Shown here: positions 1-64,000 of the stretch, one piece after another
Layout of the letters: each line of letters opens with the position of its first letter
Position numbering within the stretch: position 1 is the stretch's first letter
DNA from: Planctomycetota bacterium
GTDB taxonomy: Bacteria; Planctomycetota; Phycisphaerae; UBA1845; UTPLA1
DNA: 64,000 bases
Direction of reading: 5' to 3'
Assembly (NCBI GenBank): GCA_003576905.1
Contig: QEVG01000024.1
Coordinates: 1 to 64,000, forward strand
Position numbers and translations under genes: made by a program
Notes under the pieces: model-generated
The model's database searches: none
The model's input: only the letters and a program-made list of their open reading frames with translations
What the model was told of the DNA's origin: nothing

Positions 1-1
1 G

Positions 2-1162
2 GACATCGACATCCAGCGGCGCGAAAGCGACCTGGCGCTGGGAACCTTCGGCCGCGGCTTCTACATCCTCGACGACTACGCGCCGCTGCGGATGGCAAGC
101 GAGAACCTGTTTGAGAACGAAGCCGTACTGTTCCCCGTGAAAAAGGCCCGGCAGTACATCCAGACCAGCCGGTTTTCGGGACGGACGGGCCGAGGCTGGA
201 TGGGGACAAGCTACTACACAGCGCCGAATCCACCGTTCGGAGCGACGTTCACCTATTACCTCAAGGAAAAAATCCAGACACGCAGGGAAAAGCGAAAAGA
301 AGCGGAGAAAAAGGCCATCGAGGCCGGGGACGCGCCGCGCATTCCGACCCTCGACGAACTCCGCGCCGAGGACGAGGAAAAGGAACCTGCGATCATCCTC
401 ACGGTTCGCGACGGCGACGGCGCCGTCGTCGCCCGCGTTACCGGGCCGCGCGACAAGGGCATTCACCGGGTGTCATGGAACCTGCGCTATCCGTCGTCCG
501 ACCCCGCCGAGTTGAAGGCCGGCGACGAGCAGCCGGACTGGGCGCCCGATTCCGTGGGACATCTCGTCGCGCCGGGCACGTATTCGGTCACGCTCGAAAG
601 GGAGGTTGACGGCGCGGTGACTCAATTGGCCGGCCCCGAATCGTTTGAGGTCGTACCGCTGAATCTCGCGACCTTCGCCGCGGCGGACAAGAACGCGGCC
701 TTGGCGTTTCAGAAGAAAGTGAATCGCCTCAACCGCGCCGTGCAAGGCGCGTCCCGCGCGGCGGGCGAGGTGCAAACGCGGATCGCGCACCTTCGGCGCG
801 CGCTACTGGACACTCCGGCGGCCGATCCGGCGATGCTCGCGGAACTTCGCGAACTTGATATGCGATTGAACCGGATCGTCACGGAGCTGCGCGGCGATGA
901 AACGCGCGCAAAACGCGAAGAGGCGGCGCCGCCGTCGATATCCGAACGCGTCAGCAACGTCCTCTACGGCCAGTGGTTCGTCACCAGCGCGCCGACGAAG
1001 ACGCAGCAGGACGACTACCGCTACGCCGCCGACGCCTTCAGAAAGGTCCTCGCCGAACTGCGCACACTCGCCACCGCCGATCTGGCCGCATTCGAAGCAC
1101 GCATGGAAGCCGCCGGAGCCCCGTGGACGCCGGGCCGCATCCCGGAATGGACCGACGATTAA
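2..1162 (+). CDS. BNR/sortilin-like beta-propeller protein, C-terminal part (5' truncated)
   Basis: The reading frame is open from the first bases of the window, so the gene starts upstream; the ATG at 92 is internal. The visible start contains GTFGRGFYILDD, the closing motif typical of planctomycete and Bacteroidetes BNR/VPS10-like propeller proteins often annotated as glycosyl hydrolases. Next comes a charged linker rich in K and E, then a beta-sandwich segment with ILTVRDGDG and GIHRVSWNLRYP, the FlgD/Ig-like accessory domain that usually follows such propellers. The last 150 residues are helical. Family members are generally exported, but the signal peptide would lie outside the window. 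The enzymatic role, if any, is unknown. The family call rests on short motifs and general layout. Confidence 0.75.
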   Translation, partial: DIDIQRRESDLALGTFGRGFYILDDYAPLRMASENLFENEAVLFPVKKARQYIQTSRFSGRTGRGWMGTSYYTAPNPPFGATFTYYLKEKIQTRREKRKEAEKKAIEAGDAPRIPTLDELRAEDEEKEPAIILTVRDGDGAVVARVTGPRDKGIHRVSWNLRYPSSDPAELKAGDEQPDWAPDSVGHLVAPGTYSVTLEREVDGAVTQLAGPESFEVVPLNLATFAAADKNAALAFQKKVNRLNRAVQGASRAAGEVQTRIAHLRRALLDTPAADPAMLAELRELDMRLNRIVTELRGDETRAKREEAAPPSISERVSNVLYGQWFVTSAPTKTQQDDYRYAADAFRKVLAELRTLATADLAAFEARMEAAGAPWTPGRIPEWTDD

Positions 1163-1454
1163 CCCCGCCGCCCGAGGTCAGCCGTGTCAAGCGGCACGAA
1201 ATTGTGCACGGCGGCCCTGCGGCTCGCTGTTCCATTGCCGCCCTCGGTCCACCCGGCGCGCCGAGACATGAAGGGCACCCGCCACGGCGGGACGTCTCGC
1301 CAACACGCCGTCTTGAGGCTTCGGCGTTTCGTCATTTCCCTTACCCGCCAACGCGTGTACAATCGCCTCATCCCGAGCAAATGAGTCCGCGCACCCACCG
1401 GCCCCGCGCACGACGCTCGTCCGCCGGACTGCGCTCTGGAACCACACTTGGGAT
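1163..1454. other. Intergenic region, no gene seen
   Basis: 292 bp between the propeller gene and the thrombospondin-repeat gene. Short open frames run through it on both strands, but none has a ribosome binding site or a recognisable product. It presumably holds the promoter of the downstream gene; no clear -35/-10 pair was found. Confidence 0.5.
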
Positions 1455-2807
1455 ATGGTCATGAGAATCAGCAGGGCCCTTTTTGTCGTTGGATTCTGCG
1501 CGCCTCCTTTCCTTGCGGCGAGTCCGCGCGCGTACGCCACTTTCCACCTGATGCAGATCGAGCAGGTCATCGGCGGCGTGAGCGGCGACACCGACGCGCA
1601 GGCGATCCAGCTTCGCATGCGATCGAACGGACAGGAATTCGTCTCCGCGGCGCGGCTGCGAATCTGGGACAGCGCGGGCAATCCCACCCTGTTGCTGGAC
1701 CTGACGACCAGCGTGACCCGAGGCGAGACGGGCAGTCGTATTCTCATCGCGACGCCGGCATTCATCGCGAAGACGCTTCCGAACGCCGAGGCGGACTTTC
1801 AGATTCCAAACGGCAGCCTGACCGCGATCCTCGCCTCCGGTTCGCTGACGTTTGAGGATGACCTCGGCACGGTGCTCTGGCGGCTGACCTGGGGCAACGC
1901 ATCGTACACGGGACCGACAACGGGCGGGACGGACAACGATCAGGACGGTCAGTTCGGGCCCGGAGTTGCGGGAGCGCTCCCCTCCGCGGGCCTGACGGCG
2001 CTGATCTTCAACGGCGCGGCGACCGCGCCCTCCACCAACAACGCGGCCGACTACGGAACCACGCCGGGCGCGGCGGTCTTCACGAACAACGCCGGGTGCA
2101 CGTACACGGTCGACGCGGGCCCGGCCTGCGGGGCGGTTGACAGCGACATGGACGGTACAAATGACGATTGCGACGCCTGCACCGATACCGACGGCGACGG
2201 AGCGGGCGACCCCGGCTTTGCGACCAACTGCCTCAATTCATGTCCGACCGACAACTGCCCCGCAGTACAAAACGCCAGCCAGGGAGACGCGGACAACGAC
2301 GGGATCGGCGATGCGTGCGACACCTGCACAGACACCGATGGAGACGGCTTCGGAGATCCCGGCTTTGGCGCAAGCACATGCCCCGTGGACAACTGTGCCG
2401 GCACGGCGAACCCCGGACAGGAGGACGGCGACGGCGACGGTCGCGGCGATGTCTGCGACAACTGCCCGGCCCTTGCCAACGCCGACCAGGCCAACACCGA
2501 TTCCGACGCGCGCGGCGACGCGTGCGACAACTGCCCCGGCGCGGCGAACAGCGACCAGGCGGACGCCGATGGCGACGGCACCGGCGACGCCTGCGAAGCC
2601 GGCGCGCCCGGCGGCGATGACGATGGAAACCCGGACGACGGCGGAGGGCCCGGCGGTTCAGACGGCGCGTGCGGTACGATGGGCGGCTGCGCCGGGGGCA
2701 TGGCCTCCGCGGTCACAGCGGTCATGGCGGGACTTCCGCTGTTGCGCCGGCGGGTGCGGCGTCATTCAAAATCGGCGCCGCTCGGAACGACAAGATCAAG
2801 TTCCTGA
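1455..2807 (+). CDS. Secreted thrombospondin type 3 repeat protein with a C-terminal anchor-like tail
   Basis: A 450-residue exported protein. Residues 1-27 form a signal peptide ending near RAYA. Residues 28-220 are a beta-rich domain I do not recognise. From about 225 to 385 there are five or more thrombospondin type 3 calcium-binding repeats, seen as DADNDGIGDACD, DGDGDGRGDVCDNCP and similar units. A Gly/Asp linker follows, then a tripartite tail: a Cys-containing GACGTMGGC motif, a short hydrophobic stretch, and LLRRRVRR. That architecture resembles cell-surface sorting signals such as MYXO-CTERM, though it does not match one exactly. The last 46 bp overlap the convergent gene ending at 2762. 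The second ATG at 1461 is an equally possible start. It is probably a surface or matrix protein. Confidence 0.8.
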   Translation: MVMRISRALFVVGFCAPPFLAASPRAYATFHLMQIEQVIGGVSGDTDAQAIQLRMRSNGQEFVSAARLRIWDSAGNPTLLLDLTTSVTRGETGSRILIATPAFIAKTLPNAEADFQIPNGSLTAILASGSLTFEDDLGTVLWRLTWGNASYTGPTTGGTDNDQDGQFGPGVAGALPSAGLTALIFNGAATAPSTNNAADYGTTPGAAVFTNNAGCTYTVDAGPACGAVDSDMDGTNDDCDACTDTDGDGAGDPGFATNCLNSCPTDNCPAVQNASQGDADNDGIGDACDTCTDTDGDGFGDPGFGASTCPVDNCAGTANPGQEDGDGDGRGDVCDNCPALANADQANTDSDARGDACDNCPGAANSDQADADGDGTGDACEAGAPGGDDDGNPDDGGGPGGSDGACGTMGGCAGGMASAVTAVMAGLPLLRRRVRRHSKSAPLGTTRSSS

Positions 2808-3373
2808 AGCCAGGCTCGAAGCGATTCATCCTTGAGAAGCTCCCGCAGCGAATCGTCGCGCCGGGCGATGAAATCCGTATCGAAGTCCGGGCTCGCTCGA
2901 TCGACGCGGGGCCGGCCATGATGATCGAACTGCGCGATCATGTAATCCACCCAGGATGACAGGTAGGTTCCGAGCGCCGAAGCGAGCAGGACCGCGCCGG
3001 AGGACCAGGGGCTCCATCGAATCACCCGGCCATAGGCGGGTCCGCGCTGTACCACGAGCCAGTCGGAGGCGTCTTCGGGGACGCCGCGGATGGGAATGAG
3101 TCCGGCGAAGGCGGCGGGACTGGACATGGACCGGACCATCCGTTCGATTTCGTGGATGCAGCAGAGGTGCTGATCGTGCGGCACCGTATCGAGATGCACG
3201 CGGAGGCCGTTGCAGGTGGAAAGGTAGATCGTGAGGTCGCGCGGCAGCGGGCCGACGACGGCTTCGAGTTGCGCCAAGTCGGCGGCCGAGGCAGGGGGAC
3301 GGACGACGACGCGCTTGTCGAAATGGGCGGACAGCCGGTTCAGCGCCGAGTCGATCACACATTCGTGAATCAT
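2762..3373 (-). CDS. SMI1/KNR4-like domain protein
   Basis: A 203-residue protein starting at an ATG that overlaps the stop of the preceding beta-gamma oxidoreductase gene as ATGA, so translation is probably coupled. The sequence follows the SMI1/KNR4 pattern: a PPASAADLAQLEAVVGPLP start, a hydrophobic YLSTCNG turn, and a C-terminal SWVDYMIAQF helix. Family members are often immunity proteins against contact-dependent toxins, but many have no known role. Here the gene is the last of a metabolic operon and no toxin gene is nearby, so an immunity role is not supported. The frame continues upstream to 3550, but that part is antisense-like Arg-rich sequence inside the previous gene. Confidence 0.7.
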   Translation of the reverse strand: MIHECVIDSALNRLSAHFDKRVVVRPPASAADLAQLEAVVGPLPRDLTIYLSTCNGLRVHLDTVPHDQHLCCIHEIERMVRSMSSPAAFAGLIPIRGVPEDASDWLVVQRGPAYGRVIRWSPWSSGAVLLASALGTYLSSWVDYMIAQFDHHGRPRVDRASPDFDTDFIARRDDSLRELLKDESLRAWLQELDLVVPSGADFE

Positions 3374-4737
3374 GATGCAGCCTCCGGAAACAGTGCGGCA
3401 TGCGGTTGCGTGCGTGCGGTCTCGTCGAAGCAACCCCGCGCGGCGCGAACCGCGGCGAGATTGCCCTCGACGTAGCGGCCGCCGAGTGCTCCGACGGCGG
3501 ATTCGACCGTCGGACCGTCGAGCCAGCCCTGAACAAGGACACCAAGACACAGCGCGGCCAACGCGGCCGACGCCCTGCCGGACGATTTCTCAAGGGAGGC
3601 CAGGTCGATGAACTGAAGCGACGCCTTGATGACCGGTAGCGTCACGGCGGCATCGGCGATCACACGACACCCGGCCGGCAGTGAAGAAAGCTCTCCCAGA
3701 CGGCGCGCGCCGTCGTCGCTCAGAATCAGAACGAGATCGGGCCGGTCCACGCCGCTGTAACGGATCGGTCGATCGCTGACGATGAGTTCCGATACGGAGT
3801 GGCCCTTTCGCACGGTGATCGGAAAGTCATCGAGCTGCGCGGCGAACAGTCCGCCGGCGACGGCGATTTCGCCAAGGACTCCGGCGGCGGAGCGGATCCG
3901 CTGGCCGGCCGAACCGGCGATGCATATCTCGCGCCGACCCGGCCAGGCCAGCGCGGCGATTGAGGGCGGCGATGCCGACGGGCGGCTCGTGAGCGGTGGC
4001 TCGGGCTGGTGCGTCGACGCGACTTCCGTGGGCATGTCGCGCAACAGCCCCAGGGGAAGTCCGAACGTTTCGGATAGCGGCAGAAACGACGTCGGCTTGA
4101 ACTTGTTCGACGGAACAAAGTACGCGGTGCAAAGCTCCCAGATGTCCAGGAGGGCGAAGCCGGGCGATCGCAGGGCGGCCTCGATCTTGTCACTGAGATC
4201 GGCGTCGAGCGCGCTGAACCGCCCCGCGTGTGCCGCGCCGTTGGCAATCACGGTCTGGCAGATATCGAAGGGACGCTCGACGGCCCCGCCGGGCGTCGTC
4301 GCCGTCCGCGCCTCGGGCGGTGTGGTCGGCGAATGCTGACCGCCGGTCATGCCGAAATTGAAATTGTTGCAGACCAGGATCTTGATCCCGATGCCGCGCC
4401 GCGCGGCATGGACCAGGTGGGCGGTCCCGATTCCGCAGCCGCCGTCACCAATCAACACGATGACCGACATGCCGGGCCGCGCCCGCTTGATGCCTTCGGC
4501 ATAGGTGATGGAACGGCCGTGCAGACCGTGAAAAGTGTGGCAGGAGAAATAGCGATCGGCGGTGCCGATGCAGCCAATGTCCGAGACGATGCACACCTCT
4601 TCCGGCCGCAGGCCCATGCGGTCCATCGCCGCGCCGAGCGACTCAAGCACGGCCGCATGGGAACAGCCGGGACAGTAGCACATGTCGCCACGACGGGCCG
4701 TTAAAAGCGACGATTCCGGACAGGCGGCGCGACTCAT
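3370..4737 (-). CDS. 2-oxoacid:ferredoxin oxidoreductase, beta and gamma subunits fused
   Basis: A 455-residue fusion. Residues 1-235 are the TPP-binding beta subunit: MCYCPGCSH near the N terminus, GDGGCGIGTAH for the TPP/Mg site, and NNFNFGMTGGQHSPT, all typical of KorB/VorB. Residues 270-440 are a gamma domain, beginning REICIAGSAGQRIRSAAG and containing VTVRKGHSVSE-like sequence. The enzyme oxidatively decarboxylates a 2-oxoacid to acyl-CoA and passes electrons to ferredoxin, with the alpha subunit encoded just upstream (4 bp overlap). The substrate cannot be read from the sequence; 2-oxoglutarate or branched 2-oxoacids are possible. No separate ferredoxin-like delta subunit is in this operon, so electron acceptor proteins must come from elsewhere. 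Confidence 0.9.
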   Translation of the reverse strand: MSRAACPESSLLTARRGDMCYCPGCSHAAVLESLGAAMDRMGLRPEEVCIVSDIGCIGTADRYFSCHTFHGLHGRSITYAEGIKRARPGMSVIVLIGDGGCGIGTAHLVHAARRGIGIKILVCNNFNFGMTGGQHSPTTPPEARTATTPGGAVERPFDICQTVIANGAAHAGRFSALDADLSDKIEAALRSPGFALLDIWELCTAYFVPSNKFKPTSFLPLSETFGLPLGLLRDMPTEVASTHQPEPPLTSRPSASPPSIAALAWPGRREICIAGSAGQRIRSAAGVLGEIAVAGGLFAAQLDDFPITVRKGHSVSELIVSDRPIRYSGVDRPDLVLILSDDGARRLGELSSLPAGCRVIADAAVTLPVIKASLQFIDLASLEKSSGRASAALAALCLGVLVQGWLDGPTVESAVGALGGRYVEGNLAAVRAARGCFDETARTQPHAALFPEAAS

Positions 4738-5864
4738 CCGCAGAACCCCTCCATGACGGCGTTCAGGATGGTCCGCGGCGCGATGAGCCCGCCGTCAAAG
4801 CGGGTGAGCGACGAGATCTTTCCGTGCCGCACGACCCTTCGAATCTCCTCCACGTAGAGGCCGATGTTGAGCTCAGGCACGATGAGGTGCCGTACGTACG
4901 AAGTCACCGCACGGCGAACGGCATCGCCCGGCACGGGCCACAGGCTGTAGAGCGTCAGCCGAGATACGCGCCGGCCCATGCTCCGTGCCTCGTCCACCGC
5001 GTCGCGCGCCGCGCCGTCCGTCGCACCGTAGCAGATAACCAGCGCTTCCGCGTCGGGATCGATGTCCGCGTCGAAAAGCTCAAGACTGGTTCGCGCGCCC
5101 TGGATCTTCGCATCCAGATGGCGAAGCTTGCGATCGATCTTGCGACGGTCGATTGTGAGCAGCCCCTCCTCATCGTGAATGGAGCCCGTGAAACGGACGC
5201 GGGCCGGGCCGCCGATCGGCGCGAACGCCGGCACATCGTCGAGTTCGGCGACGCGGTAGGGATGGAAGTCGCCGTCGGACCCATGCATTGTTCTCGCGCG
5301 CTTCTCAGCGAGCGGAATTTCGTCCAGATCAACCGTTTGGCGCGTCAAGGCGATGTCCTTGGACGACAGGAGAATGACCGGCGTGCGAAGCCGCTCGGCG
5401 ATGTTGAAGGCTTCATGGGTGAGGCGGTAGGCCGTGGCGGCATTCGTCGCGGCGAGCACGGGCAGCGGATATCCGCCTGACGTAATATGGCGTGCGAACA
5501 GAACATCGCCTTCTCCGGTCGCCGTCGCGCCGCCGGTCGCGGGTCCCATCCGCTGACAGTCAACAATGACCAGGGGCACTTCCCCCATCTGGGCGAGGCC
5601 GATGTTTTCGCTGTACAGGCTCATACCGGGCCCGGAGGTCGCGGTAAGGGCCCGCGCCCCCGTCATGGCGGCGCCGATGCACTGCCCGATGGCGGCGATC
5701 TCGTCCTCGGTCTGAACCGCCCTGCCCCCGCCGTCGGCGAAGGCATCGACGAAATCAGAAAGGATGGAGCTGGCCGGCGTAATCGGATAACCGGCGAAGA
5801 AATCGCAGCCCGCACGCAGCGCCCCGCGCACGACGGTCTGGTTGCCGGTCAGGAATTCACGCAC
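4734..5864 (-). CDS. 2-oxoacid:ferredoxin oxidoreductase, alpha subunit
   Basis: A 376-residue alpha subunit of the KorA/VorA type. Early motifs GYPITPASSI and QTEDEIAAIGQCIGAAMTGARALTATSGPG are the hallmarks of the pyrimidine-binding domain. The C-terminal half contains the domain II fold with ICYGATDGAARDAV and ending VPELNIGLYVEEI. It starts with GTG, which lies inside the last codons of the cupin gene (8 bp overlap), and its own end overlaps the beta-gamma gene by 4 bp, so the subunits are made from one message. Function: acyl-CoA formation from a 2-oxoacid with ferredoxin reduction, in the cytoplasm. The substrate is not determined. Confidence 0.9.
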   Translation of the reverse strand: MREFLTGNQTVVRGALRAGCDFFAGYPITPASSILSDFVDAFADGGGRAVQTEDEIAAIGQCIGAAMTGARALTATSGPGMSLYSENIGLAQMGEVPLVIVDCQRMGPATGGATATGEGDVLFARHITSGGYPLPVLAATNAATAYRLTHEAFNIAERLRTPVILLSSKDIALTRQTVDLDEIPLAEKRARTMHGSDGDFHPYRVAELDDVPAFAPIGGPARVRFTGSIHDEEGLLTIDRRKIDRKLRHLDAKIQGARTSLELFDADIDPDAEALVICYGATDGAARDAVDEARSMGRRVSRLTLYSLWPVPGDAVRRAVTSYVRHLIVPELNIGLYVEEIRRVVRHGKISSLTRFDGGLIAPRTILNAVMEGFCG

Positions 5865-6213
5865 GTTGCGCTCCCACGAAGGCGACGGACTGCTCGGACT
5901 TATCGAAGATGTAAAGACCGCGCCATCCAGCGTAGATCATCGCCTCATGATCGACGCCCGCGGGAATGTAGTGCGACTGCCCCGAGCCGTAGGATTCGCG
6001 GACGCCGCCCATTTCAAGTTCCATGTGCCCGGCCAGAACGATCCCCCACTGAGCTCCGTGCCGATGTCGCGGCACCAGCACATCGCGATCGGCGGCCATG
6101 AAAATCGTGAGGCCCCGGGGGCTCTTGAGCACGCGGCCGGTAAGGCCCTCATAGGTCAGCTCGACTTCGGGCCAGGAATCGACAAACGGCGGGAAACAGC
6201 ATTCGACAACCAT
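5857..6213 (-). CDS. Small cupin-domain protein
   Basis: A 118-residue single-domain cupin. Cupin motif 1 is visible as RHRHGAQWGIVLAGHMELEMGG and motif 2 as SHYIPAGVDHEAMIYAG, giving the His ligands for a metal. A strong GGGAGG ribosome site precedes the ATG. It sits between the DUF35 gene and the oxidoreductase alpha gene and overlaps the latter by 8 bp, so it is translated with the enzyme. It may bind a small-molecule effector or act as an isomerase or dioxygenase-like enzyme in the same pathway; the sequence does not decide between these. Confidence 0.8.
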   Translation of the reverse strand: MVVECCFPPFVDSWPEVELTYEGLTGRVLKSPRGLTIFMAADRDVLVPRHRHGAQWGIVLAGHMELEMGGVRESYGSGQSHYIPAGVDHEAMIYAGWRGLYIFDKSEQSVAFVGAQRA

Positions 6214-6240
6214 CGTACACCTCCCTCGGGCCCGAACGCT

Positions 6241-6714
6241 TCAGGCCGGGACCCACGCGAGATCGAGAATCGTGTTCGTGGGCCTCGCCGTGTTGAAGAC
6301 GGCCCGGACCGGCAGACCGATGCGGGCCTCGCCCTCCTTCAGCCAGCTCATCAGCTTCGTGCAGACGCCTTCGATCTCCACGCTGATCAGCGGCGTGCCG
6401 GGCGGCAGCTTGAACAACTCGCCCGGATACTTGACGACGCTCCACGTGTAGATTCGCCCCTGGGTCGGGGCCTCGATCCATTCCATTGTTCCCCAGCAGT
6501 CAGGGCATTCGCACCGGGGCGGAAGCCATAAGCGCTTTTCGGGACAGCCCTGGTTCGTGCATCGTGTCGCGAGGAGCTTTTGTTCGCGGAGGCCCGCGAA
6601 GAACCGGCCCCATCCGCCGTAACTGTGATGGTGTCCCCAGGTCTTCGGGTTGATCACCACGAGGGGATCGTCGCTTACCTTCTCAAGCACCTTGTTCGGC
6701 CACGCCGTTGCCAT
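6241..6714 (-). CDS. DUF35 protein: Zn-ribbon and OB-fold acyl-CoA-associated subunit
   Basis: A 157-residue protein. Residues 45-75 form a Zn-ribbon: TRCTNQGCPEKRLWLPPRC followed by ECPDC. Residues 80-157 form the OB-fold, with GRIYTWSVVKYPGE. DUF35 proteins act as partners of thiolase-fold enzymes; known cases include the archaeal thiolase/HMG-CoA synthase complex, PhlB with PhlC, and the actinobacterial Ltp2-ChsH2 steroid aldolase. Here the gene follows the thiolase-fold gene by 18 bp on the same strand, so a two-protein complex is the natural inference. The OB-fold would guide the CoA substrate between active sites. Confidence 0.85.
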   Translation of the reverse strand: MATAWPNKVLEKVSDDPLVVINPKTWGHHHSYGGWGRFFAGLREQKLLATRCTNQGCPEKRLWLPPRCECPDCWGTMEWIEAPTQGRIYTWSVVKYPGELFKLPPGTPLISVEIEGVCTKLMSWLKEGEARIGLPVRAVFNTARPTNTILDLAWVPA

Positions 6715-6732
6715 GATCCGCTCCGTGCCCTG

Positions 6733-8103
6733 TCAGGGTCGTTCGAGAATCGCGCAGGTCACATGACTGCCGGTGCCGGCGTGCGAGATCGCGCAGCCCC
6801 GCCGCGCGTTTTTCACCTGGAGGCTTCGAAAATCCGCCGGCTTCTTTTTTCCGTAGCGGCTCCAGCGTTCCGGGTCGGCATGAAACTTGTCCCACTTGCC
6901 CTGAAGCTGCCAGAGGATTTCGACAAGCTGGAAGATCCCGGTCGCGCCGACGGCGTGCATGGTTCCGATCAGCCCGCCGGATAAGTTCGTGGGCAGCCTC
7001 CCCTCGTAGTACGCATCTCCGGACTCGATGAACTCCCTGCCCCGGCCGTACGGACGCAGGCCGATGTCTTCATACGTCTGCACGTCGCTGATCGTGAAGG
7101 CGTCATGTGTTTCCAGGAGATCGAAATCAGCGATCGGGTCCTTGATGCCCGCCATGTGGTAGGCGAGATACGCCGCCATGCGCGAGGCGAGGAAAGAGCT
7201 GAAGCCGGGCCAGTCCCGCCGCTTCTGGGAGAAGTATTCGCCGTAGGTCGCCTCGGTCTCGTTCGGAAGAAGCAGAATCGGCATATGGCGCCGATCCGCG
7301 GTGCGAAGGGTATGCGAGCCGCCGCAGATCGCGGCCAATCGGATTGGCTGGTCGGCGTACCTGAACGCGGTTTCCTCGTCGCACACCAGCAATACGGCCG
7401 CACCGACGCTCATCGCGCAGCATTCGAGGAACGCGAGCGGGTGGGAGACGATCTCATTCTTCAATATTTCGTCGACCGAGTACCTGCCGGGATTCTGAGA
7501 GTATGGGGAGTAACAGGCATACTCGTGGTTCTTGCAGGCGATCCGGGCGAGCGTCTCGCGCGGAACGTTGTTTTCATATTGGTACCGCTGGGCCATCAGC
7601 GCGTAGTAGCTGGCGTACATCCAGCCCAGTTCGCTCTCGAAGTCCTTGCACGCGGCGGATGCGATGTAGGAATTGCCCACCTTTGTTGAAACTTCGTCCA
7701 TGCGCTCCCAGCCCACCACGGGCACGCACGACGCATAGCCACTTGCCACCGCCTGGGCCGCCGCCAGGACCGCCGACCCGCCGGTCGCGCCCCCGGTCTT
7801 GACTTCGATGTTGCCGAGCGGATCGAAGCCGAGGTAGTCGTGTACTTTTGCGGCGGCGAGGAGCTGGTCGCCGAAGTGATCGGCGAACTGGGAATAGACG
7901 CACCAGTTGACGCCGCGTCGCACCTCTTCCGAGGATACCTTCAGGTCGTTTTCCTCCACGGCCATGCGGAGGGCTTCAAGACACAACTGGCAGCTGTTCT
8001 TTTCGGGATAGCGCTTTCGAAAGTCCGTCAGCCCGCCGGCGATGACGTAGACAGGCCGCTCAAATCGGGGAATCCTCAGATTGCCGGGTCCGAAACGTAT
8101 CAT
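6733..8103 (-). CDS. Thiolase-fold protein lacking the nucleophilic cysteine
   Basis: 456 residues from the ATG with an AGGGAG site 8 bp upstream; the longer frame to 8196 is not needed. The thiolase fold is clear: HDAFTISD at 333-340, GGLIGTMHAVGATG at 376-389 with the catalytic-type His383, and ISHAGTGSH at 439-447. At the place where biosynthetic and degradative thiolases carry the acyl-accepting Cys (CASGG), this protein has KTGGATGG with Gly105. Without the Cys it cannot use the normal ping-pong mechanism. The SCP2-thiolase-like Ltp2, which partners a DUF35 protein and is a retro-aldolase, also works without that Cys. An aldolase-like or acyltransferase-like role on a CoA thioester is inferred from this and from the adjacent DUF35 gene. 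Confidence 0.85.
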   Translation of the reverse strand: MIRFGPGNLRIPRFERPVYVIAGGLTDFRKRYPEKNSCQLCLEALRMAVEENDLKVSSEEVRRGVNWCVYSQFADHFGDQLLAAAKVHDYLGFDPLGNIEVKTGGATGGSAVLAAAQAVASGYASCVPVVGWERMDEVSTKVGNSYIASAACKDFESELGWMYASYYALMAQRYQYENNVPRETLARIACKNHEYACYSPYSQNPGRYSVDEILKNEIVSHPLAFLECCAMSVGAAVLLVCDEETAFRYADQPIRLAAICGGSHTLRTADRRHMPILLLPNETEATYGEYFSQKRRDWPGFSSFLASRMAAYLAYHMAGIKDPIADFDLLETHDAFTISDVQTYEDIGLRPYGRGREFIESGDAYYEGRLPTNLSGGLIGTMHAVGATGIFQLVEILWQLQGKWDKFHADPERWSRYGKKKPADFRSLQVKNARRGCAISHAGTGSHVTCAILERP

Positions 8104-8229
8104 GCCGCATCTCCCTTCATCGCGTCGGGACAGACTCCCTCCCCGACCCGGTCCGCCGGCTGGCGCCTCTCGAGTCGCCGCCCCGGCAACGAGCATCGCG
8201 AAAACGCTGTCGATGAGTCCGCGTCGGAA

Positions 8230-8685
8230 TCACGTTCGGGCAATCGCTCCGACGATGGGCTGGGTAATCTGTTCCCAGTCGTCCCGTCGCATGCGCACGG
8301 CCTCGGTATGCGAGCCGATCTGCATGAACAGGCGCTCGTCATAGCGCAGCCGGTGGTCCATGATGGTGCGAATGCCGAACAGATTCCCGACCGGTGGCTC
8401 CGCGCCGAGTTCGCAATCCGGGAAGAGCGACTTCATTTCGTCTTCCGTGGCCAGCCGGACGCTCTCCTCGCCGAGAAGCCGGGCGACCTTGTTGAGATCG
8501 ACCTGGTCCGGTGCCGCGACCACACACATCGCGAACCCGCGCGCCCCGCGCACGACGACCGGCTTGGCCACTTCATAGCCGGACACATGCTCGGCTGCGG
8601 CGAGGTCCTGCGAGGTGTAGGTCGGGCGATGCCATAGCTTCTTGTATGGAATCTCCTGGTCATCGAGGACTTTTTCGAGCTTCAT
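8230..8685 (-). CDS. YbaK/EbsC-family aminoacyl-tRNA deacylase-like protein
   Basis: A 151-residue single-domain protein with the YbaK/ProX pattern: KLWHRPTYTSQDLAAAEHVSGYEVAKPVVV near the N terminus, then MCVVAAPDQVDLNKVARLLG and a GNLFGIRTIMDHRL segment near the C terminus. The family hydrolyses mischarged tRNAs such as Cys- or Ala-tRNA(Pro) in trans. An AAAGGAG site precedes the ATG. It is the first gene of the minus-strand run toward the thiolase and oxidoreductase, 126 bp from the next start, so co-transcription is possible but the gene may be functionally separate. Proteins of this family beside metabolic operons have also been called stress proteins. Confidence 0.8.
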   Translation of the reverse strand: MKLEKVLDDQEIPYKKLWHRPTYTSQDLAAAEHVSGYEVAKPVVVRGARGFAMCVVAAPDQVDLNKVARLLGEESVRLATEDEMKSLFPDCELGAEPPVGNLFGIRTIMDHRLRYDERLFMQIGSHTEAVRMRRDDWEQITQPIVGAIART

Positions 8686-9162
8686 GGCGACACTCCTTTC
8701 TGGCAGGTGGGTCTCTGAGCCGCGCCCTGCAAGCGAGATGGAGTGCGGCCGGCAGGGCGCCGCGTTTCAACCGGGCGAAAGAAGCAGGTATGAGCGCCGA
8801 ACGTCAGCCCCTGGTTCTCCAGGATCCACACCCGAACCGGCGGGCCTCGCGCATACCTCGGCACATTCCGATGAAATCCACGTAGCAAGTGCTGTGCCAC
8901 GGCGCGCAAGGGTGCGGGTTAGAGGCGTCGCAGACGCCAATCGACGCGGAAGAATCGCGCAGGCGATCTGGAACGCGGTAGGAGGGAATCGATGAGTCGC
9001 ATCGCGGGGCGAGGAAGCGGGCCTCTCACCCGGCCCATCCCGCATGAACTCGACTGCAAACGCGGAAATTCACCCGCCAATGGAGGGTATATCGCATCCT
9101 CCGGAAGGATTCGGCCGCTGCCGAACCGACGAAGTACGCAATCCACCAGCGCCGCTTCGCAT
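8686..9162. other. Intergenic region between the YbaK gene and tRNA-Val, no gene seen
   Basis: 477 bp. It must include the promoter of the minus-strand operon that starts with the YbaK-like gene. Short Arg-rich open frames occur on both strands, without ribosome sites or family features. No repeat or RNA structure stood out. Confidence 0.5.
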
Positions 9163-9236
9163 TGGGCGATGAGGGACTCGAACCCCCGACCCCCTCGGTG
9201 TAAACGAGGTGCTCTAACCAACTGAGCTAATCGCCC
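9163..9236 (-). tRNA. tRNA-Val (anticodon TAC)
   Basis: On the minus strand the sequence folds as a complete tRNA: acceptor arms GGGCGAT/ATCGCCC, D-arm AGCTCAGTTGGTTAGAGC, anticodon stem CCTCG/CGAGG around the loop TTTACAC giving anticodon TAC, and T-arm with GGTTCGAGTC. The discriminator is A and CCA is not encoded. Length is 74 nt. Confidence 0.95.
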
Positions 9237-9431
9237 GGCGAGTCATCTGATACTCGACGGATCTTAACCGCGCGGGCCATCCGGGCAAACGAGGGCATCT
9301 CCGCGCGTTCATTCCGCGCTTCCCCTGCCGATCGCGGCCCACGTGCCCATCGCGGAGACCGCGCACATCGCGGGAAAATCGCGACCCTCACACGCGATGA
9401 AAGCGAGCTGCAATGGCGTAACGCGAATTGC

Positions 9432-9911
9432 CTACCGCAACGGACCGTTTCCGAGTTCGTCTTCCGACATCACCTGAAACTTCCGCTGGCGAAGTACCTG
9501 CGCCGCCGTATCGGTGCTGTCGGTGTGGATGGCGAGAGCCGCCCGACCGGTCGGGCGAATCAGGAGCGGATACGCATAATCGATATTGACTTCGCCCGCG
9601 ACGAGCGCGGAGCAGATCGACATCAGCCCGTGACCGTGGGGTACCTCGACGACGAGCAGCTCCGTCTGACTTACCGGAAAGCCCCGCTTGGTCAGGATGT
9701 CGACCGCGCTTTCGTGCGGGTCGCAGATCAGACGGATGATGGCGCAGTCGATGGCGTGTACGACAGACATGCCCGCGACGCGAACGTCCGAGCCCTCAAA
9801 CGCCCGAAAGAGCCGCATCAGGGCTCCGACCCGGTCCTCAAGAAAGACCGATATCTGTCGGACAAGGGGAGAGCGAAACGTCTCGGCCGTATCAAAAGGT
9901 CGCGTCGCCAT
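9432..9911 (-). CDS. Double ACT-domain regulatory protein
   Basis: A 159-residue protein with two ACT-like modules. The first, residues 17-62, starts VRQISVFLEDRVGALMRLFRAF and has the usual glycine-containing ligand turn. The second, residues 84-145, starts LLVVEVPHGHGLMSICSAL and contains VNIDYAYPL. Stand-alone ACT pairs of this kind bind amino acids and act as regulators. The gene is divergent from trpB, which is 212 bp away, so a link to amino acid metabolism is possible but unproven. No enzyme domain is present. Confidence 0.8.
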   Translation of the reverse strand: MATRPFDTAETFRSPLVRQISVFLEDRVGALMRLFRAFEGSDVRVAGMSVVHAIDCAIIRLICDPHESAVDILTKRGFPVSQTELLVVEVPHGHGLMSICSALVAGEVNIDYAYPLLIRPTGRAALAIHTDSTDTAAQVLRQRKFQVMSEDELGNGPLR

Positions 9912-10123
9912 AGTCGTATTCTATCGGCACGGCGAGGCGGCTGTATATCAATTTCCGGCCGGAAAAAGAGCCGGACAGGGTGGCCGGCCAGTAGGTTTCC
10001 CCGCCTTTCCGGCAGAGGTCAATCGGCAGGCGGGCGCCAGCGCCGTCGCATCTTGCCGGTCCGATTTGGAAGCCGGCCCAAAGCTTCCTAAGATTGCCGG
10101 AATTACCCCCGGAGCGCCAGGCC

Positions 10124-11335
10124 ATGAGCGAGAAGAGAACCGTAAGTCAGGTACCTGACCCCGCGGGTCGGTACGGACCTTTCGGGGGCCAGTTCGTCCC
10201 CGAAACCCTTATGGCTGCGGTGCGCCGGCTGGACGAGGCCTACACGGATGCCCGGTCGGACCCTGCATTCTGGTCGGAACTTGACGGGTACCTGCGCGAT
10301 TTCGTCGGCCGACCGTCCCCCTTGTACTTCGCGTCGCGGCTGACGGCGAAGCTGGGCGGGGCAAGGGTTCTCTTGAAGCGCGAAGACCTTAATCACACCG
10401 GGGCGCACAAGATCAACAATACGCTGGGCCAGGCGATTCTCGCGCGGAGGATGGGAAAGCGGCGCATCATCGCCGAGACGGGCGCGGGACAGCACGGCGT
10501 CGCCACCGCGACGGCGGCGGCTGTCTTTGGGATGGAATGCGTCGTGTACATGGGGGCGGAAGACGTCCGCCGCCAGAAACTCAATGTGTATCGCATGGAG
10601 CTGATGGGCGCCCACGTCGTGCCGGTTGACACCGGGCAGCGCACGCTCAAGGACGCCATCAACGAGGCGATGCGAGACTGGATCGCCAGCGTCGACGACA
10701 CGCACTACATCATTGGGTCCGTGATGGGGCCCCACCCTTTCCCGTTGATCGTGCGCGATCTCCAGAGTGTGATCGGCAAGGAGACGCGGGAACAGATGCT
10801 CTCCGCGCACGGGCGACTGCCGGACGCCGTCGTGGCGTGTGTCGGCGGCGGCAGCAATGCGGCAGGAATCTTTTACCCGTTCGTGGATGACACCGCCGTT
10901 CGCCTCATTGGCGTTGAGGCGGCCGGCGAGGGGCTGGACCGGAGACACAGCGCGACGATCTCCAGGGGGCGGCCGGGCGTGCTTCACGGCATGCAGACAA
11001 TCGTGCTTCAGGACGACGACGGACAGACCCTGCCCGTGCACTCGGTGTCGGCGGGACTCGATTATCCCGGCGTCGGCCCGGAACATGCATATTGGGCAAG
11101 GTGCGGCCGCGTCGAGTACGTCTCGGCGACGGATGAAGAAGCGCTCGACGCCTTTGAACTGCTGAGCCGGACGGAAGGGATCATTCCCGCGCTCGAAACG
11201 GCGCATGCCGTCGCGCACGTGGTGAAACGGGCCCCGGCCCTCCCGAGCAACCAGATGATTGTGATCAACCTGTCCGGCCGGGGAGACAAGGACTGCGTTG
11301 AAGTCGCGAGATTGCGCGGACGCGACATCGCATGA
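10124..11335 (+). CDS. trpB: Tryptophan synthase beta chain
   Basis: TrpB joins indole and serine to make tryptophan. The ATG at 10124 has GGAG 9 bp upstream and begins MSEKRTV; the frame also allows a TTG at 10094, which is less likely. Visible landmarks: [15 protein letters not shown] near the N terminus, the PLP lysine in [14 protein letters not shown], the catalytic Glu in [16 protein letters not shown], the PLP-phosphate loop [11 protein letters not shown], and NLSGRGDKD at the C terminus. Length of 403 residues is normal for class TrpB1. trpA follows after 49 bp, so the two subunits form the usual alpha2beta2 enzyme. The rest of the trp pathway is not in the window. Confidence 0.97.
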
Positions 11336-11384
11336 CTCGACGCCGGCCTTCAATAAGCGCGCCGCTTTTCGCGCCGGGGCAAAG

Positions 11385-12188
11385 ATGAACCGAATCGACA
11401 TCGTATTGAAAGAAAACCCGCCGGGCCTATGGCCCTTTCTCTCGGCAGGGTATCCGAGCCTTCTGGCGACGGCCGAGATGCTCCGGGCGTTTGACGCCCT
11501 GCCGATTCGCGGCGTCGAACTGGGGTTTCCATTCTCCGACCCGATCGCCGACGGACCGGTGATCCAGCAGTCGTTCACGCACAGCCTGAACCACGGCACC
11601 CGCATCTCCGCGATTTTCGACATGATCACGTCGGTTCGCAGACACGTGCGCTATCCGATCCTCGCGATGGCCTCGGCCACGCTGGTGTACCGGATTGGCG
11701 TGGATGAATTCGCGGCACGGGCGGGCCGCGCCGGCGTGGACGGCCTGATCATTCCGGATATCTCGCTCGAAGAGGCGCCGCAGCTTGCCGCCGGCGCCGA
11801 GCGAGAGGGCCTGCGGCTTGCCATGCTGATCGCGCCCACCACCCCGCCGGAACGGCAGGCCCGCATCGCGAGGATCGCAAGCGGATTCCTCTATTACGTG
11901 TCCGTCCAGGGTACGACCGGACAGCGCAAGGTGCTCCCGTCGGACCTGAAGGATCATGTTCGGCAGGTGCGCACGACCAGCGGACTACCGGTAATCGTCG
12001 GATTCGGCATCAGCACGCCGGAGCACGTGCGCGCCGTCTGTGGCTTTGCCGACGGAGCAATCGTTGGCAGCGCGATCGTCGGGCGTATCGCGCACGACCT
12101 CGAACGCGGCCTCGCCGAGCCGGAAATCGTCGCCGGCGCGAGCACCTTTGTGGCCGAACTCGCGGCCGGAGCGGCCGCGCATTCGTAA
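11385..12188 (+). CDS. trpA: Tryptophan synthase alpha chain
   Basis: TrpA cleaves indole-3-glycerol phosphate to indole and glyceraldehyde 3-phosphate. Starting at the ATG giving MNRIDIVLKE, the protein is 267 residues, the normal family length; the frame extends upstream into the end of trpB but that part shows no conservation. Landmarks include GVELGFPFSDPIADGPVIQ with the catalytic Glu, GLIIPDISLEEAP with the catalytic Asp, YYVSVQGTTGQR, and GFGISTPEHV near the C terminus. It follows trpB closely on the same strand and ends 15 bp from the convergent subtilase gene. Confidence 0.96.
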   Translation: MNRIDIVLKENPPGLWPFLSAGYPSLLATAEMLRAFDALPIRGVELGFPFSDPIADGPVIQQSFTHSLNHGTRISAIFDMITSVRRHVRYPILAMASATLVYRIGVDEFAARAGRAGVDGLIIPDISLEEAPQLAAGAEREGLRLAMLIAPTTPPERQARIARIASGFLYYVSVQGTTGQRKVLPSDLKDHVRQVRTTSGLPVIVGFGISTPEHVRAVCGFADGAIVGSAIVGRIAHDLERGLAEPEIVAGASTFVAELAAGAAAHS

Positions 12189-12203
12189 ATCCGCGCGGCG
12201 CCG

Positions 12204-15200
12204 TCACTGGCTTAGCAGCAGATCGACGAACGCGTCGGTGTCGAGGCCGTTGAGCACGGTGTTCTCATCCATGTCCGCGCAGGGGTCGTAGAACGGGCTC
12301 ACCAGGTGCGCGTCGATGAAGCCCTGTACGTCCATCGCGTCGAGGACGGTATTGCCGTCCATGTCGCCGAGAATGCCGGGGCAGGTCTGCGGAACCGAGA
12401 CACACCCGAAACGATCAACCCGGAAATCGTCGAGGGCGGCTTCGATCAGCGAGCCCTCGGCCGCGTCTTCGGCGACGAACCGCATCCTGATCTGGGCCGT
12501 CGGCGTCACGAAGTCGCCGACGCTGAACGAGTGGAATCGCCAGCCTCCCACGACTTCGGAGCCGGCAGGGCCGATGGTCTCCACGTTGACCCATGTGCCG
12601 GCGACGCCGGCCTGGTTGGAGATATCGACGCGGAACACGTCGGCATTGGGCCCGCCGCCGGTGTTGTTCGAGTACCAGCGCCAGTAGCTGATCGTCGCGT
12701 CGCCGTCGGAGAGATCGATGATCGGCGAGACAAGCGTCGTCTTGCCGCCGTCGACATCGTTGTCGCCGAGACCGCCGCCCACCGCGCCCTGTCCTGTCAC
12801 CCAGCAGATGACGCCGGGATCGGCGGTGTGGTCGTCCTCGGGCTGCGCGGCGGTGCCGTTCGGATTGACGCGCGTCCAGATCCCCGTCGTCGCGTTGTCA
12901 TCGGGGATTCCTCCGGCGGCGCCCACGCTCCATCCGAGGTCGTTTTCCATGTCATCTTCAAACGAAACCTCAAAATCGCCGACCACGGCCGCAAATGGAC
13001 TCGCCGATCCATCCGCGGGATTGGCCACCTCGCCGGTCAGCGCGCCCTCCGCGGTGAAGTAAAACTCCGGCATGGAATCGCAGTTCGGCGCGGGCAGGGT
13101 CGCGGAATAGGCGTTGCCGCCGAGCGGCATCATCGCCACCGGCGTAAACGCGCCGCCGCCATAGCGATAATGCAGGAACTCGGAACCTCCGACGACAGTG
13201 TCGTTCACGGTCGAAAGTTCGACGGGAATGACGACCGGGTCGCCGGGCGACATGACGGATGGCACGCCGGCGGGAAGCGAGATGGCCAGGCCATGGAGCG
13301 GGGCCAGTGCCGACGATGCGCAAATCGAGAACGGCTGAGGACCAGCCGGAACGCTGGTGCCTACAACCTCGATGGTCCATGTGCCCGCCTCCGGCGAGTC
13401 CACCACGACCTGCTCGATGTTGTTGACGTGGTCGGCCTGGGTCCGCATGGCGGCCGCCGAGGGATTGGCCGGGTCAAGCGTCCACGGATACGCCCGCGCC
13501 TGCGATGGGCTGATGACGACGAGATCAAGATCGTTGACCAGCGCGGGATCGACATTGGGGGTGCCCGGCGCATCGTCCCAGGCGAGCGTTATCTTGAGCG
13601 GCCCGGAGCCGCCCGTGACCTGTACCGAAGTAATCGTCCTGCCGCCCTGGCCGACTTCGGACTCGGCGAAGTTTCCGGTACGCATGAAATCGATCGTGTC
13701 CTTGATGCGAACGCTGCCGTACCCGAACTGGTAGTCGGGGCCGGCGTTGCCGAGGTCGAACGCGTTGTGCGCCAGAAAAATCTTGAGCGTGGAATTGCGA
13801 GGGTCGGGCAGCGCCGGAAACTGCACCCGATAGTCCTCGAGCAACAGCGCGCAAAGCCCCGTCACGGTCGGACAGGCCATGCTCGTCCCGCAGGCGACGC
13901 CGTACGACGTGTTGCTCGACGCCGTCGTTGATGTCACGCCGAAGTCATCCGAACTCTGGCACCCCGGCGCGCAGATATCCGGCTTGAGACGCCCGTCGTC
14001 CACCGGCCCCCAGCTGCTGAACGAAGTCATGGTGTCGTTGTTGGAGTTCACCGCCCCGACGCAGATGTGGTTCTTCGCACCGGAGGGCGGCGCGATGCTC
14101 CGGTAGTCTCCGACGCCCTCCACGTCGCAGCGGCTGCCCTGCCGCTCGTTGCCCGCCGCCCAGACAATGCGATACGGCGCTCCCAGCGAGCCGCGGACGA
14201 TCTCGTCGATCAGCGCATCGGTCACGCCGTAGTCGCCCTGCATGCTGCATGGAAACCCGTTCGTTTCAACGTTCGTACCGATCGAGTTGTTGGAGATGTC
14301 GCAGCCGAAGGAGTGGATGGCCTGGTTGTAGTCCGACTCGAGATCGCCGGGGTCCGTGTAAAGAAAGCCTGAACCCGCGGAAAGTCCGTACGACTCGATA
14401 AGTACGCCGGGGGCCATGCCCCGATTGGTTCCGCCGCTGGCGCTGCCGCTCCCTCCGACCGTGCCCGAGACGTGCGTGGGGTGATCCGACAGACCGGAGC
14501 TGTCCCGAACCGTCAGACGCCCGCCAAAATCAACGTGCGACGCCCGGGCGGTGCCGCCGTCATAGACCATGACACTGACGCCCGAACCGTCGAGGTTGTA
14601 TGGCGCGGCCTGAACGTCGTTCGCCTGTGTGATCACGCGATTGCTGCTGTTGGTGCCGGTCAGAAGCGGCAGCGGCGGCTCGATCCACTGAACCGCATCG
14701 AGTTCCGCGATGGCGGATATGCGCGTGCGCGGCGCCTCGATGACCAGGCCGTTCACGCTGACCAGTTCCGCCCGGACGACCGCCGCGTGTGCCTCGACAA
14801 GCTCGCTCGCGGCGCTCAGCGCGACATCGCGATGAAAGAGCACATAGAGCGCGACCTGCTCGACCTCCGCGCCGCCATCGAAGACCCTGCCGACCATCGA
14901 CCATGCGGGCAGGTCGCCTGCGACCAGAGCGGGGTGAAGTTTGATATTCGTCGCGATCGGCTCGATGGTGGAAAGCGCCGCAACCTGCTCCAGTTCATCA
15001 AAGCGAACCACCGCCCGGGCGGCCGATGCAAAATAGGCATTGCCGCCGAGGGGCGCGAGAAGGCGTACCCCCGCCGAGTCCAGTCGCGCCTTTACGCCGG
15101 TATCCACCGGCCGGGAGAAGGCCACGACGAAATGACTCGTTTCGTCATCCGAAAGGATATTGCGCAGGGCGGCGATGCTTTCCTTCGCGGACTGCGCGTT

Positions 15201-15347
15201 CATCGCGCGCGACGGAACCGAACGCCAGCGCACCTGGCCCGGCGCCGGATCTACGAACCCAACGCTCACGAGTGCCAGAACGACCGACGAAATGACTTGC
15301 GCGCGGACACGGCCCGATGCCCGGAACAGGGGCGAAAGCTGTGACAA
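12204..15347 (-). CDS. Secreted subtilisin-like serine protease with a dockerin-like C terminus
   Basis: A 1,047-residue exported S8 peptidase. I place the start at a TTG preceded by GGAGGAG with 7 bp spacing; this gives an N-terminal signal peptide ending VDPAPGQ. The frame stays open to 15737, but that part is Arg-rich and lies opposite mfd. A propeptide-like region is followed by the catalytic domain: Asp in VYDGGTARASH (near 262), His in HPTHVSGTVGG (near 290), and Ser in GTSMACPTVTG (near 488). Downstream are beta-sandwich domains and a CUB/P-like region. The last 60 residues hold two calcium loops, DMDGNTVLDAMD and DMDENTVLNGLD, as in dockerins. The protein probably degrades extracellular protein. 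Confidence 0.9.
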   Translation of the reverse strand: MSQLSPLFRASGRVRAQVISSVVLALVSVGFVDPAPGQVRWRSVPSRAMNAQSAKESIAALRNILSDDETSHFVVAFSRPVDTGVKARLDSAGVRLLAPLGGNAYFASAARAVVRFDELEQVAALSTIEPIATNIKLHPALVAGDLPAWSMVGRVFDGGAEVEQVALYVLFHRDVALSAASELVEAHAAVVRAELVSVNGLVIEAPRTRISAIAELDAVQWIEPPLPLLTGTNSSNRVITQANDVQAAPYNLDGSGVSVMVYDGGTARASHVDFGGRLTVRDSSGLSDHPTHVSGTVGGSGSASGGTNRGMAPGVLIESYGLSAGSGFLYTDPGDLESDYNQAIHSFGCDISNNSIGTNVETNGFPCSMQGDYGVTDALIDEIVRGSLGAPYRIVWAAGNERQGSRCDVEGVGDYRSIAPPSGAKNHICVGAVNSNNDTMTSFSSWGPVDDGRLKPDICAPGCQSSDDFGVTSTTASSNTSYGVACGTSMACPTVTGLCALLLEDYRVQFPALPDPRNSTLKIFLAHNAFDLGNAGPDYQFGYGSVRIKDTIDFMRTGNFAESEVGQGGRTITSVQVTGGSGPLKITLAWDDAPGTPNVDPALVNDLDLVVISPSQARAYPWTLDPANPSAAAMRTQADHVNNIEQVVVDSPEAGTWTIEVVGTSVPAGPQPFSICASSALAPLHGLAISLPAGVPSVMSPGDPVVIPVELSTVNDTVVGGSEFLHYRYGGGAFTPVAMMPLGGNAYSATLPAPNCDSMPEFYFTAEGALTGEVANPADGSASPFAAVVGDFEVSFEDDMENDLGWSVGAAGGIPDDNATTGIWTRVNPNGTAAQPEDDHTADPGVICWVTGQGAVGGGLGDNDVDGGKTTLVSPIIDLSDGDATISYWRWYSNNTGGGPNADVFRVDISNQAGVAGTWVNVETIGPAGSEVVGGWRFHSFSVGDFVTPTAQIRMRFVAEDAAEGSLIEAALDDFRVDRFGCVSVPQTCPGILGDMDGNTVLDAMDVQGFIDAHLVSPFYDPCADMDENTVLNGLDTDAFVDLLLSQ

Positions 15348-15563
15348 TGGAATACTCCTCCACCCTTCCCGCTTGGGGATGAACTGGCTCTGCCAGATTC
15401 CAAGGTAGCCAATCGGCCGGCGTAAATCAATCAGGACCGCGGGGACGTTCCTTCGAAAAACACCGGCTCGGCGGCGGATTTCCCGTTGCAATCCGGACCT
15501 TGCCGATCGCACGCCGGCCCTGACCGATTTGCCGGATCGCGCCCGAACGCCAATAATCAAGCC

Positions 15564-18500
15564 GTGCGGGTGACGGGCACGATACGCGAAGATGCCCGGT
15601 TCAGGGCCCTCTGCGCGCGGCTGGAGGCGGGACACACCCCCCTCGCGGCGCACGGGCTGTGGGGATCCGCTGCGCCCATTCTGGCGGGACTGCTTGCCCG
15701 CGAATCGGGACGCCCCGCTTTGTACCTGACGGCCCATCTCGATCAGGCCGATGACGCCCGCGATGACATCGAGACGATTCTCGGCCGCCCCGTTTTGCTC
15801 TTACCGGCGTGGGAGACGCTTCCCGGTGAAGGCAGCGCGGCGAGCGAAATATCCGCCGAGCGGACGCGCCTGTGCGCGGAGTTGCTCGAACTTCGGCGCG
15901 GGACGACGACCGCGGAGTCCCCCCCCTTCATCGTCGCTCCGATTCAGGCGCTGATGCAGCCCGCGCCCTCCCCGGAGAGCCTTGATGCCAATACTCTGAC
16001 CCTGTCGGCCGGCGGCCGGCGCGACCCGGAGGACATCGCCGCCTTCCTGACGGGCCGGGGCTTTTCGCGTCTCGACCAGGTCGAGGACCCGGGCGACTTC
16101 GCCCTGCGCGGCGGAATCCTGGATATCTTCTGGACGGCGGACCTCGATCCTCTCCGCATTGAGTTCTTCGGCGATCGAATCGAGTCGATCCGGCAGTTTG
16201 AGGCCGGTTCACAGAGATCCACACGCACCCTTCAGACCGCCCGGATCACGCTGCCGCCCAATCCCGGACGAACCTCCCCCGGGGCGACCACGACCTTTCT
16301 GGACTTCCTCGATCCGCGCACGCTGATCGTCTGGCACGAGGCGTTGGAGTTAATGGAGGTCGCCCGGACCATCCTCGACCGGCTCGCCTCGCCTGTCGGT
16401 CACTTCCCCGTCGAAGCGATCATGCGGAACGCGGGCCGGTTCGGCCAATTGCACGTCAGCCGCTTTGCCTCCGCCGCCGCGGCGGATTCCGACACGATTA
16501 AGCTGCACTGCGAAGCGCTGCCTACCTTCGAAGCCAGGGCCACCGACGCGGTGGCTCAGCTCATACAGCTTTCAGCCGCCGAACCCGTCGTCGTGTGCTG
16601 CGATAACCGGGGCGAGGAGGAACGCCTGCACGAACTTGTCGCGCAGGTGCTCTCGCTGGCGGCGAAGGAAGGCGTCGCTCCCCCGGGAAAACCTGAGATT
16701 GAAACGCACATCGGCCTGATCCACACGGGCTTCCGCTGGACGGCCCCGGCGGCCGACGGAAAGCCCTCCTCCGGCGCATGCACCGTCGTCCCTCATCACG
16801 AGCTGTTCCGCCGCTACACGCAGAAGCGGCGCCTCCGGAAGGTCGCCGCCACGCGACCGATCGAGTCCTTCCTCGACCTGAGCGACGGCGATTACGTCGT
16901 GCACGTGGTGCACGGCATCGGAAGATACGTCGGCATGAAGACGATGCGCAAGCCGGACTCGCGCAAGAGCGAGGAGTTCCTGACCCTGCGCTTCGCCGAC
17001 GACGCGACGATTCATGTGCCGGTCTCGCAGATCGACCTCGTCCAGAAGTACATCGGGGCGAAGGCGGCCCGGCCGCCTCTCTCCAAGCTCGGCGGAACGC
17101 GCTGGCAGGCCACCAAGGCTCGCGTCGAGGAAGCCGTCGATGAAATGGCCGGCGACCTGCTGCGCATCCAGGCCGTGCGCGAGTCCCAGCCGGGCATGGC
17201 CTTTCCGCAGGACACGCACTGGCAGCTCGAGTTCGAGAGCGCGTTTGTCTACACGGAGACCCCCGATCAATTGAGCGCCATGCGCGAAATAAAAAGCGAC
17301 ATGACGCGCCCGCGGCCGATGGACCGCCTTCTCTGTGGTGACGTGGGCTATGGAAAGACCGAACTGGCGATCCGCGCGGCCTTCAAGGTGGCGGAGTTCG
17401 GCAAACAGGTGGCGGTGCTGGTCCCCACCACGGTCCTCGCGGAGCAGCACCTTCGCACCTTCAGCGAGCGCATGCGCGACTACCCGTTCGTCGTGGACTG
17501 TCTCAATCGCTTCCGAACGCCGCGCGAGCAGAAGAAGATCATCGCGGCGACCCGCGCCGGTCAGGTGGACATCCTTATCGGGACGCACCGGCTGCTGTCG
17601 AAGGATGTCGGATTCGCCGACCTGGGACTGGTCATCGTCGACGAGGAACAGCGCTTCGGCGTGGAGCACAAGGAACGCCTGAAGTTCTTGCGGGAGACCG
17701 TCGACGTCCTGACCCTGACCGCGACGCCGATCCCCCGCACCCTCCACATGGCCATGATCGGACTGCGCGACATCTCCAGCCTCGCCACGCCGCCCATGGA
17801 CCGGCGCTCGATCACCTCGAGCGTCTGCGTCTGGAGCGACGACCTCATCCGCGAGGCCATCGTGCGCGAGCTCAACCGCGACGGACAGGTGTACTTCGTC
17901 CACAACCGGGTTCACTCGATCCGAAGCATCGCCGCCCGCGTCCAGTCTCTCGCGCCCGACGCCCGCATCATCATCGGTCACGGGCAGATGCCCGGCGAGG
18001 AACTCGAAGAGGTCATGCTCAGGTTCGTCCGCAGGGAGGCCGACATCCTCGTCTGCACGTCCATCATCGAGGCGGGTCTCGACATTCCCAACGCCAACAC
18101 GATCATCATTGACCGGGCGGACATGTTCGGACTGGCCGACCTGCACCAGCTTCGCGGCCGCGTGGGTCGCTACAAGCACCGTGCATACTGTTACATGCTT
18201 CTGTCGCCCGACCGGCCGCTCACGAGCACGGCAGCCAAGCGCCTCAAGGCGATCGAGGAATACAGCGAACTCGGCTCCGGCTTCCGGATCGCGATGCGCG
18301 ATCTTGAAATCCGCGGGGCGGGAAACATCCTCGGGCCCGAGCAATCGGGAAACATCGCGGCGGTGGGCTACGAATTGTACTGCCAGTTGCTCGAAAAGGC
18401 CGTCAAGCGCATGAAGGGCGAGCACGTGCAGGAGCGCATCGCCGTCCACGTCGAGCTGGACGTCGATGCATACATCCCGAAGAGCTATATCCCGTCCGAC

Positions 18501-19040
18501 CGCCAGCGGATGGAGTGCTACCGGCGCGTCGCCGCCTGCGCTTCGGCCCGCGACGTTGAGCAGCTCTCGTCCGATCTGCGCGACGCATTCGGCCCCTATC
18601 CCGAGACCGTGGACACCCTCCTTACGCTGACCGAAATCAAGGTGCGCGCCGCAGAATGGAACATCCAGTCTGTCATCAAGCGCGAGCCGGACGTGATCTT
18701 CACCTACGAAGGCGAAGTAAAAAAGCTCGAGCCGCTTTTCGACGGCGCGAGCGGCTCGGTACGGATTCCCGACGGCCGCACCTTTCACTGGCGGCTCCCG
18801 GAAAACTTCTTTCATGGCCAGACACTCCTGCGCGTCCTTACAAACCTCTTCCGCCGCGCGGATGGCCGACCCAAGCCCGCCCGACTTCCCAGTGCGAAAA
18901 AGCGACCGGCCGCCGTGCAGGATGCGCTGCCCACTTCCGAAAAGCCGAGTGCCGGCACGCCCATCCCCGAGTCGGGCACTGAACGAGCAAAGCCGCATGC
19001 GACCCATCCGAAAAAAGCCCGTGCCGCAAAGCCCCGATAG
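15564..19040 (+). CDS. mfd: Transcription-repair coupling factor Mfd
   Basis: Mfd removes RNA polymerase stalled at DNA damage and recruits UvrA. The start is uncertain: a GTG at 15564 gives 1,158 residues, near the family norm, while a TTG at 15486 adds 26 unconserved residues. Order of parts: UvrB-homology module at the N terminus (LLLPAWETLPGEG), RNA polymerase interaction domain (DYVVHVVHGIGRY), superfamily 2 translocase with Walker A GDVGYGKTE, DEEQ box followed by RFGVEHKERLK, and TATPIPRTLHM, then helicase motifs V-VI (GRVGRYKHRAYCYM), and the D7 regulatory domain. The last 60 residues are a low-complexity Lys/Ala/Pro tail not usual for Mfd. Confidence 0.96.
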   Translation: MRVTGTIREDARFRALCARLEAGHTPLAAHGLWGSAAPILAGLLARESGRPALYLTAHLDQADDARDDIETILGRPVLLLPAWETLPGEGSAASEISAERTRLCAELLELRRGTTTAESPPFIVAPIQALMQPAPSPESLDANTLTLSAGGRRDPEDIAAFLTGRGFSRLDQVEDPGDFALRGGILDIFWTADLDPLRIEFFGDRIESIRQFEAGSQRSTRTLQTARITLPPNPGRTSPGATTTFLDFLDPRTLIVWHEALELMEVARTILDRLASPVGHFPVEAIMRNAGRFGQLHVSRFASAAAADSDTIKLHCEALPTFEARATDAVAQLIQLSAAEPVVVCCDNRGEEERLHELVAQVLSLAAKEGVAPPGKPEIETHIGLIHTGFRWTAPAADGKPSSGACTVVPHHELFRRYTQKRRLRKVAATRPIESFLDLSDGDYVVHVVHGIGRYVGMKTMRKPDSRKSEEFLTLRFADDATIHVPVSQIDLVQKYIGAKAARPPLSKLGGTRWQATKARVEEAVDEMAGDLLRIQAVRESQPGMAFPQDTHWQLEFESAFVYTETPDQLSAMREIKSDMTRPRPMDRLLCGDVGYGKTELAIRAAFKVAEFGKQVAVLVPTTVLAEQHLRTFSERMRDYPFVVDCLNRFRTPREQKKIIAATRAGQVDILIGTHRLLSKDVGFADLGLVIVDEEQRFGVEHKERLKFLRETVDVLTLTATPIPRTLHMAMIGLRDISSLATPPMDRRSITSSVCVWSDDLIREAIVRELNRDGQVYFVHNRVHSIRSIAARVQSLAPDARIIIGHGQMPGEELEEVMLRFVRREADILVCTSIIEAGLDIPNANTIIIDRADMFGLADLHQLRGRVGRYKHRAYCYMLLSPDRPLTSTAAKRLKAIEEYSELGSGFRIAMRDLEIRGAGNILGPEQSGNIAAVGYELYCQLLEKAVKRMKGEHVQERIAVHVELDVDAYIPKSYIPSDRQRMECYRRVAACASARDVEQLSSDLRDAFGPYPETVDTLLTLTEIKVRAAEWNIQSVIKREPDVIFTYEGEVKKLEPLFDGASGSVRIPDGRTFHWRLPENFFHGQTLLRVLTNLFRRADGRPKPARLPSAKKRPAAVQDALPTSEKPSAGTPIPESGTERAKPHATHPKKARAAKPR

Positions 19041-19345
19041 TGCCCGGGCTGCAATCAAGCGTACACCTCGAGGACCTGCGAGATTCCGAAAGTTATCGGA
19101 CGAACGGGTTTGGGAGACAGCTTGTTGAGTGATATGATTGGTAGAAGCCGGGAGGGGGAACTTCCCGGTCCGCCCGAACGTGCGCCGGCGGCCACTCCCC
19201 AACCGCCGAACGTGCCCACCGGAGAGGAACCGTCCTCAGTCAGGCGGAAACCTGCCCGCAAACCAGCCCCCGCTCGTGCCGGCAAATGCTGCTGGATAAG
19301 TCTTCGTGGATTCGGGCCGACGAGATGGAAGGGAATTCAGCCAAG
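19041..19345. other. Intergenic region after mfd
   Basis: 305 bp. It contains a good promoter candidate at 19110-19138 (listed separately). A 104-codon open frame from 19110 has no family features and is probably not a gene. Confidence 0.5.
19110..19138 (+). promoter_or_regulatory. Putative sigma-70-type promoter upstream of the Cys-rich dockerin gene
   Basis: TTGGGA (19110-19115), a 17-bp spacer, then TATGAT (19133-19138). It would start transcription near 19145, leaving a leader of about 200 nt before the ATG at 19346. Sequence match only. Confidence 0.45.
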
Positions 19346-21514
19346 ATGCGACAACGAGGTCTTTGCAACGTGCGATGGATTCAAGCGATCATCGTCTGGT
19401 CGATTGTCTTCACCGGCGGCGTGAGCCTTGCGCAGCCGATCGAGGGACCGGCGGAGCCGCACGCCGCGGCGACGGCGCAATCGGCGTCGCGCCCCCTGCT
19501 TTCGCCGCTGCCGGCATCGAGTCCGCTCAGGTCTCCGCGACACAGAAGCGGCACTGACGTTGACATTCGCACTGCATGGAACCTGGGAAGACCGGAGGCT
19601 GCGCCGCGTGGTACCGCCTGCACCTTCGACAACGGCGCGCCGCTCGATGATTTCAACGACCCGGCCAGTCAGCTCAGTCAATCAATGACGCCGGGATGGA
19701 ACTTCATCGCCGCCTCCGCGGATGATTTCATGCTCGGTTCGCCGGGCGATCCGGACCTGTGCCGCATCACGCTCATTCGCGCCGCGTTTCTCGTCGCCGA
19801 CGACGGATCCGGCAATCCCACGCCGACCAATACCTGGCATAGCATCATTGTCACTGTCTATTCAAATGACACGTCCATGCCGCCCGACAAGCCGTCAGCC
19901 TTTCCCGATATCAACGGCGGCCAGACGGGGCCTTTCATCGTCTCGCAGGAAGTACCGGTCGCTTCGCTTTTGAACGAGACGCTCACAGGCGAATGCCGGC
20001 CGTGTTACGTCATTGACATTCCGGTCAACTTCCTCCTGCACAAGGGCGTGAAATACTGGCTGTCGCTGGTCCCACGCCACGACGGCGCGATAAACAGCAC
20101 GCAGAGTTTCTGGTGCCTTTCGGAGACGCCGGCCTCCACCGACGACGACGCCGTGCAGTACTTTCCGCCGTTCTTCACGGATTGGGCAGCCATACCCGGC
20201 AACTCCGACGACTGCGCAACCGAGTTGGGGGCCGGGGCATACAGGAACCTGGCGTTTTCGATCCTCACCGCGGACACCCAACCCGCCGTCACAGGCGCCT
20301 GCTGCGACGACACAACCGGCGGCCCAATGGGAACCTGCTCCGACAATGAGAGCATCGTCCACTGCCAGAAGCCGAACGACCGGTTCGGCCCGAATGCGAC
20401 GTGCGTTACTCTGAATCCTGAATGCGGCGTGCAGGATCCCGGCGCATGCTGCTCGGGAGCGGGCGTCTGCCTGGACACCCTTACGCCGTTTGAGTGTTAC
20501 GTCGCCGGCGGTCAGTGGTACGTCGGCAGTTGTCCATCGTTCATTTGCCCGCCCGTGAATATTGACTGTGATCAACAAATCCCGCTCAATGGCTCTCACG
20601 TGGTCCAGGCTTTCAACACGGGTTCGGTGATGGCCGGCGCGGGAGATCCCCTGACCAACTGTGGGGCAATCCTTCAGGGCATCTGGTTCAGTTATGAAGC
20701 GGCGTGTGATGGTACGGTCACCATCAGCACGCTCGGAAGCTCGTTCGACACCGTTCTGGCCGTTTACGGCCCGGCGACAGGATGCCCCGTTAGCTGTCCC
20801 CTCCCCAGCCCCGACGGCGACTATACTGAAGCGGCGTGCAGCGATGACATCATCGGCGGCACGGATTCCTACATTGTGATGCCCGTGACGGCGGGACAGT
20901 GCCTTCTGATCCGCGTGGGCGGCAAAAACGGCGCAAGCCCGACGGGCGGCGAAGGCGTTCTGAATATCGACTGCATTCCATTCGGCTCCGGGGCATGCTG
21001 CCACGCCGACCTGTCCTGCGACACCCTGGATGAAAGCCAGTGCATCCTGCCGGGCGACCTCTTTACGCCGGGTCAGCCGTGCAACACCGCCGTCACGTGC
21101 CCGCCCGCGTGCTGCCTTGGAGACATGGACAACAACTGCGTCGTCGATACCGAAGACCTGCCGCTCTTTGTCGAGTACCTGCTGGATCCAGGCTCGGCCG
21201 GCGCGGAGGCGTTCTGCCGCGCGGACGTGAATAGGGACCTCGCAATCAATGCCCTCGACGTGCAGCCTATTATTCGCCGAATCCTCGATGGTGCGACGTG
21301 TCTCGTCGACTGCTGCCCGGGAGACTTCACCGGGGACGGACTGCTCGACGGCCTTGACCTTCAGGGAATGATAAACGCCCTCCTCACGCCGCCGCCGTGC
21401 AGCACGATTGACTTCTGTCATGCCGATGTAAATGAGGATCTGCTTATCGACTTGACCGACGCGGAGGCGCTTGTTGACCGGTTGCTCGCCGGGGACACCT
21501 GTCCGGTCCCTTGA
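19346..21514 (+). CDS. Large secreted protein with Cys-rich GACC repeats and four dockerin-like calcium loops
   Basis: Starts are possible at ATG 19286, 19325 and 19346; the last gives the cleanest signal peptide (MRQRGLCNVRW, hydrophobic core, VSLAQ) and 722 residues. An N-terminal beta-rich region of about 270 residues has no family I recognise. Three Cys-rich units follow, each starting GACC and holding about eight cysteines. Between the second and third lies a beta domain with TNCGAILQGIWFSYEA that resembles planctomycete pre-peptidase-like modules. The C terminus has two dockerin-like pairs with loops DMDNNCVVDTED, DVNRDLAINALD, DFTGDGLLDGLD and DVNEDLLIDLTD. It is an extracellular protein, probably structural or adhesive; no catalytic motif was seen. 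Confidence 0.82.
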   Translation: MRQRGLCNVRWIQAIIVWSIVFTGGVSLAQPIEGPAEPHAAATAQSASRPLLSPLPASSPLRSPRHRSGTDVDIRTAWNLGRPEAAPRGTACTFDNGAPLDDFNDPASQLSQSMTPGWNFIAASADDFMLGSPGDPDLCRITLIRAAFLVADDGSGNPTPTNTWHSIIVTVYSNDTSMPPDKPSAFPDINGGQTGPFIVSQEVPVASLLNETLTGECRPCYVIDIPVNFLLHKGVKYWLSLVPRHDGAINSTQSFWCLSETPASTDDDAVQYFPPFFTDWAAIPGNSDDCATELGAGAYRNLAFSILTADTQPAVTGACCDDTTGGPMGTCSDNESIVHCQKPNDRFGPNATCVTLNPECGVQDPGACCSGAGVCLDTLTPFECYVAGGQWYVGSCPSFICPPVNIDCDQQIPLNGSHVVQAFNTGSVMAGAGDPLTNCGAILQGIWFSYEAACDGTVTISTLGSSFDTVLAVYGPATGCPVSCPLPSPDGDYTEAACSDDIIGGTDSYIVMPVTAGQCLLIRVGGKNGASPTGGEGVLNIDCIPFGSGACCHADLSCDTLDESQCILPGDLFTPGQPCNTAVTCPPACCLGDMDNNCVVDTEDLPLFVEYLLDPGSAGAEAFCRADVNRDLAINALDVQPIIRRILDGATCLVDCCPGDFTGDGLLDGLDLQGMINALLTPPPCSTIDFCHADVNEDLLIDLTDAEALVDRLLAGDTCPVP

Positions 21515-21612
21515 CGCCGCGCCCCCCGCGCCGGATGACGAATAGGCACTCGACCACGCGGTCAGGCCGGAGCGAGGCAGCGGGGCACAGGTGCCCAACA
21601 GCCGGCGGGAAC

Positions 21613-21641
21613 TTGACGCCGGGCACATTGGACCGGATGAT
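21613..21641 (+). promoter_or_regulatory. Putative promoter of tRNA-Thr
   Basis: TTGACG (21613-21618), 17-bp spacer, GATGAT (21636-21641). Transcription would begin about 12 bp before the tRNA 5' end. The -35 matches 5 of 6 consensus bases and the -10 matches 4 of 6. Confidence 0.5.
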
Positions 21642-21659
21642 TATCTCTCTGGCGTTCAT

Positions 21660-21731
21660 GCCGACGTAGCTCAGCGGTAGAGCACGGCTTTCGTAAAGCT
21701 GAGGTCGTGGGTTCAAATCCCACCGTCGGCT
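21660..21731 (+). tRNA. tRNA-Thr (anticodon CGT)
   Basis: Complete cloverleaf: acceptor GCCGACG/CGTCGGC, D-arm GCTCAGCGGTAGAGC, anticodon stem CGGCT/AGCTG (one G-T pair) with loop TTCGTAA giving anticodon CGT, and T-arm GTGGGTTCAAATCCCAC. The discriminator base is T and CCA is not encoded. Length is 72 nt. Confidence 0.95.
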
Positions 21732-22120
21732 GTCATCCCCTCAACAGCCCCCAGAATAAGGATTTGAGCTCCGACGCCCCGCAGGATGCGGCCCGCCATC
21801 GCCGGGCCCAGACGGACCCCGAGCCCGGGCGAGCCAGGGATTCGCCGTGAGGCAGTTCGATCACCTGCAACTCCCCACGCAAGTCGCTTGCTCCCGAATC
21901 AGAACCGCGGGCACGTGCCGTCTCGGTCATTCCTACCTCTCTCTTTATGTGCTCTCCGTCATCCGCCATTCGTCACTTCCGCGAAGTCCGCCCCACGGAG
22001 CCCCGAGCGCCAGCGAGCGGGGTTCACGGCACGACCGTGCCATACACGCTGTCACCCACCCGGCGTCACAGCCCTGCATCAACCCCCTGGTCCCGAAGGG
22101 ACCGCGCATGGGTTTTTTCT

Positions 22121-22148
22121 GTTCCCTGTTCCCTGTTCCCCGTTCCCT
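22121..22148. repeat. Tandem heptamer GTTCCCT, four copies
   Basis: Four consecutive 7-bp units at 22121, 22128, 22135 and 22142; the third ends in C instead of T. It lies within non-coding sequence. Heptamer arrays like this are common as slippage-prone intergenic repeats. Confidence 0.85.
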
Positions 22149-22194
22149 TTTTGAATGTTCGCCGTTTCGCGCCCGCGCGCACTCAACCCTGCGT

Positions 22195-22218
22195 GCCTCC
22201 GCGCCTCCGGGCCTCCGT
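22195..22218. repeat. Tandem octamer with core GCCTCCG, three copies
   Basis: GCCTCCG occurs at 22195, 22203 and 22211 with 8-bp period. It lies 46 bp after the heptamer array. Confidence 0.8.
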
Positions 22219-22800
22219 GCCTTTCTTGACCCCCATTTCGACGATTCGATTCTTTGCCGTTTTGCACCCGCGCGCACGCAGAGCAAGGAGGAAGGAAATA
22301 ACCCGCGAGAGCCGCCCGGCGATCGCGCGGAAGCTCCCGCGCCCCTCGCCCCGCCCGCTCCGCGCCCAGAGGACGCCGCGATGCTTCTCTCTCGAAACCC
22401 GCAACTCACCGTTCGCGCCCCGCCCCACCCCTGTTCAGGTTCCATTCAGCCTTCCTGCGCAAGAAACGCCGTTTTTCAGGATAAAAATAATTTGTGCATG
22501 CCCCCATTCAGGTTTGCTTATTCAGACGAACGGCACATGGCATGGAAGGTCGGATGTTCTTAGAAAGGCCGTGCCTGCCCCGCGGTCCGGGCGCGATCGA
22601 CCTCGTGACAGGACGGAGGCGCGATGAGGGCCGGCGGTGCACCCCTTCCGCCCCGGCGGGCATGCGGAGACTCCGATCGGCTCGGGGTTCGATTTGGGCG
22701 GGGCCCTGTTCGGGGCACGGCGGCCCTGCGTCATGCGGCCCCGGAGAGCGGCCGGCGGCCGCCGCAACTGCCGCGGGGCCGGGCGATCAGCCGCGGCGCC

Positions 22801-22833
22801 TTGACATATTAATAAATCATGATATATTAATAG
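22801..22833 (+). promoter_or_regulatory. arsR-type promoter and AT-rich operator
   Basis: TTGACA (22801-22806), a 16-bp spacer, then TATATT (22823-22828). An ATATTAATA direct repeat occurs at 22806-22814 and 22824-22832; its core TATTAATA is itself a palindrome. The repeats lie over the promoter, a position that suits a repressor such as the ArsR protein encoded next. Predicted transcription starts only a few bases before the ATG at 22838, so the message would be nearly leaderless, and no ribosome site is present. Confidence 0.65.
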
Positions 22834-22837
22834 TAAT

Positions 22838-23143
22838 ATGCCAAGCGCGACCGCCAAACGCCGGATTCCCTTCAGCGTCCTTCAGAAATGCGCCGCCGCC
22901 TTCCGCGTCCTGGCTCATCCCCACCGACTCCGCATCGTCGAAATCCTCGCCGACCGGAAACTCTCCGTCAGCGAGCTCGCCCACCGGATCGATCTGCCCC
23001 AGGCCGCGTGCAGCCAGCACCTGAACCTCATGCGGGCGTTCGGCCTCCTTTCGGCCACCCGCAACGGGAAGACCGTTTACTACGAAGTCGCCAACCGCAG
23101 CGCCATCCACATCATCGACTGCATCCGCACGCACGAAATGTGA
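22838..23143 (+). CDS. ArsR-family winged-helix transcriptional regulator
   Basis: A 101-residue regulator. The helix-turn-helix runs LSVSELAHRIDLPQAACSQHLNLMRAFGLL, followed by the wing ATRNGKTVYYEVANRS, the classical ArsR/SmtB layout. A CVC metal box is not present, so it may sense a non-metal ligand or a redox/sulfur signal. One Cys lies in the recognition helix region and another near the C terminus (HIIDCIRTHEM), which could form a thiol switch. The sulfur-redox fusion gene starts 46 bp downstream on the same strand, so this regulator very likely controls it as well as itself. Confidence 0.9.
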   Translation: MPSATAKRRIPFSVLQKCAAAFRVLAHPHRLRIVEILADRKLSVSELAHRIDLPQAACSQHLNLMRAFGLLSATRNGKTVYYEVANRSAIHIIDCIRTHEM

Positions 23144-23189
23144 TCCGCCGCCGACGCGCCGCATCATCAACCGCAAGGAGATCGCCACC

Positions 23190-25712
23190 ATGTCCGACAG
23201 AACCCGACTCGTCATCATCGGCGGTGTCGCCGGGGGCGCAACCGCCGCCGCCCGTGCCAGGCGCCTCAGCGAAGCCGCCGAGATCATCGTTCTCGAACGC
23301 GGCCCTTACGTCTCCTTCGCCAACTGCGGACTGCCCTATCACATCGGCGGCGAGATCGCCGACCGGGCCAAACTGCTGCTCCAGACGCCCGAGAGCCTAA
23401 AGGCCCGCCACAATCTCGACGTGCGCGTCCGAAGCGAAGTTGCGTCGATCGACCGGGCCGCGCGAAGAGTGACGGTTCGAAACGTCGAGAGCGGCGCGGT
23501 CTACGAACTGCCCTACGACAAGCTCATCATCTCCACCGGCGCCGCGCCGATCCGCCCGCCGCTGCCGGGCATCGATCACCCCAGGATCTTCACGCTTCGC
23601 AACGTGCCCGACATGGATCGCATCAGGGCGGCGGCCGAGGCGGCACGCAGCGCGATCGTGATCGGCGGCGGTTTCATCGGACTTGAGGTCGCGGAGAACC
23701 TGCGCCGGCGCGGCATGGCCGTTCACCTCGTCGAGATGCTCGACCAGGTCATGCCGCCGCTCGATCGCGAGATGGCCGGAACCATCGCCGGGCAGTTGGT
23801 TTTGCACGGCGTGGAGCTTCATCTGTCGGACGCCGTGGAGTCGTTCGCCGATTCCAAGGGGGCGGTCGCGGCGAAGCTAAAGAGCGGGGCGACGCTGACC
23901 GCGGACTTCGCCGTTCTCTCGATCGGCGTGCGTCCGGAGTCGAAGCTCGCCCAGGAGGCGGGCCTGGCGATCGGCGAGCGCGGCGGCATCGCGGTCAACG
24001 AACACATGCAGACAAGCGACCCGCACATCTACGCGGTCGGCGATGCGGTGGTCACGAAGGACTACGTGACCGGAGCCGACACACTGATTCCCCTTGCCGG
24101 ACCTGCCAACCGCCAGGGGCGCATTGCCGCGGACAACATCTTCGGCAAGGCAAGTACGTATCGCGGCTCACAGGGGACGAGCATCGTCCGCGTGTTCGAC
24201 CTCGTCGTCGCCATGACCGGCGCGAGCGAAAAGGTGCTTAAGCGCGCGGGAAAGGCATACGAGAAAGTCTACCTTCATCCGGCGCACCACGTCGGCTACT
24301 TTCCGGGGGCCGAGCAGATGTCAATCAAGCTGCTCTTCGCGCCGGACAGCGGCCGCGTGCTGGGCGCGCAGATCGTCGGCGGAGTGGGCGTCGACAAGCG
24401 CATCGACGTGATCGCGACGGCCATCCAGGCGCGCATGAGCGTGTTTGACCTCGAAGAAATGGAACTGGCGTACGCGCCGCAGTTCGGCGCGGCCAAGGAC
24501 CCGGTCAACATGGCCGGCTTTGTCGCGGCCAATGTCGTGCGCGGCGACGCGCGCGTGGCGCACGCGGACGCCCTTCCCGACGGCGTGCTGCTCGATGTCC
24601 GCACGCCCGCCGAAAATGCGGCGGGGGCGATACCGGGGTCGATCCTGATCCCGATCGACGAGCTTCGCGCGCGCCACACCGAGCTGCCGAGGGGACGTCC
24701 GATCATCGCATATTGTGCCGTCGGCCTGCGGGGGTACACGGCGTCGCGCATGCTCTCAGAGCTTGGCTACGACGTGCGCAATATCTCCGGCGGATACAGG
24801 ACGTATCGCATGTTTCACCCGGAGCCGACGGTGTCGCCAAGCGCGCCGCCGCGCGAGCCGGCAAATGCCGGAAGGCGCGCCGAATCGCCCGCCGCATGCG
24901 GGGGAGAGATCGATTGCAGCGGAACGTCGGCGGCTGCCGTCCGATCCGCCGGGATCGAAGGGCCCCGTGCCGATTCGGAACTCGACGTGCGCGGCCAGCA
25001 GTGTCCCGGCCCGATCGTCGCCGTCTGCGACGCGCTGCGCACGCTTCACGACGGCGACGTGCTCCGCGTGCGCGCCACCGACCCCGGATTCCTGGCCGAC
25101 ATGCCGGCGTGGTGCCGACAGACCGGCAATGAGCTGATCGAAGTGCGCCCGGAGAACGGGCACTTTGTCGCCACGATTCGAAAGCAGGAGCCCGGCGGAC
25201 AGGCGGTAGCCGATGCGCGGTCCGCGCCGGCGGGACAGGTCCACCGCGACAAGACGATCATCGTCTTTTCCAGCGAACTCGACCGGGTGATGGCCGCGCT
25301 GATCATCGCCAACGGCGCTGCGTCGATGGGCCAGAAGGTGACGCTCTTTTTCACGTTCTGGGGCCTGAACGTCCTTCGAAGGCCCGGCGCGTCGGCGTCG
25401 AACAAGCCGCTGATGGACCGGCTGTTCGGATGGATGATGCCGGCCGGCGCGGAGCGGCTGTCGCTTTCGAAGATGAACATGGCGGGCATGGGAGCGGCGA
25501 TGATGAAGCGGACCATGCGCACCAAGCGCGTAGCGTCACTCAAGGAGCTGATCGAGACCGCACGGAAAAGCGGCGTCCGGCTGGTGGCGTGCGCGATGTC
25601 GATGGACGTGATGGGCATTCGCCGCGAAGAACTGATCGACGGCGTGGAGATCGGCGGCGTCGGCACCTATCTCGACGCGACCGCGACGGCCAATGCCAAC
25701 CTGTTCATTTAG
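23190..25712 (+). CDS. CoA-disulfide reductase-like flavoprotein fused to rhodanese, TusA and DsrE-like domains
   Basis: An 840-residue, four-module protein with an AAGGAG ribosome site. Residues 1-450: FAD/NAD(P)H disulfide reductase with the single active Cys46 in SFANCGLPY, typical of CoA-disulfide reductase and NADH-dependent persulfide reductases. Residues 455-550: rhodanese domain, active Cys in YCAVGLRGY. Residues 595-670: TusA/SirA domain with the CPGP motif. Residues 687-840: DsrE/DrsE-like domain (KTIIVFSSELDRVMAALIIANGA). Together they suggest movement of sulfane sulfur as protein persulfides and its reduction to sulfide or transfer onward. Two- and three-domain versions are known; having all four in one chain is less usual. 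It sits downstream of the ArsR gene and ends 4 bp into the convergent rtcB. Confidence 0.93.
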   Translation: MSDRTRLVIIGGVAGGATAAARARRLSEAAEIIVLERGPYVSFANCGLPYHIGGEIADRAKLLLQTPESLKARHNLDVRVRSEVASIDRAARRVTVRNVESGAVYELPYDKLIISTGAAPIRPPLPGIDHPRIFTLRNVPDMDRIRAAAEAARSAIVIGGGFIGLEVAENLRRRGMAVHLVEMLDQVMPPLDREMAGTIAGQLVLHGVELHLSDAVESFADSKGAVAAKLKSGATLTADFAVLSIGVRPESKLAQEAGLAIGERGGIAVNEHMQTSDPHIYAVGDAVVTKDYVTGADTLIPLAGPANRQGRIAADNIFGKASTYRGSQGTSIVRVFDLVVAMTGASEKVLKRAGKAYEKVYLHPAHHVGYFPGAEQMSIKLLFAPDSGRVLGAQIVGGVGVDKRIDVIATAIQARMSVFDLEEMELAYAPQFGAAKDPVNMAGFVAANVVRGDARVAHADALPDGVLLDVRTPAENAAGAIPGSILIPIDELRARHTELPRGRPIIAYCAVGLRGYTASRMLSELGYDVRNISGGYRTYRMFHPEPTVSPSAPPREPANAGRRAESPAACGGEIDCSGTSAAAVRSAGIEGPRADSELDVRGQQCPGPIVAVCDALRTLHDGDVLRVRATDPGFLADMPAWCRQTGNELIEVRPENGHFVATIRKQEPGGQAVADARSAPAGQVHRDKTIIVFSSELDRVMAALIIANGAASMGQKVTLFFTFWGLNVLRRPGASASNKPLMDRLFGWMMPAGAERLSLSKMNMAGMGAAMMKRTMRTKRVASLKELIETARKSGVRLVACAMSMDVMGIRREELIDGVEIGGVGTYLDATATANANLFI

Positions 25713-27172
25713 CCCTTGATAACGCCGACAGGCCTGAGGCGGGCGACCTTTCGGCTGATTCCGGCCTCGTGCAGGACGCTGACCACCTGGGTCACGTCCT
25801 TGTAGGCGTCGGGCTGTTCCTCCTCCAGGCCGGTTCGGCCGCGTGCCCTGGCGATGACACCCCGGTCGAGCAGTTCCCGGTGGATCGAGCGGCCCTTGCT
25901 CGCGCGGATCGCCGCGCCGCGCGACATCATCCGCCCCGCGCCGTGGCAGCAGCTCCCGAACGTGTGGTCCATGCTGCCGGGCAGGCCGACGAGGACGTAG
26001 CTCGCCCGGCCCATGTCGCCGGGCACAAGCACGGGCTGGCCGATGCCGCGGTACCTTGGCGGCAGCTCGGGATGCCCCGGCGGGAACGCGCGCGTCGCAC
26101 CCTTGCGGTGAACGCAAAGCTCAGTGGCGCGACCGTCCACGTCGTAGGGCTCCATCTTGGCGATGTTGTGGGCCACGTCGTACACGAGGTGCATGCCCAG
26201 CCGCTCGGCCGGCGCTTCGAACACCGCCGCGAAAACCTGCCGCGCCAGGTGGGTCATGATCTGGCGGTTGCACCACGCGTAGTTGGCCGCGGCGCGCATC
26301 GCTCCGAGGTAGCGCTGGCCCTCCGGCGAATGGACCGGCGCACAGACAAGCTGCCGATCGGGCAGGTCGATACCGTATTTGCGCGGCACGTCCTGAAGCA
26401 CCTTGAGGAAGTCCTCGCAGACCTGGTAGCCCAGGCCGCGCGATCCGGAGTGAATCATGACCGTGACGATGCCCTCCTCGAGGCCCATCACCTGTGCCGC
26501 GTGCGCGTCGTCGACGTGGTCGACGACCTGGACCTCCATGAAGTGATTCCCACTGCCCAGGGTGCCGCACTGCGGCGCGCCGCGCTCATAGGCGGTGTCG
26601 GACACGTAGTCGGGCCGGGCGCCGGGGATACACCCGCCCGCCTCTGTGACTTCAAGATCGCTTTCCCAGCCAAGCCCATGCTGTCGCACGACGACGGGCG
26701 AACCATCTTCAAGGAGTCTGGCGAGGTCGGCCTTTCGGAACTTGATTCGCCCCCCCTGTCCCACGCCGCATGGGACGTTTGCAAACAGGGCGTTGACCAG
26801 CTTCTCAAGGCGGGGCTTCACGTCGGAGATCCTGAGGTCTGTGCGGATCAGCCGAACCCCACAGTTAATGTCGTATCCGACGCCACCGGGGCTGATGACG
26901 CCGCCCTGCCCAGGATCGGTCGCCGCCACTCCGCCGATGCAGAAGCCGTAGCCCCAGTGGATGTCGGGCATGGCGAGCGAGTATTTCACGATACCGGGCA
27001 GACAGGCGACGTTGGCCACCTGTTCCGGCGACCGGTCGCCGCGGATGTGATCGATGAGGACGTCGTCGGCGTAGATGAGGCCATCAACGCGCATGCCGGG
27101 CTTGTAGGAGCGGGGAATCCGCCAGCGGCAGGAATCGAGTCGCTCCAACGGTCCCGTGAATGCTTCGGCCAT
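25709..27172 (-). CDS. rtcB: RNA-splicing ligase RtcB
   Basis: RtcB joins RNA 2',3'-cyclic phosphate or 3'-phosphate ends to 5'-hydroxyl ends using GTP and Mn(II). The 487-residue protein shows the Mn-binding Cys in GGVGYDINCGVRL, GTLGSGNHFMEVQ, HSGSRGLG, YDVAHNIAKME, and the guanylated His in SCCHGAGRMMSRG. Length is normal. The archease gene lies upstream on the same strand, 97 bp away, which fits the known need of RtcB for archease in multiple turnover. In bacteria RtcB is mainly linked to RNA repair or stress healing rather than tRNA splicing. Confidence 0.97.
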   Translation of the reverse strand: MAEAFTGPLERLDSCRWRIPRSYKPGMRVDGLIYADDVLIDHIRGDRSPEQVANVACLPGIVKYSLAMPDIHWGYGFCIGGVAATDPGQGGVISPGGVGYDINCGVRLIRTDLRISDVKPRLEKLVNALFANVPCGVGQGGRIKFRKADLARLLEDGSPVVVRQHGLGWESDLEVTEAGGCIPGARPDYVSDTAYERGAPQCGTLGSGNHFMEVQVVDHVDDAHAAQVMGLEEGIVTVMIHSGSRGLGYQVCEDFLKVLQDVPRKYGIDLPDRQLVCAPVHSPEGQRYLGAMRAAANYAWCNRQIMTHLARQVFAAVFEAPAERLGMHLVYDVAHNIAKMEPYDVDGRATELCVHRKGATRAFPPGHPELPPRYRGIGQPVLVPGDMGRASYVLVGLPGSMDHTFGSCCHGAGRMMSRGAAIRASKGRSIHRELLDRGVIARARGRTGLEEEQPDAYKDVTQVVSVLHEAGISRKVARLRPVGVIKG

Positions 27173-27269
27173 AACGGGGAATTATAAACGTCGAACGGTG
27201 AATGGCGATTGAGCGAGGCAGCGAGGACACTCCCGGCGGACGTGGCGGGTAATCCCATGAGGTCCGGTG

Positions 27270-27689
27270 TCAGATGTCGATGATGATTCTTGCCTCCCAG
27301 CCCGCGCCCGTTTTTTCAAGAGAAAGCTCGTGATAGGTGATCGCCTTCACCTCGCGAAGAAGGACCGATCGGTCGTGATCCACCGGGCGGAATGATCCGC
27401 CGACTTCCAGCCGATCGTCTTCGAATACGCGAACCGACACGTCGGTAAGCATGATTGCGCGGGTCTCGAAGGCCACGAGCAATTCGGCCATGAAATCCCG
27501 CAAGAGGCTTGCCGCCGCCGTACCCACAAACGTGAAGCCAGCCGCCTCGCCGTCGCGCCCCGGCACAAGCTCGCCGATCGCCGCGTACAACGCCTCGACC
27601 GCCGCAGGCACCAAGGCCCAGCGATCCAACGCAAAGACGCGAATACCCAGATCGGCGGTGTGATCGAAGAACTCAAAGCCGGGGGCCAT
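27270..27689 (-). CDS. Archease
   Basis: A 139-residue archease, the activator that helps RtcB become guanylated. FEFFDHTADLGIRVFA at the start and the terminal VKAITYHELSLEK plus ARIIIDI are the family signatures, including acidic residues that hold metal. It precedes rtcB on the same strand and is probably co-transcribed with it. Starts at an ATG without a strong ribosome site. Confidence 0.93.
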   Translation of the reverse strand: MAPGFEFFDHTADLGIRVFALDRWALVPAAVEALYAAIGELVPGRDGEAAGFTFVGTAAASLLRDFMAELLVAFETRAIMLTDVSVRVFEDDRLEVGGSFRPVDHDRSVLLREVKAITYHELSLEKTGAGWEARIIIDI

Positions 27690-27785
27690 GCGCGCATTAT
27701 CGCCCGGCGCGGCGAGAGCGAAAACAGCGCTCGGCGCACCGGGCGAACGGGAGGATTCAGCCAGGCTAAGGCGGGGCGAACGCGG

Positions 27786-28523
27786 CTAGCGGCGGCGCCG
27801 CAGCAGCAGCGACGCGCCGATGAGCACGAGTCCGGTGGTGGCCGGTTCGGGCACGCGCTTCAGCGTGATATTGTCCACGGCCACGTCGTGATCGGTGAAG
27901 CCGAAGAAAAAGCCCGGTACGAGCGTCGTAAAGGCGATCTCATCGACGCCGGCCAGGACGCTCGTAAACGTGCGGCCGGGCGGGAGAATCGGCTCGAAGG
28001 TGTTGGGGTCTTCGGCGCCGTAGCCGCCCCAACCCGCGGGCAGGGCCGCGGCCGACGTGTCCGCGATGGTCACGGACCACGAATGCCAGCCGGGATTCGA
28101 CGCGTCGAGCGTGCCCAGGTTGTACCAGACGCTCGTCCAAGGATAGCCCGGCTCAGGGTTGTCGAAGTCGCGCAATTCGACGATGAAGTCGCGGGTGGCA
28201 TCAATCCCGAAGAAGTTCAGGAAGGACGTGTAGGTGTCGATACTGATCGTCACGGCCGGATCGGTCGTGTAGTCGCCGATGAAGTTGGCATTGGAGCTGT
28301 TGCTGAAGGTGATGCCGAAGTCGTTGAAGATCGTGCGCAGCGAAGGAGCGGCGTTGCCCAGCGTGTTGTCGATAAAGGTCGACCCACCGATACCCGTCGG
28401 GCCCTCCCAGCCTTCAAGGCCGCTCGAAAACGTTGTTGTGATGGCGGCGTTTACGCCAGATGCGACAGCCAGAAGTGCAACAACTGCAAATGTGACGACG
28501 CGCGAACTCAAACATGGACGCAT
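27786..28523 (-). CDS. PEP-CTERM protein, exported
   Basis: 245 residues from an ATG with GGAGGG 7 bp upstream. Residues 1-26 are a signal peptide (ending VNAA). The body is a beta-sandwich-like domain of about 190 residues with no family I recognise; LEGWEGPTG and HSWSVTI suggest a concanavalin-like fold. The C terminus is VPEPATTGLVLIGASLLLRRRR, written here in pieces as VPEP, a hydrophobic helix and RRRR, the exosortase sorting signal. No exosortase gene is in the window. It is likely a surface or extracellular-matrix protein. Confidence 0.87.
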   Translation of the reverse strand: MRPCLSSRVVTFAVVALLAVASGVNAAITTTFSSGLEGWEGPTGIGGSTFIDNTLGNAAPSLRTIFNDFGITFSNSSNANFIGDYTTDPAVTISIDTYTSFLNFFGIDATRDFIVELRDFDNPEPGYPWTSVWYNLGTLDASNPGWHSWSVTIADTSAAALPAGWGGYGAEDPNTFEPILPPGRTFTSVLAGVDEIAFTTLVPGFFFGFTDHDVAVDNITLKRVPEPATTGLVLIGASLLLRRRR

Positions 28524-28671
28524 GGTGTTTCCCTCCAATGATTAGGTAGCGTTACCTTCCCCCCACTGGTCGGCAGCATTCTAAGGCCGAGTGAACGGCC
28601 CCATCAACCCCCCGGTTTCCACAGGGTGACAGGTTTGCCGACCGATGGGTCCCTCGCGCTCGAAATTGGCA

Positions 28672-28718
28672 CAAAAAACCGACGGCCGCACGCCCAAGGT
28701 GGACGAAGCGGCCGTCGG
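28672..28718 (-). terminator. Rho-independent terminator after the 28796 gene
   Basis: On the minus strand an 11-bp perfect stem, CCGACGGCCGC/GCGGCCGTCGG (28679-28718), is followed by TTTTTTGT. It lies 77 bp after the stop codon of the minus-strand gene ending at 28796. Confidence 0.9.
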
Positions 28719-28795
28719 GGGCACACGTTCGAATTCAGAGGCACCGGCAAACGGGTCCAAGCCTCGTCGAGCCGGGCCGTTATTGGTTTGGCTGC

Positions 28796-30793
28796 CTAGC
28801 AGCCGCCATTGATGAGGCAGTCCGCGAAGTTGGCGACATCATCCATGTCGATGCCGCAATCCTTCACGAATTCGCAGTCGCCGGCGCACTTCTCGACCGT
28901 CGTGCCGCCGCCGCTGATAAGCAGCTCGACGAACTTGGCCACATCGAGGCCGTCCACGATGGTGTCAAGATTGACGTCACCCTTGACGCAGGTCACACCC
29001 AGCGAGGGCACCTGGGCGGTTACCGTCATCAGGCTGGGCGAGCCCGGCTTGAAGAGGCCGATCTTGATGTTCCCCGACGTCGGGGCGCTGGGGGCGTCGA
29101 AGCGGAAGTTGTACATGGTGCCCCAGCGGAGCGCGTTGGCGTTCTGGTTCTGGGCGTACGTCTGCGTCGTCGTCCAGATCACTTGATCAGAAAGGATCGT
29201 CGCCGGCCAATCGGTGCCGTCGATGACCTCGCCGCTGTGATAGGGAACGTCGTGGAAGCCGACGTTGGAGATACCGGAACACTCGGGCGCGGCGACCGAG
29301 AAGAACTGGCCGGCGCGGTCGGAGTTCATGTTGAACAGGGCATATTCATAGTGCCACATGCCACCGCCGATGTCGGTTACCCTGTAGCCGAGGATCATTC
29401 GGCCGTCACTCGGAATGTCGATGGTCACAAGGGTTACGCCCGGGTCGGTAGCCTGCCAGGCATTGATGGCCGGCTGCTGGCGGACGGTGCTGTTTCCGGT
29501 GACCCAGTTCATCGTGTTGTTGGTGTCGTTCAGGAAGGTCACGCGGCGGTAGGAGCAGTTGTTGTTCTTGTTGTTGGCCAATGCGTCGTCATTGGCGACG
29601 TACTGACCCTCGACCCAGTACAGGGCACCGGCGTTGCTGTCCGGGTCCACGTCGACGGCCTGGGCCTGGAGTCGCCCGCGGATATTGGTCGGGCCCGAGG
29701 CGAACAGGTGCGGATCAGGGAACGTCCCCATCGCGGCGTTGACCGGGCCCTTTGGGCCGAGGTCGCCCCAACCGCCGTTTCGCGCGGCGGTGTAGGGGTC
29801 GGAGCAACCGACGCCGAGGTGGTTGCAGCAGCCGCCGCAGTAAGGAGTGCAGGGGCCGCCGCAGACCGTGCCCTGAAGGGCGCAGAAACCGTACTTCAGC
29901 CAGGCCTGACCGACCTGCTCGAAGCGGCCGTAGCTGGTGCCCGGCTCGGTCTTGAGGCGATAGAGATTCTGCCCGATGACGGGGTGTTGATTCGGCACGC
30001 CGTCAATCCACTGAAGGGGGACATCGCCGATGTTGCAGGAGGTCGTGCCAACGGAATACGCAAAAATGCTTCCCGAGAAGCCGTAGCTGCGCGGCTGCTG
30101 CGAGGTGCCGACGTCGCCGGTAAGGGCGCCGACGATCACGTCCGCGCCGGAGCCTCGGGGCGAGGCCTCGGTGGCCGGGAAGGCCTGGTAATCTCCAATC
30201 TGGGCCGGGCCGACGACTTCGAGGCTGCCGACCGGCTGTCCGGCCAGATCGATGTTTCCGAGGACTTCGGCGGCGAAGGCCGGGGAGACGACGAGTTCCG
30301 CGACGAGGGTCAGGCTCTGGTCGTTGGCATTGAAATCGGAAATGACGCCGGCCGGGCCGGAGGTGAACAACTCGCGCTGGACGTTTGCTCCGTCAACGAT
30401 CGACATCGACCGGCCGGTTACCACAACGGCGAAGTTGCCGATTCGGGCGACGTCGTCGCGGTCGGGCAGGCGGACGCTCAGGGTATCGCCGCGGGAGACA
30501 ACCGTCCCGCTGGCGCTGGAAGGCTCGTCATTGACAAAGGTCAGGGCATAGTTGGTTCCCTCCGACTGAATCGGGAGGGTCAGCGTGGTGTCGCTGTTGC
30601 CTGCAAGCTGAATGCCCACAGCGGCGAGCGCGGCGGGATCCAGCGTGACGTTGACGGCCCCACCGGCGAAGACCCAGGTCGCGTAGACCTCCGGGCCGCG
30701 CGCGAGACGCGGCTGTTCGGCGAGCGAAGCGGCGGTCAGGCCGCAGACGAGCAACAGGGCTGTGCAGAATTGAAGCTTAGTGAAAGAACGCAT
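28796..30793 (-). CDS. Secreted dockerin-like protein, paralog of the next upstream gene
   Basis: 665 residues from the ATG with AAGGAG 7 bp upstream; the frame extends upstream to 30919 but the signal peptide starts at MRSFTKLQFCTALLL. Residues 30-240 contain an N-terminal beta-rich domain absent from the paralog. The next 380 residues match the paralog across SVGTTSCN, GVGCSDPYT, GGGMWHYEYA, and MYNFRFDA, defining a shared domain of unknown function. C-terminal calcium loops DVNLDTIVDGLD and DCGIDMDD form a dockerin-like pair. There is no catalytic signature I can name. A strong terminator follows it. Confidence 0.85.
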   Translation of the reverse strand: MRSFTKLQFCTALLLVCGLTAASLAEQPRLARGPEVYATWVFAGGAVNVTLDPAALAAVGIQLAGNSDTTLTLPIQSEGTNYALTFVNDEPSSASGTVVSRGDTLSVRLPDRDDVARIGNFAVVVTGRSMSIVDGANVQRELFTSGPAGVISDFNANDQSLTLVAELVVSPAFAAEVLGNIDLAGQPVGSLEVVGPAQIGDYQAFPATEASPRGSGADVIVGALTGDVGTSQQPRSYGFSGSIFAYSVGTTSCNIGDVPLQWIDGVPNQHPVIGQNLYRLKTEPGTSYGRFEQVGQAWLKYGFCALQGTVCGGPCTPYCGGCCNHLGVGCSDPYTAARNGGWGDLGPKGPVNAAMGTFPDPHLFASGPTNIRGRLQAQAVDVDPDSNAGALYWVEGQYVANDDALANNKNNNCSYRRVTFLNDTNNTMNWVTGNSTVRQQPAINAWQATDPGVTLVTIDIPSDGRMILGYRVTDIGGGMWHYEYALFNMNSDRAGQFFSVAAPECSGISNVGFHDVPYHSGEVIDGTDWPATILSDQVIWTTTQTYAQNQNANALRWGTMYNFRFDAPSAPTSGNIKIGLFKPGSPSLMTVTAQVPSLGVTCVKGDVNLDTIVDGLDVAKFVELLISGGGTTVEKCAGDCEFVKDCGIDMDDVANFADCLINGGC

Positions 30794-30932
30794 TCGAAGG
30801 CTCCTTGATTTACCCACCACCGCCGGATGCCTCGCAGGCACCGGTCTCCACAACGCCCCCAAACATGTACGAGTCCGACCGGCGCAAGAAAGCCCCCACC
30901 GCGCCGGGGAATGCGACAAACGAGAACGGAAA

Positions 30933-32387
30933 TCAGCCGCAGCCGCCGGTCAGCAGGCAGTCGGCGAAGTTCGGCATATCATCGACGTTGATGATGCCGT
31001 CTCGCGTCATTTCGAGATCACCGGCGCACAACTCCTGGAAAGAGGAGCCGCCGCTGATGAGGCGCTCCACGAAGAGTTCAATATCCAGGCCGTCAACGAA
31101 TCCGTCGAGGTTGACGTCGCCGCGGATGCACGGATCGGGCGTGATAACCTGAGCCGTGGCTTCAGTTCCGACCCCGGGCTTGAAGTAGGCGAGATTGACA
31201 GTGCCCTTGCCGGGCCAGGGAGCAACGTTCGCATCGAACCGGAAGTTGTACATCATGCCCCAGCGAATCGCGTTGGCATTCTGATTGGTCCCGAAATCGG
31301 TGGTCGACCACGAAACTCGGGCGTTCCCTGTCGTGCCGGGCCAGTCGGTGCCGTCGTAATTGACACCACCGGGGCCGTCGCCGTCGTGGTAATCGACGTC
31401 TCGGAAGCCGATGTTGGAGATCACCGCATCGGGCCGGACCGGGACCCAGAAGCCGCCGATTCCGCGGTCGGAATTGAGGTTCTGGACGGCGTACTCGTAA
31501 TGCCACATGCCGCCGCCCAGGTCGGTCGCCTGCGCGGCGAGGATGACAAGAGCGGACATGCCGCCGTCCTCGGCCGTCACCACATCGGCTTCGGAAACGG
31601 TCGGGTCAGTGTCCTTCCAGGCGCGAATTCCGGCCTGTTCCCGCTGCGTCGAACCAATCGCCGTGAAACTCCACGCACTGCCGCTGCCGCTTACGCTGAG
31701 AGGCCGATAGGAGGCGTTGTTGTTCTTGTTGCCGGACGCGGCATCGTCGGCGGCAATGTACTGACATTCGACAAAGTAGCGGGTGGCGTTAACGTCGCCC
31801 GAGCCATTCGACACTTCAAGGTCTGAAATGGCGACGCGGAGCCGGCGAGCTACGCTGCCTGAAAAGCCGGGCGAACTGACGTGGGTGTGTTGGCCGGTCG
31901 TCGCGTTTACCGCCCACTTCGGGCCCAGGCTGGACTGGCCGCCGTTTCGGCTGGAAGTATATGGATCGGAGCAACCTACACCGAGAGTGCTGCCATCGGT
32001 CCCGTTGCAGGTGGAACAGCAGGCATTCTGGCTGAGGGCGAAGAAGCCGTGCTTCAGCCAACTATAGCCGAGTTGCTCAAACCGGCGCGAGCCGTTCACT
32101 TGTTTCATTCGAAACAGGTTCTGACTGATTACCGGGTGATTTACCCCGGAAGACTGCCAGCTCAAAGGCTGATTGCCGAGATTGCAGGAGGTCGTGCCGA
32201 CTGAGAAGGCCTCGTAACCTCCATCGCTGCCGTAGTTGGAAATGGCGTCCTGTGAGACAACGCCCACAATAACGTCTGGGCCGGGAGACTGCTGGGGCGT
32301 GCCCGGACAACCCGAAGCACGGGCATCAATTGCAGCGGCAAGGACACAGAGAACGGCTAAAAGACGCTGGGGACCGGTAAATGACAT
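30933..32387 (-). CDS. Secreted dockerin-like protein, paralog of the next downstream gene
   Basis: 484 residues with a signal peptide ending DARAS. AGAGGTG precedes the ATG by 7 bp. It consists almost wholly of the domain shared with the gene at 28796: SVGTTSCNLG, QNLFRMK, LGVGCSDPYTSSRNGG, DLGGGMWHYEYAVQNLNSDRG and MYNFRFDA. The C terminus has GDVNLDGFVDGLD and GDLEMTRDGIINVDD calcium loops. The two genes lie head to tail 139 bp apart, pointing to a tandem duplication followed by gain or loss of the N-terminal domain. The function is unknown. Many conserved Cys suggest an extracellular, disulfide-bonded fold. Confidence 0.85.
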   Translation of the reverse strand: MSFTGPQRLLAVLCVLAAAIDARASGCPGTPQQSPGPDVIVGVVSQDAISNYGSDGGYEAFSVGTTSCNLGNQPLSWQSSGVNHPVISQNLFRMKQVNGSRRFEQLGYSWLKHGFFALSQNACCSTCNGTDGSTLGVGCSDPYTSSRNGGQSSLGPKWAVNATTGQHTHVSSPGFSGSVARRLRVAISDLEVSNGSGDVNATRYFVECQYIAADDAASGNKNNNASYRPLSVSGSGSAWSFTAIGSTQREQAGIRAWKDTDPTVSEADVVTAEDGGMSALVILAAQATDLGGGMWHYEYAVQNLNSDRGIGGFWVPVRPDAVISNIGFRDVDYHDGDGPGGVNYDGTDWPGTTGNARVSWSTTDFGTNQNANAIRWGMMYNFRFDANVAPWPGKGTVNLAYFKPGVGTEATAQVITPDPCIRGDVNLDGFVDGLDIELFVERLISGGSSFQELCAGDLEMTRDGIINVDDMPNFADCLLTGGCG

Positions 32388-32717
32388 TCAAAAACACCTC
32401 TGTACCTAAGGACATTAGACTCCCCAGCATTCAAGGAATGCGCAGGGAACAACACATAGTGAATCGGTTGGTCAGAAGCTGAAGCGAAGGTGACTCATGA
32501 ACAAGTCGAGAAGTCCCTCCCCTCCCAGTAAAGCAGCTCGCATCTTCGAGTTTAACGATATCGGTAGCCGGCTTCAAGCAGGAAGATCGAATACCGCCCA
32601 ACTTTTCGGACCCCACGGGATAATTCTACCCAATCCTGCAATGTGAAACCTTTTATCAAAGACAAGAAACTCCGTAGCAGCCGGTTGCTGATTCGTCGAG
32701 CTATGTTAATGGACCAG
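32388..32717. other. Intergenic region upstream of the 32387 gene
   Basis: 330 bp, lower in GC than the flanks. No gene seen. It should hold the promoter of the minus-strand paralog pair. At 32641-32658 there is a weak look-alike of the LacI palindrome found at 47011 (12 of 18 positions). Confidence 0.5.
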
Positions 32718-34679
32718 TCAGCCGCCCGGCGGAACGGTCACAGGTGCCGTTCCTTGGTATGCTGCAACTGCACAACGAACCGCGCCCAATCGCCGCTGGC
32801 TCTCACCACAGGTGATCGGCACGATCCGGACGCCCGGCCCAAGCGCGTCGGAGAATGCCCGAGTGGAGGCGGCATCGAGTTCGACGTAAAAGCCCCCCGC
32901 CGCCGGCATGAGATACATGTCCTTCGTATGGATGCCGTTCAGGTAATTGAGGCTGAGATCTTCTTCGGCGAGGCTGGGAATCGGGACGACCATGAAGCCC
33001 AGAGTTTCGAGGCGAGATTTGATGCCGGAGCGGTCCGCGTCGCGCCGAATGAATGTGCTGAGATACTCCGCAAGCGCCGGATCTGAGGGCGGCGCCCGAC
33101 CTGCCGACGCGACCGTCGCCAGATCCAAGGCCAGGAGAAACCGCTGAAGGTTGCCAACGCCGGAGTCCGACAATCCGGTGCTGAAGTGCCGCGTGAGGGA
33201 TTCCGGGTAGTTGCCCGGCGCGACCGCACACCCGTCGACGACCGGCCCGACGATGCGCAGGAATTCCGCCAGTGAAGCGCTTTCGAGCGACCGAAGGGCT
33301 TCGTCGAGGCGGGTCGAATCAAGCAGACCGGCACGATTCAGTGCCTTCGCGCCCAGGCGGAGGACGATGATCATAGCGGCGCGCGCGTCGTTAACGAACG
33401 CGATCAAGCGATCCGGGCCCGCGCGCACGGAAACTTCATAATCAATATGGTAGGACGCCGCGGGCAGCACCTCGACCCTTTGCGCGTCAAACTCAATTCG
33501 GAACGCCTCGATCACTTGATCGCGCGTCAATCCGAGCGCGACATTGCGATGCACTTCCGCCTCACCGAGGAGCAAGGTCCGCTCACCGTTCGCCGGATAC
33601 TCCGCAATCAGGACGTTGCCTCCCTGAAACAGCAGTGGCGACTGGACAACCGTGTGGCCCGCGGCCGCGAGCCCGCCGAGCAGGAATGTCTCGCCCGGCA
33701 CGAAAAGAGTCCCCTCCTCGCCGCGACAGGCGTATCGGGGAGCCAGTGTGGCGAGCGTTAATCGCGTGGAGGTCGCCGCGTCGCCGACGCCGGGCGATGA
33801 GATTACGCCCGCCTTGCCGTTGTCCTGGGCCCATTGCGAGACGGGAAGCGGTTCGGTGATGATCGTCAACTGACGTGGCCGGGACAGGTTCCATTGCCGC
33901 GCGAACCCGAGAAGCGGATCGACGAAGCGGTCTTCGACAGAAGCGATGTATTCCGCATCGGGCGCTGCCGCGACGATCTGTCGAGCGATGTCGAGTGCGC
34001 TGCCGTCGCCGCGGCCGCGCCAATAGTCGCCCCGCGTGAACTGGAACCGGAACAAGCCGATCGCGTTTCCGCCGCTGTCGGCGGTCGCGCGGAAGCCCGG
34101 ATGGCTCTTGCGAAACTGGAACGGGATCAGGTCCAGGTCGGCACGAATGCGCTCGCGCGGCTGCCGCGAGATTTTTCGGCGCAGAACCTCGCGCACGACA
34201 CTGTAGGCTTGACCGTCATGCGCACCCGGCGCGGCAAAATACGGCAGGAGGTCAACCGGCAGGCCAATGCGGCGAAGCAGCTCGAGATCCGCCGGCTCTC
34301 CTGCGCCGAATTCCGCGACGCCAAGAATATCGATCGCCGCCTCCAGCGTTGCGAGCAGGCCGTCGAACGCGAGTCGTGTTACGATGTGCTCCGCCGCCTT
34401 GCGAACGTTTGGCCTGAGGGGATCGTGCGGAAGAGAGGCCGGACTCGCAGGCAGTGAGGGCTGCGTGAGGTCCGCACGAAAGCCGGGCAGCGGAATTCGC
34501 ATTTCGGAAAGCGAACGCCAAATCTCGAGCGTCGGGGGCGGCACTTCGTGGCGAACGACGAGAATCCGCCGGTCTGCGGCGGCGGACGGGCTCTCGGATT
34601 CCGCGGCCACGCCGAGGCTGCTTGTCCACGACCCCACGGCCCACGTGATCGCCAAGACAACCGGAATTCGGCGCTTCAT
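32718..34679 (-). CDS. Exported protein related to agmatine/peptidyl-arginine deiminases
   Basis: 653 residues; the ATG overlaps the stop of the previous gene as ATGA. Residues 1-27 are a signal peptide. The middle and C-terminal parts line up with the guanidino-group modifying superfamily: QWAQDNGKAG at 282-291 (compare WARDNGP), FQGGNVLIAEY at 351-361 (compare EGGN), HIDYEVSV at 411-418 (the H-x-D pair), NYLNG at 578, and Cys636 in LGAVRCAV (compare GGxHCxT). The His, Asp and Cys of the catalytic set remain, while the Arg, Glu and second His are changed to Gln, Gln and Arg. A deiminase, amidinotransferase or hydrolase role outside the cytoplasm is inferred; substrates may be peptide arginine or small guanidines. 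Confidence 0.65.
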   Translation of the reverse strand: MKRRIPVVLAITWAVGSWTSSLGVAAESESPSAAADRRILVVRHEVPPPTLEIWRSLSEMRIPLPGFRADLTQPSLPASPASLPHDPLRPNVRKAAEHIVTRLAFDGLLATLEAAIDILGVAEFGAGEPADLELLRRIGLPVDLLPYFAAPGAHDGQAYSVVREVLRRKISRQPRERIRADLDLIPFQFRKSHPGFRATADSGGNAIGLFRFQFTRGDYWRGRGDGSALDIARQIVAAAPDAEYIASVEDRFVDPLLGFARQWNLSRPRQLTIITEPLPVSQWAQDNGKAGVISSPGVGDAATSTRLTLATLAPRYACRGEEGTLFVPGETFLLGGLAAAGHTVVQSPLLFQGGNVLIAEYPANGERTLLLGEAEVHRNVALGLTRDQVIEAFRIEFDAQRVEVLPAASYHIDYEVSVRAGPDRLIAFVNDARAAMIIVLRLGAKALNRAGLLDSTRLDEALRSLESASLAEFLRIVGPVVDGCAVAPGNYPESLTRHFSTGLSDSGVGNLQRFLLALDLATVASAGRAPPSDPALAEYLSTFIRRDADRSGIKSRLETLGFMVVPIPSLAEEDLSLNYLNGIHTKDMYLMPAAGGFYVELDAASTRAFSDALGPGVRIVPITCGESQRRLGAVRCAVAAYQGTAPVTVPPGG

Positions 34680-35146
34680 CGGTATCGGCCTCCGGACCGG
34701 CGCGCCATCACGACCCCGACGAGGGCAAGGAGCAGCCCACCCGCGATGAAGGGAATCCACGAGCCGCGCCGTTTGACCGCCGGTGCGGGCGTTTGCGCCG
34801 AGGCGGCCGGCGCGGACGACGGCGATGCAGCGGGCGCCTGATCGCGCACGACCAATCGCCGATTTCGCTGGAAATCGGCTCGAATGATTCGATCGGCCAC
34901 GCGGGCGAGGTACTCGGGCGGGAGATTCTGCGTTTCGAGCGTGAACGGCCCCACTGGCTGGTCCAATAGCTTGCGGACGACTTGCCCCTGGGCGGGGCTT
35001 GGAGCCGGCACGGGGCCTGATCGCTCCTGCCCCGCAGCCTGAAAAACGGACGGGGCAGTCCATGCGAGAATGACCGGCACAAGACGGGTCGGACGAAGAA
35101 TGACGCCACCTCCACTCAAGATGATAAGCGCCACCAAACGAGCCAC
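34676..35146 (-). CDS. Small exported protein with a C-terminal transmembrane anchor
   Basis: 156 residues from a GTG; other GTG starts nearby make the first 25 residues uncertain. An N-terminal hydrophobic stretch ends near VFQAAGQ. The middle (residues 45-100) contains LDQPVGPFTLETQNLPPEYLARV, of unknown family, followed by an Ala/Pro/Ser linker. The C terminus is a hydrophobic helix (IPFIAGGLLLALVGVVMA) then RRSGGRYR, a membrane anchor facing the cytoplasm. Its stop overlaps the start of the deiminase-like gene, and both products are exported, so they probably work together at the membrane surface. Confidence 0.65.
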   Translation of the reverse strand: MARLVALIILSGGGVILRPTRLVPVILAWTAPSVFQAAGQERSGPVPAPSPAQGQVVRKLLDQPVGPFTLETQNLPPEYLARVADRIIRADFQRNRRLVVRDQAPAASPSSAPAASAQTPAPAVKRRGSWIPFIAGGLLLALVGVVMARRSGGRYR

Positions 35147-35204
35147 AAGCCGCGCCGCAGGTCGTGTCCGATGGGATGCGCGCGCGACATTCGGGAGCCA
35201 GCAG

Positions 35205-37364
35205 TCAGTTCACGTCGGCGGGCGACGTGGCCGCAGGTGGAGCGGTCGATCCGCCCTTTTCGAGCCCCGCCAGGAGCTGTTCGTAGAGCGGGGCGAACTC
35301 ACCGCTGTGCTGAATGCCGTTGTGAATGAGCTTGAGGGCTTCGTCGCGGCGGCCGGTCTTTTCGAACGACATGACGAGGGCCTGATCGACTGCGACGAGA
35401 TCGGTGCCGGTGACCTTGGGGCGCGCCGCGGCGAGGAAGGGAATCGCCTCGGCCCATTCGCCGCGCAGTTGATGCAGGCGGCCGGTGTAGCGTTCGGCCA
35501 TTCCGGATTCGCTGTGGCCGTGCGATAGAAGGAACCTGCCGCGGGCGATGCACTCGGCCGCCAGGGCGCGATCGGATTCATTGAGGCCGCCGTTGCGCCG
35601 TTCGCGGCAGACGAGCATGAAATAGTTGTATTCGAGATTCCAGGAAGAATAGAGCGGGACCGATCGTCGGGCGATTTCATACAGGGATTCGGCCTCGGCG
35701 AGCTTGTTCATTCGGATCAGCGCGCGACCGACCATGCCGGTGATCGGCCGCTTCGCCCCGGGGTGCGTGGCGGGGTTCTGCCATTTGCGGCAGATTTCGA
35801 CGATTTCGGGCGGATGACTCTCCTCGAATGCGCGACAGACCTGATTGAACCGCTCGAAGGCCTCGGGATTGGTTTTCCGGAAGAACGGAATGTCGCAGAC
35901 GACTCGAATCGTGTGCGCGACGCCGTAGCGGTCGTAGGGATTATCGCCGAGCCGCCGGGCGTAGGTCGCGTTGCTGGGCAGCTTGTCGAGCGCTTCGGGC
36001 CTGACGGCGACAGCTCCGGTAAGCGTGGAGAGGGTCTTTACGATCGCACGCGCGGTCAGTGCCTGGCCGGCCAGCGTGGGATGCACGTGGTCATCCATGT
36101 ATTCCCAACCGACGCAGCCGCCGGGGCTGGCCTCGCGAAAGGCCTGACGCAGATCGCAGATTACCGCCCCGCCGGCGGCCGCCGCCTCGCGGATCGCCTC
36201 GTTCGACGGTCCGGTGCAGCGCCACGGCATCGGATCAAGGTCAATCGCCGTCTGAAAGGACTCGCGCGCGGCCGCAAACCGGCCAGTTGCGTATTGCGCG
36301 CGGCCCAGGAGGTAGCGTGCCCGGGCGTGATCGGGGTACAGCGTGATCGCCGCGGAGAAGTCCGCGGCGGCGGCTGCGGGATCGGACGTGAGCCTGGCCT
36401 CGCCTGATGCGATGAGCGACCGGAGCTTGTCCTGGTTTTCCGGGGACAGAGACGAAACATTGTCCTCACCGAGGGGCGCGAGGTCGCGTTCGTTAACGGC
36501 GAGAAGGCACGCCATGACCGGTACGGCGCGTTCATTGCACCGGTGAATCATCTCGCCGACGTTGGCGCGGAGGTTGCGGGCCGCCGCGTCACGCAGCGGG
36601 TCGTGCGGCGCGGTGTACGACTGGCCCATCATCACTTCCATCAGAGTCTTTCGGCCGTCGTCGGACGCGGGGGTGCTGACGAGACCGTCGATCCACTGGA
36701 CCAGGGCGGCACTGCGCAGGAAGCGGTGGAGGCGCATGGCGGTAGGCGATCTGCCGGCGACGTGCAGCGACGCAACACCGTATGCGCCGAAGTACTCGTT
36801 GTTGCCGCAATGAATGACAACGAGGTCCGGCTCGTATTCGAGGGCTTCGGTCATCATTCCCAGAACGGGAAAGCTCGCGACGGCGGTTGTCCCGAGGTTT
36901 ATGACTTCGACTTTTCGATCGGGCCACACGTCGGAAAGCATCGCCTCCAGGAACGCCGACGCGGCAAGGGACATCGGCTGTGGAAAGCCTTTGGCCGCCG
37001 ACTCTCCGCAGACAAAGACGCGAAAGACGCCCTTCGGCTTGGGCATGAGGAAGGAGTAGCTGTTGAGTGAGCCGGGCTTGTTGCGGTTTGCGAAGAAGTA
37101 CGATGCGGGACCGGGATTGTCGGTGATGCAGACGGTTCCCGCGTCGGTATTGCCCACGGGATAGATCGTGGGCGGATATCCGCCGAAGCCGACGAGGCGA
37201 AGCGTCAGCTCCAAAAGCGCGAAGAACAGGATGGGAAGCGACATCGCCATTGCGGCGAAGGCGAACTTCTTCCGGGTTGAAAGGGGCGACCGGGGCGTTT
37301 GCGGCGGAGTCGCTTCGCTCGCCGGGCGGTCTTCGTGCCGGGATTTTCGCTGCTTTCGGGCCAT
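35205..37364 (-). CDS. Membrane-anchored SGNH/GDSL-type hydrolase with an inserted TPR region and a TPR tail
   Basis: 719 residues from the ATG (MARKQRKS). A single transmembrane helix spans 34-57. SGNH blocks appear in order: VFVCGESAAKGF (Ser122 nucleophile), INLGTTAVASF, VIHCGNNEYFG, and DDHVHPTLAG near residue 420 with the Asp and His. Between the third and last block lies a TPR stretch (FSAAITLYPDHARARYLLGRAQYATGRFAAARESFQTAI). More TPR-like helices follow up to the C terminus. Family members are esterases or O-acyl transferases. The gene is the first of a minus-strand run with the anchored protein and the deiminase-like protein, 58 bp upstream of the former. Confidence 0.82.
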   Translation of the reverse strand: MARKQRKSRHEDRPASEATPPQTPRSPLSTRKKFAFAAMAMSLPILFFALLELTLRLVGFGGYPPTIYPVGNTDAGTVCITDNPGPASYFFANRNKPGSLNSYSFLMPKPKGVFRVFVCGESAAKGFPQPMSLAASAFLEAMLSDVWPDRKVEVINLGTTAVASFPVLGMMTEALEYEPDLVVIHCGNNEYFGAYGVASLHVAGRSPTAMRLHRFLRSAALVQWIDGLVSTPASDDGRKTLMEVMMGQSYTAPHDPLRDAAARNLRANVGEMIHRCNERAVPVMACLLAVNERDLAPLGEDNVSSLSPENQDKLRSLIASGEARLTSDPAAAAADFSAAITLYPDHARARYLLGRAQYATGRFAAARESFQTAIDLDPMPWRCTGPSNEAIREAAAAGGAVICDLRQAFREASPGGCVGWEYMDDHVHPTLAGQALTARAIVKTLSTLTGAVAVRPEALDKLPSNATYARRLGDNPYDRYGVAHTIRVVCDIPFFRKTNPEAFERFNQVCRAFEESHPPEIVEICRKWQNPATHPGAKRPITGMVGRALIRMNKLAEAESLYEIARRSVPLYSSWNLEYNYFMLVCRERRNGGLNESDRALAAECIARGRFLLSHGHSESGMAERYTGRLHQLRGEWAEAIPFLAAARPKVTGTDLVAVDQALVMSFEKTGRRDEALKLIHNGIQHSGEFAPLYEQLLAGLEKGGSTAPPAATSPADVN

Positions 37365-37424
37365 TGAACTGGGCGCAGTGTAGAACGCCGGGCCGGCGTG
37401 AAAAGACCCGGCCGGGAGCGGGGG

Positions 37425-37466
37425 CGAAAATAAGAGCGGCCTGCCTCCGCTGGGGAAGCAGGCCGC
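37425..37466 (-). terminator. Rho-independent terminator after the PEP-CTERM gene at 37498
   Basis: On the minus strand a 9-bp stem GCGGCCTGC/GCAGGCCGC (37436-37466) is followed by TCTTATTTTCG. It is 32 bp after the stop codon of the gene ending at 37498. Confidence 0.8.
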
Positions 37467-37497
37467 CATCAGGATAAAGGAACAGTCAATCGGTTGC

Positions 37498-38175
37498 TTA
37501 GCGTCGGCGTCGAATCAAGGCGAGGCCCGCCAAAGCGATCAGGCCGATCGTGGCCGGCTCGGGAACGACCGTGTAGCTGACGGGATTCGCGTTGGAATGC
37601 TCACCCCAGTCGCCAACCTGCTGATTCGGATTGCCGAGCGAGTCAATCGCGCCGTCGCCGCCACCGCCACCGCTTGTGAATGCGTCAAAAGTAAACGAGT
37701 CGCCGATTCCAAGATTCAAGTTCGCGAGGGCGGTCGTCATCGTGAAGGTGAAACCTGACTTGGTAGCGGCAATCGTGGTGGAGCCATTCCATGTGGCTTC
37801 ATTCGGCGGGAACGGCCAGCCGGCGTTGTAGCGATAGACTTCCATTCCGTTGCCGCTGTCGGCCCAGCCACCCAACCAGGAATCGGCGCCGCTCGGCATG
37901 GAAATCGGCCGACCCCAGCCGTTGCCCACGGAGTCTCCGCCGGGTGCGCTATCGATAATGACCATGTACTTGCCCCAGTCGGTCACATCCACATCTCCGG
38001 CAAGTGTGAACTTGAAAGAGATGTCGGTGGCGTCGTTGGTGACCTCGACGGAAAGAATGTCGAGGATCCCGCCGCCGGCACCCGTAAAGATGTCACCGGC
38101 TGAATCGTTGTAGATTGTCGCTTGCGCCGGCGCGGCAAGAGCGAGAAGCGCGATGATTGCCAATGCTCTTTTCAT
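37498..38175 (-). CDS. PEP-CTERM protein, exported
   Basis: 225 residues starting MKRALAIIALLALAAPAQA, a short clean signal peptide; GGAG precedes the ATG. The body is a beta-rich domain of 180 residues starting IYNDSAGDIF and containing DWGKYMVIIDSAPGGDS, which may be a calcium-binding or carbohydrate-binding sandwich. The tail is VPEP, a hydrophobic helix and RRRR, a PEP-CTERM exosortase signal. A hairpin terminator follows. The frame is open upstream to 38304, but the ribosome site and signal peptide decide this start. Confidence 0.88.
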   Translation of the reverse strand: MKRALAIIALLALAAPAQATIYNDSAGDIFTGAGGGILDILSVEVTNDATDISFKFTLAGDVDVTDWGKYMVIIDSAPGGDSVGNGWGRPISMPSGADSWLGGWADSGNGMEVYRYNAGWPFPPNEATWNGSTTIAATKSGFTFTMTTALANLNLGIGDSFTFDAFTSGGGGGDGAIDSLGNPNQQVGDWGEHSNANPVSYTVVPEPATIGLIALAGLALIRRRR

Positions 38176-38514
38176 TTCCGTCACTCCTGAGTTGATCAAC
38201 GAATGATCATCATTCTTGTGCATGACGCGAGCCGGACCGGACTCCCAGTCGGAGGGCGCTGCGTGATGCGATATTGCCTTGCTTGAGGCTCTCTTTCCTG
38301 ACACTCCGCGAAACGCAGACTTTGCGTTTTCGCCTCTGGAAAAACAATTTACCAGAATCGAGCGCGGGATTCAAGGTTTTGCCGGCCTCGGGGCCTGGCC
38401 AACCGCTCGGAGCGAGCCCCCGGAAAACCCCGCGAAACTTACCCAGTTTATCTGATATGCGGACCCCCGAATCCAATTTGGGGCCGGTTTCCCCGCCTCC
38501 GCGATTATCAGCGG
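38176..38514. other. Intergenic region upstream of the PEP-CTERM gene
   Basis: 339 bp between two minus-strand genes. No gene seen. It holds a 15-bp palindrome near the PEP-CTERM start (listed separately) and presumably its promoter. Confidence 0.5.
38201..38215. promoter_or_regulatory. 15-bp palindrome GAATGATCATCATTC
   Basis: A perfect odd palindrome: seven-base arms GAATGAT and ATCATTC around one central C on the plus strand. It sits 26 bp upstream of the ATG at 38175, a usual place for an operator. No regulator can be assigned. Confidence 0.45.
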
Positions 38515-41289
38515 CTACTGCATCAAACTATCCACGAAGGCCGGGATGTCGCCGAGGTCGTTCAGGCCATCGCAGTTCATGTCAGCGGCCGGGCCAAAAT
38601 TCGGGTTGAAGCCGGTGATGAGCCAGACGAACGCCTGGATATCGCGGGCATCGCGGACGGCATCGGCGTTGACATCTCCCGCCCCGAGGCCTGTGCCGGT
38701 GGTGGCCTGAATCCCGACGAAGGACTTGTGGCGCGTCTTGGTCGCGCCGTTGGGCAGTGTCTCGATCCCGACGACATCGACGCGGTGATTTCCGCTGACG
38801 TACGAACTTCGAGTACGGGTGAAGGTGTCGAGATAGCGCGAGGCCAGATTGCTCGTGCCGGTGGCGAGGGCGATGAAGTTCGTCGAGGCGGGCAGATCGA
38901 AGAAGATGTACACCTTCTCAAGGGTCGGGTCGGCGGCCTGGACGACAAAGCTCGCTGGGAGGCTGGTGACGTCGTTATTGCACAGGGCCGTTGGGGTGAC
39001 CAGATCGAAGTCCGGGTCCTCAATGTCCACATAAATGACCAGCCGGAACTCGCCGAAGAGCGGGTCGCCCGCGTCGCGATGCCGAAAAGCCCGGACGGTA
39101 ATGTAGTGATATCCCTCGCCGATATCGGCAGCACTGATGGTCTGGCGATAGGTGCCGCTGCCTCCGCCGAACCGGGGCGAACTTTGAGTCAGGAAGTTTT
39201 CGAAGCCGTAGCTTGGGCTGGTCGACGCGGTGTTTCCGGGATGAAAGTCGGACGACGGATTCCCGCTGTACGACGATCCGTTGCCGTTGTCGTCCCTGAA
39301 GCCGGAGTCGATTCGGAAGACCGCGAGGTCGTCGGTGTTCGGGTCCATGGGGTCGGTGTGATTGGTCTGAAGCTGGATGTCGAATGTCGGGGAAGTCACC
39401 ATCACAACCGAGTTGACCCGCTGGATGTGATCGGAAGTGCTTCCGGGATCAGGCGGCGCGATGCTTGTCGTCGCATTCACGATGGAAAGCGTTCCGGTGG
39501 GCACGGCGGGGCCGTAAATCACGTATCCCAAACCATGAAACACGCCGTTGGCGTTTCGATTTCGAGGGACCTGAACCGTGACGCTGCCGCCGCCGCCCAC
39601 GGTCAGGACTTCGGGGATGTTGCCGTTCGGGTCGACCGTGGGACTCGCGGCGTTGCCGGTCTGCTCATGGAGGCGCGTGCCGACGGGAAAGGCAGTGGTC
39701 ACCGTGCGGGAATCGAAGCCGTTGGATTCGAGGTCATTCAGGCCGACCAGCACGTTGTCGACGCTGTTCGGAGTCCGGCGGGTGAACACGAGGACATCGC
39801 TGCTTCCCACGGTGAGCGGGATGAACCATCCGCGAGCATATTGATTGCGCGCCTTGACCAACTGCGTGATCTGATTCGAGCCGAGACCGAGGGCATCATC
39901 GCGGCCGTTGGCCCGCGGGAAGTTGTCAACGTTTGTTCCGAACTGGAGTGCGTTGTGATAGACGATGGCGGGGCCGGTCCGCATCAGGACGTAGGCGTGG
40001 GCAATCGTGTCGTTTTCGTCGTCACCGATGGTGTTGTCGTGGCTGTTGACGTGGTGCACGCCAATCGTGCCGTTGTTGAAGTTGTCGACGTTGTCGACCG
40101 AGGCCCCGATGATCGTGTCCCACGACCCGCTGCCGTCGTTCGTGACCAGGTCGCGCAGGGCGCCGGCCTCGTTCAGATCGAGCGCGTCGCGGTTTCCGAA
40201 ATCGTAGCCGGTGCTCGGCCATCCGGAGCCAGGCTCGCCGGGCTTGCGAACCCACTCGGCGGTGTTGGTGTTGCTCTCGACGACTTCGACGAATGAATAA
40301 GGGGTGCGGCGCACGCCGTCAAAGCCGACGTAATTCATGTGAACCGAGGCGTCCCAGAGATTGTCCCAGAACCACGTCGGTATGTGCTTCGCCGCGTCGA
40401 GCCGGAAACCGTCAACCCCGAGCACCTCGAGGTAGTACTTCGTCGAGCGCAGCAGAAGAAAGGACGCGTTCTCCAATACCGGGTCGCCCGTGCCCGGATC
40501 CGCAGGATCAAAGGGATAAAACGAATATTGCGGCGGCGAGGGGTTTCGCGGCGTGCCGGGGTTATTGGGGTTCATCGGCGCCGCGTCCATGTCGGGATAG
40601 AACTTCAGGTTCGCGGCGTTGGGCTGATTCCGCTGCGTGCCGGCCGGAATGTTGTCCGGGTCGCCCGGTGCGACCGGGTGACGAATGAACATGTGGTTCT
40701 TGCCCTGGTCGATGTCGATCAATTCGACGAGCCGGCCGTCGTAGAGATGGTAACAGCAGCCCCCGCACACCGGATTGGCAAGCGAGAATCCGCAGCACGG
40801 CGCATGCGACTGGGGGCAGCCGCCCGAGAAGGCGTGGAAGTCGCCATCGGGATCGCCGCCGGTGCTGAGGACGAAGCCGGGGTAGCCGCCCTGAGTCTCG
40901 AAATTCGCGGTGTTGCGATCCGAGAAGCCGTTGTGGTTCATGATCCAGTCGACATAGACGCGACAATTGGCCCGATGAAACTCCTCGATCACGAGCCGAA
41001 ACTCGGACTCGCTGCCGTATCGTGTCGGGAGGCTGTCACTCCCCAGATCAAACCGGTCGAAGAGGTCGTACCCCACGCTTGTCGTGTTGGTCGGTCCGGC
41101 GGCGCGTTGGGGCGGGGGCAGCCAGACCGCGTCGTACCCGGCGATGAAGACGTCGGGCATGCGGTACCGCATGGTGTTCCACTTGGCATCGAAGTATTGA
41201 ATAAAGGTCGCTTCCTCAGCGCCAACGCCCCGCACGAAGAGCATGGTCGCGGCAACCGCGAACAGGCAGGATTGCATCCGCTTCTTCAC
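38515..41289 (-). CDS. Secreted GH13-family alpha-amylase-like enzyme with dockerin-like C terminus
   Basis: 924 residues; the start is a GTG preceded by GGGAGGGAGT with 7 bp spacing and yields MKKRMQSC, a signal peptide ending VGAEE. GH13 region I is DWIMNHNG (near 115), region II GFRLDAAKH with the Asp nucleophile (near 296), region III SFVEVVES with the acid Glu, and region IV HVNSHDNT (near 416). An extra Cys-rich loop lies between regions I and II. After the barrel come beta domains of unknown family and a C-terminal pair of calcium loops, DVNADAVRDARD and DMNCDGLNDLGD. The enzyme would hydrolyse starch-like glucans outside the cell, which fits the glucan locus a few kilobases away. Confidence 0.9.
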   Translation of the reverse strand: MKKRMQSCLFAVAATMLFVRGVGAEEATFIQYFDAKWNTMRYRMPDVFIAGYDAVWLPPPQRAAGPTNTTSVGYDLFDRFDLGSDSLPTRYGSESEFRLVIEEFHRANCRVYVDWIMNHNGFSDRNTANFETQGGYPGFVLSTGGDPDGDFHAFSGGCPQSHAPCCGFSLANPVCGGCCYHLYDGRLVELIDIDQGKNHMFIRHPVAPGDPDNIPAGTQRNQPNAANLKFYPDMDAAPMNPNNPGTPRNPSPPQYSFYPFDPADPGTGDPVLENASFLLLRSTKYYLEVLGVDGFRLDAAKHIPTWFWDNLWDASVHMNYVGFDGVRRTPYSFVEVVESNTNTAEWVRKPGEPGSGWPSTGYDFGNRDALDLNEAGALRDLVTNDGSGSWDTIIGASVDNVDNFNNGTIGVHHVNSHDNTIGDDENDTIAHAYVLMRTGPAIVYHNALQFGTNVDNFPRANGRDDALGLGSNQITQLVKARNQYARGWFIPLTVGSSDVLVFTRRTPNSVDNVLVGLNDLESNGFDSRTVTTAFPVGTRLHEQTGNAASPTVDPNGNIPEVLTVGGGGSVTVQVPRNRNANGVFHGLGYVIYGPAVPTGTLSIVNATTSIAPPDPGSTSDHIQRVNSVVMVTSPTFDIQLQTNHTDPMDPNTDDLAVFRIDSGFRDDNGNGSSYSGNPSSDFHPGNTASTSPSYGFENFLTQSSPRFGGGSGTYRQTISAADIGEGYHYITVRAFRHRDAGDPLFGEFRLVIYVDIEDPDFDLVTPTALCNNDVTSLPASFVVQAADPTLEKVYIFFDLPASTNFIALATGTSNLASRYLDTFTRTRSSYVSGNHRVDVVGIETLPNGATKTRHKSFVGIQATTGTGLGAGDVNADAVRDARDIQAFVWLITGFNPNFGPAADMNCDGLNDLGDIPAFVDSLMQ

Positions 41290-41431
41290 GATCGAGACTC
41301 CCTCCCTCGCCATACGAGTTTATGCCCGCCGCCGGGTGCGTGACCATCGGACGCGCAACCCATCCTGCAAGCGTGCCCGCGGCGTTGCGTCGAACGTCGC
41401 GGGCACCCTGCCGGAGCCAAACCGGCGGACC

Positions 41432-41452
41432 CCCGCGGCGCGGAGCCGCGGG
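41432..41452 (-). terminator. GC hairpin after the 41470 gene
   Basis: Stem CCCGCGGC/GCCGCGGG with a 5-base loop, 18 bp after the stop codon of the minus-strand gene. It lacks a T-tract, so it may protect the 3' end or act as a weak terminator. A second inverted repeat, GTGCCCGCG/CGCGGGCAC, follows at 41373-41406. Confidence 0.4.
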
Positions 41453-41469
41453 AATAGTCGCCGAAGGTC

Positions 41470-44400
41470 CTAGTTCAGGAACTCGTCAACGAATTCCTGG
41501 ATATCCAGACCGTTTGTGCCTCCGTCGCCGTTGACGTTCGCCTTCTGAACGTCACACGGATTCAGATTTGTACCGAGCAGGACGCCGACCAATGCGCTGA
41601 TGTCCGTGGAATCAACCACTTCATCGCCGTTGATGTCGGCGGGATCGTCGCCGCACGACGGGGCCAGCGTATAGCCCATCCACTGCTGTCCCGGCGCGAT
41701 TGCGTTATCGCCCAGGTTTCCGAGCCACTGACCGCCGCCCGTAATGGTCGTCACGATATCGCCGAGATTCCCGGCGGGAGGCGTGCGATTCAGCGGGGGC
41801 AGGAACTGGTTCGAGAAGTAACCCGAGCGGCCAGTGATGACCGCGAGCATGCGCACTTCCACGAAGGGACCGGTCTCCGGATCCAGCGGAGTAAGACCGA
41901 TGTCCTGGAATGCGAGGTCAAAGTGCATGCCGGAGGTCGCGCTGTTAGCCTGCGCCATGGTCGCGCTGGAACCGGTCACACCCTGTATGTTCTCATTGTT
42001 CAACGCGACCTGCGTGCAATTCGCATTGCCAGGGTTGACCAGCACGGCATTGCCGAACTGGGTGTAGTTGTCCTGCGTCGCGAGAGCCGGGCCCATGGCA
42101 TCCGGGATGCCCGCGCCGTTGAACGTCGTCGGGGAGTCATATCCGCCGGATGACGCCAGCACGTAATCGAGGTACTGGAGGCCGGGGGCAATCGTCTCGC
42201 TGGACAGGTCAATGAAGGTCGTGGGCGGCCCGGGCGCCGGCGGCGAACCAAGGTTGTTCTTGCCACCGCCAAGACCCGGCAGGGTCTGGTTGCTCCAGAA
42301 TCCGGTGCTCGAACCGAGGATGACGCCGACACTGAGCGTCGCGCCGTCCACCGGCGGGTTGATCATCAGGTCCGGGTGTCCAAGGGAGTCGCGGTCGAGG
42401 GCGATCTGAATGCCGCGAAGCGCGGTGGCCGCGTTCTCCTCCTGAACAGTGAGCGGCGGATTCATACCCGGCGTTGTGTCGTGAGCCACATTGCTGCTGA
42501 CGCCGAGGCCGTTGCTGTTGTCGCCGACGTACGTGTTGTCGCCGATCGAGCTCTGGAAGGTGAGGTTCGTTACCGTCGTGCCCGGCGGCAGGTCGGTCAT
42601 GTCGACGAGCTGTGCCGAGTAGAAGCCGCCGCTTCGATTGATGACGATCGCGAAATCGGGGGCGAAACCGATGTCGAGATGATCGCCGTGGACGGAACGA
42701 AGGGCCGTCGGGAAGCCGGTGTAGTCGGTATCGAGGACGTTGGAGCGGTTGCTTCCGGGCGTCTCGATGAAAACGATGTAGGCATTGCCGTTGGCTTCCA
42801 GGTTTCCGGTGATGCCGATGTACAGGCGGTCGGCATCGTTCTGGATAAAGAGCTGATCCAGTTCGCTGCCGTTCTGGTTGGCAATGGGATCGGCCAGTTC
42901 GCCGGTCGGCTGGTTCCGCGTCAGGCGGCCAAGCGATCGCGTGAAGTTGGTCTGAATGTTCTTGATGAACACGCTGTAGTCATCGACCGGGACTCCGGCG
43001 GTCGGATCACGTTGCACGACGACGGCGTAATCCGGGTTGAAGCCGGGATCGAGCGTCAATCCATCCAGGCCGGAGCAGACGTCCGGCGGGGTGGAAAGGA
43101 CGGGCAGGGTCGAAGGTCCGCCCGCGACGGTGTCGAGCAGGAGAACCATCGCATTGCCGTTGTTCTCGAGGTTGCCGGTGACGCCGATGCGGAGCCGATC
43201 ATTGGTGTTTCGCACCATGAGCTGGTCCGCTTCGCTTCCGGGCAGGTTGACCACGGCCGCCTCGACGGCATTACCGAAGCAGGTGTAGTTGTTCTGTGTG
43301 GTCAGGGCCGTGTTGCCGAACGCGGCCGGAATCCCCAGGCCGGTGAAGTTTGTGGGCCGATTGGACGTATTGGCCGGAACCGACAGGTCGAGGAACTGGT
43401 CGCCCGGCGTCCGCGGATCGGTCGCGAGGTTGATGTAATTATCGACCGCGTCGAACTGTCCGAGACAGGGGACATTGCCACCGGTGTATTCGGTGACGGC
43501 GATACCCCACGAACCAAGCGAACCGGACTGACCGGTGACGGTATCGGTGACGATCATCGTCCAGTTGCCGTTGGGGTTCAGGCCGTTGAAGGACAACAGC
43601 GACGCCGCCGGCTGAACGGCCGGAGCGCCTTCGCTGTCAAAGGTGATGTTCAGATTTGAGCCGGCTTGGGAGCCCGGCGCGACGAGCTGAACGGTCGTGC
43701 CGCTGTCGTCGTGGCGAAGGCTGACGCTGAGCTGGCTGACATCCGGATGGGTAATGTTGAGGGAGACGTTGATGTCCGTTACGCGGTCGATGTTGGCCAT
43801 GGCGACGGTCCGCGTGTCGGAGACAGGCATGTTGTCGTCGGTAATGGCCAAAGGCAGCGGCGCGTCGGAAAAGCTCGCGGAGTCGTTCTCCGGCGTCGGA
43901 TCGGTCGGGTTCAGCGGCGGCAGGAACTGATTACTGACGAAGCCGGAGCCGCTGACGACACACGCGACGAGTTTCAGGTTGGCCGTGCCGCCCGAGGCGT
44001 CGATGCCGAGGTCGTTGAGCTTTAGAGAGAACTGAACGCCGGAGGTCGGCGCATCATCGGGATCGAAGAAGGTTCCGTCGGCGAAGCTCTGCTGGCGAAG
44101 TGGATCGTCGCCAGGGATGTCGTTGACGCCGACGATGTTGCCCAGATCGGCCGAGTAGGCGTTGACCGCCGGGTTGATGTGGCGGTCCTGTGAAGGCGAG
44201 AACTCAAGGCCGTCGATGTGCTCGTCGAAGACACAGCTCATGATCCGGGCGTTATGCTGCCCGCCGGCCCGCCAGTACATGATGCAGTATTCCGGCTCGA
44301 AGCCGTTGTCGAAGGTGAAGCCGCCAAGAAATCCGTTGCTCATGCCCTGCAGGGCGCCTGAGCCGCCGGTGAAGGTGTTGGTCGATAGCTGTTGAGTGCC

Positions 44401-45579
44401 GTCGCCCGGCCCGTTGTCGATGAAGATCATCAGCGTATCGTTGTTCCCACCGAAGAACGGGACGTTTCCGGTTACGCCGATGTAGAGCTTGGAGAAATCT
44501 GCCTTGACGAAGATCTGATCCAGCTCGGCGCCGCCGGTGGGAATCGGCGAGTAGGGAGCGGCATTTCCAAAACACGTATAGTTGTTCTGGGTCGCCAGTA
44601 GCTGGCCCACCGGGCCGTAGCGGGTGGGGATGTCCGCGCCGTTAAAGGCGCCGCTCGGCGCGCTGCCGCCGGGGTTGCACGTGTACGACACGAACTGATT
44701 GCCCGGGAAGTTGGTCGCGTTGCTGAAGTCGACCAGAACCGCGGGTGTGGCGTTGGGGTTGTGGTCACCCACACAGGGCCTACCGCCGCCGACGCTTCCC
44801 GATGTCGGGTTAATTGGAGGCAGGGCCTGGTTGCTGATGAACCCGCCGCCGCCGACGAGCAAGGCCTGAACGTTGATCGTACTGGAACTGGTCAGGCCAA
44901 GCTGCACGAGTTCGATGGCGAACTCAAAGCCGGTGGTGGCCGTCGCGGCATTCGCAGTCTGAAAGACGGGATCGCTGGAGGGGATGTCATTGACGCCGGC
45001 GAGGTTGCTGTTGTCCACCGCGAACTGCGTGCCGAGCGTGAGAGCGACACCGGTGTCCATCGGGTCGGTGAGGTCATGTAGCACGGCGTTCTGAACGCCG
45101 CCGACGTTCCACACGGCGAGGCAGTATTCCGGCGCGAAATCGAGTGTCACGCCGTCCGTCATGTCGTCGCGATCCAGATTCTTAAGGGCGTTCGAGCCGG
45201 TGATGCCCGAAGTATTGAGGATCGGCGACCCGCCGTTGTCGCCGGTATCGATGAACACCAGCACGGTGTTTTCGAGTGCGTCGACGCGCACGGTGTTTCC
45301 GGTGATTCCGATGTAGAGCTTGGTGGCGTCGTTGGCCATGTACAGCCGGTTCAGCTCGTTGCCCTCGCTGTCGGATTCCGTCGGCGGAGTGGCGTCGCCG
45401 AAGCCGGTCGGGTTGTTCTGAAGGGCCCGCGGCATCGCCGGGAATATGGTCGGCAGGTCGGTGCCGAGAATCGTGGCCTGCCCGGAACAGTCGCCCGCCG
45501 AAGCGGTCTGGTTTCCGGCGACAAGGATCGTCGCGAGTGCGACGGCGGTGAGAGAAACGGCGATAAAGCGGCGATACAC
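41470..45579 (-). CDS. Very large secreted repeat protein with a P-domain and dockerin-like tail
   Basis: 1,369 residues; start is a GTG with GGGAGGTG just upstream and a signal peptide ending QTASAG. Four repeats of about 200-300 residues share the core NELNRLYMANDATKLYIGITGN, with variants such as GAELDQIFVKADFSKLYIGVTGN and GSELDQLFIQNDADRLYIGITGN. Each core is followed by a hydrophobic V-[FL]-ID strand. A proprotein convertase P-like domain lies in the middle (SLRHDDSGTTVQLVAPGS and NGNWTMIVTDTVTG). The C terminus has two calcium loops, DINGDEVVDSTD and NVNGDGGTNGLD. No catalytic site was seen. It is probably a surface or matrix protein built from a duplicated sandwich domain. Confidence 0.85.
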   Translation of the reverse strand: MYRRFIAVSLTAVALATILVAGNQTASAGDCSGQATILGTDLPTIFPAMPRALQNNPTGFGDATPPTESDSEGNELNRLYMANDATKLYIGITGNTVRVDALENTVLVFIDTGDNGGSPILNTSGITGSNALKNLDRDDMTDGVTLDFAPEYCLAVWNVGGVQNAVLHDLTDPMDTGVALTLGTQFAVDNSNLAGVNDIPSSDPVFQTANAATATTGFEFAIELVQLGLTSSSTINVQALLVGGGGFISNQALPPINPTSGSVGGGRPCVGDHNPNATPAVLVDFSNATNFPGNQFVSYTCNPGGSAPSGAFNGADIPTRYGPVGQLLATQNNYTCFGNAAPYSPIPTGGAELDQIFVKADFSKLYIGVTGNVPFFGGNNDTLMIFIDNGPGDGTQQLSTNTFTGGSGALQGMSNGFLGGFTFDNGFEPEYCIMYWRAGGQHNARIMSCVFDEHIDGLEFSPSQDRHINPAVNAYSADLGNIVGVNDIPGDDPLRQQSFADGTFFDPDDAPTSGVQFSLKLNDLGIDASGGTANLKLVACVVSGSGFVSNQFLPPLNPTDPTPENDSASFSDAPLPLAITDDNMPVSDTRTVAMANIDRVTDINVSLNITHPDVSQLSVSLRHDDSGTTVQLVAPGSQAGSNLNITFDSEGAPAVQPAASLLSFNGLNPNGNWTMIVTDTVTGQSGSLGSWGIAVTEYTGGNVPCLGQFDAVDNYINLATDPRTPGDQFLDLSVPANTSNRPTNFTGLGIPAAFGNTALTTQNNYTCFGNAVEAAVVNLPGSEADQLMVRNTNDRLRIGVTGNLENNGNAMVLLLDTVAGGPSTLPVLSTPPDVCSGLDGLTLDPGFNPDYAVVVQRDPTAGVPVDDYSVFIKNIQTNFTRSLGRLTRNQPTGELADPIANQNGSELDQLFIQNDADRLYIGITGNLEANGNAYIVFIETPGSNRSNVLDTDYTGFPTALRSVHGDHLDIGFAPDFAIVINRSGGFYSAQLVDMTDLPPGTTVTNLTFQSSIGDNTYVGDNSNGLGVSSNVAHDTTPGMNPPLTVQEENAATALRGIQIALDRDSLGHPDLMINPPVDGATLSVGVILGSSTGFWSNQTLPGLGGGKNNLGSPPAPGPPTTFIDLSSETIAPGLQYLDYVLASSGGYDSPTTFNGAGIPDAMGPALATQDNYTQFGNAVLVNPGNANCTQVALNNENIQGVTGSSATMAQANSATSGMHFDLAFQDIGLTPLDPETGPFVEVRMLAVITGRSGYFSNQFLPPLNRTPPAGNLGDIVTTITGGGQWLGNLGDNAIAPGQQWMGYTLAPSCGDDPADINGDEVVDSTDISALVGVLLGTNLNPCDVQKANVNGDGGTNGLDIQEFVDEFLN

Positions 45580-45972
45580 AATCCACCTCCCGTGTGACGT
45601 TCGGCCGGTACGACCGGCCGATCTACGCGTGCGAAGAGCGGCGGAATCGCGCCGCCGCGATAACTCTTGTTCAATCAGGCTCCAGACGTCGCTCATGAAC
45701 CCGCGTCTGTCGGGCGAAGAATCCGCAAGCTCAGCCACAAATGGACCGTCGGTTAAACGTTAAACCTGGCCGACATCCGACAACCACCCAATTGACTCGC
45801 TCGATTGCCCGATCCAAGCGGGCTCCTCAGGTTCGGTGAGGGTTTCGGCACTCGGGCTTGTCACGATGCAACTTCGCTTGCCTGGTGCCGAAGGGAAGTA
45901 CCCCCTCATTCTATCAGATCATGCACGCCAAACCCAAGAGGACCCGGGGCCATCTGGGGGGCGAAACGTCCG
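45580..45972. other. Intergenic region upstream of the 45579 gene
   Basis: 393 bp between two minus-strand genes. No gene is supported. It contains a tandem GTTAAAC pair at 45752-45765 and a possible minus-strand promoter TTGGGT-N18-TAGAAT (45937 to 45908). Confidence 0.5.
45752..45765. promoter_or_regulatory. Tandem GTTAAAC pair
   Basis: Two adjoining copies of GTTAAAC, 173 bp upstream of the GTG at 45579. Direct heptamer repeats of this type can bind response regulators. The pair is AT-rich in a GC-rich setting. It is not a palindrome. Confidence 0.35.
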
Positions 45973-46974
45973 CTATTCAACCGTCGCGATTTCGGACGCC
46001 CGGTTCGGTTGAGCGTCGTCAAATCGGGCGCGATTCGAGCTCAGCGTGCCAAAAAGGCGTCGGGCGAGGTCCTGAGCCCCGTCAAAGAGGCCGTTTTTCA
46101 TCTGGGCCCACTCGACGTGCGAATCGAGGTAGACGGCGTTTATTCCCCGCGTCCCGTGGTTGTCCTCGGGCGTCCAGTAGACCGAGAAATTCGTCCGCGC
46201 GTCGTTGGTGTTACTTTGATCCGCCATCAAAAGGAAATCGCCCCGATCGTCGTTACGAAGCAGGGCGATATAAACGAAGCTCACGTAGGTTTTCTTTCGC
46301 TGATCGAGCTGTCCCTGCGTTCGAGGGAGGTCGGCGTAGCGAAGGACGGCCTGGGTCGGCCAGAGCTTGTCGAGTGTCAGCGGCGGGGCATAACCGTCGG
46401 GGCCCGCCGGGGGCTGTCCCGGTGTGTTATTGAATCGATCACTAGCGCACAACAGGACCTTTGGATCCGGCAGGTAGAGGGGATTTACGGTCGCGCCCGT
46501 CTCGGCCTCGGCCCCTTCGCGGGTGTGGCGTCGCTCGATTACGTCGCGGATGATTCCCGCAAGGCCGGGGCCGTACTGGCTCAGCGCCGGCTGCTGTTTG
46601 AAGGTGAGTTCATTCATTGAAGCGTAGGGGTTCTGCGGATCGCTCTTGACTGGCAGCCACCCATCGCCATCGTTTGAGTACTGGAGCATCGCATTGGCAT
46701 TCTGGTGCATGTTCGAGCCGCAGATGGTGCGACGTGCCATTTCCCGGGCACGCGACAGCGCCGGCACGAGGATGGAGATCAGAAGGCCGATGATGGCGAT
46801 AACGATCAGAAGTTCGATGAGCGTGAAACCGGGAATTCGGCGTAAACCGGAGGGGCGAACAGGATGAGCCGGGCTTGGCGTTCGGAGATGCCGCTTTCTC
46901 CGCGGGAGGCGGCGCGGCACGCCGCACATGCTCAGCCCATGCGGCGGCAGGTGTTGACCGACTTGGTGAGACAT
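45973..46974 (-). CDS. Type IV pseudopilin-like protein with prepilin cleavage motif
   Basis: 333 residues. The prepilin signal [26 protein letters not shown] places cleavage after Gly49; the long basic leader is typical of planctomycete pseudopilins. The mature body of 284 residues includes a central Cys pair region and the terminal [13 protein letters not shown], as in T2SS/DUF1559-like proteins. A shorter start at 46929 is possible. Its promoter region is shared with the divergent lacI and holds the palindrome at 47011-47028, which ends 37 bp upstream of the ATG. It may be controlled with the glucan genes and help to bind or export glycan-active enzymes; this is inference. Confidence 0.8.
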
Positions 46975-47010
46975 TTCAGTTCCGTCGGCTCGCTCGTGAG
47001 ATTATTGGTT

Positions 47011-47028
47011 AGTAAAACCTTTTACTAC
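47011..47028. promoter_or_regulatory. LacI-type operator, perfect 18-bp palindrome
   Basis: TAGTAAAACCTTTTACTA: eight-base arms that are exact reverse complements around CC. It lies between the divergent pseudopilin gene and lacI. LacI-family operators are palindromes of about this length with an AT-rich flank and CG or CC/GG centre. A similar site is upstream of the GH31 gene. Confidence 0.7.
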
Positions 47029-47201
47029 TCGAAGTATAGCAGTCATCGGGCAAAATGCAAGCCGACCTTTGGTCCAATTGCGTGCACGAAACACCCGATC
47101 GCGGAGGCCGGACCCCTGTGATATCATAGGACCCCGCAGTGCGGCTTTTCGCGTTGACAAGGCCGCCCAAGGTCCAGGGAGTCGATCACCCGTCCGAGCC
47201 C

Positions 47202-48233
47202 ATGTCGAAGCGCAAAGCCGTCAGTATCAAGGACGTAGCGAGAGAGAGCGGGTCAAGCCTGACCACGGTCTCCCTAGTCCTCAACAAACGGGACCGGCGC
47301 ATCAGCGACGCAACCCGCGACCGCGTCCTCAAGGCGGTTCAGCGGCTCGGGTATCGGCCGAGCCGCCTGGCACAGGGACTCCAGTCCCAACGAACGGGAT
47401 TTCTCGCAATCCTCGTGCCACAACTTCGCCATGCGTTCGCGGACGCCTATTTCGGCGAGATAATCAGCGCGATCCATGATCACGCACGGACGGCCGGGTA
47501 CAAGGTGCTGCTCGAGGTCGCGGACCAGGATTTTATCAAGTCGTCGCAGCACGTCGAGCTGTTCGACCGTCATTTCGTCGACGGCATCCTCTGCCTGGGT
47601 GTCACCAACCGTGACACGTACCTGGGCGATTTCTCTGAGTACAGCCGGCCCGTCATCGTCGTCAACAACTACCTTCCGGGCGAGAAGCTCAATTTCGTGC
47701 GCTGCGACTATCACGAAGCCGGGCGGCTGGCGTGCAAGTACCTCCTTGACCTGGGCCACAAGAAGATCGGACTGATCCACGGCGCCGACGAAGTACAAAC
47801 GACCCACGACCTGCGGGCCGGCATCGAAGACGCCCTGGCAAAAGCCGGTCTCAATCTGCCGGTTGACCGGCTTGCCGACGGGCTCTACACGGAGGAAGGC
47901 GGCGCCGAGGCGGCGCGAACTCTGCTTCGCCGCGACGCGGCCATCACGGCGATCATCGCCGGCAACGACAAGATGGCGATCGGCGCCATCAGCGGCCTCA
48001 AGGAGTCCGGCCTGCGCGTGCCGACCGATGTCAGCGTCGTGGGCTGCGACGACATGCACCAGGCCGCCTTCTGCGACCCGCCGCTCACGACGGTCCACAC
48101 GCCCATTTACGAAGTCGGGCAGCGCGCGTGCCAGAGGTTGCTCGAACTGATCGAGGCCAAGTGCGATTCGGTTGAAGAGACGCACCCGGTCTCGATGTCC
48201 ATCCGCAAATCCGCGGCAGTCCCCCGAGCCTGA
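47202..48233 (+). CDS. LacI-family transcriptional regulator
   Basis: 343 residues from the ATG at 47202 (MSKRKAVSIKDVARESG); a GTG at 47139 would add 21 residues before the usual LacI start. The helix-turn-helix VSIKDVARESGSSLTTVSLVLNKR and hinge RPSRLAQGLQS are followed by the periplasmic-binding-protein-like effector domain, with FADAYFGEIISAIHDHAR and VVGCDDMHQAAFCDPPLTTVHTP. It starts an apparent operon: the GH13 gene begins 15 bp after its stop. Its likely effector is a maltodextrin-type sugar, judged from its neighbours, and its likely operator is TAGTAAAACCTTTTACTA at 47011. Confidence 0.93.
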   Translation: MSKRKAVSIKDVARESGSSLTTVSLVLNKRDRRISDATRDRVLKAVQRLGYRPSRLAQGLQSQRTGFLAILVPQLRHAFADAYFGEIISAIHDHARTAGYKVLLEVADQDFIKSSQHVELFDRHFVDGILCLGVTNRDTYLGDFSEYSRPVIVVNNYLPGEKLNFVRCDYHEAGRLACKYLLDLGHKKIGLIHGADEVQTTHDLRAGIEDALAKAGLNLPVDRLADGLYTEEGGAEAARTLLRRDAAITAIIAGNDKMAIGAISGLKESGLRVPTDVSVVGCDDMHQAAFCDPPLTTVHTPIYEVGQRACQRLLELIEAKCDSVEETHPVSMSIRKSAAVPRA

Positions 48234-48248
48234 TGCGCGAGGAATTCC

Positions 48249-51200
48249 ATGCAGTGCCACCCGCATGACTCATGCTCTTCCGGTAAATCGTTTTCGCAAA
48301 GACTTGCCCTGACGTTTCGAGCGGCCGCCATGTGCGGAACGCACGCGCGGGCCACGCAGGTGATCGTGACAATCTTTTCCCTGGCCGCGTCCGCTGCCGG
48401 GGATGCGCGGGGGCCGGAGGTTTTCCGTCTTGCGGGGTCATTCAACAACTGGGCCGCGGGAGACGACGCCTACACCCTGCGGCCGCGCGGCGAAGGCCTT
48501 GAACTCGTCCGCTTCTGGGAGTGCGGAACCTACGAGTTCAAGTTCACATGCAACGGCTCCTGGGATCGCCACTACGGCTCCGCCGGCGGCGACCGGCTGG
48601 CGCAGCCCGGCGGGAACATCCGCCTCAATATCCCCCGTTCCGCGACCTACGCCATTCGACTCGACACGTCGAACATGACGTGGACGCTCCGGCGCGTCCG
48701 CCCGGACCGCGCGGTGGCGCATTTCCGCGTCCTTGGAGGTGACATCGGCTCGGCATCTGTGATTCTCGACGGTCGCATGAGCGAGGCGCCGGAGGGCGGG
48801 CGCATTACGAATTACAACTGGACCTTTGCCTCGAAGGACGGCCGCGCGGAGTTCGCGTTAGAGGGAGGGGGCGAACTTCCGGCTGGAATGCGGCGCGTCA
48901 ACATCCTTCGGCCCGGCATATTCACCCTTCGTCTCGAAGTTTCCGACGGAAAAACAACATCGGCGGCGACGCGCACCGTTCGGCTGGGCGAGGGATGGAC
49001 GCTGACTGCCCGGGTCGAGGCTGGATCCGGCGCGACCCGCGATGAGGTCATCGACTTGCGTCCGCTGGCCGACGGCGCGTGGGGCGCAGTGCTTGGCGGC
49101 GGACCCTTCGCGAAGCTAAGCGCGCAAGCCAATCCGGCGCTTCCGCTGAAGCGGATCGCGCCCATCTCCTCCACTTTCGAACATTCCGACGCCTCGCAGG
49201 TTTTCGTGCGTGTCATGCCCTCCACGCGGGCCATGGCCTTTCACACCGAAGGTTTCCACGAGTTTTCGTATCGTCCGGCTTCGGACGCCCCCGGCGGCGA
49301 GCCGGTCGAGCGCGTCGACATCGTCGGAGACTTTAACGGCTGGTCGCCCGGCGCGACGCCGATGCACGAGGTCTGGGAGGGCGCGTCGCGATTCGTCCGC
49401 ATTCTCGAGCTGCCGGAGGGAGTCTATCGATACAAGCTGACAGTAAACGGCGCACGCTGGATCGAGGATCCGGCGGCGGATTCGTCGCTGCGGACCCCCG
49501 ACGACAGCGGCGGCTTCAACAGCGGATTTCGCGTCGGGCCCGACGCGGAAGCGTTCGGCCCGGCGCGCCCCGACGCTATTGCGTGCGGGGCAGCGCGTCA
49601 CGACCCGGCGAGCGCGACGTATTTCTCGCCCATCGACGACGACCTCGTTCGGTTGACGGTGCGGACGCTTAAGGATGACGTCGAAGGTGTCGCGGCGGAC
49701 ATTGAGACGGTCGATGGAGACCTGCCGCTTTCAAAGACGGATTCCCGCGGAGGCTTTGACTACTGGTCCGCGACGTGCAGGATCAAGCCGCCGGTCGTAA
49801 CGTATTGCTTTACGTTGACGGACGGAGCGGCGCGTTCCAGGCTCGACTCGCATCAATGCCGGCACCTTCCGTCGGCCGGCGGGGAGTCGTTCTCCGTGCA
49901 GACGGCTCCGTTCGAGACCGAGGTACGCATGTCCTTCAAGACCCCCGACTGGGCCAAGCGCGTGGTGTGGTATCAGATCTTCCCCGAGCGGTTTCGCAAC
50001 GGAACCGAGGCGAACGACCCGCCGCGCACGGTTCCCTGGCGACACGCATGGGACAAGCCCTACGACGGATCGCGTGCGAAGGACCCGAAGCGGCGATTCA
50101 AGGAGCAAGGCTCGTTTTTTCATTACATTTACGATCGGCGCTACGGCGGCGACCTTCAGGGAATTCGCGACAAGCTCCCCTACCTGCGCGACCTGGGAAT
50201 TACCGCCATTTACCTGAACCCCGTCTTTCACGCCGAATCGCTGCACAAATACGACGCCTCCGACTACCGGCACATTGACGATTCCTTCGGCGTGGCCGGC
50301 AGCATCAAGAAGCTCAAGGATGAAACGGCCGACCCTGCGACCTGGCAGTGGTCCGAAAGCGACCGGGTCTTTCTCGACTTCCTCCAGGAAGCGCACCGAC
50401 TCGGGTTCAAGGTGATCATCGACGGCGTGTTCAACCACGTCGGGCGCGACTTCTGGGCGTTCCAGGATGTGCTCAAACAGGGTCGAAAGTCACGGTTCGC
50501 CGACTGGTTCGACATCACGAGCTGGGAACCGTTTCACTATCGCGCATGGGACCGCGATGACGGGTCGCTGCCGCGACTCAAACACGACGACGCCCTTGGC
50601 CTGTGCGAACCTGTGCGCGCGCATCTGTTTGCAGTGACCCGGCGATGGATGGACCCCAACGGCGACGGCGATCCCTCCGACGGCATCGACGGCTGGCGGC
50701 TGGACGTGGCCAGCGACATCAACGCAAATTTCTGGCGGGATTGGCGCAAGGTCGTCAAGTCCATCAACCCGGACGCTTACATCGTCGCCGAGTTGTGGGA
50801 GGAGTCCCGCGCATGGCTGGACGGGCAGACCTTCGACGCGGTGATGAACTACCCGTTCGCCCGGGCGTCCCAGCGGTTCTTCGTGAACCGGCAGAAAAAA
50901 ATAGGCCCGAGCGCGTTCGACCGGCAGTTGCGCGAGGTTCTATCCTGGTACGCTCCGCAGGTGAGTTACGTATTGCAGAACCTCTTCGACAGCCACGACA
51001 CCGACCGCGTCGCGTCGATGTTCATGAACCCCGATCTCGAGTACGACCAGGCTAATCGCCCCCAGGACAACGGCCCTCACTACAACACGGCCAAGCCGAC
51101 GCGCGAATGTTACGAGCGGCTCAAATTGATGGTGACGCACCAGATGACACATCTGGGCGCGCCGATGATCTACTATGGCGACGAAGTGGGCATGTTCGGG

Positions 51201-51680
51201 GCCGACGATCCGTCGTGCCGGAAGCCGATGCTCTGGCCGGAACTGCTTCCCTACGACGATCCCAACGAGAAGATCGAAACCGACGTGCTCGATCATTACC
51301 GCCGGATGATCGCGATTCGCAATACCTATCCGGCGATTCAGCTCGGCTCGCTCGACACCCTGCTGACGGACGACCACAAGGGCGTGTATGCCTTCGCGCG
51401 GTCCCTCGACGGCCAGTCGGTCGTGGTCGTCCTCAACAACAGCAGCCATTCGCATCGCCTCGACGTGACGTCGCCGTGGCCCGACGGCACGACGATTGTC
51501 CGGCTTGACGATCCGAACGAGGCCGAAATCGTGGATCCGTCACCGGAGGACCCGGCGTCGCGGCCGTTCATCAAGGCCAAGAACCTTCACCACCCGCACA
51601 TCCGGGTCGAGGGCGGGCATCTGCGCGGCATGATGCTGCATCCGTACGGATGCGCGGTGCTGGCGCGGATCGGAAGATAG
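48249..51680 (+). CDS. Exported GH13 alpha-glucan hydrolase with several N-terminal binding modules
   Basis: 1,143 residues; GAGGAA precedes the ATG, and an export signal core (VIVTIFSLAASAAG) lies at 38-53. Residues 56-150: glycogen-binding-like module (FRLAGSFNNWAAGD). Residues 155-250: PKD-like sandwich. Residues 340-440: a second binding module (VDIVGDFNGWSPGATP). Residues 455-565: a CBM34-like neopullulanase N domain. Residues 570-1143: GH13 barrel, beginning VVWYQIFPERFRNG, with DGVFNHVG, GWRLDVASD (nucleophile Asp near 818), VAELWEE (acid Glu near 849) and LFDSHDTD. The closest known types are cyclomaltodextrinase, neopullulanase and maltogenic amylase. It would cut alpha-glucans to maltodextrins for the transporter encoded next. 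Confidence 0.9.
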   Translation: MQCHPHDSCSSGKSFSQRLALTFRAAAMCGTHARATQVIVTIFSLAASAAGDARGPEVFRLAGSFNNWAAGDDAYTLRPRGEGLELVRFWECGTYEFKFTCNGSWDRHYGSAGGDRLAQPGGNIRLNIPRSATYAIRLDTSNMTWTLRRVRPDRAVAHFRVLGGDIGSASVILDGRMSEAPEGGRITNYNWTFASKDGRAEFALEGGGELPAGMRRVNILRPGIFTLRLEVSDGKTTSAATRTVRLGEGWTLTARVEAGSGATRDEVIDLRPLADGAWGAVLGGGPFAKLSAQANPALPLKRIAPISSTFEHSDASQVFVRVMPSTRAMAFHTEGFHEFSYRPASDAPGGEPVERVDIVGDFNGWSPGATPMHEVWEGASRFVRILELPEGVYRYKLTVNGARWIEDPAADSSLRTPDDSGGFNSGFRVGPDAEAFGPARPDAIACGAARHDPASATYFSPIDDDLVRLTVRTLKDDVEGVAADIETVDGDLPLSKTDSRGGFDYWSATCRIKPPVVTYCFTLTDGAARSRLDSHQCRHLPSAGGESFSVQTAPFETEVRMSFKTPDWAKRVVWYQIFPERFRNGTEANDPPRTVPWRHAWDKPYDGSRAKDPKRRFKEQGSFFHYIYDRRYGGDLQGIRDKLPYLRDLGITAIYLNPVFHAESLHKYDASDYRHIDDSFGVAGSIKKLKDETADPATWQWSESDRVFLDFLQEAHRLGFKVIIDGVFNHVGRDFWAFQDVLKQGRKSRFADWFDITSWEPFHYRAWDRDDGSLPRLKHDDALGLCEPVRAHLFAVTRRWMDPNGDGDPSDGIDGWRLDVASDINANFWRDWRKVVKSINPDAYIVAELWEESRAWLDGQTFDAVMNYPFARASQRFFVNRQKKIGPSAFDRQLREVLSWYAPQVSYVLQNLFDSHDTDRVASMFMNPDLEYDQANRPQDNGPHYNTAKPTRECYERLKLMVTHQMTHLGAPMIYYGDEVGMFGADDPSCRKPMLWPELLPYDDPNEKIETDVLDHYRRMIAIRNTYPAIQLGSLDTLLTDDHKGVYAFARSLDGQSVVVVLNNSSHSHRLDVTSPWPDGTTIVRLDDPNEAEIVDPSPEDPASRPFIKAKNLHHPHIRVEGGHLRGMMLHPYGCAVLARIGR

Positions 51681-51731
51681 GTCGAAAACCCTGCGGCGGC
51701 CGCGTTCAAAGCGCGGCGCGCCGATACTTTC

Positions 51732-54113
51732 ATGCGAAAGCTGCTTCTCACGCTCGGCCGCCTTGCCCGCTGGACGGTTGCCCTGTGCACCGTGGTCCTG
51801 CTGGTCTTTTCGTTCGCGTGGGTCGCCTCGCGGCCCCTGCGCAAGCAGCAGCTCCGCGCGGGGCAGAAGCAGCTCACGGTCCTTCACTGGGGCGACAAGA
51901 ACGAGGACGAGATCGTCAAACAGCTCTGCGCCGAATTCGAAAGCCAGCACCCCGACATCCGGCTGCTGCGCATAAATCTCGGCCAGGCCGCCGCCGTCAA
52001 CACCAAGCTCCAGACCATGTTCGCCGCAGGCGATCCCCCGGACGTGTTTTACCTCGGATACGAAAAGGCTGCCGACATCGCATCCAAGGACCTGCTCGTG
52101 GACCTCGGCGCGCTTATCGAGCAGGACAAGGCGGCGGGCGTGCCAACCGTGAATCTCGACGACTATTTCCCGTCCGTCCTGCGCTGCTTTCAGTACGACC
52201 TCGAGAAGAAGACCATAGGCAGCGGGCGCCTCATCGGCCTCGCCAAGGACTTCACGGGCCTGGGCTTCTATTACAACAGGGACCTGTTCCGTCGGGCGGG
52301 GATACCTGAGCCGCCGAAGGATGACTGGACATGGGACGAGTTCATCGAGGCGGCGCGGGCCATCGGGAAGCTGCCCGACTGTTACGGCGCGGACTTCGTC
52401 ACGTGGGAATCCGTCGTGCGATGCTTCCTATGGACGCATGGGGTGGATTTCACCCAAGAGGACTGGAAGGCGGGCGACTACCGTTTCGACGATCCCGAAG
52501 TGCACGCGGTCCTCGAGAAGCTGCAAGGTTGGTTTCACGACGAGCAGAGGACACTCGTTTCGGCCAAGACGCAGCTCGAGACATTGATGGAGCCGTTTCT
52601 CGCGGGCAACGTGGGAATGGCCGGACCGCTGGGGCGATGGAAATGCCCTACGTACCGGATGATTAATTCGTTCGACTGGGACTTTGCACCGCTGCCGCAC
52701 GCCAAGGGTCACCCTCCGCGCAACGGAATCTTCACAGCCGGCTGGGCGATCGCGAAGAGCAGCCCGCGCATCGCCGAAGCCTGGAAGTTCGTGAAGTTCA
52801 TGAATGGCGATCGCGGACAGGCGATGATGGCGGAAAAGGGTCTCGCCATTCCGACGCTGAAACGCGTCGCATTCGGTCCGTCGTTCTGCAACCCGGTCGA
52901 AAAACCGCTGAACTGCCAGGCCTATCTCGCCGCGGCGGAATACGCCGAGCCGATCGACTGGCCGGCCAATCCGAAATACCTTCACCAGCTTCGCGTGCGC
53001 CTGGAAGACGTCTTCAAGCTGAATCGCCCGGTCGCCGCGCAGCTTCGCCGCGTGGGCGCCGAATGGGAGGAAAACGATCGAAAGGCCATCCTCGACCGCG
53101 ACTTCCCGCCCGTGCGCTGGCCGCGCGTCATTCTGATGATCTGCGGGCCGGTCCTGCTGATCTGCTTCGCGCTCCTTGTTCAGTGGTGGCGCACGCGTCC
53201 ATCGGGACTGGCCCTCCGCGAAGAGCTCGCGGGCCACATCATGGTCGGTCCGTGGGTCGCCGGGTTCATGCTTTTCACGGCGTTCCCCATCGTCATGTCG
53301 CTGATCCTTGCGTTTTCGAAGTGGAGCGGCATGACGACGCTCGATACCGCAAAGTCCGTCGGCTTCGACAATTTCGTCGCCCTGTTCACCGCCGATGACA
53401 CTTTCCGAAAAGCGCTCGCGGTGACGGCGCTCTACACCCTCCTGGCCGTGCCGACCGGGCAGCTTGCCGCGCTTGTGGCCGCGATGCTGATGAACCTGGA
53501 GCTCCGGTCGATCGGCGTATTTCGGGCGATCTGGTATTTGCCGAGCGTCCTGGCCGGCGTCGGCATGGCCGTCATGTGGAAATGGGTATTCCATCACGAG
53601 CACGGGCTGCTCAAGACATTGATCGACCCGGCGCTACCGGCGGGCTGGCACACGCCGGCTTGGTTTGAGAAGGACGCCGCGTCCTGGGCCGTACCCGCGT
53701 TCGTCATCGTGAATCTGTGGTCGATCGGCGGCACGATGATGATTTACCTTGCGGGACTCAAGGGAATCCCGAAAGACCTGTATGAAGCGGCGGAAATTGA
53801 CGGCGCGGTGGGCTGGCGGAAATTCCTTCACGTGACGTTGCCGATGCTCAGCCCGGTCGTGCTGTTCAACGTCATCATGGCGGTGATCGCGTCGTTTCAG
53901 GTCTTTACGCAGGTCTGGGTGATGACGGCCGGGGGGCCCGGCGACGCGACGCGGTTCTTCGTCATCTACCTTTACAACCAGGCCTTCGACTTCCACGACA
54001 TGGGCTATGCGTCGGCAATGGCCTGGCTGCTGCTGCTGATCATCCTGGGGCTGACGCTGATCCTGATGCGAAGTTCGAAGCGTTTCGTCTATTACGAGGC
54101 ACTGAAGTCATGA
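51732..54113 (+). CDS. ABC transporter: solute-binding protein fused to MalF-type permease
   Basis: A 793-residue fusion. Residues 1-32: signal anchor. Residues 45-440: family 1 extracellular sugar-binding protein (LTVLHWGDKNEDEIVKQLCAEF, AAGDPPDVFYLGY, GLAKDFTGLGFYYNRDLF). Residues 463-486: transmembrane helix returning to the membrane. Residues 500-793: permease of the MalF type, six helices, with the ATPase-docking EAA loop EAAEIDGAVGWRKFLHVTLP near 685. The binding protein is thus tethered to its own channel. Its stop overlaps the MalG gene start as ATGA. The sugar is presumably a maltodextrin released by the GH13 enzyme upstream. No ATPase gene is nearby; a shared MsmX-like ATPase elsewhere is likely. 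Confidence 0.92.
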   Translation: MRKLLLTLGRLARWTVALCTVVLLVFSFAWVASRPLRKQQLRAGQKQLTVLHWGDKNEDEIVKQLCAEFESQHPDIRLLRINLGQAAAVNTKLQTMFAAGDPPDVFYLGYEKAADIASKDLLVDLGALIEQDKAAGVPTVNLDDYFPSVLRCFQYDLEKKTIGSGRLIGLAKDFTGLGFYYNRDLFRRAGIPEPPKDDWTWDEFIEAARAIGKLPDCYGADFVTWESVVRCFLWTHGVDFTQEDWKAGDYRFDDPEVHAVLEKLQGWFHDEQRTLVSAKTQLETLMEPFLAGNVGMAGPLGRWKCPTYRMINSFDWDFAPLPHAKGHPPRNGIFTAGWAIAKSSPRIAEAWKFVKFMNGDRGQAMMAEKGLAIPTLKRVAFGPSFCNPVEKPLNCQAYLAAAEYAEPIDWPANPKYLHQLRVRLEDVFKLNRPVAAQLRRVGAEWEENDRKAILDRDFPPVRWPRVILMICGPVLLICFALLVQWWRTRPSGLALREELAGHIMVGPWVAGFMLFTAFPIVMSLILAFSKWSGMTTLDTAKSVGFDNFVALFTADDTFRKALAVTALYTLLAVPTGQLAALVAAMLMNLELRSIGVFRAIWYLPSVLAGVGMAVMWKWVFHHEHGLLKTLIDPALPAGWHTPAWFEKDAASWAVPAFVIVNLWSIGGTMMIYLAGLKGIPKDLYEAAEIDGAVGWRKFLHVTLPMLSPVVLFNVIMAVIASFQVFTQVWVMTAGGPGDATRFFVIYLYNQAFDFHDMGYASAMAWLLLLIILGLTLILMRSSKRFVYYEALKS

Positions 54114-54964
54114 GCGTCCGGCTCGCCAATCGAATCGCGCTTGCGATCCTGCTTATCGGCAGCATCGTGATGGTCTTCCCCCTCTGGTGGATGCTGACGA
54201 CCAGCCTTTCGACCGAGGATGAGGCGCTTTCCGCCGCGTCCGGGTTTCGAATCTGGCCTTCTGAGCCGCAATGGGGAAACTACCCTGCCGCCCTGCGGAA
54301 AATGGGTTCAAGCCCGTGGAGGGGATTTCTGGACGCACTTGCGAACACGGTCGTCGTCACCACGCTTTGCGTCGTCGGACAGGTCGTATCGTGCAGCCTC
54401 GTGGGCTATGGCTTTGCGCGGCTTCGCTTCCGGGGGCGCGAGACACTTTTCGTCATTATGATCGCGACAATGATGCTCCCGGCCCAGGTGACGATGATCC
54501 CGATGTTCATCCTCTTCCGCTCGTTCGGCTGGATCGACACGTTCCTGCCCCTCGTTGTACCGCTGTTCTTCGGCACGCCTTTTTTTATATTCATGTTTCG
54601 CCAGTTCTTTGCGCAAGTGCCCGAAGCCCTCGTCGAGGCCGCGCGGATGGACGGCTGTGGGCACTTCCGAATCTGGTGGCAGATCATGCTTCCGTTGTGC
54701 AAGCCGGTGATTGCCATTACGGCCATCTTCACGTTCATCGGATCCTGGAACGACTTTCTCGGACCGCTCATCTATCTCCAGAGCGAGGACCAGATGACAC
54801 TCGCCGTAGCGCTCAATTCATTCCAGAACCAGTACGGGGACTTCCGCGACGCCCATTACCTCATGGCGGCAAGCATCGTGACCATGCTGCCGTGCATCGT
54901 TTTGTTCTTCACCGCGCAGAAACAGTTTGTCGGCGGCCTCAGCCTCGGCGCGGTCAAAGGGTAG
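54110..54964 (+). CDS. ABC sugar transporter permease, MalG type
   Basis: 284 residues with six predicted helices; residues 8-30 are the first (IALAILLIGSIVMVFPLWWML). The EAA loop EAARMDGCGHFRIWWQIMLP lies near residue 185 and binds the ATPase. Family terminus FVGGLSLGAVKG is typical. It overlaps the fusion permease gene by 4 bp, so the two permease halves are made together and form the heterodimeric channel. It belongs to the carbohydrate uptake transporter-1 family. Substrate is inferred from the locus to be alpha-glucan oligosaccharide. Confidence 0.95.
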   Translation: MSVRLANRIALAILLIGSIVMVFPLWWMLTTSLSTEDEALSAASGFRIWPSEPQWGNYPAALRKMGSSPWRGFLDALANTVVVTTLCVVGQVVSCSLVGYGFARLRFRGRETLFVIMIATMMLPAQVTMIPMFILFRSFGWIDTFLPLVVPLFFGTPFFIFMFRQFFAQVPEALVEAARMDGCGHFRIWWQIMLPLCKPVIAITAIFTFIGSWNDFLGPLIYLQSEDQMTLAVALNSFQNQYGDFRDAHYLMAASIVTMLPCIVLFFTAQKQFVGGLSLGAVKG

Positions 54965-55201
54965 CGGCGTAAGGCCAGGAGCGCGAGACCCTCTTCGTCT
55001 CGATGACCGAGGCGGCACGACCGGGCAGAGTACCGGGAGACCTCGTGCATCCTTCCGATCGATCGCGGTCGCGAAGAACCACCAGACCGTGCAAGTCGTC
55101 GCCGCCGTCTCTGCCGTTCCACCGATCGCGCGGGCCGGGTTCGTCGCACCATCTAGGCCGGTCAGAAGGAGATTGCTTCCATGTGAAAACCCGGCCCGCG
55201 A

Positions 55202-55230
55202 TTGACCCCGAGCGGCACCCTCGATATGAT
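55202..55230 (+). promoter_or_regulatory. Putative promoter of the GH31 gene
   Basis: TTGACC (55202-55207), 17-bp spacer, TATGAT (55225-55230). Predicted transcription start is near 55237, giving a leader of about 60 nt before the ATG at 55299. This is one of the best sigma-70-like matches in the window. Confidence 0.65.
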
Positions 55231-55247
55231 GGAAAAAGGTTTTAGCT
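55230..55247. promoter_or_regulatory. Second LacI-like operator, overlapping the GH31 transcription start
   Basis: Read on the minus strand the site is AGCTAAAACCTTTTTCCA, sharing the AAAACCTTTT core and 13 of 18 positions with the perfect palindrome at 47011. It begins at the last base of the -10 box and covers the predicted start, where a bound repressor would block transcription. Confidence 0.55.
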
Positions 55248-55298
55248 CGTAAAAAACGCGGTTCTGGCCCCCCGCGAGAAGCAGGTTTATTTTCCCCC

Positions 55299-57794
55299 AT
55301 GAAACAACGCGCTTCGAAATCGTCTGAATCTGCCGCCGGAGGGTGGCAGTCCATCGGAACCGTCACGGCCTTTCGGCAGGAGGGCGACGCCCTCGTGCTC
55401 GAATGTGGAAGCGCCCGCGTGCGAGTCACGCCAATTACTGACGAGATTATCCGGATTCGCCTATCGCCCGACGGGTCATTCGGTCGCGATCATTCGTGGG
55501 CGGTTCTGCCGGAAGTCTCGCAGCGCCGCCGGCCGCAGTGGTCCGTCGAGGAGATCGACGGGCACGTGGACATCGTGACCGATGCGATTCGCGTCCGAGT
55601 CAGCAAGCCGCCGTGCCGCATCGCGTTTCACGACGCCGACGGCAGGTTGATCTCGCGCGACTGTCCTCGAAAAGGAATGACATGGGACGGTGACGAGATC
55701 CGTTGCTACAAGACGCTGGACGGCGACGATCATTTCTTCGGTCTTGGTGAGAAAGGCAGTCCGCTCGACAAGCGCGGCGCTGCGCTCGTCAACTGGAATC
55801 ACGACGCCGCGGAACACGATCCATGGACCGATCCGCTCTACCAGACGCACCCCTTCGCGCTCGTGCTCAACGGCGGACGGGCGCACGGCATCTTTTTCGA
55901 TAATACGTGGCGATCGTTCTTCGACTTCGGCAAGACGTCCCGGTCATCGTGGAGCTTCGGGGCCGACGGCGGAGAGTTGAACTACTACTTTATCGCGGGG
56001 CCGAAGCCGTCCGACGTGGTGCAGCGCTACGCCTCGCTCGTCGGCACGCCCCACCTTCCGCCGCTCTGGGCGCTGGGATATCAGCAGTGCCGCTGGAGTT
56101 ACGACTCCGCCCGGCGCGTACGGCAGATCGCGGGGCAGTTCCGCAGGCGGCGGATTCCCTGCGACACGATCTACATCGACATCGACTACATGGACGGGTT
56201 CCGCTCGTTTACGTGGCACCCGAAGCGATTCGCGCAGCCGCGGAAGCTGCTCAAGGAGCTGGCCGGTAAGGGATTCAGGCTGGTCGCCATCGTGGACCCC
56301 GGCATCAAGGCGGAAAAAGGCTATTTCGTCTATGACTCGGGCGTCGCCGGAGATCACTTCGTCCGAGGCGCGAGCGGCGATCTGTACATCGGAAAGGTCT
56401 GGCCCGGCGAGTCGGTCTGGCCGGACTACACGCGCGCGGCGACCCGCCGATGGTGGGGTGACCTGTACAAACGCCTGCTCGAAGACGGCGTGACCGGCAT
56501 CTGGAACGACATGAACGAGCCGGCGGACTTCTCGTTCGCCGATGGCACGGTCCCGCTTTCCGTCCGCCACGACAACGATGGGCAACCCTGCGATCACCGC
56601 GCGGCGCACAACGTCTATGGCATGCAGATGGCGCGGGCGACGTTTGAGGGAATGCAGCGTCTCCGGCCCGGCGTTCGGCCCTTCGTCCTGACGCGGGCCG
56701 GCTACAGCGGCGTCCAGCGCTACGCCGCCGTCTGGACCGGCGACAACCTGTCGAGCTGGGAACACCTGCGGATGAGCATCCCGATGCTGCTCAACATGAG
56801 CCTGTCGGGCGTCGTCTTTTGCGGGGCCGACATCGGCGGCTTCCGCGGATATCCCTCAGCGGAACTGTTTACGCGCTGGCTCCAACTCGGTGTGTTCTAC
56901 CCGCTGATGCGCACGCATACCGCGGGCGGCCGGGAACAGGATCCCTGGGCATTCGGAAAGAAGCACGAAGCGTACAACCGAGCGGCCATCGAGCTGCGCT
57001 ATGTGCTCCTGCCGTATCTTTATTCTGAGTTCGCCCACGCCGCGAAGACCGGCCTGCCCGTGCTTCGCCCGGTCCTGTTTGACTTTCCCGACCATCCGAA
57101 AGTCCACCGCTGCGAACACGAGTTCATGTTCGGCCGCCAGGTCTTCGTCGCCCCGGTCGTACAGGAAGGTGCGACATCGCGGAAGTTCAGTCTCCCCGCG
57201 GGCGAGTGGTATGACTTCGACACCGCCGATGCGCGCGCGGGCGGGCAGGAAGTCGAGATTCCGGTAACAATCGAAACGATCCCCATATTCGCTCGCGCCG
57301 GCGCGATCATCCCCACGCGGGAGGTGCGCCAGCACACCGGCGAAAAGGCCCTCAAGGAGCTCACGCTGATCGTCTTTCCGGGCAGCGGGCGCGGCGCGTT
57401 CTTCAACGACGATGGATCCACGTACGAATACACACGGGGGCGATTCGTGTCGGAGGAATACACCGTGGATGCCGCACGGGACGTGACGACCTTTCGCCTG
57501 GACGCGCGCGAGGGTTCCGAGGAGTTTTCCCCGAAGACCTACGTCATCGAGTTTCGCGGGGTCGCCCGGTGCCCCGCCGCCGTTGCCGCGACCGGCCAGC
57601 CCCTTCCGCAACGAAAGCCCGGCAGGCAGTTTTCCGGGGCTGCGATCGGCTGGTGTTACGACACCAGGCGCCAAGCGGTCTGCGTGCGCGTGCAACGACT
57701 CGGTCGCGGCGATTCGATCGAGCTTCTCCTTCGTGCCGGGCGCGTCGAAAAAAAAGGGCGCGGAACCCGGCGCGATAAGGTCGCCGTTTGCTGA
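55299..57794 (+). CDS. GH31-family alpha-glucosidase
   Basis: 831 residues. The N-terminal beta-sandwich (residues 20-240) precedes the barrel; the nucleophile Asp is in GIWNDMNEPADF (near 405) and the acid/base Asp in VWTGDNLSSWEHL (near 481). Other GH31 landmarks are FFGLGEKGSPLDKRG, YIDIDYMDGFRSFTWHP, and GADIGGFRGYPSAELFTRWLQLG. No signal peptide is seen, so it should act in the cytoplasm, cleaving glucose from imported maltodextrins. It follows the transporter genes by 334 bp and has its own promoter with a LacI-like operator. The last 60 residues are basic and lack homology features. Confidence 0.95.
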   Translation: MKQRASKSSESAAGGWQSIGTVTAFRQEGDALVLECGSARVRVTPITDEIIRIRLSPDGSFGRDHSWAVLPEVSQRRRPQWSVEEIDGHVDIVTDAIRVRVSKPPCRIAFHDADGRLISRDCPRKGMTWDGDEIRCYKTLDGDDHFFGLGEKGSPLDKRGAALVNWNHDAAEHDPWTDPLYQTHPFALVLNGGRAHGIFFDNTWRSFFDFGKTSRSSWSFGADGGELNYYFIAGPKPSDVVQRYASLVGTPHLPPLWALGYQQCRWSYDSARRVRQIAGQFRRRRIPCDTIYIDIDYMDGFRSFTWHPKRFAQPRKLLKELAGKGFRLVAIVDPGIKAEKGYFVYDSGVAGDHFVRGASGDLYIGKVWPGESVWPDYTRAATRRWWGDLYKRLLEDGVTGIWNDMNEPADFSFADGTVPLSVRHDNDGQPCDHRAAHNVYGMQMARATFEGMQRLRPGVRPFVLTRAGYSGVQRYAAVWTGDNLSSWEHLRMSIPMLLNMSLSGVVFCGADIGGFRGYPSAELFTRWLQLGVFYPLMRTHTAGGREQDPWAFGKKHEAYNRAAIELRYVLLPYLYSEFAHAAKTGLPVLRPVLFDFPDHPKVHRCEHEFMFGRQVFVAPVVQEGATSRKFSLPAGEWYDFDTADARAGGQEVEIPVTIETIPIFARAGAIIPTREVRQHTGEKALKELTLIVFPGSGRGAFFNDDGSTYEYTRGRFVSEEYTVDAARDVTTFRLDAREGSEEFSPKTYVIEFRGVARCPAAVAATGQPLPQRKPGRQFSGAAIGWCYDTRRQAVCVRVQRLGRGDSIELLLRAGRVEKKGRGTRRDKVAVC

Positions 57795-58032
57795 TCGGGC
57801 GGGACTATCCCCGATATAATGTCCCGGCGCTGACCCGCGGGCTTTCGGCTTTGCCGGGCGGCTCCCGCTCTCCGGAGGGACCGGTCGCGGGTGCGGTCCG
57901 TTGCCGCCCCATTCCCCGCTTACGGTCCGTTCTCCCCGGTCCCTCGACAGGATTCATTGCGGTGAACCATAATGACGGAATCCGGTAGCCGGGGTTGCCC
58001 GGCATCGGCGGGTCGCCTGAGGAGGTCCTGAC

Positions 58033-58548
58033 ATGTCGGTAGAAGAATTCATGAAGCAGCAGTACATCACCCTTCGCGACGAAATCCGCGCGAGCAAAGG
58101 CCGGATCTTTCTCATCATGATCCTCGGCACGCTGTTCATTCCGGCCGCCGGGTATGCAGCCATCGCGACCAGCGCCGTCTTCGCCGCGGCGTCGATGCCG
58201 TTTGTCGTGCTCGTCCTGATGCTTGCATTCGTGATGGAGCAGAACTCCATCATCCGCGCGGGCACCTACCTCAAAAACCACGTGGAGCCGCACATCGAGG
58301 GACTGACGACGTGGGAGCACTGGCTTGAGAGCAACAACGCGCTGCGCGACACCGACCGGTACTTCTTTGGGAGCTTCCTTCTCGTGTTCTTCCTCTTCTA
58401 CGCCGTCGGGTCGGGTTCGGCCATCGAGGCGATGATGAAGGACTGGCCGCAGCACGTGTACTACGTCGGCGCGACCTATGTCATCGGCGGCATCTGGTTC
58501 GTGATCGTGCTGATGCGGCACTGGCACGCCTGTACATCGACGGACTGA
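58033..58548 (+). CDS. Small four-helix membrane protein of unknown function
   Basis: 171 residues with GAGGAGG upstream of the ATG. Four hydrophobic segments lie near 24-45, 49-68, 111-131 and 142-161. The region between helices 2 and 3 (TYLKNHVEPHIEGLTTWEHWLE) is polar and contains two conserved-looking Trp. I do not recognise the family. It stands 238 bp after the GH31 gene and 139 bp before the polyprenyl synthase, each with its own control region, so the context does not suggest a role. Confidence 0.75.
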   Translation: MSVEEFMKQQYITLRDEIRASKGRIFLIMILGTLFIPAAGYAAIATSAVFAAASMPFVVLVLMLAFVMEQNSIIRAGTYLKNHVEPHIEGLTTWEHWLESNNALRDTDRYFFGSFLLVFFLFYAVGSGSAIEAMMKDWPQHVYYVGATYVIGGIWFVIVLMRHWHACTSTD

Positions 58549-58628
58549 AGGCCGCCTCCACGCACCGCATGCGGCCCAACGGCATCCTGGAATCCCGTCT
58601 TTCAAAACTGTTGAAAGCGGCGACGGGC

Positions 58629-58658
58629 TTGTGGCTGCGCTCGTGAAACATCTAAAAT
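58629..58658 (+). promoter_or_regulatory. Putative promoter of the polyprenyl synthase gene
   Basis: TTGTGG (58629-58634), 18-bp spacer, TAAAAT (58653-58658), 29 bp upstream of the ATG at 58688. Confidence 0.45.
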
Positions 58659-58687
58659 AGCTGGGCGTTCGGAGAGAGAGCGCACCG

Positions 58688-59659
58688 ATGAAGACCCTGC
58701 CGGACTTAACCAACCCGATCGCGGCCGCCCTCGATCGCGTCATCAAAGTATTTGATGACGAGCTGCGCTCCGACCTTCCATTCGTCAACGACCTCGTCGA
58801 ACAGGTGCGCCGTTATCGCGGAAAGCTCCTGCGCCCCAGGCTTCTTCTGCTCTCGGCACGAGCGACGGGAGATCTCCGTCACGAACACACCGTGCTCGCC
58901 GCCGTTGTCGAAATGGTCCACATGGCGACGCTGGTTCACGATGATGTGCTGGACGAAGCCGACGTGCGCCGCCGCACGCCTACCGTCAATCGCATGGTGG
59001 GAAACGAAGGGGCGGTGATGCTGGGCGATTTCCTGATCTCGCACGCCTATCACCTGTGCAGCAGCCTCCAGTCGTCGCGTGCGTCGCGCCGGATTGCCGC
59101 CGTCACCAACACGGTCTGCGAAGGCGAACTGATGCAGATTGCCAACCGCGGCAACGCGGCCCTGAGCGAGCATGAATACCTCGAGATCATCCGCCGGAAG
59201 ACGGCGGCGCTGACAGGCGTATGCTGCGAACTGGGCGCCTGGGCCTCGGAAGCGCGCCCCGACATCGTTGACCACATGGCGGCGTTCGGGACCGATCTGG
59301 GCATCGCCTTTCAGATCGTCGATGACCTGCTCGACCTGACCGCCAGTGAGAACGAACTCGGCAAGACCGTGGGCCGGGATGCCGACCTCGGCAAATGGAC
59401 GCTGCCGGCGATCCGGTTTCGCGACTCGGCGGGACCGGGCGACCGCGCACGCCTATTGGCTGCCATGTCGCAGCCAGGGGACGACCGCGCGGCGCGGCTG
59501 CGTGACACGCTCTCCGGCACCGAATCGCTCGAATATGCCATGGCGACGGCGCGCTCTTATGTGCAGTCGGCCCTTTCACACCTTGCCATCCTGCCCGCCA
59601 GCGACGCAAAGGACGGCCTCGTCGCAGCGGCCGAGTTCATCGTCACTCGTCGGCACTGA
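58688..59659 (+). CDS. Polyprenyl diphosphate synthase (IspB-like)
   Basis: 323 residues with a GGAGAGAG site upstream. It extends allylic diphosphates with isopentenyl diphosphate to make the side chain of quinones. The first Asp-rich motif is VHDDVLDEADVRRRTPTVN and the second QIVDDLLDLTASENELGKTVGRDA; GKLLRPRLLLLS and EGELMQ are also typical. Length and motif spacing match octaprenyl/heptaprenyl synthases rather than the short-chain farnesyl type. Chain length is set by residues just before the first motif and cannot be stated with certainty. The gene is convergent with the membrane Zn-ribbon gene 28 bp away. Confidence 0.95.
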   Translation: MKTLPDLTNPIAAALDRVIKVFDDELRSDLPFVNDLVEQVRRYRGKLLRPRLLLLSARATGDLRHEHTVLAAVVEMVHMATLVHDDVLDEADVRRRTPTVNRMVGNEGAVMLGDFLISHAYHLCSSLQSSRASRRIAAVTNTVCEGELMQIANRGNAALSEHEYLEIIRRKTAALTGVCCELGAWASEARPDIVDHMAAFGTDLGIAFQIVDDLLDLTASENELGKTVGRDADLGKWTLPAIRFRDSAGPGDRARLLAAMSQPGDDRAARLRDTLSGTESLEYAMATARSYVQSALSHLAILPASDAKDGLVAAAEFIVTRRH

Positions 59660-59686
59660 AGTCATCCTTCGAGCTGCGTGAGGTGT

Positions 59687-60115
59687 TCACTCGTGGGAGT
59701 CTGGTCGTGTTGGATCGGAGAATGGCTTTGCACACTCCGGGCAATGTCGAGCTTCCACCCCACGCAGACAATAGCCGCAACGCATGCAGACCGGGATTCC
59801 CATTTCGTTCAAGTCGCGTCGAAGGAACCGCTGAACGGGTCGGTCAATCCAGACCGGTATTGACGTCGCGACGGCAGCTCCAATGATGCCGCCCCAAAGG
59901 TATCCCGGAAAGTTATGAATCCCAATCCTTGCCAAGAGTCCTGATGTAATTGTCGGCATGCAACCTAAGAGCGAGCCGCCGCCGAGAACGATCAAGATCA
60001 GCCTTTGAAGCGTGCCGACGCTCGCGCGAGCGTTCGCAAGGGCAGCTCGCTGCGCGGCATCATCGCCGTACAGCTCAAGCTCTGGAAGAATAGTCTTGTA
60101 GTACTTGAGCGTCAT
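59687..60115 (-). CDS. Small membrane protein with a C-terminal zinc ribbon
   Basis: 142 residues. Two hydrophobic stretches lie near 38-63 and 69-90. The C-terminal tail contains CMRCGYCLRG and HCPECAKPF, four or more cysteines that suggest a rubredoxin-like zinc ribbon, a layout common in planctomycete membrane proteins. The first 37 residues are polar and helical. It begins 54 bp after the stop of the metal pump gene on the same strand, so it may be co-transcribed, but a role in metal export is only a guess. Confidence 0.7.
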   Translation of the reverse strand: MTLKYYKTILPELELYGDDAAQRAALANARASVGTLQRLILIVLGGGSLLGCMPTITSGLLARIGIHNFPGYLWGGIIGAAVATSIPVWIDRPVQRFLRRDLNEMGIPVCMRCGYCLRGVEARHCPECAKPFSDPTRPDSHE

Positions 60116-60169
60116 GATAGGACTTCGGAATCGTAGCCGCGAGCAAGGCGGATCATTCGACAGGATGCA

Positions 60170-63100
60170 TCAGGCATCGACGAAATGCCCTTTCCGCAAG
60201 CCCAGCTTCCAAAGCGCTTCCTTGTACCAGCAGTAGCACACCGGCAGGACGAAGAGTGACAGCAGCTCGATCGACAGCCCGCCGACCGCGGGCAGGGCGA
60301 TGGGGATCATCACGTCGGCCCCGCGGCCGTCGCTGGTGAGGATCGGCATGAGCGAAAGGACGGTCGTCGCGCTGGTCATCAGGCAGGGGCGGACCCGGCG
60401 CGTCCCGGCGGAGATGACGCTCGCCCGGATATCGGCGATGCCCTGAACGCGGCGCCTGCCGAACTCCTGGCCCAGGTACGTCGCCAGCACGACGCCGTCG
60501 TCCGTCGTAACGGAGAACAGCGCAATAAAGCCCACCCAGACCGCCGCGCTCAGATTGTACGTCCCGAAGTGCATCAGGTCGCGCACGTTTTCGCCGAAGA
60601 CGCTGAAGTTGAAGAACCACGGCTGGCCGATCAGCCAGATGCCGATGAATCCGCCGGCCCACGCGACCGGGATCCCGGTAAACACGATCAGCGACACGGG
60701 CACCGATCGAAACTCGAAATACAGCAGAAGAAACAGAAGAAATAGGCTGATCGGCAGGATGATCGACAGCCGCTGCGCGAACCGAACCTGATTCTCGTAC
60801 GAGCCTGAGAATCGGTAGTGCACACCCGCCGGGATCTCCAGGTCTCCGGTCTCCGCGAGGTGGATAAGCCGCCGCGCCGCCTCCTCGACAACGTCGACCT
60901 CGGCGTAGCCGGGCTTCTTGTCGAACAGGACGTACGACACGAGGAAATTATCCTCGCTCTTTATCTCTTGCGGCCCACGCACGTACGTTATCGTCGCGAG
61001 CTGGCTCAGCGGAACCTGCTCCCCCGCGCTGCCTGGAACGACGACCCGCTCGATGGCCTCCACGCTGTCGCGCTCCTCGCGCGGGTATCGCACGCGGATG
61101 GGGTATCGTTCCCGCCCCTCCACCGTCATCGTCGCCCGCACGCCGCCCAGCGCAATTTCTATGACATCCTGAACGTCGCGGATGTTCACGCCGTACCGCG
61201 CCATCCGCTCCCGGTCGATCTCGATTTCGAGATAGGGCTTGCCCACAACCCGGTCGGGAACGACCGTGGCCGGTTCAATGCCTCGCACCTCCCGCAGGAC
61301 CTCCGCGATGCGATAGCCGACCTTCTCGATCTCGTTCAAGTCCTTGCCGAAGACTTTTACGCCCATGGGCGCGCGCATGCCCGACTGGAGCATTACCAGC
61401 CGCGCCGCGATCGGCTGGAGATGGGGCGCCCCGGTCACGCCCGGATACTCCGCCGCTTTCTGGATTTCATCCCAGATGTCGCGCGGGCCGCGGATGTGGT
61501 CGCGCCACTGCCGGATGGGCCGGCCCTCGTCGTCGAGAGCCAGTTCGCCCGTCACCGGATCGCGGCGGTACTCGGTTTTGTAGGTGATGATCGTCTCGAT
61601 CATCGAGACCGGGGCCGGGTCGATCGCCGTCTCGGCGCGGCCGACCTTGCCGACGACCGACTCCACCTCGGGTATGGCGCGAATCGCCCTGTCCTGCGCG
61701 CTGATCGCCTCGAGCGTCGCCCCGATGCCGACGTGCGGCATGAGCGTCGGCATGTAAAGGAACGATCCCTCGTCCAGCGGCGGCATGAACTCCCGCCCCA
61801 GACCGGGCAGGGCATGCAGACCGACGCTATATGCCTTTGAATAAACGGAGGGACTCTCGCCGGAATCGGCGACCTTTGGCGACGGCAGCCATGAAAAGGT
61901 GCGGCCGAACCCAAGCCATACCGTCGCGCCGAAAAGCACGATCGCGGCGGGCACTGCAAGAAACGCAATCTTGTGATCGAGAAAGAGGCGGAGGAAATAG
62001 GGATAAAAGTCGATAAACACCACGCGGACGCTGGCCCACAGCAGGTTTATCCCAAGCACGATAATCAGATTGCGAACAATTCCCGCGCCTTCACCAAGCG
62101 GCATCCAATGCTCCGTCAGGAGCAACAGGACGACCGCCATCACAACCAGGCTCGCCGCACCGGCCACCCACTTCCTGGCGCGCGAAGAGAGCCGCTCATC
62201 GATCACGCCGTACGCCCCGTACAACACCGCGGCGAGTCCCGCCCAGAACCATCCATAGATCATGAGGCCCGCGCCGGCCGCCGTAACGACCAGGGGCGTC
62301 CCCCAGCGCTTGAACCCCCGTCCCCTGCCGATGGGGCTGAAGACCATGTGCGCAAGGGTGGGAAGGATAAGAATCGCGGCGATCAGCGACCCCAGAAGAA
62401 CAAACGTCTTTGTGTAGGCCAGCGGGCGAAAGAGCTTTCCTTCCGGCCCTTCGAGGGCGAAGATCGGCAGGAACGCAATCACCGTCATCAGCACTGCCGT
62501 CGTCACCGCGGAGCCGATCTCCCGCGTGGCCGCTTCGACGCTTTCAATGACCGGGCGCTTTCCACCGGTGTCCTCGATGTGGCGCACGATATTCTCGGTG
62601 AGGATGATCCCCATATCGACAAGGGTGCCGATGGCGATGGCGATTCCGCCAAGGCTCATCAGGTTGGAGTCCACGCCGAAGAGCTTCATGAGAATGAAGC
62701 AGATCATGACGGCCAGCGGCATGGTGACGCTGATGACGACGCAGCTCCGGAGGTGCCTTAGGAACATGAGCACGACGAACGTCGTGATCAGAATCTGCTC
62801 GTACAGCGCATCGGACAGCGTGTCGATCGTCTCGTGGATCAGCGTCGTGCGGTCGTAGAATGGGACAATCCGCACCTGGGTGACCCGTCCGTCGTCGAGG
62901 GTCTTTCTCGGCAGGCCGGGCGCCAGGTCCGCAATCTTGGTCTTGACGCGCTCGATCACTTCCAGCGGATTCGCGCCGTAGCGGACCAGCACGACGCCGC
63001 CCACCGCCTCGACGCCATCCTTGTCGAGCATGCCGCGCCGAAGCGCCGGCCCGATCTGCACGCGTGCGACGTTCTTGACGTAAATCGGCACGTTATCGGC

Positions 63101-63949
63101 AACGCGCAGCACAATGTTCTCAACGTCCGTGACACTCTTTACGAAGCCCTTTCCGCGGACGACATACTCCGCCCCGTTCCACTCGATCGTCTCCGCGCCG
63201 ACGTCGACATTGGCGCGCTGCACCGCCATGAAGACGTCCTGCAATCGAACGTTGTGCGCCCGCATGGCGTCCGGATCAACGTCGATCTGGTACTCCCGCA
63301 CGTAGCCCCCCACGCTGGCTACCTCGCTCACGCCCGGTATGCCCTGAAGGCCATAACGCACCAGCCAGTCCTGCGTGCTGCGCAGCTCCATCAGGTCGAA
63401 GCCGCCGTGCGAGCCTTCGAGCGTGTACCAGAACACCTGGCCCAGGCCGGTCGCATCGGGCCCCAGCGCCGGGGTGACGCCCTGCGGAAGCCGCTGCTGC
63501 GCGACGTTCAGCTTCTCCAGCAGACGCGACCGGCACCAGTAGAAGTCGTGCTGGTCGTCGAAGATGACATACACGACGGAAAAGCCGAACATCGAGTACG
63601 CGCGGATCGTCCTGAACCCCGGCGTGCCCTGAAGCGTCGTCGTGAGGGGGTAGGTGATCTGATCCTCCACGTCCTGCGGGCTTCGGCCGGGCCAGTCGGT
63701 GAAGATGACCTGCTGGTTCTCGCCGATGTCCGGAATCGCGTCCACCGGTATCGGGTCGCGCGCGATCGTCTCGCCGTCGACGCGAAACGGCATGACGCGA
63801 TAGCCCCAGAGCAGGATGAACGCCAGGATGAGGAAGACGACGAGCCGGTTATGCAGGCAATAGCGGATCAGACGATCCACGATGCCTCGCGCCGGAGCCA
63901 CCGGTCCGTCACCGCCCCGCGCCTCGGAATGGCCGAAAGCGTCACTCAT
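60170..63949 (-). CDS. CusA-type heavy-metal efflux RND pump with a membrane insertion
   Basis: 1,259 residues, about 200 longer than usual CusA/CzcA. AAGGAG precedes the ATG by 7 bp. N-terminal helix LVVFLILAFILLWGYRV, IPVDAIPDIGENQQVI, helix 4 motif AIAIGTLVDMGIILTENIVRH (CusA-like rather than the D-F-G CzcA type), REFMPPLDEGSFLYMPT, and a Met-containing RLVMLQSGMRAPMGVKV that fits copper/silver binding. Between helix 6 and helix 7 (residues about 547-650) there is an insertion with roughly four hydrophobic stretches. The pump would export copper or silver from the periplasm using proton flow. The adaptor gene probably lies just upstream, beyond the window. Confidence 0.93.
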   Translation of the reverse strand: MSDAFGHSEARGGDGPVAPARGIVDRLIRYCLHNRLVVFLILAFILLWGYRVMPFRVDGETIARDPIPVDAIPDIGENQQVIFTDWPGRSPQDVEDQITYPLTTTLQGTPGFRTIRAYSMFGFSVVYVIFDDQHDFYWCRSRLLEKLNVAQQRLPQGVTPALGPDATGLGQVFWYTLEGSHGGFDLMELRSTQDWLVRYGLQGIPGVSEVASVGGYVREYQIDVDPDAMRAHNVRLQDVFMAVQRANVDVGAETIEWNGAEYVVRGKGFVKSVTDVENIVLRVADNVPIYVKNVARVQIGPALRRGMLDKDGVEAVGGVVLVRYGANPLEVIERVKTKIADLAPGLPRKTLDDGRVTQVRIVPFYDRTTLIHETIDTLSDALYEQILITTFVVLMFLRHLRSCVVISVTMPLAVMICFILMKLFGVDSNLMSLGGIAIAIGTLVDMGIILTENIVRHIEDTGGKRPVIESVEAATREIGSAVTTAVLMTVIAFLPIFALEGPEGKLFRPLAYTKTFVLLGSLIAAILILPTLAHMVFSPIGRGRGFKRWGTPLVVTAAGAGLMIYGWFWAGLAAVLYGAYGVIDERLSSRARKWVAGAASLVVMAVVLLLLTEHWMPLGEGAGIVRNLIIVLGINLLWASVRVVFIDFYPYFLRLFLDHKIAFLAVPAAIVLFGATVWLGFGRTFSWLPSPKVADSGESPSVYSKAYSVGLHALPGLGREFMPPLDEGSFLYMPTLMPHVGIGATLEAISAQDRAIRAIPEVESVVGKVGRAETAIDPAPVSMIETIITYKTEYRRDPVTGELALDDEGRPIRQWRDHIRGPRDIWDEIQKAAEYPGVTGAPHLQPIAARLVMLQSGMRAPMGVKVFGKDLNEIEKVGYRIAEVLREVRGIEPATVVPDRVVGKPYLEIEIDRERMARYGVNIRDVQDVIEIALGGVRATMTVEGRERYPIRVRYPREERDSVEAIERVVVPGSAGEQVPLSQLATITYVRGPQEIKSEDNFLVSYVLFDKKPGYAEVDVVEEAARRLIHLAETGDLEIPAGVHYRFSGSYENQVRFAQRLSIILPISLFLLFLLLYFEFRSVPVSLIVFTGIPVAWAGGFIGIWLIGQPWFFNFSVFGENVRDLMHFGTYNLSAAVWVGFIALFSVTTDDGVVLATYLGQEFGRRRVQGIADIRASVISAGTRRVRPCLMTSATTVLSLMPILTSDGRGADVMIPIALPAVGGLSIELLSLFVLPVCYCWYKEALWKLGLRKGHFVDA

Positions 63950-64000
63950 GGGCCGACTCCTTCCCGTCCGCGCCGATCACGCCCTTGATCTCTCCGCAGC
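63942..64000 (-). CDS. C-terminal end of an upstream gene, possibly the efflux adaptor (truncated)
   Basis: Only the last 18 codons are visible (ending GADGKESAHE). The stop overlaps the pump start codon by 8 bp, as is common in efflux operons, so this is probably the end of the CusB-type membrane fusion protein. The frame choice is based on the reading sense and on this overlap; too little sequence is present to be sure. Confidence 0.35.
   Translation of the reverse strand, partial: CGEIKGVIGADGKESAHE

Follow-up and report, generated by a model that had tools for sequence, protein, structure and literature searches.

The window analyzed here, 64,000 nucleotides of a Planctomycetota contig, encodes a thiolase-fold protein in which a glycine occupies the position of the nucleophilic cysteine, next to a DUF35 gene. 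Judging from the sequences, the usual thiolase mechanism is closed to this protein and to the other members of its clade. The best reading, to which we assign a probability of roughly 0.45, is a DUF35-bound carbon-carbon lyase or aldolase of thiolase fold that would act without an acyl-enzyme on a short, probably branched β-hydroxyacyl-CoA. We favor it because the nucleophile is absent from all 125 sequences compared, along with a coordinated change of the active site and retention of both thiolase histidines, because the DUF35 partner resembles those of aldolases, one of which (Sal) is also reported to carry Gly, and because the gene neighborhoods are those of acyl-CoA oxidation. Counting against an aldolase are the absence of the Tyr of Ltp2 and Sal, the closest folds, which are true thiolases, and the lack of MaoC in the seven genes scanned.

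Gene cluster and active site

The genes and residues discussed below are the following.

6733..8103, minus strand: thiolase-fold protein without nucleophilic Cys, 456 aa, start ATG at 8103
7876..7878, minus strand: codon of His76 (DHF), a His in every member of the clade and in none of the Cys-paralogues
7789..7791, minus strand: codon of Gly105, within VKTGGATGGS, where thiolases have their nucleophilic Cys
7417..7419, minus strand: codon of Cys229, the sole clade-invariant Cys (125/125)
7096..7107, minus strand: HDAF, residues 333-336; His333 is kept, and Ala335 is Cys in the Cys-paralogues
6955..6957, minus strand: codon of His383, the histidine of the thiolase GHP motif, within MHAVGATG in the window protein
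6781..6783, minus strand: codon of His441 (SHAGTG), where the Cys-paralogues have Met
6241..6714, minus strand: DUF35 partner, 157 aa, zinc-ribbon Cys52/57/70/73 and OB fold
5857..6213, minus strand: small cupin, 118 aa, downstream of DUF35
4734..5864, minus strand: 2-oxoacid:acceptor oxidoreductase alpha subunit (POR_N, PFOR_II)
3370..4737, minus strand: 2-oxoacid:acceptor oxidoreductase beta subunit fused to the gamma domain (TPP_enzyme_C and POR)

A further possible start of the thiolase-fold gene, ATG at 8196, lies upstream of 8103. The DUF35 gene begins 18 bp downstream of the thiolase-fold gene, the cupin and alpha genes overlap by 8 bp, and the alpha and beta/gamma genes by 4 bp. The order given in the initial annotation, an adjacent DUF35 gene and then a 2-oxoacid oxidoreductase, is thus confirmed, with the cupin in between. 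The alpha, beta, and gamma domains of the oxidoreductase (3370-5864) all score above the Pfam cut-offs, and no NCBIfam match that would name its 2-oxoacid reaches its cut-off. A Pfam scan of the seven cluster genes of the window returned neither a MaoC hydratase domain nor an HMG-CoA synthase.

Gly105 aligns on the nucleophilic Cys of the solved thiolases (CASG in 6esq, CSTG in 6hsj, CASG in 7yvy, and CSAG in BbsB) and on that of four Cys-paralogues (ESACASGG or ESACASGA) belonging to the same order or phylum. It occurs in all 125 distinct sequences including the window protein (124 clusters at 99% identity), which span at least 12 phyla and rule out a sequencing error or a single mutant as its cause. 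The replacement read in the initial annotation therefore stands, as does its statement that His383 and HDAF are kept in the 456-aa protein; His333 and His383 are each found in 125/125 rows, the former in an HDAF or HDAY motif. The Cys-paralogues retain ESACASGG, HDCF, and QNMGGTG, relative to which the clade shows C105G, HDCF to HDA[FY], QNMGGTG to SHAGTG or SHAGVG, and a new DHF. Two cysteines are thereby lost, and His76, His441, and Cys229 are newly fixed. HDAF does not by itself indicate Cys loss, since it stands beside a nucleophilic Cys in BbsB and the P. furiosus thiolase; this also weakens the loss of both catalytic cysteines as a mark of an aldolase. The essential His56 reported for PhlC (PMC6392133) might have offered a parallel for His76, but a fragment search with PhlC in view returned no PhlC match.

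Position 229 bears on whether the protein has remained a thiolase or Claisen-type acyl transferase, in which Cys229 or a reaction without covalent intermediate would replace the nucleophile. The initial annotation had considered a Cys shifted to another loop, and Cys229 is indeed the one Cys invariant in the clade. Nevertheless, SCP2-thiolase and BbsB have Cys at this position besides their nucleophile (L089, a Cys-paralogue, and 6esq have Ser), so Cys229 is unlike a moved nucleophile. The strict Gly at the nucleophile position also argues against a thiolase, which we consider unlikely even with true thiolases as its nearest folds and sequences.

Family and sampling

Among named families, NCBIfam PRK06365 (NF004982, "thiolase domain-containing protein") is the nearest; its model description gives no function. 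The window protein matches it over its full length (2-455) with 525.8 bits, below the curated cut-off of 695, and complete group-B rows score 654-718 bits, four of them passing (717.7, 697.6, 697.0, and 696.2). These group-B rows share Gly105, DHF, HDA, and SHAG with the window protein. Group A, to which the window protein belongs, reads MHAVGATG where group B has GHPVGATG, is extended by about 14 aa at the N-terminus, and carries an insert of about 15 aa in its C-terminal part; most group-B rows have an insert of similar size before the GHP motif, absent in group A. Public genomes contain at least 588 stretches encoding a relative, and the best 80, which were examined, all carry Gly in place of the nucleophile. 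Searches of a collection of open-access papers, with the family name used only in combination with other terms, gave no study that we recognized as dealing with this family.

The alignment comprised 126 rows, the 126th being the Cys-paralogue L089, which is outside the count of 125. L089 is the same gene as L049, a known Cys-paralogue that was left out before counting, as were L048, L076, L077, and L086 for their length. From 42 matching genomes, G022, G080, and G088, which carry Cys-paralogues (28-29% identity), were removed to give 39, some with partial genes. The set of 19 scored against PRK06365 includes the genome of the window and one Cys-paralogue (G123, L049), and the 92 group-B loci include L089, whose flanks are too short for the denominators of 54 or 78 used below. 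Neighbors were counted by tblastn with single representatives, a simple gene-calling script having missed genes.

Comparison with solved structures

The AF2 model of the thiolase-fold protein (pTM 0.92, weak at 152-165 and 224-228) confirms the thiolase fold. The best match is 6et9_C (Z 47.8, 2.1 Å, 382 residues aligned, 30% identity); other matches are 7yvy (Z 47.3), 4yzo (Z 46.9), and BbsB (Z 44.2), with Ltp2 (6ok1, Z 41.0) and Sal (9myr, Z 39.2) farther away. The nearest solved fold is thus the acetoacetyl-CoA thiolase of M. thermolithotrophicus (6esq/6et9), which in 6esq likewise has a DUF35 partner. Unlike the window protein, this enzyme and the P. furiosus 7yvy retain the nucleophilic Cys, and neither has His at 76 or 441. 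The benzoylsuccinyl-CoA thiolase BbsAB (7pxp) resembles the window pair in its DUF35, HDAF, and Cys at 229, but BbsB keeps the nucleophilic Cys where the window protein has Gly105. The thiolase-like ST0096 of Sulfolobus tokodaii (4yzo) is also Cys-less, with Ser rather than Gly at the aligned position, HDMA as motif, no DHF, and Ser-Met instead of the Ser-His of the family at 440-441.

The initial annotation took the steroid retro-aldolase Ltp2-ChsH2 as its analogy. This enzyme (6ok1) shares the thiolase fold and the DUF35 partner with the window pair and has also lost the nucleophilic Cys, and the bile-acid aldolase Sal-Shy (9myr) supplies the precedent of a demonstrated aldolase that has a thiolase fold, is reported to carry Gly in place of the nucleophile, and works with a DUF35 partner (PMC12329534). 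A close kinship to Ltp2-ChsH2 is not borne out. By both sequence and fold, the window protein is closer to the archaeal acetoacetyl-CoA thiolase and to BbsB than to Sal or Ltp2; the catalytic Tyr base in the YDHF/YDCY motif of these two aldolases is His333 here (125/125), with Ala at the third position; and the aldolases have a MaoC hydratase fused to or beside DUF35, which the seven scanned genes of the window do not. Because the Tyr is absent, membership of the Ltp2/Sal group is ruled out.

DUF35 partner

The DUF35 protein matches PF01796 (OB_ChsH2_C) with 35 bits, above the gathering cut-off of 27.1, and Cys52, 57, 70, and 73 of its zinc ribbon are invariant in 25/25 aligned partners. In structure, its model comes closest to the DUF35 domains of Sal-Shy (Z 12.3) and Ltp2-ChsH2 (Z 11.6); Trf, the translation recovery factor of Sulfolobus (6htj, Z 11.4), and 6esq_E (Z 10.7) are level with the Ltp2-ChsH2 domain. 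The search for a conserved cluster proposed in the initial annotation found DUF35 downstream in 23/23 group-A and 71/78 group-B loci, and the oxidoreductase link recurs in group A. Judged from gene adjacency, DUF35 is the regular partner of the clade.

The likeness to Trf, a DUF35 protein (PMC6996347), might indicate that the thiolase-fold protein has no catalytic role and serves as a CoA-binding or scaffold subunit, DUF35 being active elsewhere. There is also PhlA, an HMG-CoA synthase relative reported to lack its key residues and to stand outside acyl transfer (PMC6392133). Such a role is nonetheless very improbable, given 90 positions invariant in at least 124 of the 125 rows, across bacteria and archaea, among them polar residues of the kind found in catalytic sites, and given DUF35 adjoining the thiolase-fold gene in 94/101 loci of both groups with enough downstream sequence.

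Gene neighborhoods

Group-A loci have Kor/Por, of differing types, within 5 kb in 6/19 cases, where about 0.14 would be expected; in group B the count is 2/54. A small cupin is found in 5/19 and an acyl-CoA dehydrogenase (ACAD) or mutase in 1/19 at the same distance. With little context besides Kor and cupin in group A, the two groups may differ in function. Group B shows an ACAD in 28/54 loci, an isobutyryl-CoA-mutase-type B12 enzyme in 25/54, and either in 44/54. A normal Cys-thiolase (AACT) lies within 5 kb in 10/54 group-B loci, so that there, at least, the Cys-less enzyme probably does not serve as the pathway thiolase; the many group-B loci with no Cys-thiolase found nearby favor the thiolase alternative.

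Phe/Gln at two specificity positions is a combination that we take to mark isobutyryl-CoA mutases, MCM having Tyr/Arg and HCM Ile/Gln. All seven linked group-B mutases that cover the first position have F/Q, and an eighth, partial one shows Gln; by these residues, the linked mutases qualify as isobutyryl-CoA-mutase type. An F/Q mutase was read in 22/24 group-B genomes, with IcmF assigned by family in one more, and G512 has three mutases of Tyr/Arg types only. IcmF is not enriched in Geobacterales with the gene (6/14, against 61/127 without it, p = 0.78), and together with G512 this rejects an obligate tie to isobutyryl-CoA mutase. Once other fused F/Q types are counted, 10/14 Geobacterales carriers have an F/Q mutase, G524, G586, and G635 having the Tyr/Arg type only and G576 none; such another fused type occurs in 1/17 genomes (G556) lacking both gene and IcmF. 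Among the window's kin the mutase family (80/101) carries little signal because it is common with or without the thiolase-fold gene.

Among the labelled genes that recur at group-B loci, the F/Q mutase fits the Val branch and HBDH, AACT, and PrpB fit the Ile/propionyl branch, and none belongs to the Leu branch. This gap might be filled by a 3-hydroxyisovaleryl-CoA aldolase yielding acetone and acetyl-CoA in place of HMG-CoA lyase, by the tertiary β-alcohol logic of Ltp2, and HMG-CoA lyase was found in only 3/24 group-B genomes (2 over the cut-off) and in 1/14 gene-bearing Geobacterales. An exclusion between the two is however not significant, either in Geobacterales (1/14 against 25/127, p = 0.47) or in good genomes of the window's kin (13/23, including the below-cut-off match of G004, against 30/40, p = 0.16), which leaves the leucine/acetone route unsupported by these statistics. 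The window's own genome has HMG-CoA lyase above the cut-off, and both adjacent ACADs that we looked at are nearer to short-chain than to isovaleryl-CoA dehydrogenases. We regard this substrate as quite unlikely.

Retained histidines without a nucleophile could also point to an enzyme using the enolate half of the reaction only, either a malonyl-type CoA decarboxylase or an α-epimerase or isomerase of branched acyl-CoA. KS domains whose Cys is replaced are known to act as malonyl-type decarboxylases. In locus L056 the gene divergent from the pair matches mmdA (326 bits against a cut-off of 998.8), and slow malonyl-CoA decarboxylation is reported for TbSLP (PMC12329534). The same paper reports that this activity was not seen with Sal, and no decarboxylase is among the recurring labelled neighbors, some genes being unlabelled. 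We consider this use of the fold rather unlikely.

Proposed mechanism and significance

For the preferred lyase or aldolase, the chemistry, its direction, the substrate, and the role of each residue named here are proposed from sequence, conservation, predicted fold, and neighborhood. The CoA thioester enolate would be held by His333 and His383, and the carbonyl of the second fragment would occupy the former place of the acyl-enzyme, in a hole formed by the Gly105 backbone NH and the C-terminal glycine loop. In the model of the Sal authors, the substrate hydroxyl contacts the backbone amide of Gly89 (PMC12329534), which we take to be the Gly at the nucleophile position. Proton transfer may involve the new invariant His76, His441, and perhaps Cys229, whose position in the pocket is putative, and DUF35 would steady the complex and shape the pocket. 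The substrate would be formed after oxidative decarboxylation of a 2-oxoacid, by Kor in group A and an E1/E2 complex at some group-B loci, and after acyl-CoA dehydrogenase or mutase steps.

The clade is a large uncharacterized family of bacteria and archaea whose members probably form or cleave carbon-carbon bonds within intermediates of short branched fatty acids. A bolder proposal, which we hold to be quite unlikely, is a widespread undescribed cleavage of branched acyl-CoA without thiolysis, from archaea to planctomycetes, with His76/His441/Cys229 as its own catalytic set, yielding a ketone or aldehyde and acyl-CoA, for instance acetone and acetyl-CoA in the case of leucine carbon, at steps for which one would expect HMG-CoA lyase or thiolase. 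The NCBIfam label "thiolase domain-containing protein" is at odds with members barred from the usual thiolase mechanism. If these enzymes are aldolases, many reconstructions of branched-chain amino acid and short fatty acid pathways in uncultivated bacteria and archaea would be wrong at one step, and the clade would represent another way to convert the thiolase fold into an aldolase.

The gene pair

The two genes adjoin on the minus strand, 18 bp apart:

8103..6733, minus strand: THIO, a thiolase-fold protein of 456 aa (Pfam Thiolase_N and Thiolase_C_1)
6714..6241, minus strand: its DUF35 partner, 157 aa (Pfam OB_ChsH2_C)

The initial annotation placed both genes exactly and correctly recognized the DUF35 neighbor. 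Its claim that Gly105 replaces the nucleophilic Cys is confirmed as well, since in alignments to solved proteins (SCP2-thiolase, archaeal acetoacetyl-CoA thiolase, and BbsB) this Gly, in the motif VKTGGATGGS, occupies the place of their nucleophilic Cys. His383 (in MHAVGATG) and the HDAF motif (333-336) are retained, as proposed. The gene immediately upstream (8230-8685, minus strand) encodes a protein with a YbaK-like tRNA-editing domain, which recurs in L052 with 60% identity. Elsewhere in the window, a large subtilase-like ORF (12204-15737, minus strand) and an Mfd-like ORF (15486-19040, plus strand), both named by eye, have overlapping 5' ends, so one of the two has probably been given a start too far upstream.

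Extent of the family

The best NCBIfam model for THIO is PRK06365, matched over its full length with 525.8 bits, below the 695-bit cut-off. Matches occur in 42 of 101 genomes (the window's genome plus 100 kin): 39 are the THIO gene, the kin copies being mostly 78-89% identical, and three are distant Cys-paralogues, i.e. related thiolase-fold proteins retaining the nucleophile. Across the wider phylum, 19 of the 392 genomes drawn have a match to PRK06365 at E ≤ 1e-60, a count including the window's genome and one Cys-paralogue. A scan of public genomes found at least 588 stretches encoding a relative, the best 80 of which all belong to the more distant Gly-bearing group B and all have Gly at the nucleophile position. 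These 80 and the tree cover Planctomycetota (including anammox bacteria), Nitrospirota, Nitrospinota, Thermodesulfobacteriota (Geobacterales), Bacillota (Desulfosporosinus), Chloroflexota, Actinomycetota, Acidobacteriota, Aminicenantes, Methylomirabilota, Myxococcota, and Tectomicrobia, together with the archaeal Thermoplasmatota and Undinarchaeales.

Group A, the window's own group, comprises 37 distinct rows more than 70% identical; L041 and L047 are intermediate between A and B, and 87 rows have at most 48% identity, one of them the Cys-paralogue L089. In a tree of 48 rows, group A, the intermediates, and group B fall together, parted from three Cys-paralogues by a long, fully supported branch, the tree being rooted at the midpoint only and the program warning of long branches for PAR_L049, L041, and L047. 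In one genome (G044, L084 3328-3486), a fragment of a second THIO copy, its match interrupted by an in-frame stop, is found some 4.5 kb away from the intact copy.

Active site and predicted folds

Gly105, Ala335, His333, His383, His76, Ser440, His441, and Cys229 are invariant in all 125 distinct family rows, window included. The four Cys-paralogues examined have ESACASGG (ESACASGA in one), HDCF, and GLF where the family has DHF; QNMGGTG is present in the three long enough to read, and position 229 is Ser in the one read there. Several places thus changed together in the clade, which lost both catalytic-type Cys, gained two His, and fixed one Cys elsewhere. A non-catalytic role for this protein is very improbable. 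Some of these features occur outside the family: BbsB and the P. furiosus thiolase also have HDAF, yet retain the nucleophile, and BbsB and SCP2-thiolase share Cys at position 229.

The AF2 model of THIO (mean pLDDT 85.6, pTM 0.92; weak at 152-165 and 224-228) is closest to 6et9_C (Z 47.8), 7yvy_C (47.3), and 4yzo_B (46.9), followed by BbsB (44.2), SCP2-thiolase (43.3), and PhlC (43.1). Lower still are TbSLP (39.5), Sal (39.2), and the classical thiolases, none of which exceeds 34.8. Closest kinship to Ltp2-ChsH2, the aldolase cited initially, is not supported, given a Z of 41.0 for Ltp2 and the replacement of the catalytic Tyr by His. The DUF35 model (mean pLDDT 89.8) scores highest against the DUF35 domain of Sal-Shy (12.3) and that of Ltp2-ChsH2 (11.6), with Trf (11.4) and 6esq_E (10.7) next, values within 1 counting as tied. 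The zinc ribbon keeps all four of its Cys in each of the 25 partners aligned.

A thiolase site holds a CoA-thioester enolate with two His and provides a backbone-NH hole. With the nucleophile absent, the ping-pong thiolase route is closed to THIO, and thiolase activity by another route is unlikely. The remaining two His would hold the enolate and the NH hole would lie at Gly105, an arrangement suited to aldol cleavage or addition; decarboxylation or enolate-proton chemistry at this site is likewise improbable. In the Sal study (PMC12329534), Sal has Gly at the nucleophile position, the authors' model brings a hydroxyl of the substrate close to the backbone amide of Gly89, presumably this same Gly, and thiolysis is considered not possible. 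Sal is a precedent for aldol chemistry at a Cys-to-Gly thiolase site. Nevertheless, Sal and Ltp2 use the Tyr of YDCY/YDHF where the THIO family has His, so the proton carriers must differ. We tentatively favor a C-C lyase or aldolase, substrate unstated, with a probability of about 0.45.

Gene neighborhoods

Where there is enough sequence, a same-strand DUF35 gene follows THIO within 2.5 kb in 23/23 group-A and 71/78 group-B loci. A 2-oxoacid:acceptor oxidoreductase (Kor/Por) lies within 5 kb in 6, and a cupin in 5, of the 19 group-A loci flanked by 5 kb or more on each side (Kor/Por within 9 kb, 7/28), compared to Kor/Por within 5 kb in 2 of 54 group-B loci. POR_N was matched 296 times in the 101 genomes, or 2.9 times per genome, from which 0.14 of the 19 loci would be expected (binomial tail ~4e-9), a value that overstates the case because the loci are related. 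At least two oxidoreductase types occur: KorA with KorB-gamma (window, L051, L052, L082) and PorC-GltD/PorA/PorB (L053; L078 by similarity). In the window, the gamma (POR) domain forms the C-terminal part of the beta subunit (3370-4737, minus strand); TIGR03710, a model also matched by this cluster, has the gamma part ahead of alpha. L053 instead joins gamma to a GltD-like NAD(P) protein (773 aa). The protein following the window's oxidoreductase (2762-3550, minus strand) has no Pfam match; homologues (37-40%) adjoin this oxidoreductase in L051, L052, and L082 as well.

Among the 54 group-B loci with both flanks, acyl-CoA dehydrogenase (ACAD) lies within 5 kb in 28, a B12 acyl-CoA mutase in 25, and either in 44; MeaB, HBDH, and a YtnP-like metallo-beta-lactamase-fold (MBL) hydrolase each occur in 11, and 10 loci have a Cys-thiolase. 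The Nitrospirota order is E1/E2, Cys-thiolase, HBDH, mutase large subunit, MBL, mutase small subunit, THIO, DUF35, MeaB, enoyl-CoA hydratase, PrpD-like, PrpB, a composite of L107, L109, L110, L112, and L128, none of which has every gene. Of 14 loci inspected for the spacing of the mutase small subunit and THIO, six (L107, L109-L112, L128) have a 4-bp overlap and five others a gap of 51-216 bp. In 15 of 80 loci (including L100, L104, L105, L107-L110, L112, L116, and L128), the hydrolase is found between the mutase subunits and THIO or next to them.

In Geobacterales (18 loci inspected, 13 distinct genes), ACAD is directly upstream of THIO in 13/13, with Cys-thiolase-HBDH too in three. The two ACADs examined from beside THIO resemble short-chain acyl-CoA dehydrogenases more than isovaleryl-CoA dehydrogenase. 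The mutase in group-B loci has Phe/Gln at its two specificity positions, which we take to be the isobutyryl-CoA-mutase signature. Of 24 group-B genomes, 22 showed such a mutase and one more has IcmF by family assignment; the window's genome also has a Phe/Gln mutase (L244). None was found in 4 of 14 Geobacterales THIO carriers, and in this order IcmF shows no link with THIO (6/14 vs 61/127, p = 0.78). Geobacterales also have another type of fused B12 mutase (L240-L243, L279-L282; open frames of 1048-1164 aa), which scores well below IcmF and likewise has Phe/Gln at the specificity positions.

Few group-B genomes (3/24) have HMG-CoA lyase, which would fit its replacement by THIO in an acetone-forming leucine step. 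Its exclusion is not significant in Geobacterales (1/14 vs 25/127, p = 0.47) and weak among good genomes of the window's kin (13/23 vs 30/40, p = 0.16), and the window's genome carries the lyase. We consider this specific step quite unlikely.

The Cys-to-Gly observation is solid and more general than initially claimed, and aldolase chemistry for THIO-DUF35 is plausible. The family is a widespread, uncharacterized variant among DUF35-paired thiolase-fold enzymes without a nucleophile, already a known kind, and its name is probably misleading.
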